Shown: positions 1 through 36,394 of the stretch, piece by piece
Layout of the letters: each line of letters starts with the position of its first letter
How positions within the stretch are numbered: the stretch's first letter is position 1
DNA from: a virus
Direction: 5' to 3' (one strand)
Length of the DNA: 36,394 nt
Virus record (IMG/VR): IMGVR_UViG_3300038619_000040
Location: 1-36,394 of that record
The notes under the pieces: generated by a model
Database searches by the model: none
Told to the model about the DNA's origin: nothing
The model's input: the letters and a program-made list of their open reading frames with translations, nothing else
Made by a program: the position numbers and the translations under genes

Positions 1-187
1 TAGGAAAATAGCACCATATTTCGATTTCGAATCGGCCTGTAAGAGGGGCTTCGGGCGCATTCGGCTTTAGCTGCCATTGAGCGAATTGCCTGAGCTTTAA
101 ATCAGGTGCATAGGCATGGCCTGATCTCTTGCTCCAGCGTGTTTCATGATGTGGTACGGGATTGCCTTGGATTTCGTATATATACAT
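1..187 (-). CDS. RusA-like Holliday junction resolvase, C-terminus cut off
   Basis: The reading frame starts at ATG 187 and stays open to the window edge, giving 62 residues. The N-terminus (MYIYEIQGNPVPHHETRW) and the later stretch APLTGRFEIEIWCYFP match the usual start of phage RusA endonucleases: a short beta strand, a G-x-P-V-P segment, then a beta strand ending in a Y/F-F-P motif. The catalytic aspartates of RusA lie further on and are outside the window. RusA dimers cut four-way DNA junctions, which suits a phage that also encodes an ERF annealase. It is the last visible gene of the leftward operon. Its Shine-Dalgarno AGGG lies within an inverted repeat. Confidence 0.7.
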   Translation of the reverse strand, partial: MYIYEIQGNPVPHHETRWSKRSGHAYAPDLKLRQFAQWQLKPNAPEAPLTGRFEIEIWCYFP

Positions 188-188
188 A

Positions 189-230
189 ATACCCTATATT
201 GAGATTCCTAATCTCAGAGATATAAGGTAT
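189..230 (-). promoter_or_regulatory. Imperfect inverted repeat covering the rusA-like ribosome-binding site
   Basis: The inner arms TGAGATT (200-206) and AATCTCA (210-216) are perfect around a 3-base loop. The outer arms ATACC (189-193) and GGTAT (226-230) with TATAT segments extend the symmetry over about 42 bases. On the minus strand the distal arm contains the AGGG that serves as ribosome-binding site for the gene starting at 187. In RNA the hairpin would bury this site. It could instead be an operator. There is no T-run, so it is not a typical terminator. Confidence 0.4.
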
Positions 231-253
231 ATGAATTAATTCAAAATGATAAA

Positions 254-556
254 TTAACCGATATTGTTTCGTTCATAATCAATGGCTTCGGAATAATCAC
301 GGCCTGACGGCTCGTCGCTCTTGCCCCCGCTGTCATTGTCATTATTCTGGTTACGGTGATAGTCGTCTACCTTATGCCAGGCTCTCTCATTACGCCTATT
401 TTGCTCTTCTGCCTTCATCTGCTCCCCTTGCTTGCTGGGGACTTTTATGTCCACAATAGGCGCAAAGGCAAACGTATCGGCTGACCACAGCACGATAAAG
501 ATCCCTATGGCTATTACCCTTAATGCGCTCCAAAATTCTTCAAAATTCTTTAACAT
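254..556 (-). CDS. Small protein with N-terminal membrane segment
   Basis: 100 residues. One hydrophobic segment (about residues 11-31) is followed by a very polar tail rich in N, D, E and R, so it is probably a signal-anchored protein with a soluble domain. GGGAG lies 7 bases before ATG. The start overlaps the end of the 45-residue gene upstream, so the two are probably translationally coupled. No family recognised. The topology resembles inner-membrane spanins, but nothing else supports that and no spanin partner is seen. Confidence 0.6.
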   Translation of the reverse strand: MLKNFEEFWSALRVIAIGIFIVLWSADTFAFAPIVDIKVPSKQGEQMKAEEQNRRNERAWHKVDDYHRNQNNDNDSGGKSDEPSGRDYSEAIDYERNNIG

Positions 557-687
557 ACATTTACTCCCATTTGTTTAACAATTCTTTTATGTTCAAAACC
601 CGTTTTCTCACAAATCAATATTATAATAGTACAAGAGACGAAAAATACAACCAAACATATAACTAATAGCTTTAACCCAAAATCCAT
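550..687 (-). CDS. 45-residue membrane protein
   Basis: The sequence starts MDFGLKLLVICLVVFFVSC and has one hydrophobic helix (about residues 4-26) followed by a short basic tail. AAGGG lies 6 bases before ATG and overlaps the stop of the gene upstream. Its own stop overlaps the start at 556. The tight overlaps on both sides and the good ribosome-binding site argue that it is real. Function unknown. Confidence 0.55.
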   Translation of the reverse strand: MDFGLKLLVICLVVFFVSCTIIILICEKTGFEHKRIVKQMGVNVC

Positions 688-688
688 T

Positions 689-841
689 TTATCCCTTGTG
701 TCGTACTGCATATTCTAAATCTATTAAGGATTCCTTCATCTCTAGCATCTCTGCCCTGATGTGCATATCCAGAAAGCAGAAGATAAAGATGATGACAATA
801 AACATCATCCAGGCCAGGACTGTATATTTTTTATTATCCAC
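689..841 (-). CDS. 50-residue membrane protein with GTG start
   Basis: The frame starts at GTG 841 behind GGAG and reads MDNKKYTVLAWMMFIVIIF, a clear single membrane helix (residues 8-24). A charged helical tail rich in E, M and L follows. It overlaps the end of the 81-residue gene by 8 bases. Together with the genes at 550 and 254 it forms a run of three consecutive small membrane proteins, which in phages often means lysis, superinfection exclusion or membrane attachment. Nothing in the sequence decides between these. Confidence 0.55.
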   Translation of the reverse strand: MDNKKYTVLAWMMFIVIIFIFCFLDMHIRAEMLEMKESLIDLEYAVRHKG

Positions 842-1079
842 GCTGGTATATCTCCATTTGCTCTCTTATATAATTAATGACTAACTGGAGTATTACTTCA
901 GATTTCTTCTTACTTTGGGAACACAACATAGCCAATAACATAGTCAATAATATTAAACCTTGGTCTTCAGGAATTTTATTTATCTGAAAATATTCTATAA
1001 GGTTTGTAATAAGTGGACTGAAATAATTTTGCTGATCCTCCTGGCTCATTGCCCTTATTTCCTCGCTAGACTTTATCAA
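834..1079 (-). CDS. Hypothetical helical protein, 81 residues
   Basis: No family recognised. The sequence looks all-helical, with a hydrophobic central stretch around residues 41-55 (GLILLTMLLAMLC) that could be a buried helix or a weak membrane segment. The start is ATG 1079, overlapping the stop of the upstream gene (ATGA) behind GAGAGG, which indicates translational coupling. Confidence 0.6.
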   Translation of the reverse strand: MIKSSEEIRAMSQEDQQNYFSPLITNLIEYFQINKIPEDQGLILLTMLLAMLCSQSKKKSEVILQLVINYIREQMEIYQRG

Positions 1080-1351
1080 ACAAGCCTCTCCGCAGTTGTA
1101 ATATATTTTTTTAAAGACATTAAGTTTTTAATATCTTGATCAATTCTATCGACGAGGATATCTACGTTTTCTGGACTAAATAAAAACAATTTCATGTAAA
1201 TCTCATAAATATTCATCCCAAGAGCTAACGCCCATTTTTCCATTTCCAAAAGAGATACAGGATCTGTCAGGCTCGACATGATCTGATCTTGAATAAGCTG
1301 CGCCTTGTGGGTCACATCTTCTTTAATCCCTTCATTGACATCAAAAAGCAT
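1076..1351 (-). CDS. Hypothetical helical protein, 91 residues
   Basis: No family recognised. It is acidic and helical, with no membrane helix or cysteine motif. It starts directly after the stop of the double helix-turn-helix gene (TAG then ATG) with GAGG about 9 bases upstream, and its end overlaps the next gene by 4 bases. By position it belongs to the repressor-side operon. Confidence 0.6.
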   Translation of the reverse strand: MLFDVNEGIKEDVTHKAQLIQDQIMSSLTDPVSLLEMEKWALALGMNIYEIYMKLFLFSPENVDILVDRIDQDIKNLMSLKKYITTAERLV

Positions 1352-1765
1352 CTATACAAACCTCATCTGCTGGGGATTGTCCCTTCTTGCCAGCAAATCC
1401 TTATAGAACTGCATGACTTCTTCATGCCTTAACACTAGGTGCTTCCCTCGCTTGATGTAGCCGATCTTTCCACGTCTGATCTTGAAATACAGGAACGTTG
1501 GCCTGATTCCGCAAAGTTTTGCTGCATGAGAGACCGAGATCTCTCCTTGCTCCAGATTATAAACAGGCTTTCCATCATATTTCGAGATGAGGACGGAGTG
1601 TTTTGTTTCGTGGTATTCAATAAGATCTCTTTTTCTGATTTGGCATGGTCTTGACTCATGACTTACCTTAAGCCTCCCCTTTTTTATTGCTTCGTAAATG
1701 GACTGTACGGTCTTCTCGCCGAACATCACGCTAGCTTGACGCACTGTTAACAGTTCTTCTGTCAT
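1352..1765 (-). CDS. Double excisionase-type helix-turn-helix protein
   Basis: 137 residues containing two similar MerR/excisionase-like DNA-binding units. The first (about residues 6-52) has LTVRQASVMFG followed by SIYEAIKKGRL and the wing RKRDLIEYHE. The second (about residues 76-123) has SVSHAAKLCGI followed by FLYFKIRRGKI and the wing LRHEEVMQFY. Single-unit proteins of this fold usually act as Xis or small regulators. Two units in one chain suggest binding to a repeated or extended site. The start at 1765 has GAGG 5 bases upstream and overlaps the Cro-like gene by 35 bases in another frame. No integrase is present, so a regulatory role is more likely than excision. Confidence 0.7.
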   Translation of the reverse strand: MTEELLTVRQASVMFGEKTVQSIYEAIKKGRLKVSHESRPCQIRKRDLIEYHETKHSVLISKYDGKPVYNLEQGEISVSHAAKLCGIRPTFLYFKIRRGKIGYIKRGKHLVLRHEEVMQFYKDLLARRDNPQQMRFV

Positions 1766-1952
1766 CTTTACCTCTCATTTCCATGACGGTAACTCTACCG
1801 CCTGTGTATTTTTCTATTCTTTCGGCAGCCTCCTGTGAAGGCTTCCATTTTCCGGACATGTAACCATAAATGGTATTTAAATTTAATTCCAGATCAGCAG
1901 CCAATTTTGTCTTGTTGATCCCGCACGTTTCGAAAAACTCTTTAAATTTCAT
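1731..1952 (-). CDS. YdaS/Cro-like helix-turn-helix repressor
   Basis: 73 residues. The helix-turn-helix covers about residues 12-45: INKTKLAADLELNLNTIYGY, then SGKWKPSQEAAERIEKYTGG. The ending GG-R-V-T-x-x-E-M-R is typical of the YdaS/Cro family, which are small phage repressors. AAGGAG lies 8 bases before ATG 1952. The gene is read away from the divergent promoter pair at 1965-2014, whose operator it probably recognises. It would then control both itself and the rightward recombination operon. The family is clear. The operator assignment is an inference. Confidence 0.75.
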   Translation of the reverse strand: MKFKEFFETCGINKTKLAADLELNLNTIYGYMSGKWKPSQEAAERIEKYTGGRVTVMEMRGKDDRRTVNSASS

Positions 1953-1964
1953 TGAATCATCTCC

Positions 1965-2014
1965 TTGACTAGTTTTCTGTCCTCATATATATACTAGTCT
2001 AGTATTTAAGTCAA
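1965..2014. promoter_or_regulatory. Overlapping divergent promoters with palindromic operator
   Basis: On the plus strand TTGACT (1965-1970) and TATATA (1988-1993) are 17 bases apart. On the minus strand TTGACT (2009-2014) and TATATA (1986-1991) are also 17 apart. The two -10 boxes overlap, so only one polymerase can bind at a time. The perfect palindrome ACTAGTCTAGT (1993-2003) lies in the minus spacer and at the plus -10/start region. A half site, CTAGT (1969-1973), abuts the plus -35. The layout is that of a Cro/CI-type switch between the Cro-like gene and the exonuclease operon. Confidence 0.7.
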
Positions 2015-2034
2015 CTTTAACCAAAAAGGAATTT

Positions 2035-2613
2035 ATGAACGTAAAGCACCAAATGAAAGCGGGAATGTCATATGTCCGCGTATCAACCATTCTGTCAACC
2101 CTTCAGGAATTTGGGCATATAGACCCCGCTGTCCTGCAAAATAAGGCCGATATAGGGACAACTGTCCATGACGCTATAGATCAATATTACAAAGGCAAAA
2201 CGACGTTTCTACAGCCTCGGGAGACGCACTATTACAACTCCTTCCTGAAGTGGCATGGCGTTATGAAGCCTAAGATGGTACTCCAGGAGACAAGATATTA
2301 TGATGATGAAAAGATGCTGACGGGTCAGATAGACGCTATCGTTAAGCTCCCCTATGAGAAGATTCCGGTGCTGGTGGACTGGAAGACTTCTGCGACTGAG
2401 AATTCGATGATTTGGAGCTACCAGGCGCATTTTTATCACCACCTGTTAACCAAGAACGGCGTTTCTTTTATTGCGGATAGGGTTTTATTCATAAAACTCG
2501 ATAGCCGAGGCAGCTTGCCCAAGGTTTTTTCGTATCAAATCAATCCAGAAACGATGGCTTATTGTCTCAGTTTAGTAGACAAATATTGGGAGAAAAAGAA
2601 AACACTAGACTAG
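2035..2613 (+). CDS. PD-(D/E)XK exonuclease (RecB/lambda-exonuclease-like)
   Basis: 192 residues with the ordered motifs of this nuclease fold: G-T-T-V-H at 41-45, an acidic Y-Y-D-D region near 88-91, G-Q-I-D at 97-100, the catalytic V-D-W-K at 114-117, and Q-A-H-F-Y at 130-134. Such enzymes resect double-stranded ends to give single strands for an annealing protein, and here the ERF annealase is four genes downstream. It is the first gene after the rightward promoter. AAAGGA lies a few bases before ATG 2035. The stop codon lies inside the first of two downstream operator copies. Confidence 0.75.
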   Translation: MNVKHQMKAGMSYVRVSTILSTLQEFGHIDPAVLQNKADIGTTVHDAIDQYYKGKTTFLQPRETHYYNSFLKWHGVMKPKMVLQETRYYDDEKMLTGQIDAIVKLPYEKIPVLVDWKTSATENSMIWSYQAHFYHHLLTKNGVSFIADRVLFIKLDSRGSLPKVFSYQINPETMAYCLSLVDKYWEKKKTLD

Positions 2614-2638
2614 TAAATCGGAAATCTACTAGACTAGT
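2604..2638. promoter_or_regulatory. Two further copies of the ACTAGACTAGT operator
   Basis: Perfect 11-base palindromes ACTAGACTAGT at 2604-2614 and 2628-2638, with centres 24 bases apart. This is the reverse complement of the operator at 1993-2003. The first copy overlaps the stop codon of the exonuclease gene and the second is 60 bases before the next gene. No good promoter is visible here, so they may act as secondary repressor sites, through looping to 1993, or as a roadblock. Confidence 0.6.
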
Positions 2639-2655
2639 GATTGTAAGGAAAAAAA

Positions 2656-2675
2656 CCCAGGGCGGACACCCTGGG
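2656..2675. promoter_or_regulatory. GC-rich hairpin in the leader of the 2699 gene
   Basis: CCCAGGG (2656-2662) and CCCTGGG (2669-2675) pair around a 6-base loop. On the plus strand the hairpin is preceded by a run of seven A and has no T-run after it. On the minus strand it is followed by seven T, so it is an intrinsic terminator only for leftward transcripts, although no leftward gene is seen upstream. It may stop antisense transcription into the exonuclease gene, or shape the leader RNA of the downstream operon. Confidence 0.5.
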
Positions 2676-2698
2676 GCATTCATACCAAAAGGAAAACT

Positions 2699-2908
2699 AT
2701 GGTCTATTCAAACGATATTACAAGCACTGATTTTAAGCAATCCCTGGACGTCTTCAATGATTTATTTGAAGATTGCGCCGTGGACTACAAAAAACTTGCG
2801 CTGGCCATGATTGAGCTTAACAGCGCTGTCTTTGCCCTTGCGGATCATCTCCGTGAGACTAACTTGACCTATTCAGCTTTATCCTCTAAAAAACAAATTA
2901 AGGGGTAA
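2699..2908 (+). CDS. Hypothetical protein, 69 residues
   Basis: Acidic and probably helical, with no recognised domain. AAGGA lies 5 bases before ATG 2699. It is the first gene after the operator pair and hairpin, and lies 2 bases upstream of the zinc-ribbon gene, so it is part of the recombination operon. Confidence 0.65.
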   Translation: MVYSNDITSTDFKQSLDVFNDLFEDCAVDYKKLALAMIELNSAVFALADHLRETNLTYSALSSKKQIKG

Positions 2909-2910
2909 AT

Positions 2911-3114
2911 ATGAGAGAGCCAAGATTAGAACCAGAAGCATGTGACTTAGGAAGCTGCCCATATTGTGGCAGAGACGATATAAAGCTGGACTGGGGGTTT
3001 TGCAAAGATTGCAAGAGCTACATGACCAGAGACCAAAGCAACTACGTTGAAGATTTCAACGACTGGTTAGACCATATTTTTGAAGACAAACTGAAAGCAC
3101 AAGGATATTTATGA
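2911..3114 (+). CDS. Small zinc-ribbon protein
   Basis: 67 residues with two metal-binding knuckles, C-P-Y-C (residues 16-19) and C-K-D-C (31-34), a spacing typical of a treble-clef or zinc ribbon. The rest is acidic. GGGG precedes ATG 2911, and the stop overlaps the start of the next gene. Nucleic-acid or protein binding is likely, but the partner is unknown. Confidence 0.65.
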   Translation: MREPRLEPEACDLGSCPYCGRDDIKLDWGFCKDCKSYMTRDQSNYVEDFNDWLDHIFEDKLKAQGYL

Positions 3115-3713
3115 CAATTGAACCGACAAACACCGCGATGACACCGGAATTACAATATGAGCTGGCTACAAAGCTGGCTCATGACCTGTTAGTGGATGCT
3201 CAGATGATCCATGTTAAAGACCAAGAAAGCTTGGAGATCGCTACAGACACCTGGAAGAAAGCTTCTGACTTTAGACATAAGTTGGATTCCATTCGTAAAG
3301 CTCAGTCCGAGCCTTTGCGACGGGTGATTGCCGAGATAAACGATAAATGCAATGAGATCATCCTACCGCTGAATGAAACGGTGACGATCATCAAGGAGAA
3401 AACCACCGAGTATAGGCTAAAACTGGAAAAAGAACGCATCCAGGATCTCAAAGAGAAACAGGAAGCAGCCAAGATCATTGGCATAGAAGAATCAGTCTAT
3501 ATTCCTCCGGTGGCAAAGACCTTGAAGGGTGACGATGTTATCGCCTACACCAAGACCGAGAAGAAATTCAAAGTGGTGGAAGCGTATGACGTTCCCCGTC
3601 AATTTCTCATGGTCAACGAGGAAGCCGTTAAGCTTGCCATTAAGCAGGGATGCTCAAATATCCCAGGAATCGAAATTTATGAAGAAACAAAAACAGTATT
3701 AAGGAGCCGTTAA
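3111..3713 (+). CDS. ERF-associated coiled-coil phage protein
   Basis: 200 residues. A long helical, charged region (about 40-120) is followed by a compact C-terminal domain containing VPRQFLMVNEEAVKLAIKQG, then NIPGIEIYEE. Proteins of this kind often sit directly upstream of ERF- or RecT-type annealases, as here, where the ERF gene starts 3 bases after the stop. The biochemical role is not known to me. It may load or support the annealase. AAGGA lies 5 bases before ATG 3111, and the start overlaps the preceding stop. Confidence 0.65.
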   Translation: MTIEPTNTAMTPELQYELATKLAHDLLVDAQMIHVKDQESLEIATDTWKKASDFRHKLDSIRKAQSEPLRRVIAEINDKCNEIILPLNETVTIIKEKTTEYRLKLEKERIQDLKEKQEAAKIIGIEESVYIPPVAKTLKGDDVIAYTKTEKKFKVVEAYDVPRQFLMVNEEAVKLAIKQGCSNIPGIEIYEETKTVLRSR

Positions 3714-3715
3714 AC

Positions 3716-4450
3716 ATGGAAAATATGACTACAGACATTTCAGAGTTAGCAAAAGGATTGTGCAGATTTCAAGGGATGATTCCTGCTATTCCCAAGAAAA
3801 AGACCGTAAAAGTACCGCATAAAACAGGAGGAAGCCATCAATATTCCTACGCGGACTTGGCGGACATATGGGAAGCCATCCGAAAGCCTCTGCAAGAGAG
3901 CGGACTTGCGATCTGTCAGGTAATTGACGAGAATACTCAGGGGGCACAGTTAGTGACGATCTTAATGCACAGCTCAGGACAATTTATTAAAGGGTCTATA
4001 GGATTATCAGGAAATCTGAAAATCCAAGAACTTGGATCGGAGATAACTTATCTAAAAAGATATGCTCTCTCTGCAATCTTGGGTTTGGTGACGGAAGAAG
4101 ATGAAGACGGGCAGATAGCTAATCAAGAGCCTAGAAAGACGGCCTACAAGCAAAGTGCGCCTCTGGGGGGCAACACTAATGACCATAGGCCCGCTGAAAA
4201 AGCGCCACAAACGCCTGAAATGCCAAAAAAGGCAGTTCCAAAGGATAGCGTTGGGAAGCTTAAATATCTACTCCTAGAAAGAGATATGTCAATCTTGCGT
4301 CTAGAGGAGTATCTTCTGAATCGCTCAAAGAAAAGTGGCTATACCGTGGAGCAGACCGCAGATGCCGTCTTGCAATCACCGGATATAACCAACAAGTTTT
4401 GTGAGATGTATTCAGACTGGATTGCTTACGTTCCCTCCGGCTCCAACTAA
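3716..4450 (+). CDS. ERF-family single-strand annealing protein
   Basis: 244 residues. The core (about 15-135) has the ERF pattern: QYSYADLADIWEAIRKPLQE, then GLAICQV, then H-S-S-G, then a G-S-E-I-T-Y-L-K-R-Y-A-L segment, and the acidic EEDEDGQ. ERF proteins of P22-like phages form rings that anneal complementary single strands, circularising phage DNA or joining recombination partners. The C-terminal half is a variable linker and a small helical domain. AAGGAG lies 8 bases before ATG 3716. Its 3' end overlaps the convergent gene at 4412 by 39 bases. Confidence 0.85.
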   Translation: MENMTTDISELAKGLCRFQGMIPAIPKKKTVKVPHKTGGSHQYSYADLADIWEAIRKPLQESGLAICQVIDENTQGAQLVTILMHSSGQFIKGSIGLSGNLKIQELGSEITYLKRYALSAILGLVTEEDEDGQIANQEPRKTAYKQSAPLGGNTNDHRPAEKAPQTPEMPKKAVPKDSVGKLKYLLLERDMSILRLEEYLLNRSKKSGYTVEQTADAVLQSPDITNKFCEMYSDWIAYVPSGSN

Positions 4451-4930
4451 GGAAGCCGATTCAACTGGCTGTCCCTTAGGGGCAGCCTTTTTTGCTTTCT
4501 TATGACCACTCCTTAGCCCACCTATTCGCGCCTCGCGCTGCTCTGGAGTATAAGACGCCCATTTTGCCTTGGCGTTATCCGAAAGAGCCTTCTTTTGCTC
4601 GGCAGTGAGCTTTTTTCCCTTATTCTTGTGTTTTATCGGCCCATCCATATATCTGAGAGCATCATTGACATGAGAATAATAACGAGGAACGGGTTTATTC
4701 AAATTCCCGACCGCATGCAAGATGTTGTCGATCGCGGATCGCATAATCATCAAATCTTGCCTAAGAGAATTTATTTCCAATGTATTTGTTCCCAACTTGG
4801 CTAGAAGAAAGCTTGCACGGCTATTTAACCCTTCATCGCTTACCTTGAACTGCTCGATCATGAAGCCCCGCCAGCGGAACGCCAGATATGCCAGTAGAAT
4901 CGTGTTAACCGCTAAAATGACTGTAATCAC
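4412..4930 (-). CDS. Membrane-anchored basic protein, unknown
   Basis: 172 residues. An N-terminal membrane helix (about 2-20) is followed by a helical region that may form a coiled coil (30-75). The basic C-terminal part contains LTAEQKKALSDNAKAKW and TPEQREARIGGLRSG, recalling the repetitive nuclease-associated modules that bind DNA (NUMOD3-like), but this resemblance is weak. It could tether DNA or protein at the membrane. It is cotranscribed with the 140-residue gene upstream (4-base overlap) and runs convergent with the ERF gene. Confidence 0.55.
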   Translation of the reverse strand: MITVILAVNTILLAYLAFRWRGFMIEQFKVSDEGLNSRASFLLAKLGTNTLEINSLRQDLMIMRSAIDNILHAVGNLNKPVPRYYSHVNDALRYMDGPIKHKNKGKKLTAEQKKALSDNAKAKWASYTPEQREARIGGLRSGHKKAKKAAPKGQPVESASLVGAGGNVSNPV

Positions 4931-5349
4931 GCGTGAACCCCCTTAGATTGCCCTTGGGCTGCAATAACGACGTTTAGAGGCATATGGCCTGCTGGAGCCT
5001 GATCTAAGCGATCAAAGGGCATGTAAATCTGTTCCTGCTTGGGAGCAGGGACGAATCGGCTAGACAAGTCAGCCATCTGAGCTTTCAGCCACTTTGTCTT
5101 GTGAGACCAGGTGAGATATTCCAATTCCTTGAAATTCTTTTGGATCATGTGATCGAGGAACTTTTCTTCTTCATCCTCCAGGAAGCCCGCATTAAGGCAT
5201 TGTTTCAGAAGTTGAATATAGTTCCAGTTGGCGAATCTCCGGCATGAACTCAGGTTTTCAAGCGCTTTGACTTTCTTTTTATGGCAGATGAAGTTATAAA
5301 ACTTTTCTTTAAATTGATCTAATTTAAGGCTAAAATATGATTTGGACAT
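4927..5349 (-). CDS. Hypothetical protein, 140 residues
   Basis: No family recognised. It has a basic, aromatic helical N-terminal half and a proline-containing tail. GGAGGG lies 6 bases before ATG 5349. It reads away from the structured intergenic region at 5350-5587, so it shares a divergent control region with the replication initiator. It is coupled to the membrane-anchored protein downstream by ATGA. Confidence 0.6.
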   Translation of the reverse strand: MSKSYFSLKLDQFKEKFYNFICHKKKVKALENLSSCRRFANWNYIQLLKQCLNAGFLEDEEEKFLDHMIQKNFKELEYLTWSHKTKWLKAQMADLSSRFVPAPKQEQIYMPFDRLDQAPAGHMPLNVVIAAQGQSKGVHA

Positions 5350-5450
5350 TAAAATCCCTCCTATGTATCCCTAGGAATATAAAGAGAGTTAAGATTTTAC
5401 GCTAGATTAGAAAGTAATTTTTCCGTTAGAGTGAGCGCTATAAAAAAGAA

Positions 5451-5588
5451 ACCCCAGGCAGCGAACCCAGGGTTAAAAAAGAAAGGCGGTATCTTGACAG
5501 ATGCCACCATACTAACGGTGTTTGCGGATTTAACGCAAGTCTTTTAAGAATCAAAAGCTGCCTGGGGTACAAAAAAATGGAGACCCCA
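5451..5588 (+). ncRNA. Structured leader RNA with riboswitch-like layout
   Basis: A perfect 12-bp closing stem, ACCCCAGGCAGC (5451-5462) with GCTGCCTGGGGT (5557-5568), encloses several small hairpins: AACC/GGTT at 5464-5474, GGTATCT/AGATGCC at 5488-5505, ACC/GGT near 5506-5519, TTGCG/CGCAA at 5522-5538 and TTTT/AAAA near 5542-5556. The last six bases of the closing stem, TGGGGT (5563-5568), can instead pair with ACCCCA (5583-5588). That would trap the GGAG ribosome-binding site (5579-5582) in a loop and take up the first base of the start codon of the initiator gene. The competing pairings are visible in the sequence. A regulatory switch is inferred. A weak TATAAA (5439-5444) could be its promoter. 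Confidence 0.5.
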
Positions 5589-6469
5589 TGAATCAGCCAG
5601 GTTTTTACGCCATTATCCCAGCTCACATCAGATATTGCAAAGAGCTTGAACCCAACGCAAAACTTTTATATGGAGAATTGACCGCCTTAGCCACGGCCAC
5701 CGGATATTGCTGGGCATCCAATGCCTATTTTGCTGAACTTTATGATGTGGACATTAGCACCATCAAACGATGGATAACTTCTTTAAAAGATCAAAATTTT
5801 ATAAAAATTGAAATTTTTGTTGAGGGCATTCAACGTAAAAGAAAAATTTGGATTTCACCAGAAATTCAAAAAATTGTTACGAAGGCTCAAAAACAAGCCG
5901 ACGTCGGCTCAAAAATGAGCCCACGTCGGCTCAAAAATGAGCCATGTATTAATACAGAGAGTAATACAGATGAAGAGAGAGAGGAGGCGCAAGCGCCCGT
6001 GTCTCTCCCTTTTCAATTCAAAAGAGTGAAGATGGCTCAAGAAAAGTATGATGAGCTGTGCGAGAAGTTTGGGAAAAGGGTTGTTGATGAGAAGATTGAA
6101 AAACTAGATGAGTACGCCGACTTGAAGCCAAAGAAATTCAAAGAATATGGCTGTCATTTTACAGTCGTTCGAAATTGGATCAAAAAAGACATGGAATCGA
6201 AAGGGGCTGTCACTTCTCAGGGAATTGGGCAGGAAACCCGTCAAGAGATAGAGGCCAACAATAGAAGCTGGGCAAGCCAAACCAGAAGAAAGTTCTTTGA
6301 GGCCATCAAAGCAGATCAAATTCGAGAGTTGAGCAGCGGATGGGAGTTTAACAAAACCGGAAAGCCAGCAAATTTAACAGTGCTAGTTGAGTTTAAAGAC
6401 CCCGATTTTATAGAATCCTGCATCGTATTGATCGAGCAAATGGGGATTCAGCATCAGAACGTATATTGA
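5588..6469 (+). CDS. O-like replication initiator with winged helix-turn-helix
   Basis: 293 residues. The N-terminal part (about 1-85) has the pattern of phage replication initiators: GFYAIIPAHIRYCKEL, then LLYGELTALA, then CWASNAYFAELYDVDISTI, then a wing. The region around 150-205 (F-K-R-V-K-M, YDELCEKFG, then FTVVRNWIKKD) matches the C-terminal helical module of DnaD/replisome-organiser-like proteins that contact the helicase loader. The middle (about 98-120) is coded by three 22-bp DNA repeats, the likely origin, as in lambda O. GGAG precedes ATG 5588. A structured leader may control its translation. Confidence 0.75.
   Translation: MNQPGFYAIIPAHIRYCKELEPNAKLLYGELTALATATGYCWASNAYFAELYDVDISTIKRWITSLKDQNFIKIEIFVEGIQRKRKIWISPEIQKIVTKAQKQADVGSKMSPRRLKNEPCINTESNTDEEREEAQAPVSLPFQFKRVKMAQEKYDELCEKFGKRVVDEKIEKLDEYADLKPKKFKEYGCHFTVVRNWIKKDMESKGAVTSQGIGQETRQEIEANNRSWASQTRRKFFEAIKADQIRELSSGWEFNKTGKPANLTVLVEFKDPDFIESCIVLIEQMGIQHQNVY
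5879..5944 (+). repeat. Three 22-bp iterons inside the initiator gene (putative origin)
   Basis: Exact tandem phase: 5879-5900, 5901-5922, 5923-5944. Copies 2 and 3 differ at one base. Copy 1 matches copy 2 at 17 of 22. Each copy holds the palindrome GGCTCAAAAATGAGCC (copy 1: GGCTCAAAAACAAGCC). Because 22 is not a multiple of three, each copy is translated in a different frame and the peptides differ, so the repetition is conserved as DNA, not as protein. An AT-rich stretch follows (5945-5970). This is the lambda-type origin arrangement. Confidence 0.7.
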
Positions 6470-6617
6470 ACTCACCTGCCAGCGCTGCAAGGCCACTTTC
6501 TTCCGGCGACTTGAAAGCGTTGCCCGAATGAAGCTGATTAAGTTTTGCAGCAGGAGATGTCATGCCCTCACAAATATTGCTGGGCACAATAGGAAAACGA
6601 TCAATAAAGGGGATGAT
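6432..6617 (+). other. Open zinc-finger reading frame without a canonical start
   Basis: The frame is open from 6432 and continuous with the gene at 6618. It encodes TYIELTCQRCKATFFRR and then KFCSRRCHAL, a C-x2-C and C-x3-C pair about 22 residues apart, which is a convincing zinc-finger layout. No ATG, GTG or TTG lies before the first cysteines in frame. Possible explanations are initiation at ATT 6465, a +1 frameshift at the end of the initiator gene (whose stop is at 6467), a sequence error, or a decayed gene end. The in-frame ATG at 6528 has no ribosome-binding site and would split the finger. Confidence 0.4.
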
Positions 6618-6809
6618 ATGGAGAAAATGAGACTTCAGTCTTTGGAGATGTTCGTGGAAGATGGATTATGCACTATCGAGCATGCAATTGAGGTGGCTTT
6701 TAAAGAAATCGACAAAACTTATGCAGATCTAGAGAAAAATATGGGATTGAAGCTTCAAAAACCTACTACGATCATTCTTTTTGACAAAGAATACACGAGG
6801 CCGGAATGA
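6618..6809 (+). CDS. Hypothetical protein, 63 residues
   Basis: The start ATG 6618 is chosen because AAGGGG lies 5 bases before it. The earlier ATG at 6528 has none. The product is a small acidic helical protein beginning MEKMRLQSLEMFVEDG, with no recognised domain. The reading frame continues upstream into a zinc-finger-like stretch, so a longer fused form cannot be excluded. The stop overlaps the next start (ATGA). Confidence 0.55.
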   Translation: MEKMRLQSLEMFVEDGLCTIEHAIEVAFKEIDKTYADLEKNMGLKLQKPTTIILFDKEYTRPE

Positions 6810-7051
6810 ACGATTGCCAGAGAAAAGGTCACATGAAGATCGTGACACAATGCGAGGATTGCGGTCAGGTCATCAATCGGGCGTCTTTTGACCATCCTGA
6901 TGGAATGGAAGACGCCAAAGACGAGGTGCGCGTTATTTTAAGAGATTTTGCGATAGCGATGATAAAGAGAAATTTTGAATTATCCGACACCTTACGCAAT
7001 GTCGATGACTTTATCACAGAATTTATGACTAAAAGATATGATATATCTTAA
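6806..7051 (+). CDS. Small Cys/His-containing protein, 81 residues
   Basis: The N-terminus contains C4, H9 and the knuckle C-E-D-C (residues 16-19), suggesting metal binding. The remainder is a helical acidic domain with no known family. ATG 6806 overlaps the previous stop and has GAGG 5-6 bases upstream. An alternative start is ATG 6833. It ends the rightward early operon and overlaps the last gene of the leftward late operon by 4 bases, with no terminator between them. Confidence 0.55.
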   Translation: MNDCQRKGHMKIVTQCEDCGQVINRASFDHPDGMEDAKDEVRVILRDFAIAMIKRNFELSDTLRNVDDFITEFMTKRYDIS

Positions 7052-7233
7052 TCGAGAAGATAAGCCCCTGCGCAAGCCGTTGGATGAGAGCTATGGATGT
7101 GAGTGCTTGCCAGATCATGCGAGAACCAGCCGATAAGCCCACCAAGGAGAAGCGTGGTAGAGACTAAGGTCAAGACTTTGAACATAAGACCCTCTTTTTG
7201 AAATCTTTCTTTGAGTGATTTAAAAAATGACAT
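7048..7233 (-). CDS. Small single-span membrane protein at the end of the late operon
   Basis: 61 residues. A charged N-terminus (MSFFKSLKERFQKEG) is followed by one hydrophobic helix (about 18-38) and a short tail. GGAG precedes ATG 7233 and overlaps the stop of the tail-fibre gene. Its size, single helix and position as last late gene would fit a holin-like or tail-associated peptide, but there is no endolysin next to it and no family match, so function is open. Confidence 0.5.
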   Translation of the reverse strand: MSFFKSLKERFQKEGLMFKVLTLVSTTLLLGGLIGWFSHDLASTHIHSSHPTACAGAYLLD

Positions 7234-7236
7234 AAT

Positions 7237-8889
7237 TTACTCCAATATTCCGTAAAGTGTGAATGTTCCTTGAAGGATTGATGTAGTGGTTAATACAACT
7301 TGAAATGCGTTGACAGTTGTGCTTGATACATTATAAAGTCCTCCTACATTAGCTTTTACCCAAGGCGATGCAGTCGCATAGGCGGCATCTCCTACTATAG
7401 TGGGATAGCCAGCTCCACTTGTCATATTTTGTAAATAATAGATTCCTGAACCACCTGGCCCTGACGTCTGAAGGGCATTCATTAATAGAAAACCAGCGGT
7501 AGAATTTGTGTTTGTAAAGGTAGCATTATTATATAAGGAAGAGTTTATACCACTTAAATATCCTGTAGAAATATAACTACTTCCTCCGTTAGTCGATACT
7601 TGCACTAGCAGAGTGTTAGAAGTAGCTACAGCAAGAACATTTGAACAAACTAAAGCATATGTATTATATGTAGATGTTATTCCAGTGGTAAATGTAATAG
7701 CAGCAGAGCTACTAGCTGTTTGAGATTGAATCAATACCCAACTTCCCACACTTGTGGTTGCCACAAATTTAGGCAATGCGCTGCTTCCCTGGCTTATTAA
7801 GACGTTTCCGCTTGTTGATATGCCTGTAGATGCCGATTGATGGTTGCCTGTGCTGGTCGTGCCTCCGCATATAGGCGCGTACGCTGTAAAGCTTGAAGCA
7901 CCTGTCCCTCCATTGGCTGGTGTTAAAATCCCACCGAGAGTCAATGTTGTTCCTGATCCGGCAAATGTAAGTGCTGTACTGCCCCCAGTTATAGTAAATG
8001 CTGCGCCTGACAATGCTCCACCAGAATCGCCTGTAAGGGAAATTGAACTTGTAACTGAAGCAACAGAACCCAACTGACCTGTAGAGGTATTGATGGTCAC
8101 ATAATTTTTATTGGAAACTGTTACGCCTTCTATGCCTGCTGCGAAAAATTTAGTATGCGTGCCAGGTGTCCCAATCTCTATAATTCCACCATTTGAATTG
8201 GGGCCAACCGACCCTATATTAATATTACTATTTCCTGAGGCGCTATTCCCTGAACTGGAGCCTGATGCCGCATATCCTATATAAGTGTTATAGCTTCCGG
8301 TAGATCCACAACCAGCACCTAAAATTGTTTGGTAAGTGTCAGAAGCCCCTATAATATTTGCTACACCGACACTAACATTACTAGAACCCGTGGCGACATT
8401 TGAACCGCTCTGGTAACCTATTAAAGTGTTACTGTTGCCAGTCGTTAGACTTTGACCAGCAAATGCACCTATCGCTGTATTGTTCGCCGAAGTGGTTCCT
8501 CCGCCAAGATTTGTATAGCCTAGGATGACATTGCTATTTGCTATAACTGCGGATGGAATATTAAAATTTAAAGATATGTTCGATCCACTTGTAGTAAAAG
8601 CAAGACCTGTTGTAGCGGTAGGATTGGCAGTTATTGTTTGTGACGAGCCTGACGATGTTGTGCCTAGGTCACCCGTAAATGTTACTCCACCACCGCTTGC
8701 CGCCTGAAATGTCGGCAAAGCACTCGCGCCATTACTTGTCAAAACTTGTCCAGTTGTGCCGACACCTGCGAGAGATTGCACATGACCTGTCGATGTTGTA
8801 CCACCACATAAAACCGCATATGCTGTTAATGTCGAATCTCCAGTCCCACCAGCAGGAACAGGCAAAGGATTTGGGCCATCATATGACAT
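7237..8889 (-). CDS. Tail fibre / receptor-binding protein (550 aa)
   Basis: Rich in G, S, T, N and A, with no charged core, typical of trimeric beta-structured fibres. The N-terminal part repeats the NGGTG and QVLTSNGASALPTFQ modules found in the neighbouring fibre. The middle (about 120-235) has N-T-A-I-G-A-F-A-G-like repeats resembling the beta-roll heads of trimeric adhesins (YadA type). The C-terminal part (about 385-550) starts WVLIQSQTASSSAAITF and is probably the receptor-binding tip. ATG 8889 shares a base with the stop of the upstream fibre gene, so the two are made together. It probably determines host range. Confidence 0.75.
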   Translation of the reverse strand: MSYDGPNPLPVPAGGTGDSTLTAYAVLCGGTTSTGHVQSLAGVGTTGQVLTSNGASALPTFQAASGGGVTFTGDLGTTSSGSSQTITANPTATTGLAFTTSGSNISLNFNIPSAVIANSNVILGYTNLGGGTTSANNTAIGAFAGQSLTTGNSNTLIGYQSGSNVATGSSNVSVGVANIIGASDTYQTILGAGCGSTGSYNTYIGYAASGSSSGNSASGNSNINIGSVGPNSNGGIIEIGTPGTHTKFFAAGIEGVTVSNKNYVTINTSTGQLGSVASVTSSISLTGDSGGALSGAAFTITGGSTALTFAGSGTTLTLGGILTPANGGTGASSFTAYAPICGGTTSTGNHQSASTGISTSGNVLISQGSSALPKFVATTSVGSWVLIQSQTASSSAAITFTTGITSTYNTYALVCSNVLAVATSNTLLVQVSTNGGSSYISTGYLSGINSSLYNNATFTNTNSTAGFLLMNALQTSGPGGSGIYYLQNMTSGAGYPTIVGDAAYATASPWVKANVGGLYNVSSTTVNAFQVVLTTTSILQGTFTLYGILE

Positions 8890-11021
8890 TAGAATACCTC
8901 GTAGTTTGTGCCGTCGAAGACGAGCGATAATGATTGATAATTGATGTTCATTGTATAAGTTGTTTGACCGTCTATTGTGACTGAGCCACCGACTGTGGTT
9001 ACACTGATATTGCTTGTAGCAGCAGCTCCATTTGAGTCTTTGACGTAAATCACTCGACCTGTTGTCGGAGCGTTAGGGAGTTTGATTGTGACAACACCGC
9101 CCGAGACGTTTACTGCTAGGAATTGATCTGTGCTAAGAACCGTATAAGGGGACGCTGCGTGATTGACTGTAGTAATACCAAGAACCGAAGCGCCATTTTG
9201 CCAAGTTGGTAGAGCAGAAGCTCCGTTTGAAGTTAAAACTTGTCCCGCTGTGCCAACGCCAGATACGTTTTGTAAAGCCCCAGTCGAAGTGGTTCCTCCA
9301 GTTATGACGGAATATGCAGTAAAGCTTGCATCGCCTGTTCCTCCATGGGCTACATTTAATGTTCCAGTCAGATCCATTGTCGATGCAGTAGCAGTTGTGG
9401 TTAGTCCTGTCGTGCCCCCACTGATTGTGACAACGCCTGAAGTCGGGGTCATTGAACCTGAATCTGCATCAAAGGTAGTGGTTGCTCCGCTTGCGCTAAT
9501 TGTTTGGAAAGAAGGGTCTGACCCAGTTCCATTCGACGTCAAAACAAAGGTCGCTGTTGAGGGAGAAACGGAAGTGATTGCATTGCTTGCTCCGCCAACC
9601 AGCACATCATGTTGTGTGATCGCACTTCCAGAAATAGCCGTTCCATTGCCGGATAATACGCCTGTTGCGGTAGTTGTGAGTGTTATAGCTGGGGTGGTTG
9701 TTGGATTGGCGACGGTTCCTGCAAAGCCATTTGCGCTTACAACGGAAACTGTGGTTACTGTTCCTCCAGTTGCAGGATTTTGCCAACTTGGGGATGAACC
9801 TGTTGTAGCGGTAAGAACCTGTCCAGTTGTTCCGGCAGCAAGCCAAGATGGGACACCGCTATTTGAAGTGATCAAAACGCCATCGTTAGCTGTGGCAAGT
9901 GCTGCCATGGTATTTGCAGATGAAGCGTAAAGAAGGGTGTTTGCAGCGTTCGTAGATGGATAAGTAGAGGTGCTATATGAGGGGTTTGCTGCATTCCCTC
10001 CGGATTGAAGAATTTGTCCCGCTGTACCAGGCCCAACGGATGAGATAGCATTTGAGGCTCCCCCCACCAAAACATCGTATTGCGTGACGGCGCTGGCTGT
10101 AAATGGACTTGTTCCGTTCCCCGTTAAAATGCCCGTTAAGGTGGAAGCTCCAGTCCCTCCATGTGCGATATTTAACGTTCCGCCCAGTGTTTCAGTGCTT
10201 CCAGCCCCAGCAAAGGTCAGCCCAGTTGCGCCCCCTGTGAAGGTAAAGCTAGACCCAGTTAATCCACCTCCGCTGTCTCCAGTGATTGTGATCGAGCTTG
10301 CAGCAGGGAGGTGCCAAGTAGCATTTCCAGATGAATCGCTCGTTAAAACATCCCCTGTCGTACCACCAGAAAGATTAAGCGTGAGACCAGTATTTGCGAA
10401 TCCTGTTCCGCCATTCTTGCCTAATAAGATGCCTGTCACATTAAGGGTAGATCCAGTGCCAGTTGTGGTTAGCCCTGTTGTTCCTCCGCTGATCGTGACA
10501 ACACCACCTGTAGGAGTAATCGAACCGCTATCAGCATCTATGGTAGTTATAGCTCCAGAAGCGCTTACAGACTGGAATGAGGGGTCAGATGCTGCCCCAT
10601 TTGAAGTTAAGATGAATCCGGCTGTAGATGGAGCAACTTTTGTTATTGTCGATGTTCCAGCTCCGACTAAAACGTTATGAGCTGTCAACCCTGTTAGTGA
10701 GATCGTCTCAGTGCTAGTCCCAGCATTTCCAGATGTGGTGAGTGATCCAGCTCCTAATAGATTGATATTTCCCGCAGTGGGAGGGACGGCCACCATATCG
10801 TTGCCTGTGATCTTCTCAGTGACGATACCTCCGGACGCTGATAAATTTATCCCATTGGGAACGTCTGTAATGGTGATAGATCCATCGGTAGATTCGATGA
10901 CAAAATTTCCTGATCCATCGGCCCCTACATTATCAATCGTTGTAATTCCATTAATGGTATTACCAAGACCAACTAAGTCTAGTTTATGAGTGAATACATT
11001 ATATTTGAATTGTGCTGACAT
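8889..11021 (-). CDS. Repetitive tail fibre protein (710 aa)
   Basis: A low-complexity fibre made of repeated modules. Units such as DVLVGGASNAI, then PSTA-FVLTSNG-GSDPSFQ, then a D-A-D-S-G-S segment, then GVVTISGGTTGLTTT, then HGGTG occur at least twice in nearly full length and again in fragments. The C-terminal domain (about 610-710) starts TVNHAASPYTVLSTDQFLAV and is non-repetitive, a likely attachment or trimerisation domain. GAGG precedes ATG 11021. The following fibre gene overlaps by one base. Module repeats make length change by recombination likely. A tail role is inferred from composition and position. Confidence 0.75.
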   Translation of the reverse strand: MSAQFKYNVFTHKLDLVGLGNTINGITTIDNVGADGSGNFVIESTDGSITITDVPNGINLSASGGIVTEKITGNDMVAVPPTAGNINLLGAGSLTTSGNAGTSTETISLTGLTAHNVLVGAGTSTITKVAPSTAGFILTSNGAASDPSFQSVSASGAITTIDADSGSITPTGGVVTISGGTTGLTTTGTGSTLNVTGILLGKNGGTGFANTGLTLNLSGGTTGDVLTSDSSGNATWHLPAASSITITGDSGGGLTGSSFTFTGGATGLTFAGAGSTETLGGTLNIAHGGTGASTLTGILTGNGTSPFTASAVTQYDVLVGGASNAISSVGPGTAGQILQSGGNAANPSYSTSTYPSTNAANTLLYASSANTMAALATANDGVLITSNSGVPSWLAAGTTGQVLTATTGSSPSWQNPATGGTVTTVSVVSANGFAGTVANPTTTPAITLTTTATGVLSGNGTAISGSAITQHDVLVGGASNAITSVSPSTATFVLTSNGTGSDPSFQTISASGATTTFDADSGSMTPTSGVVTISGGTTGLTTTATASTMDLTGTLNVAHGGTGDASFTAYSVITGGTTSTGALQNVSGVGTAGQVLTSNGASALPTWQNGASVLGITTVNHAASPYTVLSTDQFLAVNVSGGVVTIKLPNAPTTGRVIYVKDSNGAAATSNISVTTVGGSVTIDGQTTYTMNINYQSLSLVFDGTNYEVF
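9340..9618 (-). repeat. Fibre module repeat, copy 1
   Basis: This stretch encodes DVLVGGASNAI through HGGTG and is similar at protein and partly DNA level to 10411-10683 in the same gene. Shorter related fragments occur elsewhere in this gene and in the 7237-8889 gene. The boundaries are approximate, judged from the protein repeats. Confidence 0.55.
10411..10683 (-). repeat. Fibre module repeat, copy 2
   Basis: Second copy of the module at 9340-9618, encoding NVLVGAGTSTI through NGGTG. Conserved landmarks are the S-NG-SDPSFQ segment, D-A-D-S-G-S and SGGTTGLTTT. The boundaries are approximate. Confidence 0.55.
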
Positions 11022-11061
11022 TTAGTCCTCGTTTGATCGTGTATTGGCGTAGAAAAGAAAA

Positions 11062-11367
11062 CTATGCGTAGGTATATCCGGCATGAAGCGACCAGATGAA
11101 CTCATAGTCGTTGCTGGGATTGCCTTGAAGATTCTGAGGCCAAGTGATATTGATTAAGTTATTGCTGCCGTCATAAGTCAGAAGAGCGATTTGCCATACG
11201 GGATCATTGACATCTGATCCTGGACGTGCCAAACCCTTATAGATTAGGTTTGTGCCTGAATAAGTGCCTTGGAAGGCCAAATCATCCACTGAGTCATAAA
11301 TAGCCCGTTCTCCGGCATCTAAACGCGTAAACGGGCGATTGGCTATAGCATTGGTAGGGTTTGCCAT
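11062..11367 (-). CDS. Small fibre-associated phage protein (101 aa)
   Basis: The sequence contains NLIYKGLARPGSDVNDPVWQ, then LTYDGSNNL, then a W-P-Q-N segment and a Y-E-F-I-W ending. Proteins of this pattern are seen beside tail-fibre genes in many phages, but their function is not known to me. It is compact and probably beta-rich. It lies between two fibre genes in the late operon. Confidence 0.6.
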   Translation of the reverse strand: MANPTNAIANRPFTRLDAGERAIYDSVDDLAFQGTYSGTNLIYKGLARPGSDVNDPVWQIALLTYDGSNNLINITWPQNLQGNPSNDYEFIWSLHAGYTYA

Positions 11368-11376
11368 GAAAAAACC

Positions 11377-12120
11377 TTAGTTTATGATTAAATAGTTGAA
11401 GGTAGATGTTTCGTTACCTGTTGAAGTCAAGACGAATGAACCAGCAGATTGTGTGGTTATAGAAACTTCGCCAGGAGTTCCACCTGTTGTAGCTCTGGAA
11501 TACAAAATTTTGCTTGAAGTCGTGCAAGCTGAGGTTGTCACTGTGACTGTACCTGGATTGCCACTCATAGCTCCGGATACACCCACTGGAGCTGTTGAGG
11601 CAGTTCCTGCATTGATAATAATTCTGGAAGCAGCGCCATTGAGTTGAAGCTGTCCAGCGGTTGCGACTAAGTTTCCTGCTGTTGCTGTGATATTTCCTGT
11701 AGTGACTGTAAGCCCAGTTCCGATAGTCGCTGTTGTAGTTACACTAAGGGATGAACCCGCTGTCAGAGTTGTTCCTGAAGCAAGTGTTGTTGTTGTTGCA
11801 AGTGATCCTGGTGCTGTGACAACGGCAGGTAAGGACAAAGTGACACTTGAACCAGATGGAGTTGCGGTAATTTGAGCAGCGGTTCCAAGAACAGATGTGA
11901 TGGCTCCGCTTGACCCTGCAAGCAACGCCCATTGAACTTGATTTCCAGCTAATTTCCCGACAGCACCATAATAATTTTCAAGAGTGGTATCGACGTAAAC
12001 GTCGCCTGGATTAGCGGCAATATTTGGACTAGGTGGTGAAACTTTTCCAGTGAAAACGGTTGCTGGATTATTGGATTGTCTACCGCCATAATATGGAACG
12101 GTTGAACCGAGTGTTGTCAT
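11377..12120 (-). CDS. Tail fibre-like protein (247 aa)
   Basis: The N-terminal part (1-70: VPYYGGRQSNNPATVFTGK, then NPGDVYVDTT) looks like a virion-attachment domain. The middle is a T/A/S/G-rich repetitive shaft (GTTLTAGSSLSVTTTATIGT). The C-terminal part (about 205-247) has GTPGEVSITTQSAGSFVLTS followed by an N-E-T-S-T-F-N-Y ending, a domain common at the tips of phage fibres. AGGAG lies 6-7 bases before ATG 12120. It is probably a third fibre or an adaptor for the two larger ones. Confidence 0.7.
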   Translation of the reverse strand: MTTLGSTVPYYGGRQSNNPATVFTGKVSPPSPNIAANPGDVYVDTTLENYYGAVGKLAGNQVQWALLAGSSGAITSVLGTAAQITATPSGSSVTLSLPAVVTAPGSLATTTTLASGTTLTAGSSLSVTTTATIGTGLTVTTGNITATAGNLVATAGQLQLNGAASRIIINAGTASTAPVGVSGAMSGNPGTVTVTTSACTTSSKILYSRATTGGTPGEVSITTQSAGSFVLTSTGNETSTFNYLIIN

Positions 12121-12167
12121 AGGGATCTCCTGTTAAAATAATTTGTTGATAGTGTGAGCAAAAAAAA

Positions 12168-14474
12168 TTAAGGCAGATTTTCGATTTGCTTAAGAACCTT
12201 GATGACATCTCGACCGAGATAATCGACCAGAAGTTTTTTCTTAATTAAGCCAATTACTGCTTCTTGTGTTAATTGACGCTTGCCGACTTCTTTTGCTGCT
12301 AATCTAGCGGCTTCAGCCGTCTTTTCGCCTAAAAGTTCGTTAAAAATTTCAAAGTTTTTTTCTTTATTTAGGACTTGATAAAGTTTATCACCTGTGAACT
12401 TATGTTCGATGTTTCCCTCTCTAAGCATACTTCGCATCTTTTGACGAGTCAGAATATCAAAATCAGCTTGCTTGAGATCCTTTCGTAGCTCTTTAATTCC
12501 TGAACGAGAGTCTAATTTTTTGATAAGTCCTTCTGGATTTACCTTGGAATATTTAGCAATCTTATCTAGATGATTGGTGAAATTTGTCTCTTGTTTTTTA
12601 TCTAAATAATAATTTTCTTGAAGTGTGTCATGTATACGTTTTTTTGCACTTTCTCGTACTTCAAATGGTTTGGTCTGTGTAGCAGAAGTAATGCGTTCAG
12701 GTGCTATTTTTGCGGCTTCTTTTGTAGGAGTAGGGCGAATTTTTGCTTCTTTTCGTAAATTTTTATCAATTTGAGCTGCTTTTTGTGATCCTATTGTTCC
12801 CTGGAGATTTTTAATCTCTTGCTTGTATTCATTACTTCCAACCTTATCTAATTTTTTTATATAAGGTTCAAGTCTTTCATTAACGTAATCTCTCTCATAC
12901 ATTGGAAGCCATTTCTTGCCTTCTTTTGTATTTCCCAACGCTTGTTGTAAAGCACGATAAGATCCTTCATCCTTAGTAGCTGTCCTATAGGTGGATTCAG
13001 GATTTAAATTGTCTTTTTTTAAAAAAGGAGTGATTTCATCATTTGCAAATTTATTCGCCCATTCCCCATAAATTCTATCGGCATCTTTTAAGAGACTAGG
13101 ATCTACTCCATTTCTCTTAATTTCTTTTATAACCTCTTCATTGATGTCTTTAGCCATCTTTTTTAGGATATTACGAGGGCCGGTATAGGGCATATCATAG
13201 TTTGCAATTCCTGAAATACTATCAGAAGTTTTTATTAGTCGACTTACAGGTTGTTCGATTAACTCTCCACCACTTCCTATGATATCTAAAACGGCTTTTG
13301 CATTATCTATGACTGCTTTTTCACCAGAGTTTGGTTTAGCAGACTTTTCCATCTGACTGACAAGATCATCTAATTTTTTTGATAACTCAGGAAAAGTTCC
13401 ATTTACATTTTCGTAAGCTTTTTCTGCTTTATTATAAGCTTCTGTCACATGTTTTCTTTGATCCGCTGCTTCTTGTTTTACAACTTTCGATAAAACTGAA
13501 CCTCCAGCCGTGTCATTTTGGAATCTATTTTTTGAAATAGGAGCGAGAGGACTATGAGAATCTGTTGTAACTCGTCCTTCTAATGATTTAGCACCTTCCA
13601 CTTTTTGTGGGCCAATTTCAGCTTGGAAAGTAGATTGGCCTTTTTCTGTTGCTCCCTTAGAAACTCTTCCTTTAAGCGAACGGCCTTCTTCAGACACTTG
13701 AGGAGAAATCTCTGCCTGAAATGGCGCTTTTTCTGATGGAATTTGTTCAAATGGCCCTTTTTGAGCTTCACCGAGAGCTTTCTCAGCAGTCTCGTAGGAG
13801 CTTACTGGAAGATTTTCGCCAATAATTCCTTTTTCAATTCCTTTCCCAGTCTTAATTTTTTTAAGTTTATTCCAAACCGCAGGAAAGGCTTTTTTTGCAG
13901 CAATAGGACTTAGAGTAAATAATGTTGTGGCAATAGCTGCGCCCTCGTCACTCATGCCCAATTCTCGTGCAGTTTGGAAGACTGCACCTGAAACGGCTCC
14001 ATGAAGTGTGCCGAGCAAAGCTGTAGTTGCTGCGACCGGAAGTCCGGCAGCTCCGCCAATAGCACCCCCTAAGGCAGCTTCTTGGCCTGCAAATCGACCA
14101 GCAGTTTCGGCATACCTCTCATAAATGTCTTCAGGGGGCCGTCCACCGGATATTTCTTGAATCCCCTTGGATAAAGCTTCTGTTCCGGCATTTTTAAACA
14201 TTTCAGGAACTTGAGGTATTGGAATTGGTGCGACTTTGTTATATTCTCGAATGACATCATTGTTTGTTAAGGAGTCATATAAATTGACAATATCCCCTAC
14301 AGTTCCACCAAATCCCGAAACATATTCACGACCAGCTATTGAGGCAGCAGAAGATGATCCTTTCTTTTTAGAGGATTTTTCGTATTGAGACCAGTCGAAA
14401 GCCTCAGGAGTCGCAGATTCCTGTTTAGGTTGAGCAGATTTTTCGTATTGAGACCAGTCGAAAGCCGTTGCCAT
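12168..14474 (-). CDS. Large ejection / internal virion protein (768 aa)
   Basis: The N-terminus has two copies of a 9-residue motif, FDWSQYEKS (residues 5-13 and 26-34). A glycine/alanine-rich hydrophobic region (about 130-190) could insert into a membrane. A linker holds two related segments with FQAEI-PQ and SL-GRV (about 250-305), and the rest is a long helical, lysine-rich region. Size, a membrane-active segment and position directly after two smaller ejection-type genes fit the largest of the three proteins that podoviruses inject with their DNA. No enzymatic domain is visible. The start overlaps the stop upstream. Confidence 0.65.
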   Translation of the reverse strand: MATAFDWSQYEKSAQPKQESATPEAFDWSQYEKSSKKKGSSSAASIAGREYVSGFGGTVGDIVNLYDSLTNNDVIREYNKVAPIPIPQVPEMFKNAGTEALSKGIQEISGGRPPEDIYERYAETAGRFAGQEAALGGAIGGAAGLPVAATTALLGTLHGAVSGAVFQTARELGMSDEGAAIATTLFTLSPIAAKKAFPAVWNKLKKIKTGKGIEKGIIGENLPVSSYETAEKALGEAQKGPFEQIPSEKAPFQAEISPQVSEEGRSLKGRVSKGATEKGQSTFQAEIGPQKVEGAKSLEGRVTTDSHSPLAPISKNRFQNDTAGGSVLSKVVKQEAADQRKHVTEAYNKAEKAYENVNGTFPELSKKLDDLVSQMEKSAKPNSGEKAVIDNAKAVLDIIGSGGELIEQPVSRLIKTSDSISGIANYDMPYTGPRNILKKMAKDINEEVIKEIKRNGVDPSLLKDADRIYGEWANKFANDEITPFLKKDNLNPESTYRTATKDEGSYRALQQALGNTKEGKKWLPMYERDYVNERLEPYIKKLDKVGSNEYKQEIKNLQGTIGSQKAAQIDKNLRKEAKIRPTPTKEAAKIAPERITSATQTKPFEVRESAKKRIHDTLQENYYLDKKQETNFTNHLDKIAKYSKVNPEGLIKKLDSRSGIKELRKDLKQADFDILTRQKMRSMLREGNIEHKFTGDKLYQVLNKEKNFEIFNELLGEKTAEAARLAAKEVGKRQLTQEAVIGLIKKKLLVDYLGRDVIKVLKQIENLP

Positions 14475-15322
14475 TATAATCGTTTTCCACCGTGTTTTAG
14501 GGCTTCTTCAACTTTATCTTGTTCGACTTCGACTTCAATGCCATTAGGAGAGATCATTTTGACTTTTCCTTTTCCGGCTATATCACTAACTTTTTTTCCC
14601 ATCCAAGGAATTTCATATAATTTGTCTACATTCAACCCTAGGATGTCAGCAATTCCCTGCAATTTACCCGCGATTACTCGATCTGAGTCTGAAGCCTTAG
14701 GAATGCTCTTTTCAATTTCTTTGAACATAGCCTCAGTAATATGGCCTTGGTTCTCTAATCGACGCACTTGATTTATGAATTTTGGATTTTGCGCATTAAA
14801 TGCAGCTCTTATTTGCTCGTTTTCACGAGATTTAAAAGGCCCAGCACTCCACCCCAAAGCCCCGCTATCTAAATATGCAACAGACTTATCGAAGATTTTT
14901 TGAAGTTCATCGGTTGTTTCTTTCTTTTCTTTGACAGCTTTTTTTTCCTTTCTCTCATCTAATCTTATCTGCATCTGTTCTTTTCGATTTGCTTGATTGA
15001 TGGCTGAAAGTTCATCTGTTAAAACTTTTGACTGGTCTTTGCCAAGATAATTTGTTGCAGCATCAGACAATTGAGCCATCTGAAGAGGACTGATATTTTG
15101 TTGTTGAGGCTGGCCCTGTTGAGGCTGTATTTGTCCATTCTGCATGGACTGTTCCTCTTGCCCTATCTGCGCTTGCTGTCCTTGAATCTGCTGCCAGAGA
15201 GATTGAAATCTTTTTCCTGCGGTTCTAGCCTTTATTGCTTTTGCTGCTTCACCACCAAGATTATTTATTAATTGTCCGACTTGAGATCCAAAAGATGGCC
15301 CTGCTGGAAGAACTTGTACCAT
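14474..15322 (-). CDS. Ejection-type internal virion protein (282 aa)
   Basis: The N-terminus VQVLPAGPSFGSQVGQLINN is followed by a Q-rich segment (about 45-80), a charged coiled-coil (105-145) and a globular end with IPWMGKKVSD and SPNGIEVEVEQDK. Second of three consecutive genes with the composition of P22-type DNA-ejection proteins. It overlaps the next gene by one base. The assignment rests on gene order and composition rather than on catalytic motifs. Confidence 0.6.
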   Translation of the reverse strand: MVQVLPAGPSFGSQVGQLINNLGGEAAKAIKARTAGKRFQSLWQQIQGQQAQIGQEEQSMQNGQIQPQQGQPQQQNISPLQMAQLSDAATNYLGKDQSKVLTDELSAINQANRKEQMQIRLDERKEKKAVKEKKETTDELQKIFDKSVAYLDSGALGWSAGPFKSRENEQIRAAFNAQNPKFINQVRRLENQGHITEAMFKEIEKSIPKASDSDRVIAGKLQGIADILGLNVDKLYEIPWMGKKVSDIAGKGKVKMISPNGIEVEVEQDKVEEALKHGGKRL

Positions 15323-15325
15323 AAA

Positions 15326-15874
15326 TTATTTTGCTCCGTAGTAGGCTCCGGCAGCTTGACCACCACCGCCTATTAATCCGAGTAACGCTTGTTGCCAGAA
15401 AGGTTGTTGTTTTTGCTCGAAAGCGAACGGTTGCGTTCCGAGTCCGAGTTGTGCACCTTGCAGCCCTTGTTGGAATGGGATTTGAGCAGCCCCTAAAGCT
15501 TGCCCAGCAGCGCCAAGTTGCATTTGCGCACGTTGAGCACCTAGTGAGGAGTTGAGATTAGAGGCTCCAGACGCCAGAGCTTGATTGAGAGCGCTTCCGC
15601 CTTTTGACCCTCCCCCAAAAGCATTAAGAATCTGAGGGATTGTCGTTTGTTGGAAATTTCGGTTGGCTTCTTGTTCGATCGGATTGAAGCCCTGTCCGCC
15701 TGGTAAAAACCCTTGAATGGCCTGTAAAGCTTGCTGATAGGCCGGATTTTGAGCGATATTGCCTCCAGCCTGGAGATTCTGCCCACTAGCGCCTAAAAGC
15801 TGTTCTAGGAGGCTTCCTTGCGGTTTTATCTGTGTGGATAATCTTTCATACCCGCTGCCTTTAGTCTGACCCAT
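15326..15874 (-). CDS. DNA-transfer / ejection protein (182 aa)
   Basis: A Q/G/A-rich protein with the recognisable segment FNPIEQEANRNFQQTTIPQI and then GGGSKGGSALNQALASGASN. This pattern is common in the smallest ejection protein of P22-like podoviruses. The C-terminal end is hydrophobic and glycine-rich (ALLGLIGGGGQAAGAYYGAK). It is probably packaged inside the capsid and released into the cell envelope during infection. First of the three ejection-type genes. Confidence 0.7.
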   Translation of the reverse strand: MGQTKGSGYERLSTQIKPQGSLLEQLLGASGQNLQAGGNIAQNPAYQQALQAIQGFLPGGQGFNPIEQEANRNFQQTTIPQILNAFGGGSKGGSALNQALASGASNLNSSLGAQRAQMQLGAAGQALGAAQIPFQQGLQGAQLGLGTQPFAFEQKQQPFWQQALLGLIGGGGQAAGAYYGAK

Positions 15875-15886
15875 TAATATGACCTC

Positions 15887-16324
15887 TTAATTTGGATTAT
15901 ACTCCATTAGAACGTTTTTTGAACGTTTAAAACCATGTTTAATGAAGAATTTTTCATTAGTTGTAATCCAGAATACTCTTTCGCATTTATGCTTATTTTT
16001 AAGGATTTCCAGAAATTCTGTGACTTTAGGGATTGCCTTCCCCTTAAACCAGTATTCTTTCTTGATAGAGAAGGTGTTGACGAACATAGATCCGTCGAGC
16101 TGGCTGATTTCAGCCCAAAGATAGCCCTGAATTTTCTTGTCTTGGTCGATTAGCGCATAGAGTAAATTGCCTGGATTTTCAAATTTAACCTGATCTTCCT
16201 GATATTTGTAGAATTGTTCAGGAGTGAAGGTTTTCCCTTTTACTCCCTCTATGAGATCAATCGGGATAAGTCGGGGGAATTTGAGCTTCAAAAACTCTAG
16301 CTTTTCTAGGTCGGCGTTATCCAT
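15887..16324 (-). CDS. GNAT-like acetyltransferase fold protein
   Basis: 145 residues. The central part has the strand order of the GNAT fold: LLYALIDQDKKIQGYLWAEI, then NTFSIKKEYW, then an alpha helix, then RVFWITTNEKFFIKHGFKRS, where the final K-H-G-F is the typical last motif. The acetyl-CoA loop (Q/R-x-x-G-x-G/A) is degenerate here, so catalysis is uncertain. GNAT-like proteins are often found between tail and ejection genes of podoviruses, but their substrate is unknown. Confidence 0.6.
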   Translation of the reverse strand: MDNADLEKLEFLKLKFPRLIPIDLIEGVKGKTFTPEQFYKYQEDQVKFENPGNLLYALIDQDKKIQGYLWAEISQLDGSMFVNTFSIKKEYWFKGKAIPKVTEFLEILKNKHKCERVFWITTNEKFFIKHGFKRSKNVLMEYNPN

Positions 16325-16757
16325 TTTGTGTGCCTATGACTCTAAGGTTGAAATTTCCGGTCGTATTGGCTACGGAATGGTGTATCAGGAAATTCGTCGC
16401 TGATGAAGTGATCGTCAGTGTCGCTGCTGCAAAAGGGGCCACGGTTCCCGCTTGGGAGCCAAGGACGGCGATTGAACCGGAAGCTCCCATGTCCGCCTTG
16501 CAAAGACTCGCTGTAATTGTAGGAAGTCCCGAATTCGTGCCACTGACGCATATGATAAATGCTCCAAAGTTGGGGATATTAACTATTGGCGTAGGCGTAT
16601 TCGTGATCGCCATCTGATAAAAGTTATTATCCTTGAAGTTGACGGTATTGGCGATATCCTCATAGAGACGATTCAGATAGGGAATAAAGAGTTTTTCGTC
16701 TTGCGGGACAATCGTTGTATTTGGAAGCGTCGGAAATAAAGGCAGTTTACCGGTCAT
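16317..16757 (-). CDS. Small virion protein, probably tail-associated (146 aa)
   Basis: The N-terminal segment PNTTIVPQDEKLFIPYLNRL is helical. The C-terminal part (65-146) is a beta-rich domain with many T, A and S, resembling small tail or fibre domains. It overlaps both neighbours, following the large tail accessory gene directly. No precise family recognised. A tail-needle or plug-like role is possible from its position only. Confidence 0.55.
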   Translation of the reverse strand: MTGKLPLFPTLPNTTIVPQDEKLFIPYLNRLYEDIANTVNFKDNNFYQMAITNTPTPIVNIPNFGAFIICVSGTNSGLPTITASLCKADMGASGSIAVLGSQAGTVAPFAAATLTITSSATNFLIHHSVANTTGNFNLRVIGTQNG

Positions 16758-18664
16758 TAGGGAGTGAGCCTTCCTGCGGGTCTACACCATAAAATAAAGC
16801 CATTTATGTTGAAACGAGCCTGTGAATTGCTTTGGATCTCCATCTGAAGGAATTGCCCAGTTGCGTTAATATAAATGCGTTTCATAGCATAATTAGAGAT
16901 AGCCGTTTGGTCGGTTCCGTCTGCCTGTAATGTTATGCTGGTTTGATATGAGGGCGTATCAACGTTATCGACATAAAAAGTGAGATTCAGGGTGCAAACA
17001 TCATTTCTTTGATAGTAGAAATCTATCCACCCAAACTGGACTTTTTGTCCTTGTTGAACGAAGGGATTCCAGCGCTTGGAGACAACATTTGCAAGAATGG
17101 GCGTTCCGTTATCTGTGATCTGAAATTCGTTATCCATCCAATAGACGTTTCCGTTCACATCGCCCATTAAAAGATTTAAGGCAGCAGCTTGATTAGTATA
17201 GTCTTTCCAGGCTACCTGATTTTCGCTCCAAGGGGTTGTAAGATCAGCCCAAGTTTGGCCTGTCAAAACGTGATAAATGCCCATGCAGGTCATGGGAACG
17301 GTAAAGATATGCGTAGCCCAGGTATCTTCTTCAAAGTTATAAATCAGAGCTTTATCTGATCCAGGGGCTACTCCTCCGACTGGAGGATTTGGAGAGCCGT
17401 TACTCACATAAAGCGTCCAAGTCTCAGAATTGTTATCATATCTCTGGGAGAACGCTTGGCCATAATATTGTTCATCCATCTCCGTTTCATAGAAATCTAT
17501 GATAGAGGTGTCAAAACGAACCATATTAACCCCATCACAGGCAGTCAATCCGGTTGATCCTATACCTGTTTCACGGATATCATATTCGACGCTAGCATAG
17601 GGGCAGTTTGTGTTTTTGGTAGCATTGATCCGTTGCCAGACAAATGGCTGAAAATCATTGCCCGTAAATCGGAAAATCCAAATACTTCTCGTGAATCGAA
17701 CGATGCAAATGTCTCTAAGGAAGTTGAAACTTTGGATAATGTCACTTGTAGCTGCCGTTAGCGACCCACCATTTCCCGCTACATTATTGACAAAGTTAAA
17801 AGGATTGAATTGGGCGCTCCAGTATATTCCCTGGTTAACGGGATTAGTGGTTGAGTTTAATGTTGGCAATATTGCTAATAGTCTATTTCTAAAAACCTTT
17901 ATATCAAAACATGTTTTTATATAATCAGTCATTGTACTATTTACATAAAAAATTGGCCTAGATAGATTTGTTCCATCAAACAATGTTATGGGATCAACAT
18001 CATTGACCATGTAAAGATAAGAGGTGCTAGAGGTGAATGTAGTGGGATCTGTGGGTTGCCAATTTGTCCAGTTGAAGAATTGGGATATATTCCCAGTGAA
18101 ATAGCCACCTGTTGTGGTAGCTGTTATAGATAAAGAAACTCCAGTGGTTGTCCCAGCGAAATTTAGACTGAGCGCTCCGGTAACATAGTTAACGGTTCCA
18201 CCAGCCGCAAAAATTCCACCACTATTAAATGTTCCTGTTCCATTGTCTGTAATTACGGTTGTTCCATCTGTTATATTAACGGTCGTGGGCACTAAATTTG
18301 GCCAAAAGGTAGGCATAGGAATTGTACCCGTGGCCGTTCCCATCCAAAATACAGATTCCGCTATAGAAGTAATTAACCCAAATGTGCTGGCGCCATCATT
18401 AAAAAGATAGGCATTTTTAGTAGATGTAACAACAAGATTTTCCGCTCCTGTGGTCTCATTTTGATAACGCATGATGCCCATCACAGGATTCATGTCAGGA
18501 AGCTGAGCGAGCAATTTATAACCATTACGCTTACTTAAGACACCACGATAGATTTGAGCATTCTCCAATGGATCGAATGCCTCTTCCGGCCTTACCCAAG
18601 GTTGAACATAATTAAAGAATCCGGTCTTAAATGTAGTTATCGGGAATGGTTGATAATCTGCCAT
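16757..18664 (-). CDS. P22 gp10-like tail stabilisation protein (635 aa)
   Basis: A large beta-rich protein without a signal peptide. The N-terminus (F-K-T-G-F-F-N-Y-V-Q-P-W, then L-E-N-A-Q-I-Y-R-G-V-L-S-K-R-N-G-Y-K) is the recurring pattern of podovirus tail hub or stabilisation proteins. It is followed by propeller-like repeats and an internal W-T-L-Y-V-S motif. In P22 this class closes the portal channel after packaging and carries the tail needle. Gene order after the adaptor (19230-20360) supports this. The start overlaps the preceding stop. Confidence 0.65.
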   Translation of the reverse strand: MADYQPFPITTFKTGFFNYVQPWVRPEEAFDPLENAQIYRGVLSKRNGYKLLAQLPDMNPVMGIMRYQNETTGAENLVVTSTKNAYLFNDGASTFGLITSIAESVFWMGTATGTIPMPTFWPNLVPTTVNITDGTTVITDNGTGTFNSGGIFAAGGTVNYVTGALSLNFAGTTTGVSLSITATTTGGYFTGNISQFFNWTNWQPTDPTTFTSSTSYLYMVNDVDPITLFDGTNLSRPIFYVNSTMTDYIKTCFDIKVFRNRLLAILPTLNSTTNPVNQGIYWSAQFNPFNFVNNVAGNGGSLTAATSDIIQSFNFLRDICIVRFTRSIWIFRFTGNDFQPFVWQRINATKNTNCPYASVEYDIRETGIGSTGLTACDGVNMVRFDTSIIDFYETEMDEQYYGQAFSQRYDNNSETWTLYVSNGSPNPPVGGVAPGSDKALIYNFEEDTWATHIFTVPMTCMGIYHVLTGQTWADLTTPWSENQVAWKDYTNQAAALNLLMGDVNGNVYWMDNEFQITDNGTPILANVVSKRWNPFVQQGQKVQFGWIDFYYQRNDVCTLNLTFYVDNVDTPSYQTSITLQADGTDQTAISNYAMKRIYINATGQFLQMEIQSNSQARFNINGFILWCRPAGRLTP

Positions 18665-19230
18665 TAATATCCAAATGCTATATAATAAAATGGAACTGAA
18701 GGATTATTTGAGTTAGAAGTAAATCCCATATTAGTTTGTGCTGATACGGTCATAATAGATGGAACAGTAAACGCTTGAAGGCCTATGTAAATTATGTTTG
18801 CAGTGTAGGATTGGTTAAATACGATATTTGCTGTACGGCCTGCTGATGTTGTATTAAATCCACAATTAACAATTAATTTTCCGATTTGAAAGCTAAAGTC
18901 ATTTCCAGTCCCTTTATTTATATCTGGCATTATAGGAAAATCACCTACAGAGTTTGCAAAATAAGGAATAGGCTTTGTAGCAAAACTGACAGATCCCATT
19001 GCTGCAATAACATCATGTATAATTCCTACAACTCCAGTAGGAGCAGCAACGACCGCAGCAGGGAAGGTTACTTGCTTGTGGAAGCCTGTACCATTAGACC
19101 CACCTGCCTCAAAAGCTGAATGATCCACTCCAAATTGCGTATTTAATTGCCCAAAATTAGCTAATATTTGAGATTGGCTATTTGATATTAGATCGGATGC
19201 TTGTGGAATACTTGGATTATAAACTGTCAT
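18664..19230 (-). CDS. Virion protein of unknown function (188 aa)
   Basis: The N-terminal helix (SIPQASDLISNSQSQILANF) is followed by a beta-rich domain ending in NNPSVPFYYIAFGY. An N-terminal pattern of this type, ISNSQ-QI--NF--LN--F, is common in phage proteins lying between the adaptor and tail hub genes. It is probably a structural tail component. It is coupled to both neighbours by one-base overlaps. Confidence 0.55.
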   Translation of the reverse strand: MTVYNPSIPQASDLISNSQSQILANFGQLNTQFGVDHSAFEAGGSNGTGFHKQVTFPAAVVAAPTGVVGIIHDVIAAMGSVSFATKPIPYFANSVGDFPIMPDINKGTGNDFSFQIGKLIVNCGFNTTSAGRTANIVFNQSYTANIIYIGLQAFTVPSIMTVSAQTNMGFTSNSNNPSVPFYYIAFGY

Positions 19231-20360
19231 TAGAACCTCGGAACAGATTGTTCGGCTTGAAATTGTTGGACTGTGCGCGCAAGTGCGACGTTCTCAAATC
19301 GCTTTAAGATGGGGAAATATCGGTTGTAATTATCTAGATCGCCTCGACTAGAGAATATATCAAGAGCTGCTCCATAAGCGATCAACTGACCCCATTCCGG
19401 AAGCATCGGAATGTCAGATAAGTTTGTTAACTGAGTGGGGTTGATGTATCCTTGCATTTGGATTTGATACACCTGGTCAGGAACAGGCCGAAAAGTGAAC
19501 TGATTATTGAAGAACAGAACCCCTTGAGGGCGAGTAGGCTGATAACCCTGATACTTGTTATAAATTGTGGCGCCGTTAAGAGGCGCAAAATCGAACTCAA
19601 CACTATAAGCTCCCGTGACGTAATTAATAGTCCCTATTCCATCGCCTTCCAATATCCCAACGAATGAAATAACGATAAATGTAGCAACAATCGCAACTCC
19701 AGACACAACAGCAGTGTTAAATGTCACACTCCAAGCGCCAGTGGAATAATTAATCGTTCCGGTTCCTCCCAAACTTCCAATGAGAAGTCCGGCTCCATTA
19801 TCGGAAAATGTCTCGATTCCATTTGTGATAGAAAGACTTCCAGGCTTGATGGGAAAGACGAAAAGAGTTCCAGTGTAAGTCGTGACACCTGACCCGATAG
19901 CAATCCTCTGAGAAGTCTCGGGATTTCCGGTATCATTAAGAATTTGTATTCCATCTGTAACCGTGACTGATCCAATGATTATCGGAGGACTTTGGAACCC
20001 TCCCGTAAATGAAGAAGTTAGCCCAGTGCCTGTTGCTAAATTATCAGCAGCGATCTGAATAGGCCAGTCTTGATAGAAGATATCGGGATCTTGATAGAAG
20101 ATAAGAGGGTATCCGTCAGCATAGCACATGGGCTGATCGGTTAAAAAGTTCCCAGGGAAGGGATAGACGTCTTGCCCTGCGAACGTCTCAAACTTAATGA
20201 ACTCAAGCTGAATCTGCTCTTTGAGTTCAAAAGGCATGATAAGGGTGTAATAATTATTAATATAATTATTCAGAGTTGCAGTCGACATCTGATCTTGGGA
20301 AGGTGTTCCCGTAACCGCGCGAACCTTATTCTGAATGTCTTGAAGCGTCCATCCTGTCAT
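19230..20360 (-). CDS. P22 gp4-like head-tail adaptor (376 aa), extended
   Basis: The N-terminal part (about 1-75) has the helical adaptor pattern: TLQDIQNKVRAVTGTPS, then LNNYINNYYTLIMPFEL. The C-terminal part (about 290-376) returns to it with FRPVPDQVYQIQMQGYI, P-E-W-G-Q-L-I-A-Y-G and a final helix. Between them about 150 residues of beta-rich repeats (GTINYSTGAWSVTF and GTINYVTGAYSVEF) look like an inserted Ig-like decoration. Adaptors of this class form the ring below the portal. GGAG precedes ATG 20360. Confidence 0.65.
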   Translation of the reverse strand: MTGWTLQDIQNKVRAVTGTPSQDQMSTATLNNYINNYYTLIMPFELKEQIQLEFIKFETFAGQDVYPFPGNFLTDQPMCYADGYPLIFYQDPDIFYQDWPIQIAADNLATGTGLTSSFTGGFQSPPIIIGSVTVTDGIQILNDTGNPETSQRIAIGSGVTTYTGTLFVFPIKPGSLSITNGIETFSDNGAGLLIGSLGGTGTINYSTGAWSVTFNTAVVSGVAIVATFIVISFVGILEGDGIGTINYVTGAYSVEFDFAPLNGATIYNKYQGYQPTRPQGVLFFNNQFTFRPVPDQVYQIQMQGYINPTQLTNLSDIPMLPEWGQLIAYGAALDIFSSRGDLDNYNRYFPILKRFENVALARTVQQFQAEQSVPRF

Positions 20361-20370
20361 CTAAGACTCC

Positions 20371-20763
20371 TTAAGCTGCTTTCCTTACGGATTTGCATGT
20401 GAAGCTATATTTTTTGCCGTTGCAGTACATTTCGGGATGTCCGTTTGCGCCTTTGCGATAGGCATAAAGGGGAATAGAGCAGCTTTCGAGGTGTTCGATC
20501 ACTTCGACAGGCAAAGTATGCTCTTGGCCGTGATAGAGGGTGTAATGGTGCAAAGGATGCGTTTTAGAGGCATAATGGAACGTGAGAGGGATTCCAGGAT
20601 CTCTGTCATTGCGGAACATGATCGTTTCCATGCGAGGCATTTCTACTGCGATTGCGATAGTGGCCGCTTTTGCTTCTGGGAGTCCTATGGGATTCTCTTT
20701 GAGCAATTCTTCTGCTATGACTTCTTTAGGTAGGTTGTTAAGTTTACTTTTAGACTTTGCCAT
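20371..20763 (-). CDS. Hypothetical head-associated protein (130 aa)
   Basis: A mixed alpha/beta protein with PLTFHYASKTHPLHHYTLYH and then LPVEVIEHLESCSIPLYAYR. Similar small proteins occur between capsid and adaptor genes in podoviruses with N4-gp56-type capsids, but no function is known to me. AGG lies 6 bases before ATG 20763. Confidence 0.5.
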   Translation of the reverse strand: MAKSKSKLNNLPKEVIAEELLKENPIGLPEAKAATIAIAVEMPRMETIMFRNDRDPGIPLTFHYASKTHPLHHYTLYHGQEHTLPVEVIEHLESCSIPLYAYRKGANGHPEMYCNGKKYSFTCKSVRKAA

Positions 20764-20770
20764 GTTTTAC

Positions 20771-21169
20771 CTATGGGGTTGGGAAATTGAAGGGTGTTTG
20801 TTGCTTGATATTTTGGAAGGGAGTGTTAAACCACTGTGATCCGACTTGCTCGATGGGAGGGATTCCAGTGTCAATATTGATGACACCCTCTGAACTGTAT
20901 GGGAAGAATTCGGATGTGTTGATATTGACAACGAAATTATTCGCATCTATGACCTGTTGGATAACTCCAGGAACTCCATTGATTTGGATCATTCCTTTTA
21001 CTTGAAGAAACATCACACTGGTGACATCGACGTCTTGCGATGTAAATCCATGCGATGGACATGTGACAACTGCCTGTCTTGCTTTAGAAATTCCTGTCAG
21101 TGTTCGGATGGTTTCTGGCCATTCGAAAGGAGAAGGAGGGGTAACTGAAGGAGGGATTGCATTCGACAT
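20771..21169 (-). CDS. Virion protein with FCCH-like module, copy B (132 aa)
   Basis: Residues about 25-110 hold a beta-barrel-like module with the landmarks H-G-F-T, G-M-I-Q-I-N-G-V-P-G-V-I-Q, F-V-V-N-I-N-T-S and Y-S-S-E-G. The same module occurs in the gene at 21366-22082, so the two are paralogues. The pattern resembles the domain that databases name after the FCCH domain of ubiquitin-activating enzyme E1, which is annotated on many phage virion proteins. A structural (decoration or head-completion) role is inferred. The gene follows the 196-base structured spacer. Confidence 0.55.
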   Translation of the reverse strand: MSNAIPPSVTPPSPFEWPETIRTLTGISKARQAVVTCPSHGFTSQDVDVTSVMFLQVKGMIQINGVPGVIQQVIDANNFVVNINTSEFFPYSSEGVINIDTGIPPIEQVGSQWFNTPFQNIKQQTPFNFPTP

Positions 21170-21365
21170 ATTGCCCTAAAATAAGTGAATGGCAAGACCC
21201 CAGGATACAACTCCTGGGGGGCCATCGACCCTATCTACACCATCCTGGAGGCACGGGATAGGGACTTGACGTAGATTGACTAGTATCATACGTCCATTGT
21301 CATCTCGCGGCCTATCGGCCCTAACCTTCTAGTAAAGGCGAGCGGGTAAATCCCACTCCACGGAT
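21170..21365. other. Hairpin-rich non-coding spacer in the capsid operon
   Basis: 196 bases without a gene, in an operon whose other gaps are mostly under 25 bases. Perfect or near-perfect stems occur one after the other: CCCCAGG/CCTGGGG at 21198-21219, CCCTATC/GATAGGG at 21229-21263, GACGTA/TACGTC at 21268-21294, GGCC/GGCC at 21309-21320, CCTT/AAGG at 21324-21337 and GAGCGGG/CCCACTC (one mismatch or wobble) at 21340-21358. None is followed by a T-run, so these are not terminators. The loop of the third holds TTGACTAGT, identical to the half-operator region at 1965-1973. A functional RNA or a DNA signal is possible. Confidence 0.5.
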
Positions 21366-22082
21366 TTAGCTCGTGAACGGAGCATCTAAGACAGCTTGCC
21401 ATCTAAATAGATCGCCAGTTGTCACCATCAACGATGTTCCCAAAGTCACACCAGCAGTACCGTTATTAAACAGCGCTGTGTTGAGGACTTGAGATGTTCC
21501 AAGTTGCAAAGGAGGGAATCCAAGTGCATTACCAGATGTAAGAGATCCACCTTGCAGAGCTGGACGGCCAGTAATAACGTTTGCAATACCACCGCTTGTG
21601 TAAGCTGTGAATGCAGTTGTGTTAATATTGACAGTAAAGCTTGTTGTACTTGTTACAGATTGAATAACTCCAGAGAGTGTATTAATCTGAATCATACCAA
21701 CAACGCCGTGGAAAGTAACAACGGTCACGCCGACATCTGCTGCCGTGAAATTGTGAGTCGCTGTAATACTTGCTTGAGCAGCTTGGCTAATGCCAGTGAT
21801 TGTCAAGTTTGTGGCTGTATATAGGTTAGCATCTGTTGTAACATAAGGAGTCACACCATTTGTGGTGATTTTAGACCACACTGGAGCGCCTGCTGATAAT
21901 GTTTGGATATATGCTGAAGCATTTGGCATAGTATAGAGCCATTGTGCATAAGCAACACCTGTTCCGGATGCTAATTTAGTGTCATTCCAAAGAGTTAGAA
22001 CACTAGGAGTAAATCCCAAGACTAAGTTCTGTGCTACGCCACCTGTTGTGACTGTTAAAGTGCCTGATCGTAAAATTGCCAT
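21366..22082 (-). CDS. Virion protein with FCCH-like module, copy A (238 aa)
   Basis: The N-terminal half (LRSGTLTVTTGGVAQNLVLG, then V-L-T-L-W-N-D-T) is beta-rich. Residues about 92-175 hold the same module as the 132-residue neighbour: ITGISQAAQASITATHNFTA, then GMIQINTLSGVIQSV, F-T-V-N-I-N-T and Y-T-S-G-G. It lies directly downstream of the major capsid gene, where decoration or head-fibre proteins are usually found. Probably a capsid decoration protein. AAGGAG lies about 12 bases before ATG 22082, a long spacing. Confidence 0.6.
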   Translation of the reverse strand: MAILRSGTLTVTTGGVAQNLVLGFTPSVLTLWNDTKLASGTGVAYAQWLYTMPNASAYIQTLSAGAPVWSKITTNGVTPYVTTDANLYTATNLTITGISQAAQASITATHNFTAADVGVTVVTFHGVVGMIQINTLSGVIQSVTSTTSFTVNINTTAFTAYTSGGIANVITGRPALQGGSLTSGNALGFPPLQLGTSQVLNTALFNNGTAGVTLGTSLMVTTGDLFRWQAVLDAPFTS

Positions 22083-22098
22083 ATAATTTAATTACTCC

Positions 22099-23040
22099 TT
22101 AAGATAGTGTTGCAGTTAAACGAGTAATCCAATTATCATTGAGGATTCTAGTGGCAAATGGGTACTTGTAACCGACTGTTCCGCGTTGGTTCAATGGGTC
22201 AGCAGTTCCAGATGCGCCTAGAGGCTTAACGATGAATTCGGCTTCTTTAGCACCGAGACGAACAACACCGTAGGCTTCTTGGCCAACTACGAATGAGCTG
22301 TAAACGTTAGGTGAAGCGCCGTTACTAAAGCCGTTAGTGTTTAACAGCCAGCGAATGTTTCGAGTTGAACCCCATTCCGCCTCAAGAGCATTGAGAGGAT
22401 TAGGATAATTTGTTGTCGAAATAAATGAAGAAACAGCTTCCAAATCTTGCTGCATATCGACGGACATAAAGCCCCAATAAGAAGCACGGACGGGAGCAGT
22501 TCCAAATTTATTTTCACCAGGGAGAGGATTAGTCATGAGTCTCGCATTCCCCTGACGGAGAGCTACGACTGCATCTTGAATATCTGCATCTGTGATTTCA
22601 GTAGGTACGTTACCATTGATACCATTAGAACAAGCGATTGTAGAGGCTGTAGAGACCATCATATCGCGGATCAAAGTATCTATAGTCAAACCGAGTTGTA
22701 ATGAAAGAACTTTTGTTGCTTCATTAAGAACTCTGTCTTGAACGACGTATTGAACTTGGTCTGTGATCGTAACGAACGATCCATACCATTGAATCTCAGC
22801 TTTGAAGTCTGTAACTGAGAGTTGATCTCCAGAAGGAGTTTGACCATCGGTTAGTGGGACTGTAGCTGCTGTCAGTGTTCCATATCTTCGGAATACCATC
22901 TGATCGCCTGAATTGAGCGGAATTTGACGCTTTTGGGCGAAAAGATCGTAGATGAAGTATGGTCTTGCTAACGCCAAGAGAAGGCGGTCAAAATATGTCC
23001 GGACTTCTGGTGGTAATTGTGTTAAGTTAGTAATTGCCAT
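22099..23040 (-). CDS. Major capsid protein, N4-gp56 family
   Basis: 313 residues. The HK97-fold pattern of the N4-gp56 family is clear: YFDRLLLALARPYFIYDLFA, then Q-K-R-Q-I-P-L-N-S-G-D-Q-M-V-F-R-R-Y, then PLTDGQTPSGDQLSVTDFKA, then I-Q-W-Y-G-S-F-V-T-I-T-D-Q-V, then a helix with LSLQLGLTIDTLIRDMMVST. These subunits form the icosahedral shell. The gene follows the scaffold candidate. Capsid assembly in this family commonly needs a chaperonin, which may explain the phage GroES at 33822. Confidence 0.85.
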   Translation of the reverse strand: MAITNLTQLPPEVRTYFDRLLLALARPYFIYDLFAQKRQIPLNSGDQMVFRRYGTLTAATVPLTDGQTPSGDQLSVTDFKAEIQWYGSFVTITDQVQYVVQDRVLNEATKVLSLQLGLTIDTLIRDMMVSTASTIACSNGINGNVPTEITDADIQDAVVALRQGNARLMTNPLPGENKFGTAPVRASYWGFMSVDMQQDLEAVSSFISTTNYPNPLNALEAEWGSTRNIRWLLNTNGFSNGASPNVYSSFVVGQEAYGVVRLGAKEAEFIVKPLGASGTADPLNQRGTVGYKYPFATRILNDNWITRLTATLS

Positions 23041-23060
23041 TTGAATTTATCTCGATTGGT

Positions 23061-23870
23061 TTAGACTTGTTCGAGGTGTTTCGTGGCCATCTCCATAAAA
23101 TCTTTGTCTGACATAGTGGCAATGTAGTCGGCCTTACTTAAGGCTCCCTGACCGCCTGCGGATGATAAAGTCCCAGGTTTACGTGCGTTGTCTACTATCC
23201 GTTGTGCTGTGGCACTAGGAGTGGTAGATTTTTGAACGGATTGCTCTTGTGCTGGAGTAGGAGTTGTGGATTGCTGGTTCTGATACAATTTTCCAAGCTC
23301 GTAGGCAAATAACGCTTTATTGCGTGCCCCTTGGATTCCCTCGACAAGATGAGGCTTATTTCTAAGAAGAGGAGCAGTATAGTTCTGCAATACCTCCGCG
23401 TAGTCAGAATGATCTTGAGCAACGGATAGCTCTTCTATACGGCTTAAATAGCCAGCTTCGCGTTCTTCCCAAGCTCTGCGGATTTCCGCAACGTTTGGAA
23501 TATCGGAATCATCCATCCCCTCAAAGAGTTTTTTCTCTGGGACGGGTTGTTGTTGCCGATATTGCTCTTGCTGTCTATTGGCCTTCAGGAGATCTATATT
23601 TTGCTTAAATTCATCCCTTTCGGCTTTGATCTTATCAATCTCTTCCCTCAGTGCCCTGAAGTTCAACTCCTGCTTTGAAGGCTCTTCAACCACTTCTTGG
23701 GAAGACGTAATACTGACGCTTTCCTCTGGTGGTGTTAGGAGATCCTTGATTAGCGGAAGTTCTTCGTTGGTGAATTCTTCTTGGTAAGAATTAGTAAGTA
23801 TCTGCTGACCCTCGGCGGCAGGATCGGTTGATTCGCCCGTTAAATTAAAATTCTTCATATCTATCGTCAT
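23061..23870 (-). CDS. Capsid scaffold-like protein
   Basis: 269 residues. A long acidic and glutamine-rich chain with a predicted coiled coil (about 68-110: LRALREEID-like heptads), a low-complexity T/P/S linker (about 195-225) and a C-terminal end TMSDKDFMEMATKHLEQV that looks like the short helix by which scaffolds bind capsid. It lies directly upstream of the major capsid gene, the usual scaffold position. The ribosome-binding site at ATG 23870 is weak. ATG 23858 is an alternative start. Confidence 0.65.
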   Translation of the reverse strand: MTIDMKNFNLTGESTDPAAEGQQILTNSYQEEFTNEELPLIKDLLTPPEESVSITSSQEVVEEPSKQELNFRALREEIDKIKAERDEFKQNIDLLKANRQQEQYRQQQPVPEKKLFEGMDDSDIPNVAEIRRAWEEREAGYLSRIEELSVAQDHSDYAEVLQNYTAPLLRNKPHLVEGIQGARNKALFAYELGKLYQNQQSTTPTPAQEQSVQKSTTPSATAQRIVDNARKPGTLSSAGGQGALSKADYIATMSDKDFMEMATKHLEQV

Positions 23871-23941
23871 AATGTCCGTTGCGTGGCGTCCGCAGGTTTT
23901 ACGCCCAATTTAGGAATTAGATTTAAAAAAAGACTTGTCCT

Positions 23942-24307
23942 TTAGGACAGTAAGATTTTGGCTTTTTGGCCAGTCTCCATCACCCGTGTGAAGGCATCTT
24001 CTGCCTTATCGGAGAGGAGGGATGGATCAATTGGAACGTCTGGAGGAGATGAAAGTTCAGGAACGAACCTGATTTCTGATTTCCTGTGATCGACATACCA
24101 AACTAGGAGGCCCAGCAAAAATGGTGGTTTCTCATAGTAAGCTCGTATCGCTTGACGGAAGGTGTTTGGATTATTTCTATCCTGCTTCGCGTGAAAAACG
24201 ATATAAAATGGTTCTCGTACATGCTTCATTTGCTCGGCAAAGTCAGTGACTAGGTTAAGGACATTCATCCCCCACGCTTCTCTTGCTTCTCCGATTTCAA
24301 CAGCCAT
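23942..24307 (-). CDS. Hypothetical protein (121 aa)
   Basis: No family recognised. The central part REPFYIVFHAKQDRNNPNTF and FLLGLLVWYVDHRK suggests a compact alpha/beta fold. It lies between the portal and scaffold genes, so it is probably virion- or assembly-related. AGG lies 6-7 bases before ATG 24307. A 71-base gap follows its stop codon on the scaffold side. Confidence 0.5.
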   Translation of the reverse strand: MAVEIGEAREAWGMNVLNLVTDFAEQMKHVREPFYIVFHAKQDRNNPNTFRQAIRAYYEKPPFLLGLLVWYVDHRKSEIRFVPELSSPPDVPIDPSLLSDKAEDAFTRVMETGQKAKILLS

Positions 24308-24317
24308 GATCTACCTA

Positions 24318-24530
24318 TTAATATTCTGAGGGACTTTCCCAGTCATAATGCTTCATCTGACTCATAATTTTTCTTTCGTCAGACTTGACTCCGCCCATTC
24401 CGGCTTGGCCGTAGGCGATGTCCATTGCTTCTTTCTTGAAGTCACAGCAGCCCATGCCGGACATTTGATGTCCACCTTTGGCAACTTTTGGCTTCTCTAC
24501 TTCATTCTCGTAGCGAACTGATTCTTTCAT
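24318..24530 (-). CDS. Small hypothetical protein (70 aa)
   Basis: A polar protein with G-M-G-C-C-D in the middle and no hydrophobic core, probably partly disordered. AAGGA lies 7-8 bases before ATG 24530. It is one of four very small genes between the portal-side outer-membrane gene and the scaffold region. Function unknown. Confidence 0.5.
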   Translation of the reverse strand: MKESVRYENEVEKPKVAKGGHQMSGMGCCDFKKEAMDIAYGQAGMGGVKSDERKIMSQMKHYDWESPSEY

Positions 24531-24532
24531 TG

Positions 24533-24715
24533 TTATTTCCTTAACTTTTTCAGTGTTTCAGCTAGACGTGCCCGTTTTGCGGTTACGCCTTTGCCTTTTG
24601 CAGCCTTTTCCAGCTTTTTCTCTGGGATCGGTTTGCCTTTTTTTGCATGAAGCGTCTTTCTAAGAGCGCCCTTATGCTTGATCGCCCCTGCGATCCAATT
24701 CTTCTTCTCTGCCAT
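24533..24715 (-). CDS. Small basic phage protein (60 aa)
   Basis: The pattern NWIAGAIKHKGALRKTL, then GKPIPEKKL, then a lysine/alanine-rich helix (KGVTAKRARLAETLKKLRK) recurs in the structural operons of many phages. Strongly basic (about one third K and R), so it is likely to bind DNA or RNA, perhaps inside the capsid. AGGG lies 8 bases before ATG 24715, which overlaps the stop of the gene upstream. Confidence 0.6.
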   Translation of the reverse strand: MAEKKNWIAGAIKHKGALRKTLHAKKGKPIPEKKLEKAAKGKGVTAKRARLAETLKKLRK

Positions 24716-24894
24716 TACTTGACCCTTTGAATTTTGTGAGTTTCTAATTTGGCTTGGTTGAAATCATGCGTATCGGCATCTGGGCCTTCGCCTTCATAGC
24801 CGTATGGCATTTCTGATCTTTGGACGCGCATATCCAACTCTCTGCTTGCTGATTCAGGAGGTGTCATATGCGGCCAGCTAAAAAATGTTGTCAT
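24715..24894 (-). CDS. Small hypothetical protein (59 aa)
   Basis: The frame starts MTTFFSWPHMTPPESASREL and ends KLETHKIQRVK. GAGG lies 5 bases before ATG 24894, and the stop overlaps the next start by one base, the same coupling used throughout this operon. No known domain. It contains several prolines and a short acidic centre. Confidence 0.5.
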   Translation of the reverse strand: MTTFFSWPHMTPPESASRELDMRVQRSEMPYGYEGEGPDADTHDFNQAKLETHKIQRVK

Positions 24895-24911
24895 AAATCC
24901 TCGTGTGATAA

Positions 24912-25772
24912 TTAATCGCTTCTGCCCTTAGTGAAAAAGTCATACCAGTGCTTTTCCTCAGCAACGGGAGTTGCAGGAGGAGCCGTCTTGAGCGTATTCT
25001 TTATTTGAACATTCGATGGTCTGGCGATGATGATGGGTTCTATGGTGGAGACTGGTTTTTTAGACTTGCGTACCGGAAGCACCTTGCAATCATAGACAGT
25101 CCCAACATGCCGATTAATACGCCCATGAGAATGTTTGGATGATCCAGAAGGTAAGTTGTAAACGAGAGCAAGTTTAACATGTTTGCCGTGATGGCCGTCT
25201 TGGCCTCCACTGATGGCGAGGCTAAGATCGCCGAAGTCTTTAGAAATTTTACCCACAAAACCGTTTTTCAGTGTTTCAGCGTCGAAATTGTGAGAGAAAG
25301 ATAAATTAGCATGTCGCCATTTGTAGACTATCTCTTGATCGAGATAGCGGTGAGTTTTTACGATTTGGCCTATTGGAGAACCGTAAGACAGGTTTTTGAT
25401 CGGCAAGTAGGCATTAAAACTATAGAACCATCTTGAGGACATATATTCGAAAGAAGGCACGAGCTGCATATTGTGAGCTTCATGCGTATAAGAATAGTCG
25501 CATCCAACATGAAAGCCGAATATTCCGAAATCCACATCGGATCTTGCTCCTAAACTTAGGCCGATATTAATATTTCCATTGCCTAAAGGTCTGATTCTGG
25601 GATTCACGATGACGAAGTTTGAGTCGAGTTCATTTATAATCCGATAGTCCACCTCAAAGTGGCTGCTTTGAGTCATATCGGGAACAACTCCCGCGACTTC
25701 AACATTAATTTCATGGTCGGAAGCGAAAATTCCCATGAAAGGCAAAAGCAAAAACATTAATACTTTTTTCAT
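24912..25772 (-). CDS. Secreted beta-barrel, inverse-autotransporter-like outer-membrane protein
   Basis: 286 residues. A clear signal peptide (MKKVLMFLLLPFMGIFA, cut near residue 17-18) is followed by alternating beta strands with an IAT-like order: N-I-N-I-G-L-S-L-G-A-R, then FGFHVGCDYSYTHE, then a Q-L-V-P-S-F-E-Y strand, then FYSFNAYLPIKN. The C-terminal part (about 225-286) is basic, proline-rich and disordered. Inverse autotransporters insert a 12-stranded barrel in the outer membrane. It sits in the virion operon, 15 bases after the portal gene. It may alter the host surface, for example in superinfection exclusion or release. Signal peptide and barrel character are clear. The family is inferred. 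Confidence 0.55.
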   Translation of the reverse strand: MKKVLMFLLLPFMGIFASDHEINVEVAGVVPDMTQSSHFEVDYRIINELDSNFVIVNPRIRPLGNGNINIGLSLGARSDVDFGIFGFHVGCDYSYTHEAHNMQLVPSFEYMSSRWFYSFNAYLPIKNLSYGSPIGQIVKTHRYLDQEIVYKWRHANLSFSHNFDAETLKNGFVGKISKDFGDLSLAISGGQDGHHGKHVKLALVYNLPSGSSKHSHGRINRHVGTVYDCKVLPVRKSKKPVSTIEPIIIARPSNVQIKNTLKTAPPATPVAEEKHWYDFFTKGRSD

Positions 25773-25787
25773 AATATCCTTTTTTAT

Positions 25788-27863
25788 CTATGCACTAGCG
25801 GCAACAGGAGCTGATGATTTCTCATCTGCCTCTTGACCTGACTCGATTAACTTGAGAATTTCGACCTTCTTCATGAGGGTCTCGATATCTATTGACTCAA
25901 GCTCTTTGACGGCTTTAATCAAGTTCAATACGCCCGCTGTCCTGTCTTCCTCAGCACGGCTCAATCGTTCAGCGTTGATCGCTGCATCTAACGAAATTTT
26001 ATTTGTACGCTCGGCTGCGAGAGATTTGTCGGCTTCAGCCTTGGCGTTGATCGCATTGTTTGCGACTTGGATCTCTTGAAGCTGGAGTTGCTCATGTTGC
26101 TGTTGAACTTGAGCCTGTTTCTGAGCTTCTTGGTTGAGATATTCTTCGAGGTCTTTTCTGTTTTGTAGGGCAGAATTCTTGATAATCAGAGAATCCGGAA
26201 TGTTGACACCCATAGTTTTGAGAGCGGTAAGCTGCACAAACTGTGTCTGTTTTTGCGAGTCGGTGAGAAGACCTTCTTCCACGACGACGTCATATTTTGC
26301 AAAAATACCGCTATAAAACTCTGGCGTAGGCTCTTTTTTGGTCATCTCCTTGATTTTTTCAGGAGTGTAATTGAGCTGCATGAGTTTCATGGTCTTCTGG
26401 CCGAGAAGTTTCTGAGATTGGCGTAAACCGTCGAAAATATCCTGGAGGTTCACGAGGCCGGCCGCTTGCCGTTGTTTGGCTAAAATACCTGCCGTTTCTA
26501 CTTTTTCATTCTCTGCCATCCCGAAAAGCTCGGAATTGACCCCCGCGATTTCCATAATGTCTTTTTCAAATTCAGCCTCAAGTTGGAACATGGAAGCAGG
26601 GATTTGCGGGGCTTCAATGCGCTGAATATCGGTCATTTGGGCTTCCGGCTTCAGGAATATGACCTGGCCATTGCCGGATTTAAAGAGTGAGGCGTTATTG
26701 CTCACTGCACCTGTTTTAGCGACCCAGCCGGAATTTAACTGCGCATCAATGATGTCGACCATCTTTGAGCGGCGCTTATTTAGCTCAGTTTGAGGGTCTC
26801 GGACGATTCTGACGAGCGATTGGAGCTTCCACGTGTAAAGATCGTAAGAAGGCTCGAAAATCGACATGAAAGGCACGAAAGGGTAGTCATTTAGGCCAAA
26901 TGGGTCACTGCCATAGTAAAGTAGCTCCCCTTCGCAAATAACGCCTAATTCGACAGATCTGACGGGTTTTCGAATAAGTTGCAGCTCCGGAACCATCTCA
27001 GTCAGGATGCGGAGACGCTTTCTATCACCCTTCCACTCCTGAGTTTCCCCAGTATTCATATCGACTAAGACATCTTTGGTTTCCCATTTTGTCTTCCAAT
27101 ACTCGGTATAATTCAGCAGTTTTTGCATGCCCCACTGGCGAGCAAAGGGCATATAAGTGAATTTATCGTCTCTTGAACCCCAAGGAAGAGCCATAATCAG
27201 GTCTTCTTTGTCGGGATGCATAGAAATAACCTCGGTTCTTCCGAGATATTTTCTTCGAGCAACCATTCCGCAGTCCGAAAGGTCTCTTTTGGTGAAGAAC
27301 GGGTCTAAAATCACTGCGTTCCACTCATCTAGGTGGAATTTGATATCCCCTGATACCGGATCGTCTCTATAGTCGATATAGGGGGAGACGAAGGAAAGTC
27401 CGGTTGTTAAAGCACCTTTGAAGGCATCGGATATGATTTCATAGCCTCCAGAGCGCGTCATCACACTTTGCATCGCATCGGTAAGAATATCTGCCGTCTG
27501 CGTTGCGGAATCTTCAACAGGCGTAATAATCGTAGAAAGCCTGTTTTTACGCTGATATCCCTGAACCAGGTTAATCAGCCGTCTTATCTTGTTATAAGTG
27601 AAGGAAGACCGTCTCTGATTGTTCAGATAGGCCAGCTCTTCCAAAGACCACTGATTGCCGAGATAGTAACTTAAGTCCTTATATGCTTCGGCATAGTACG
27701 TATTCCAAAGCATATAAGCGCGCTCATACGCCTCCCCAAAGTCTTGAATAACGTCTTTACGGTTATCCAGTTGAGGAGTGTTTTTGACTATGGATCGTTG
27801 GTAATGCTCAAGAAAAGCACTAGAATCCGACGACCGAGCATAGCCCGACATGGGGTTAGCCAT
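25788..27863 (-). CDS. Portal protein, P22 type (691 aa)
   Basis: The N-terminal wing and stem region contains WNTYYAEAYKDLSYYLGNQW and then SSFTYNKIRRLINLVQGYQR, a conserved P22-portal pattern, followed by a core with ILDPFFTKRDLSDCG and, near 460-490, the GVNSELFGM and A-G-I-L-A-K-Q-R-Q clip/stem motifs. The C-terminal 110 residues are Q/A/E-rich heptads forming the helical barrel seen in P22-type portals. It forms the dodecameric ring through which DNA is packaged and ejected. AGAAGG lies 6 bases before ATG 27863. A strong promoter lies just upstream. Confidence 0.85.
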   Translation of the reverse strand: MANPMSGYARSSDSSAFLEHYQRSIVKNTPQLDNRKDVIQDFGEAYERAYMLWNTYYAEAYKDLSYYLGNQWSLEELAYLNNQRRSSFTYNKIRRLINLVQGYQRKNRLSTIITPVEDSATQTADILTDAMQSVMTRSGGYEIISDAFKGALTTGLSFVSPYIDYRDDPVSGDIKFHLDEWNAVILDPFFTKRDLSDCGMVARRKYLGRTEVISMHPDKEDLIMALPWGSRDDKFTYMPFARQWGMQKLLNYTEYWKTKWETKDVLVDMNTGETQEWKGDRKRLRILTEMVPELQLIRKPVRSVELGVICEGELLYYGSDPFGLNDYPFVPFMSIFEPSYDLYTWKLQSLVRIVRDPQTELNKRRSKMVDIIDAQLNSGWVAKTGAVSNNASLFKSGNGQVIFLKPEAQMTDIQRIEAPQIPASMFQLEAEFEKDIMEIAGVNSELFGMAENEKVETAGILAKQRQAAGLVNLQDIFDGLRQSQKLLGQKTMKLMQLNYTPEKIKEMTKKEPTPEFYSGIFAKYDVVVEEGLLTDSQKQTQFVQLTALKTMGVNIPDSLIIKNSALQNRKDLEEYLNQEAQKQAQVQQQHEQLQLQEIQVANNAINAKAEADKSLAAERTNKISLDAAINAERLSRAEEDRTAGVLNLIKAVKELESIDIETLMKKVEILKLIESGQEADEKSSAPVAASA

Positions 27864-27884
27864 CAGTGACCTTCTGTTATCTTC

Positions 27885-27916
27885 ATTATATAAGAATTAT
27901 TTGAATATGACATCAA
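27885..27916 (-). promoter_or_regulatory. Promoter for the portal/capsid operon
   Basis: On the minus strand TTGATG (27911-27916) is followed after 18 bases by TATATA (27887-27892), with an overlapping perfect TATAAT (27885-27890) at 20 bases. It is about 20 bases upstream of the portal gene. The resemblance to a host sigma-70-type promoter suggests late transcription uses host polymerase. Confidence 0.5.
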
Positions 27917-27923
27917 GAAATAA

Positions 27924-27952
27924 TTTTAATTGTCCTTAAAACGCCATATAAT
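27924..27952 (+). promoter_or_regulatory. Rightward promoter for the small gene and tRNA island
   Basis: A perfect TATAAT (27947-27952) lies 30 bases before the GTG start at 27982. At the right distance upstream is only an AT-rich TTTTAA (27924-27929), so the -35 is weak. Divergent from the portal promoter within 118 bases. Confidence 0.45.
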
Positions 27953-27981
27953 GTAATTTAAGCTCTAAAATAGGAAAAATT

Positions 27982-28161
27982 GTGGAAACCTTAAAAAAAC
28001 ATATCGACACTTTCATTATTCTTTCAGGAATTCTAACGTCTGTTTTATGGATGAACGCCAAATTCAACTCTCTTGAGAAGGAGATGGCTATTGTTAAGAC
28101 AGTATTAATTATGAAAAACTTAATGCCAACTGAGTTGGCAATTCATGAGGCAAAAGAATGA
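27982..28161 (+). CDS. 59-residue membrane protein with GTG start
   Basis: The frame starts at GTG 27982 behind AGGA and reads METLKKHIDTFIILSGILTS, with one hydrophobic segment (about residues 10-24) and a short helical tail. It is coded opposite to the surrounding late genes. Its stop overlaps the next start (ATGA). Layout, spacing and the upstream TATAAT support a real gene. Function unknown. Confidence 0.55.
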   Translation: METLKKHIDTFIILSGILTSVLWMNAKFNSLEKEMAIVKTVLIMKNLMPTELAIHEAKE

Positions 28162-28337
28162 ATTCAGGTTCGGTAATTTGTCATATCGGTAAACAAATAT
28201 TTTTCGTCCATACAGAGGATGTAGAAGAAATTAATAAAATAAGAGAATTCTGCGAAAGTATCTGTTTAGAGAAAATTTCCCAGTATTTAGAGGCCAAATA
28301 CCCAAATTCCCTAGAAAAGGTCATGGACTGGGATTAA
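28158..28337 (+). CDS. 59-residue soluble hypothetical protein
   Basis: The frame starts MNSGSVICHIGKQIFFVHTE and ends KYPNSLEKVMDWD. Small alpha/beta protein with cysteines at 8, 32 and 36. Start overlaps the preceding stop by 4 bases. The stop codon is 2 bases before tRNA-Phe, so gene and tRNA probably share one transcript. No family recognised. Confidence 0.55.
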   Translation: MNSGSVICHIGKQIFFVHTEDVEEINKIREFCESICLEKISQYLEAKYPNSLEKVMDWD

Positions 28338-28339
28338 AC

Positions 28340-28411
28340 GGCCCTATAGCTCAGTGGTAGAGCGGTAGGCTGAAGACCTACGCGTCAGAGGTTCGACTCC
28401 TTTTGGGGCCA
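28340..28411 (+). tRNA. tRNA-Phe (GAA)
   Basis: Complete cloverleaf by eye: acceptor GGCCCTA with TGGGGCC (one G-T pair), D stem GCTC/GAGC, anticodon stem GTAGG/CCTAC with loop CTGAAGA (anticodon GAA at 28412 minus 40 to minus 38, i.e. 28372-28374), T arm AGAGG-TTCGACT-CCTTT, discriminator A at 28411. No CCA is encoded. The last six bases are also the first six of tRNA-Met. Confidence 0.85.
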
Positions 28412-28478
28412 TTAGCTCAGTGGTTAGAGCATAGGTCTCATAATCCTGTGGTCAAAGGTTCAATTCCTTTATGGCCCA
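28406..28478 (+). tRNA. tRNA with CAT anticodon (Met, or Ile2)
   Basis: Acceptor GGGCCAT with ATGGCCC is perfect, D stem GCTC/GAGC, anticodon loop CTCATAA (anticodon CAT), T arm AAAGG-TTCAATT-CCTTT, discriminator A. The base pair next to the anticodon loop is T-T and the first anticodon-stem pair is T-G, so the stem is weak. An elongator Met is most likely. A lysidine-modified Ile2 cannot be excluded. No CCA is encoded. It overlaps tRNA-Phe by six bases. Confidence 0.8.
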
Positions 28479-28524
28479 AAGATGCAATGATGTCGACGGT
28501 TGATTATGAGTTTTGCCGTAGACG

Positions 28525-28554
28525 TAGCCCCGAAACGTAAGTAGGGGCTATTTT
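28525..28554 (+). terminator. Intrinsic terminator of the rightward tRNA island
   Basis: TAGCCCC (28525-28531) pairs with GGGGCTA (28544-28550) around a 12-base loop, followed by TTTT. It ends the plus-strand transcript of the two small genes and two tRNAs. Confidence 0.7.
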
Positions 28555-28570
28555 ATCCTTCTGATGGGAG

Positions 28571-28594
28571 AAAACCCAGTTCTTTAGGACTGGG
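28571..28594 (-). terminator. Intrinsic terminator of the leftward tRNA-Thr/ncRNA transcript
   Basis: On the minus strand CCCAGT and ACTGGG pair around an 8-base loop (28575-28594), followed by TTTT (28571-28574). It closes the transcript that carries the small genes from 30091 downward, tRNA-Thr and the structured spacer. Confidence 0.65.
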
Positions 28595-28866
28595 ATGAAT
28601 TGCTCTGGTTTTAATTCTTCCTAATTTGTTAAACTTGCCCACACTGTAGGAAGATACAGTCTGGGTATTTGTTACTCTAGAAGCTCCTCTGTCGCCCGCG
28701 ACACTAAACCGAAAGTCCCTTTGAGTGGCGTAAGCTGTTCCTCGGGAGAAGCTTTCGGCTTTAGCCGAGAGAGAATCTTCACAAATCATGTCCTTGCGTG
28801 GGAAAAAGGGCACAAAGAAGTCCAGGTCGGGAAGGAGTCCACGGTAACTCCCGTCCCTGGCAATTT
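28575..28866 (-). ncRNA. Candidate structured non-coding RNA of unknown class
   Basis: About 290 bases directly after tRNA-Thr with no convincing gene. Hairpins, in plus coordinates: an extended stem at 28822-28860 (core GGAGT/ACTCC at 28834-28851, GGGA/TCCC outside), TCGGC/GCCGA at 28755-28768, TGTCG/CGACA at 28690-28703, a 10-pair stem CCCA-ACTGTA/TACAGT-TGGG at 28638-28665, and the terminator stem at 28575-28594. Stable stems in a row ending in a terminator suggest a processed RNA. A remnant guide RNA of an IS200/IS605- or IscB-type element is one possibility, but no such protein is present here. Confidence 0.5.
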
Positions 28867-28938
28867 TGCTAGTGGTAGGAATTGAACCCACTACCTTTTC
28901 CTTACAAGGGAATTGCTCTGCCGATGAGCTACACTAGC
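28867..28938 (-). tRNA. tRNA-Thr (TGT)
   Basis: Acceptor GCTAGTG with CACTAGC is perfect, D stem GCTC/GAGC, anticodon loop CTTGTAA (anticodon TGT), anticodon stem ATTCC/GGAAA with an A-A pair at its base, T arm GTGGG-TTCAATT-CCTAC, discriminator A. No CCA is encoded. The stop codon of the gene at 28934 lies inside its first bases. Confidence 0.85.
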
Positions 28939-29197
28939 GAGTAAGGAAATTCGCTAAAACCTCAAATCCAGCCTTTGCCTTCTCTTCGTTATCATAAGGC
29001 ATCTGAATCACCGTACCATCTTTGTAGTTCACTTGTACGATATCAAAGATCTTATCGTTATGGGCTATCTTGTCAAAAAAAGCGGACTTGATGTCAACCA
29101 ACTCTATGACGTACTTATCATTTTTGAAATAAAGACTCAATCTAACCATCCAAACATTTTCACGCCTAGCCAACGGCGTATATTTCTTGTCATGCAA
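28934..29197 (-). CDS. Hypothetical protein (87 aa), stop inside tRNA-Thr
   Basis: Alpha/beta protein with MVRLSLYFKNDKYVIEL, then FDIVQVNYKDGTVIQM and a final helix. No family recognised. ATG 29197 is within the gene upstream and has a weak ribosome-binding site. ATG 29149 is an alternative that would shorten the overlap. The TAG stop uses the bases CTAG of the tRNA acceptor, so tRNA processing would cut the end of the message. Confidence 0.55.
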   Translation of the reverse strand: MHDKKYTPLARRENVWMVRLSLYFKNDKYVIELVDIKSAFFDKIAHNDKIFDIVQVNYKDGTVIQMPYDNEEKAKAGFEVLANFLTR

Positions 29198-29271
29198 TTA
29201 CACCAGTATTTGCCTTCCCAATGCCCACAATCTTTGCGGTTTTTGAGTTTTTTCTTAGCTAACTGCTTCAT
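29137..29271 (-). CDS. 44-residue basic Cys/His protein
   Basis: The start ATG 29271 is chosen because it overlaps the preceding stop (ATGA) and has an upstream GAGGA. It reads MKQLAKKKLKNRKDCGHWEG and then Y-W-C-N-C, a compact C-x-H/C-x-C cluster that may bind zinc. Very basic, so nucleic-acid binding is plausible. The upstream extension in frame lacks a ribosome-binding site. Confidence 0.45.
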   Translation of the reverse strand: MKQLAKKKLKNRKDCGHWEGKYWCNCMTRNIRRWLGVKMFGWLD

Positions 29272-29519
29272 CGGGGATTTCCTCCAGGAATAGAAGGAAT
29301 CACGGGAGGCACGTATAAAGGGGGTTGATTCCAAGGAACGGGAGAAACCGGACTCATTGGGCTATAAGGAGTCTTTCTAGGGGGTATAGGGATCGTTATC
29401 GCTTCGATTTGAGCCTTGGGTAGCCTTAACATCATTTCCTCCTTAAAAAGCCGAAACATTATATTTTCAGCATCTTGTAAGAGCACATCAGCTTCGCTAA
29501 GATGAGGCCCAGAAAACAT
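29268..29519 (-). CDS. Hypothetical protein with proline-rich tail (83 aa)
   Basis: The start ATG 29519 is chosen for AAAGGAG 7-8 bases upstream and one-base overlap with the previous stop. An earlier ATG at 29543 has no such site. The N-terminal half is helical (SEADVLLQDAENIMFRLFKE). The C-terminal half is proline-rich (PMSPVSPVPWNQPPLYVPPV). It is the third proline-rich product in this cluster. Confidence 0.5.
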   Translation of the reverse strand: MFSGPHLSEADVLLQDAENIMFRLFKEEMMLRLPKAQIEAITIPIPPRKTPYSPMSPVSPVPWNQPPLYVPPVIPSIPGGNPR

Positions 29520-29692
29520 TAAGACTCTCCTTTGAAATACCATGCAACGAGTTTTATAATCTCAGGCTCTAATTCTTTATGAAATTTGTAATAACAATCA
29601 TAGCAAACAATAAAATCTATCATAGCCATCCCAGAACCCAGATGAGGCTCTTTGCATTTTGGACAGTCATATTCTGCCACACAATGCTTCAT
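29519..29692 (-). CDS. 57-residue zinc-ribbon protein
   Basis: Two knuckles, C-P-K-C (residues 10-13) and C-Y-D-C (30-33), with a further C4 and H3 near the start, then an acidic and aromatic tail. GAGG lies 5-6 bases before ATG 29692. One-base overlaps (TAATG) connect it to both neighbours. A metal-binding regulator or adaptor is likely. The partner is unknown. Confidence 0.5.
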   Translation of the reverse strand: MKHCVAEYDCPKCKEPHLGSGMAMIDFIVCYDCYYKFHKELEPEIIKLVAWYFKGES

Positions 29693-29799
29693 TAAGACCT
29701 CAAAGGCCCAGTAAATGGCCTAGATAGAGGTGGAATCCATGGAGCATTTGGCCAAGAAATGTTAGGTTTAGGTGGTTTTGGGATTTGAACTCTACCCAT
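29692..29799 (-). CDS. 35-residue proline-rich peptide
   Basis: The frame starts MGRVQIPKPPKPNISWPN and is one quarter proline, without hydrophobic helix. GGAGG lies 8-9 bases before ATG 29799, and its end is coupled to the zinc-ribbon gene by TAATG. Its length makes it uncertain, but the coupling on both sides favours translation. Confidence 0.4.
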   Translation of the reverse strand: MGRVQIPKPPKPNISWPNAPWIPPLSRPFTGPLRS

Positions 29800-29959
29800 A
29801 TGGATTGCCTCCTCCGCCTGGTGGACGGGGTAAGATTGGTAATGACTTGTTCACGGAAGGTTGATTTGGAGGTGGTTGCGGAAGTGTGCGCTGTGGATCA
29901 GGCCAGAATCTAGGTGATGACCGCGGTGGTACAGGTGTAGTTACTGAGTTTTTGGCCAT
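29792..29959 (-). CDS. 55-residue proline-rich peptide
   Basis: The frame starts MAKNSVTTPVPPRSSPRFWP and ends in PRPPGGGGNPYG. AAAGGA precedes ATG 29959, which follows the stop of the membrane gene upstream without a gap. Related in composition to the 35-residue and 83-residue products, possibly from local duplication or a shared binding role. No family recognised. Confidence 0.45.
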   Translation of the reverse strand: MAKNSVTTPVPPRSSPRFWPDPQRTLPQPPPNQPSVNKSLPILPRPPGGGGNPYG

Positions 29960-30091
29960 TTAGAATCCTTTATGTTTTATAATAATATGCCGACCAGAAT
30001 CAAAGACCAATGTTAAGGCCAGCCACCAAAGTGACCAATCAACCCATCCCATTTTATAAGCAATAATAAATAAAGGCGTCCATAAGTACAT
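29960..30091 (-). CDS. 43-residue membrane protein
   Basis: The frame reads MYLWTPLFIIAYKMGWVDWS, then WWLALTLVFDSGRHI, giving one or two short hydrophobic helices with many tryptophans. AAGGA lies 6 bases before ATG 30091. A TATAAT lies just upstream. It is the first gene of the small cluster that runs to tRNA-Thr. Function unknown. Confidence 0.5.
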   Translation of the reverse strand: MYLWTPLFIIAYKMGWVDWSLWWLALTLVFDSGRHIIIKHKGF

Positions 30092-30110
30092 ATTTTATCC
30101 TTATATTTGT

Positions 30111-30116
30111 ATTATA
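30111..30116 (-). promoter_or_regulatory. -10 box upstream of the microgene/tRNA-Thr cluster
   Basis: On the minus strand a perfect TATAAT lies 20 bases before ATG 30091, within the end of the gene at 30123 or just after it. The -35 position is A-rich and has no match, so a promoter is possible but weak or activator-dependent. Confidence 0.35.
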
Positions 30117-30122
30117 TCAGTT

Positions 30123-30770
30123 TTATCTTTTCTTTTTTGATTTACTTTTTTTATGTTTTGATGGTTGTTTTTTATCTCTTATCCACATTTGAAACCCATC
30201 ATTTTTGCCATAGTTCCCCACGAATCTATAACCTGCTTCTTGCAAACTTCTTGTATTTTCACAGGAATACACTACTCTATATTCGGCTAATTGGTTGATT
30301 ATTAATGACTGACCACTAGTTCGGTCTGTTGTAGACTCAAGAACTTCTTTTGATTCGTGTATTTTAGCTTTTAAATCTTTTAGGTCAATTTCTAATTGAC
30401 AAATCCATTTTCTATGAACGCTCTCTCTTTCTTTGAGTGCATTAATCTCAGATTGCATTTCTTTTCTCTTTCTATTCCAAAACATTTGTTTCACCTTTGT
30501 TAAAAATTGTTTAAATCTATATTTTATTGTTATTTTTTCAAGACGAATCCAACTAGGACTTCCCGAACTATCAGAACACAAAACTTGTGCTTCTACTCCA
30601 GTTAACCGTATTGTTCCAATTGTTGGTTTTACACATGAATTTTCAATCCATGTATTATATTTAACGAATTTATTGTTTTCTTTTAATTGCTTATAGGCCA
30701 TTTCATAAGTTTGACATGCTCTGGCACGATAGGTGTACCACTCAGGAGTAAGATTTGCAGCATAAGTCAT
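30123..30770 (-). CDS. Coiled-coil protein, AT-rich gene (215 aa)
   Basis: A central region (about 95-145) has the heptad pattern of a coiled coil (EMQSEINALKERESVHRKWI, then D-L-K-D-L-K-A-K-I). A C-terminal segment with YSCENTRSLQEAGYRFVGNY resembles a small globular domain, followed by a K/S-rich tail. The gene is visibly richer in A and T than the terminase beside it, suggesting separate acquisition. It overlaps the terminase stop by 4 bases with GAGG 5 bases before ATG. Function unknown. Confidence 0.6.
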   Translation of the reverse strand: MTYAANLTPEWYTYRARACQTYEMAYKQLKENNKFVKYNTWIENSCVKPTIGTIRLTGVEAQVLCSDSSGSPSWIRLEKITIKYRFKQFLTKVKQMFWNRKRKEMQSEINALKERESVHRKWICQLEIDLKDLKAKIHESKEVLESTTDRTSGQSLIINQLAEYRVVYSCENTRSLQEAGYRFVGNYGKNDGFQMWIRDKKQPSKHKKSKSKKKR

Positions 30771-32104
30771 GCGAACCTCGGTTGGTATTTATCCATCAAT
30801 TTCTCGACATCTGCATCACTAGGCCCGCCCTTCGAATCCACATATCTCTTAACGGCAATAGCAAGGTATCGCATAGCATCGGCCCCATGTGAAGCCCAAT
30901 CGTGAACGGGTCTATTCTTATACACTTTATGGTTGTCATCGAACTCCTTCCTATAGTTTTCAAGGCATTTTATGAGCTGCTTGCACTTAGTCGCATCCAT
31001 GTAAAGACGCGGGAAGATGCCACGTAAACCTTCGATACCTTCCTCAACTCGCATGTGTAAAGTTGGTAAGACTGTAAACTTGATTCCAAGTCCTCCTGCG
31101 ACTTCGAGGGTGGACATTCCAGAAGAAAAGTGCCTGTTTTGGATGTCATGCGGGCCATAATGATCTGCATAAAGGTACGGCTTGCGAAAAAGTACTTCTG
31201 CATAATGGGGCAAGCCTTCTCCCTGATTTTCGTAATAGTCGATGACATTGATTGTATTGCCCACAATTTGGAAAAAGATAATGGATGTGGAGTCTCCAAT
31301 TCCGATATCCCAGGCGGTATATACACGAGTTGTCTTTTGCCAGGCCACTGCGCCGATTCGTTCTCCATCTCTTGCCTCCTGCATGTATCTTGCGTAATAA
31401 GCGCCTTCAATCCCTAGAGTGAAGGAACAATAAAACTCTTGCTGTACAAAATCCTCTGACATGCCATCGCGCCGTTCGGCTTCGATATCGTCTGGAGATA
31501 TGGCCCCTGTATCTTCAACAGTAAGAAGCTGAGCAAACCAGTCAGGATTAGCAGAAGCCATATCAAAGAGTTCTTTTGCATGATTCGCACCTCGAGGAGT
31601 GAAGTTAAAGACTGCCCAGCCACCGTTTTCTCTCAAAATAGGGCGAATTAACTGCCAAGCGATAGGGTTTTGCAGGGAGTATTCACTAAACACACAACCA
31701 ATAGGGTTAGTCCCAACAATTGAATCAACGTTATTAGTACCGACAATTTGAATGATAGACCCATTAACCAACCTTATTTTCATCTCTGTTGCGTTCGGCT
31801 CACCTGAAATCAGCGGTTGAGGAATGTGATTCAGGAATTTCTTGCCCTCTTTATCCATCCCATCCCAAAGAATCTTGCGCCCTTGGGAGAATTCAGGGAA
31901 AAGATAGTAGTATGTACCCACCTTCTGACAGGCTTTTACTATCATGTAATTCCAGCATGTCTTTTCCTTGCCAGCACGACGATGCCATACAAGCACACCA
32001 CGCTTCTTTTTGGCCATCTCTAGCCAGAATTGCTCTTGATAGTCCCTGCACTTGTATTCGTGAGGGAGTTCAATGGTGACTTGCTTCATATCGTCTTTAT
32101 TCAA
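30767..32104 (-). CDS. Terminase large subunit
   Basis: 445 residues. ATPase: Walker A HRRAGKEKT (41-49), Walker B GCVFSE (about 136-141) with catalytic E141, coupling motif FNFTPRG (166-172). Nuclease: TAWDIGIGDSTSIIFF (264-279) with acidic residues D266 and D271, and a final DWASHGADAMRYLA near 402-415. The enzyme packages DNA through the portal and cuts it. It starts at TTG 32104 with AAGGAG 6 bases upstream. Unusually, its small-subunit partner is 3.5 kb upstream. Confidence 0.9.
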   Translation of the reverse strand: MNKDDMKQVTIELPHEYKCRDYQEQFWLEMAKKKRGVLVWHRRAGKEKTCWNYMIVKACQKVGTYYYLFPEFSQGRKILWDGMDKEGKKFLNHIPQPLISGEPNATEMKIRLVNGSIIQIVGTNNVDSIVGTNPIGCVFSEYSLQNPIAWQLIRPILRENGGWAVFNFTPRGANHAKELFDMASANPDWFAQLLTVEDTGAISPDDIEAERRDGMSEDFVQQEFYCSFTLGIEGAYYARYMQEARDGERIGAVAWQKTTRVYTAWDIGIGDSTSIIFFQIVGNTINVIDYYENQGEGLPHYAEVLFRKPYLYADHYGPHDIQNRHFSSGMSTLEVAGGLGIKFTVLPTLHMRVEEGIEGLRGIFPRLYMDATKCKQLIKCLENYRKEFDDNHKVYKNRPVHDWASHGADAMRYLAIAVKRYVDSKGGPSDADVEKLMDKYQPRFA

Positions 32105-32781
32105 GTGAACTCCTTACACTTTAGCTTCCAGACGACAGGTTTGCCGTTTCGGAAGCACACCAAAGGCTCCGAACGAGCAATAATCCCCTCCATCATCTGC
32201 GGATTCATAGAGCAATTAGAGAGAGGTTTTGATTTAACGTATTCGACGATCTCATTTTCCGTCATAATCCCAATTTCAGGAACGATATCAATCCCCAGTC
32301 TTTTAGAGATTTCACGCACAGAAAGGCGCATTAACCACCATCCATTCACCCAGATATCAAATAGAATAAAGCTCACATCTTTCCGATAATTTCCCCCGCA
32401 AGATTGAATCTTGGGGCCATATCCCTCGCCATAGAGAATCACCTCTTTAGCTTCGGGGAATTCTTTGTAAAACTTCTCAAGGGTAAAAGTGTCTTGCAAG
32501 TGTTTTAGAAGATGGGGAGGAATTTGAGCGTTATCAGTCCGTCCTTTAAACTCCAAAGAGCCGATAGAATCGGGATTTTCGCACTTATAGTGTATACGAA
32601 TATTCGTCCCGTCGATCTTTTCATCTACCCGCCATTTGATGATATTTCCAAACTCTGGCTCCGAATAGTCCCCAATAATGAAAGACTGCCTCCCAGCTTG
32701 ATAATCGGGAGAGTTCTTCTTATCTTGGTCGAAATACCATCCGTTACGCTTCCAGAGGCTATTTATCTTGAAGTATTCCAT
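32101..32781 (-). CDS. RNA ligase, Rnl2-like nucleotidyltransferase
   Basis: 226 residues with the ordered ligase motifs: motif I EKIDGT with nucleophile K55, motif III near ILYGEGYG (115-122), IIIa FILFDIWV (138-145), IV MMEGIIARS (196-204) and V VVWKLKCKEF (216-225). This matches the short T4 Rnl2/DRB0094-type RNA ligases, which seal nicks in RNA after adenylylation. No repair kinase/phosphatase partner is seen. The phage also has three tRNAs, two of which overlap, so tRNA repair or maturation is a reasonable guess. AGG precedes ATG 32781. The end overlaps the terminase start. Confidence 0.8.
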   Translation of the reverse strand: MEYFKINSLWKRNGWYFDQDKKNSPDYQAGRQSFIIGDYSEPEFGNIIKWRVDEKIDGTNIRIHYKCENPDSIGSLEFKGRTDNAQIPPHLLKHLQDTFTLEKFYKEFPEAKEVILYGEGYGPKIQSCGGNYRKDVSFILFDIWVNGWWLMRLSVREISKRLGIDIVPEIGIMTENEIVEYVKSKPLSNCSMNPQMMEGIIARSEPLVCFRNGKPVVWKLKCKEFT

Positions 32782-33022
32782 CTGTACCTATTCCTTTCTT
32801 TTTCCAATTAAGATAGCCATATATGTGAAAACCGATAGAAACCACGCAAAAACAGCCTTGGGAGTACAAGCCAACCTGAAAGTCTCGCACCATCCAATAA
32901 GTCGCGCAAACCGCCCAAATAATGAAGCATAGCCTTTTGCCTCGAACATTTAGCCATCGACCCCACTTACCCGAAAGGCTCATTACGGTATCAAATGATT
33001 CGGCAATCCAATTGATTTCCAC
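32759..33022 (-). CDS. Small membrane protein, PnuC-like fragment (87 aa)
   Basis: Two hydrophobic helices: GKRLCFIIWAVCATYWMV (about 28-45) and GCFCVVSIGFHIYGYLNW (about 56-73) followed by K-K-K. The final Y-G-Y-x-N-W-K-K resembles the end of PnuC-type nicotinamide riboside transporters, but at less than half their length it cannot be a full transporter. It starts at GTG 33022 with AAAGG 7 bases upstream, overlapping the preceding stop. Confidence 0.5.
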   Translation of the reverse strand: MEINWIAESFDTVMSLSGKWGRWLNVRGKRLCFIIWAVCATYWMVRDFQVGLYSQGCFCVVSIGFHIYGYLNWKKKGIGTDGILQDK

Positions 33023-33132
33023 TAAGTAGCCTTTCTGCCGTAAATACGCTTAAACCTTCGCCAAGCATTCTTGGATTGATCTTGGCGCGTTAGGAATCGC
33101 TTCCTGAGAGCTTTTACCTTGGTTTGTCTCAT
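33022..33132 (-). CDS. 36-residue basic peptide
   Basis: The frame reads MRQTKVKALRKRFLTRQDQS and ends R-R-F-K-R-I-Y-G-R-K-A-T, with about 14 K and R. ATG 33132 overlaps the previous stop (ATGA) and its TAG overlaps the next GTG, so translational coupling is likely on both sides. A nucleic-acid binding peptide is possible. No independent ribosome-binding site is visible. Confidence 0.45.
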   Translation of the reverse strand: MRQTKVKALRKRFLTRQDQSKNAWRRFKRIYGRKAT

Positions 33133-33338
33133 GAGATGGAGATCTGAGCCTTTGTGACTTCTATCATTTGAGGGAACGTATATATAGAACGTTGCCAACC
33201 ATCTGAGCCATCTCTATTGAAATAGCTATAGACTTCAGATAAATCGGCAGTATAGTCAGTGTTAACAGTTCCTTTTTTTATTCCTGAAGTCCAAATATCA
33301 TCTTTTAAATAAATTCCAACTTTCATATAAACTTGCAC
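33129..33338 (-). CDS. Hypothetical protein (69 aa)
   Basis: Starts at GTG 33338 behind AAGGAG 5 bases upstream. A beta-rich small protein with VGIYLKDDIWTSGIKKGTV and then V-Y-S-Y-F-N-R-D-G-S-D-G-W-Q-R. No family recognised. Confidence 0.5.
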   Translation of the reverse strand: MQVYMKVGIYLKDDIWTSGIKKGTVNTDYTADLSEVYSYFNRDGSDGWQRSIYTFPQMIEVTKAQISIS

Positions 33339-33480
33339 AAAAACTCCTTGTTAATTTGTGGCCAATTTTTTTTTGTGCAGCAGAGTAATCGGCCAGTCCC
33401 TCTCTATAGCGGGGCGGTTGGTCTTGACCCAACATAACGCTCCGTTGATCAAATGGAACGCGCCTACACAGTTCAGCCAC
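33298..33480 (-). CDS. Doubtful 60-residue gene
   Basis: An open frame from GTG 33480 reading MAELCRRVPFDQRSVMLGQD. The ribosome-binding site is weak (GGGA, 3 bases from the GTG) and the end overlaps the next gene by 41 bases. Arginine-rich, no known domain. The stretch also contains a 7-bp inverted repeat at its outer parts (33407-33413 with 33485-33491). It may be non-coding. Confidence 0.3.
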   Translation of the reverse strand: MAELCRRVPFDQRSVMLGQDQPPRYREGLADYSAAQKKIGHKLTRSFCASLYESWNLFKR

Positions 33481-33498
33481 GGTTCCCGCTATGCAAAA

Positions 33499-33570
33499 CT
33501 ACGCATTATATTTCAAGCCTAGCCATACGATAATCACGCAGGTTAGGCACACAACAGTGCAGATCTCCAT
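33499..33570 (-). CDS. 23-residue membrane peptide
   Basis: The frame reads MEICTVVCLTCVIIVWLGLK, a single membrane helix. ATG 33570 shares a base with the preceding stop (TGATG). AAGGA is 13 bases upstream, too far for strong initiation, so it would depend on coupling. Similar tiny membrane peptides follow GroES, which raises the odds that it is real. Confidence 0.35.
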   Translation of the reverse strand: MEICTVVCLTCVIIVWLGLKYNA

Positions 33571-33737
33571 CAATCGTCTAATCCTTCATTCTCACGGCGC
33601 ATACGGTGTTCTGATTCTTTCTGGCTAATACGGTTTGAGGATTCACCCATTCGGAAGCAGCCGATATGCTTAAATCCCCAAGCAATCATTAAGAAACTGA
33701 AAGAAATAGTTAAAGATAAGTTAATAAATGTTTCCAT
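33570..33737 (-). CDS. 55-residue membrane-anchored protein
   Basis: The start ATG 33737 is chosen for AGGGA 5 bases upstream. The longer open frame to 33776 lacks a site. METFINLSLTISFSFLMIAW forms a membrane helix, followed by a charged tail (SQKESEHRMRRENEGLDD). Coupled to the 27-residue gene upstream. Function unknown. Confidence 0.5.
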   Translation of the reverse strand: METFINLSLTISFSFLMIAWGFKHIGCFRMGESSNRISQKESEHRMRRENEGLDD

Positions 33738-33738
33738 T

Positions 33739-33822
33739 TTAATCCCTACATGAAGTAATAAACATTCCCAATCCAACTGAAACCATCAAAAAACAAGCAC
33801 AAATTGTCACGGCTAAATCCAT
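33739..33822 (-). CDS. 27-residue membrane peptide
   Basis: The frame reads MDLAVTICACFLMVSVGLGM and ends FITSCRD, a single membrane helix. The start shares a base with the GroES stop (TAATG) with GGTGG upstream, and its end overlaps the ribosome-binding site of the 55-residue gene. Very short, so uncertain. Confidence 0.4.
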   Translation of the reverse strand: MDLAVTICACFLMVSVGLGMFITSCRD

Positions 33823-34112
33823 TAGTTCACCACCGCTACTACATCGTCATGCGTAACAATGAGATGGTCATCGCCTAACTCAATCCCTGCATAGTTCACC
33901 AGCATGATGGTATCGCCTACTTTGTATCCCCAAGGCAACCACCAGCCGTTAACCTGCATACAGCCATTACCTAACGCAACGATAGTCGCTTTATTGCGCT
34001 TGGCTTTGTGTTGTTCGGGTAATATGATCCCGCCATCTGTCACCGTTTCAGGCTCAATGAGCTTAACTAAGATACGATTGCCGATCGGGCGGATATTTGA
34101 TACATCTGACAT
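33822..34112 (-). CDS. groES: GroES-like co-chaperonin (Cpn10)
   Basis: 96 residues, the normal size of GroES. The Cpn10 fold landmarks are present: IRPIGNRILVKLIEPE (7-22), mobile-loop end DGGIILPE (26-33), ATIVALGNG (42-50), the K-V-G-D-T-I-M-L segment (64-71), Y-A-G-I-E-L and the final DDVVAVV. The mobile loop binds GroEL. Phage co-chaperonins such as T4 gp31 replace GroES so that the host GroEL chamber can fold the capsid protein. It lies in the packaging region. GAGG precedes ATG 34112. Confidence 0.85.
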   Translation of the reverse strand: MSDVSNIRPIGNRILVKLIEPETVTDGGIILPEQHKAKRNKATIVALGNGCMQVNGWWLPWGYKVGDTIMLVNYAGIELGDDHLIVTHDDVVAVVN

Positions 34113-34417
34113 TATTTACCTCTCTTTTTAGGTGTTTTCTTGCTTTTAATGGCTGGAAGCTTGCCTAACTTCTTTACCTCTTTCTTGAGGGCTTTACGCG
34201 CCTTTAGGCTCACTTTCGCCTTCAGCTCTTTCTTGATCTCTCTTAACTTGTTTTCCACTAGAATCAGCTCCCTTTTAGGTTTATCTCGCTCAATCAGATA
34301 CTCTAAGATTGTTTCGACGGCACACTCCATGAGATGAGGCGGGTAGGGTGTGTCTACGGACTGGTAGAGCTGTAAATCGGCTAAGGCGAATGCTAGGCAG
34401 GTATAATCGGTTTTCAC
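34112..34417 (-). CDS. Hypothetical protein with basic tail (101 aa)
   Basis: The N-terminal part (CLAFALADLQLYQSVDTPYP, then ECAVETILEYLIERD) is helical. Residues about 55-101 are lysine-rich and repetitive (KELKAKVSLKARKALKKEVK), like a nucleic-acid-binding tail. No family recognised. The start overlaps the preceding gene by 4 bases. Confidence 0.5.
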   Translation of the reverse strand: MKTDYTCLAFALADLQLYQSVDTPYPPHLMECAVETILEYLIERDKPKRELILVENKLREIKKELKAKVSLKARKALKKEVKKLGKLPAIKSKKTPKKRGK

Positions 34418-34626
34418 TTTTGCACCCCGTATCTCTTCTCTACATTCTCAACAACGGGATAACGCCAATGTGAAACAGATTCATACCCTGAAAATGTTAA
34501 GCCATTATACTTGCGTAATTCTGTATACGGAGTTAGCCTTCCCCACATTCTATCGGTAGACTCGTCCTTAGTTTCATAAACACCATCGCAAGGCGGAAGT
34601 ACCTTTTCGCAGTCATACCAGGTCAT
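34414..34626 (-). CDS. DUF551-like protein, copy 1 (70 aa)
   Basis: The family pattern W-x-x-x-E-x-x-L-P-P...G-V-Y-E-T near the start and S-V-S-H-W-R-Y-P-V-V near the end matches the small DUF551 proteins common in phages, whose function is unknown. GAGG precedes ATG 34626. Two more members lie upstream at 35151 and 35402. Confidence 0.55.
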   Translation of the reverse strand: MTWYDCEKVLPPCDGVYETKDESTDRMWGRLTPYTELRKYNGLTFSGYESVSHWRYPVVENVEKRYGVQK

Positions 34627-34934
34627 TTTCTTGCCTCCAATTTAGCTAAACGGGTTTGGGTTTTCATCAATTCCCAGATAACGATGCGGAAAGCTGCGGG
34701 GAAGTCTCGAATAAGGGAATCTTTACGAATCATACTTATGGCTTTTCTAAGCATCGGATGAGATTGTTTCCCTTTAGCAATCCAACTAACTTCCGCGACA
34801 ATATTTTTCAGTGAGCGTTTTTTTCCTTTCCAAGGGTTTTCATGGTCTGCCTTAGTGCATAATGAGGGATATCTCACAAAACGAATGGTAGTATTATTAA
34901 GCTTCTTCTTTGACTTCTTCGCCATATTCCTCAT
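34623..34934 (-). CDS. Hypothetical basic protein (103 aa)
   Basis: The first part (MAKKSKKKLNNTTIRFVRYP) is basic and is followed by a helical domain with KNIVAEVSWIAKGKQSHPML. The start may be ATG 34934 or the third-codon-later ATG 34925, which is closer to GAGG. It overlaps the next gene upstream by 38 bases. No family recognised. Confidence 0.5.
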   Translation of the reverse strand: MRNMAKKSKKKLNNTTIRFVRYPSLCTKADHENPWKGKKRSLKNIVAEVSWIAKGKQSHPMLRKAISMIRKDSLIRDFPAAFRIVIWELMKTQTRLAKLEARK

Positions 34935-35154
34935 AACCGTTAATCATATTCTGAAACAAATTCTTAACCTCAACCTTTGAGTACCCCAACACTTCGAACG
35001 ATGAGTTTATAGTAAACAGGAAGGCAGTAAGCGCACAGCGGAATGAGATCCCTTTTTCATCTAGTTGACGCATAAGCATCATAATATCAAGCACGGCGAG
35101 GGATATGGCCTTTGACTCTTCTTCGGTGAATGGAGGGTTATTGCCGTCAATCAT
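34897..35154 (-). CDS. Hypothetical helical protein (85 aa)
   Basis: All-helical and acidic, with SLAVLDIMMLMRQLDEKGIS and a C-terminal E-E-Y-G-E-E-V. GAGG precedes ATG 35154. The start overlaps the stop of the preceding DUF551-like gene. No family recognised. Confidence 0.5.
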   Translation of the reverse strand: MIDGNNPPFTEEESKAISLAVLDIMMLMRQLDEKGISFRCALTAFLFTINSSFEVLGYSKVEVKNLFQNMINGYEEYGEEVKEEA

Positions 35155-35405
35155 TTAGGAGCCTCTGGACATTCCATCCAATAAGTTGCGTCTAAATCCT
35201 GCGAGCAACACCCACATCCTGTAGCGTTTTCCCTCCAATAAGTTTCCATCGCCCTAGGAGATCCATTGGCGTATTGACCCGCTGGTCTACGATGAAAGCT
35301 TCCAACGTATCGCGTACCATCACACTCGCAAAATAAGACGTCTGCGGAGTAATTGACACCGGGCAAGATGTCTGGCAATCGCTCTTTTACACTTATCCAA
35401 GTCAT
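35151..35405 (-). CDS. DUF551-like protein, copy 2 (84 aa)
   Basis: The start ATG 35405 is chosen because it overlaps the previous stop (ATGA). The product then begins MTWISVKERLPD, the classic DUF551 start. It continues with V-L-F-C-E-C-D-G-T-R-Y-V-G-S-F and the ending GCGCCSQDLDATYWMECPEA. The cysteine-rich end may bind metal. Function of the family unknown. Confidence 0.6.
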   Translation of the reverse strand: MTWISVKERLPDILPGVNYSADVLFCECDGTRYVGSFHRRPAGQYANGSPRAMETYWRENATGCGCCSQDLDATYWMECPEAPK

Positions 35406-35653
35406 TCCGGAATTTCCGGTAGACTTTCCCAATACGGCACAAAGGCCGGATCAAGAAAATAGTATTTCGAGCCGTACCATACCTTAATAATCCCTACGCC
35501 TCCAAGCTCACACAATACGCCTAGCGTCCAAGTCTTAATCAATCCACATCCACTTACGGTAGTATTTTCAGAAGGGATAAGCGCAAACACAAGCTTAGGC
35601 ACGTTAAGGTCAGGCAATCGTTCACTTGTCTTAACCATCTCAATCGCTCTCAT
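35402..35653 (-). CDS. DUF551-like protein, copy 3 (83 aa)
   Basis: It has VKTSERLPDLNVPKLVFALI near the start and F-V-P-Y-W-E-S-L-P-E-I-P-E at the end, the same bracket pattern as its two neighbours but more diverged. The start overlaps the small terminase stop (ATGA). Confidence 0.5.
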   Translation of the reverse strand: MRAIEMVKTSERLPDLNVPKLVFALIPSENTTVSGCGLIKTWTLGVLCELGGVGIIKVWYGSKYYFLDPAFVPYWESLPEIPE

Positions 35654-36063
35654 TTTGGAACCTCATGCACCACCACCGTGTAATTCATCTGGCTCACCTC
35701 ATCGGGCTGCTTATCCCTGTAGCCTAAATGCTGCTTGCTAAGCCATATCAACATCGCTGTATTTCCCTTCAAGGCTACCTCAAACATCTTACGCTTAAGG
35801 CTCATCTTGCCTTCGTCGAAACCTTTTAGCAAGACGGGGGATATCCGCGGGGCGTCTAAAAGATCGACATCACATCCGATAATCGAGGCTATTTCTCTCT
35901 TAGTACAATGGATATGTGCGAGCTTGCCTATCAATTCGATATCCACCTCTTTATGAGGTCTACCGCCTTTATTCTTTGGAGCTGCTACTTCCTTTGTTTC
36001 GGGGCAATTTCCTTCCACACTCACCGCAAGTTTCGGGCTGCTCGTCTTCGTTTTCTTGCTCAT
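35650..36063 (-). CDS. Terminase small subunit-like protein
   Basis: 137 residues. After a disordered N-terminus, GRPHKEVDIELIGKLAHI and TKREIASIIGCDVDLL form a helix-turn-helix (about 34-70). The end KMFEVALKGNTAMLIWLSKQ, then HLGYRDKQ is the widely seen phage small-terminase pattern. It recognises the packaging site and hands DNA to the large subunit. AGGGG lies 6 bases before ATG 36063. The gene overlaps the ParB-like gene by 95 bases in another frame. Confidence 0.75.
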   Translation of the reverse strand: MSKKTKTSSPKLAVSVEGNCPETKEVAAPKNKGGRPHKEVDIELIGKLAHIHCTKREIASIIGCDVDLLDAPRISPVLLKGFDEGKMSLKRKMFEVALKGNTAMLIWLSKQHLGYRDKQPDEVSQMNYTVVVHEVPK

Positions 36064-36394
36064 AAAATACCCCTAATTCTGACGGGTCAAAACCCCAATT
36101 AACCAGATCAACAACATCGAATGCGTTAGCCAAGATATCAAAGTCAAAGTCACCAGCATTTTTATTGAGTCTGATATTAAGCTCGCGTATCTCTCGTTCA
36201 TCTAGCTCCTTATCGCACACATAGCAATCGACCTCTTTTATTTCAAGCCTTTGAAGAATTTTCTTTCTGGCGTGACCGCCTATAATGATTCCATCGTGAG
36301 TGACAACGGGTTTATCTATGAGGCCAAACTTTCTAATGCTCTCTTCTAGCTGGCTTGCTTGTTGTCTTGATAGCTTTCTTGGATTTTTGCTGTA
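35969..36394 (-). CDS. ParB/sulfiredoxin-fold nuclease-like protein, N-terminus cut off
   Basis: 141 residues are visible, open to the window edge. They start Y-S-K-N-P-R-K-L and continue ESIRKFGLIDKPVVTHDGII and G-G-H-A-R-K-K-I-L-Q-R-L, the ParB/Srx box, then C-D-K-E-L-D and L-N-I-R-L-N-K-N-A-G-D-F-D-F-D-I-L. In phages such domains are often joined to a DNA methylase and lie just before the small terminase. Here the protein ends with a CGECG knuckle instead. It probably binds or nicks DNA. The start codon is outside the window. Confidence 0.75.
   Translation of the reverse strand, partial: YSKNPRKLSRQQASQLEESIRKFGLIDKPVVTHDGIIIGGHARKKILQRLEIKEVDCYVCDKELDEREIRELNIRLNKNAGDFDFDILANAFDVVDLVNWGFDPSELGVFYEQENEDEQPETCGECGRKLPRNKGSSSSKE

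Follow-up and report, generated by a model that had tools for sequence, protein, structure and literature searches.

Antisense control of initiator genes is already known in plasmids. The countertranscript RNAI of the RepA_N plasmid pSK41 is transcribed from the rep leader and targets a site about 100 nt ahead of the translation start; it is proposed to promote a stem-loop in which the ribosome-binding site is sequestered (PMC5703833). In the RNAI attenuator of Rep_trans plasmids such as pT181, binding of the antisense RNA re-pairs leader segments and produces a hairpin at the rep start (PMC5703833). RNAII of pMV158 is a small antisense RNA with a U-rich 3′ end that pairs just upstream of the ribosome site and blocks initiator translation, and control is shared with a small neighbor protein, the repressor CopG (PMC4485353). 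The nearest phage precedents that we found are the RNA-based prophage origins of mycobacteriophages (PMC7157519) and C4 of phages P1 and P7, a structured, leader-derived RNA that RNase P releases from a longer transcript and that uses its loops to act on mRNA as part of an immunity system (PMC5320573).

We analyzed a virus record of 36,394 bases (IMG/VR IMGVR_UViG_3300038619_000040), the whole of which is referred to here as the window, and which by profile matches encodes a P22-like portal, an Erf-like annealing protein, and a phage capsid. The leader of its replication initiator gene is probably a bistable switch that controls translation of the initiator mRNA, one that would be read by an antisense RNA from the opposite strand of the leader. 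Four leader segments were defined: segment 1 is the 5′ strand of a closing stem, P1, segment 2 is the local downstream partner of segment 1, segment 3 is the 3′ strand of P1, and segment 4 is the ribosome-binding region. In the free mRNA, segment 1 would pair with segment 3 to form P1, segment 3 would be held off the ribosome-binding site, and the initiator would be translated. The antisense RNA would start inside the leader, extend over the complement of segment 2 and then that of segment 1, and end at the terminator on the outer edge of P1. When bound on segment 1, it would free segment 3 to pair with segment 4, and initiator synthesis would drop. Because the antisense RNA would increase with genome copies, replication would be capped, and another phage with the same type of pairing could be excluded. 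That the RNA is made, binds, and lowers initiator synthesis we infer from sequence features, the window coordinates of which are given in the table.

Features of the initiator leader and its neighborhood in the window
Feature	Coordinates	Strand	Basis or remarks
orfX, 140-aa all-helical protein, divergent from the leader in the relatives examined	4927..5349	−	Predicted model, mean pLDDT 77
Intrinsic terminator: hairpin 5474-5450 (−14.1 kcal/mol), then TCTTTTTT	5442..5474	−	Terminator scans
Predicted antisense (countertranscript) RNA, 61 nt, over segments 1 and 2	5442..5502 (5502-5442)	−	Inference from promoter and terminator
Segment 1, P1 5′ strand	5451..5462	+	Sequence, fold, P1 versus shuffles
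Segment 2, local partner of segment 1	5465..5474	+	Fold without P1, terminator scans
Hairpins inside P1: P2 (5488-5494/5499-5505), P3 (CACC...GGTG, about 5505-5520), P4 (about 5523-5538)	5488..5538	+	RNA fold
Putative −10 of antisense RNA promoter, TAGTAT, spacer 18	5509..5514	−	Promoter scan
Putative −35 of antisense RNA promoter, TTGCGT	5533..5538	−	Promoter scan
Segment 3, P1 3′ strand, can also pair with the ribosome-binding region	5557..5568	+	Sequence, fold, pairing tests
Segment 4, SD-like GGAG (5579-5582) and ACCCCA (5583-5588), complementary to segment 3	5579..5588	+	Ends on the A of the ATG
Replication initiator gene	5588..6469	+	293 aa; phrog_19658 replication initiation (E 4e-22), Pfam HTH_36
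Three 22-bp iterons with internal dyad symmetry, within the initiator gene	5879..5944	+	Probable origin

In the window, P1 is a perfect 12-bp inverted repeat formed by ACCCCAGGCAGC (5451-5462) and GCTGCCTGGGGT (5557-5568) with 94 nt between them, and the TGGGGT of its 3′ strand (5563-5568) can base-pair with ACCCCA (5583-5588) at the start of the initiator gene, the ATG of which occupies 5588-5590 behind an SD-like GGAG (5579-5582). Both pairings had been reported in the earlier note and are present in the sequence. The RNA fold of 5451-5610 has an energy of −53.2 kcal/mol (z −4.1), which 0 of 200 shuffles matched, and the P1-to-P1′ segment alone gives a z of −6.4. The helix score of P1 is 33 versus 14.4 ± 2.6 in shuffles, and none of 300 shuffles produced an equally strong helix equally far from the start codon. 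The alternative 1:2 hairpin extends from 5450 to 5474, and its minus-strand version is the stem of the terminator.

Relatives were gathered via the portal protein and then via the neighbor gene orfX, and their upstream regions were read. The nearest record, G010, is the only one near enough to the window for direct leader alignment, and a covariation test of the core with five sequences gave a signal no higher than its shuffle control. Its leader is 72% identical to that of the window, the interior hairpins are conserved between the two, and its P1 carries two two-sided compensatory changes (A-T to T-A and G-C to A-T), the kind of change whose absence from homologs the earlier note would have counted against the switch. 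Apart from G010, no sequence homolog of the window leader was found, the exact P1 pattern had 0 matches in IMG/VR, a search of the initiator against viral contigs returned no direct relatives, and a phage-database match was restricted to the initiator coding sequence. Beyond G010, the short core motifs GGTATCTT..AGATGCCACC and CGGATTTAAYGCAAGTC gave chance matches only, inside unrelated sequence, and matches of the core model in G003 and G004 were likewise judged to be chance, being located inside minus-strand coding or structural genes.

A candidate P1 is found at the same place in 13 other records, mostly with unrelated sequence. The window leader and these 13 were each given a P1 and four segments, with segments and P1 boundaries chosen partly by hand after the sequences had been viewed; these 14 leaders are partly interdependent, as G010 is close to the window and six leaders share one core. 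The computed results given below on P1 conservation, competing pairings, terminators, promoter enrichment, and geometry come from this set. In the relatives, the ribosome-binding region likewise pairs with the P1 3′ strand, an alternative partner for the 5′ strand is often found close by, and the 1:3 pairing of P1 excludes both 1:2 and 3:4. Seven leaders, including that of the window, have a loop of 89 to 96 nt and a P1 ending 19 to 22 nt before the start codon; the others are more variable (loops 51-112, distance to the start codon 30-40). When P1 was sought by geometry only and compared with shuffles, the Stouffer score was 10.8 (16 leaders), with P1 individually weak in the shuffle test for L056, L100, L106, and L107, and not placed in L101.

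The competing hairpins also exceed shuffled expectation, with Stouffer scores of −9.6 for the pairing of segment 3 with the start region (3:4) and −5.1 for 1:2 (14 leaders). For 3:4 (P = 0.005) and for 1:2 (P = 0.0006), pairing is better between cognate segments than after partners are swapped, and there is no gain for the control pairings 2:3 (0.12), 1:4 (0.80), and 2:4 (0.58). The mean z of ribosome-site folding is −1.85 in the leaders, compared with +0.21 at 42 other starts in the window, and the P1-closed and P1-open folds are within 7.2 kcal/mol of each other in 13 of 14 leaders. Overall fold energy favors the plus strand in seven of the 14 leaders and the minus strand in the other seven, with a mean z-difference of −0.67 towards plus. 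Predicted accessibility of the ribosome site falls in part of the set and is unchanged in L056, L059, L100, and L106. In the window it does not fall without P1 (unpaired 0.43 free and 0.53 covered), the region being predicted as partly paired in both states, and the switch effect would for this reason be clearer in the relatives than in the window itself. The mutually exclusive pairings that the earlier note took for an expression platform are supported by the recurrence of P1 and of the 3:4 hairpin in relatives, but not by the accessibility of the window's own ribosome site. That note had overlooked the conservation of the leader, the local partner at 5465-5474, and the terminator and promoter-like site of the minus strand.

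Of the 14 leaders, 12 have an intrinsic terminator on the minus strand, beside segment 1 on the outer side of P1; L059 and L119 have none by the rule of the scan. The Stouffer score of the terminator scan is +10.9 for the minus strand versus −0.1 for the plus strand, where no convincing terminator was detected in the scanned 5′ part of the leaders, except in L107. The sigma70-like promoter score of the leader interior, computed with a matrix based on E. coli statistics, has a Stouffer value of +5.0 on the minus strand versus −1.2 on the plus strand (14 leaders), and the window promoter alone is unremarkable against shuffles (z 0.15). Together with the terminator, a TTG..16-18..TANNNT pair predicts an RNA of 58 to 85 nt (120 in L119) in 13/13 leaders, and the predicted RNA spans all of segment 1 in each of them; the promoter/terminator pairs were picked partly by hand after inspection of the sequences, and in L054, L058, L059, and L119 the promoter pair used differs from the best one of the automatic scan.

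The predicted RNA would resemble pSK41 RNAI in its origin from the initiator leader, in the distance of its target from the translation start, and in possessing two stem-loops and a single-stranded spacer, although the phage initiators are of several unrelated types; the likeness is one of scheme, and no sequence relation is claimed. The re-pairing of leader segments would be shared with pT181, but that system mainly ends transcription and, apart from L107, the phage leaders have no convincing plus-strand terminator in the 5′ part scanned. With pMV158, the phage locus would share a small antisense RNA with a U-rich end and a small neighboring gene, but RNAII pairs close to the ribosome site, and orfX is divergent and of no known family. 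C4 is likewise a leader-derived phage RNA, whereas the RNA predicted here would be transcribed from the opposite strand, and a search of the phage leaders with Rfam gave no match to the C4 fold. Our literature search found no paper on such an arrangement in phages, which does not prove that there is none. Phage lambda has a short leftward RNA, OOP, beside its initiator gene O, but OOP acts on cII and not on translation of O through leader switching.

A leader of this kind might instead be a riboswitch, in which the hairpins inside P1 are a binding site whose ligand (a metabolite, the orfX protein, or a protein of the host) favors P1 and thereby turns translation on. Its switching anatomy would be identical, the interior of the leaders folds well alone (Stouffer −6.0), a clade of six leaders has an invariant TATCTTA...CAAG...GCAAG in the interior, and orfX adjoins the leader in the relatives examined. 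However, the TATCTTA and CAAG of the six-leader clade read as TAAGAT and TTG on the minus strand, 17 to 18 nt apart, such that the most conserved interior bases coincide with a −35/−10 pair at a spacing of 16 to 18 nt, a coincidence that fits an antisense RNA as the sensor. An aptamer should retain its binding site, but the core model (R1) matches a subset of leaders only and the core is absent from the window, L057, L060, L100, L119, and L122. The Rfam covariance-model search of the leaders gave no match at the gathering score, the best being far below the cut-off. As a known RNA-binding protein orfX was rejected, having no match among Pfam, PHROG, or PDB folds, and its co-occurrence with the leader is partly a selection effect, since orfX was used to find leaders. 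We regard a riboswitch as unlikely, and the aptamer for a small molecule, protein, or temperature envisaged in the earlier note is not supported; a small-molecule aptamer is not needed to explain the leader. Quite unlikely, in our judgment, is that the minus-strand promoter and terminator serve orfX, the minus RNA being an orfX leader with an attenuator and the plus-strand P1 a by-product. The position of orfX (5349-4927), downstream on the minus strand with the terminator before it, would suit this arrangement, which nevertheless does not account for the way segment 3 pairs, on the plus strand, with the region around the initiator start.

The long perfect inverted repeat within a replication region could also be a DNA element, a cruciform or origin structure recognized in replication, and the interior of L056 contains TTATCCACA, a DnaA-box sequence. 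That DnaA-like string is not retained in relatives, however, and the 3:4 pairing tracks the translation start. Repeats similar to the iterons of the window, which are typical of a lambda-type origin, occur 310 to 710 nt into the initiator gene in most relatives, and these internal iterons are probably a lambda-type origin; because they sit inside the initiator gene, an origin role of the leader is unlikely. We consider a DNA element very improbable, and the replication or cruciform signal that the earlier note listed as its alternative is disfavored on the same ground. A DnaA box was separately rejected as the cause of a conserved TTATCC, which varies and pairs with GGRTAA. Ribosome-site hairpins, present in nearly all leaders, would be expected of an RNA thermometer or of a simple stabilizing leader with no switch, but the strong competing P1 and the conserved promoter and terminator of the opposite strand would then be unexpected, and this explanation has the slightest probability of those considered. 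Autoregulation by the initiator is disfavored because the same core precedes at least four unrelated initiator N-terminal types.

Those N-terminal types are found downstream of the same leader core or type in L056, L059, L061, L101, L106, and L107, and their exchange behind one leader type implies a recombination boundary between leader and gene. If the antisense-read bistable leader is real, its full anatomy in front of the mosaic initiator genes of a tailed-phage lineage would link phage replication control to plasmid copy control. One portal relative (L099 and G052 contig 232; portal 74% identical) lies in a MAG entitled Chlamydiia bacterium, on a contig that also encodes orfX; this is the sole host evidence and suggests a chlamydial host for this tailed-phage lineage. 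A further reading, which we hold to be less likely than not, is that a whole tailed-phage lineage, probably of Chlamydiia, rules a lambda-type initiator by plasmid-style antisense RNA and a bistable leader, with the design kept and the pairing sequences differing by phage. The phages would then fall into groups defined by incompatibility or by superinfection immunity, and their prophages could be plasmid-like and under copy control. The leader anatomy offers a concrete approach to the question of whether these phages, with their one link to Chlamydiia, are maintained as plasmids or keep one another out through RNA pairing. Conserved pairing logic combined with opposite-strand signals, in place of sequence, also provides a search recipe for leaders that Rfam misses.

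The orfX protein is conserved, with ALEN and LDW.HKTKW motifs, and may be a partner regulator; comparison of the orfX tree with leader type was poorly resolved. Elsewhere, the window encodes a GroES-like co-chaperonin (33822-34112; Cpn10, E 5e-20), a protein with an RNA ligase domain (32101-32781; Pfam RNA_ligase, E 2e-15), and two tRNA genes on opposite strands (28406-28478 and 28867-28938). Two HTH regulators (HTH_17 and YdaS/HTH_3-like) are encoded at 1352-1952, and lysogeny control is a possible role for them.
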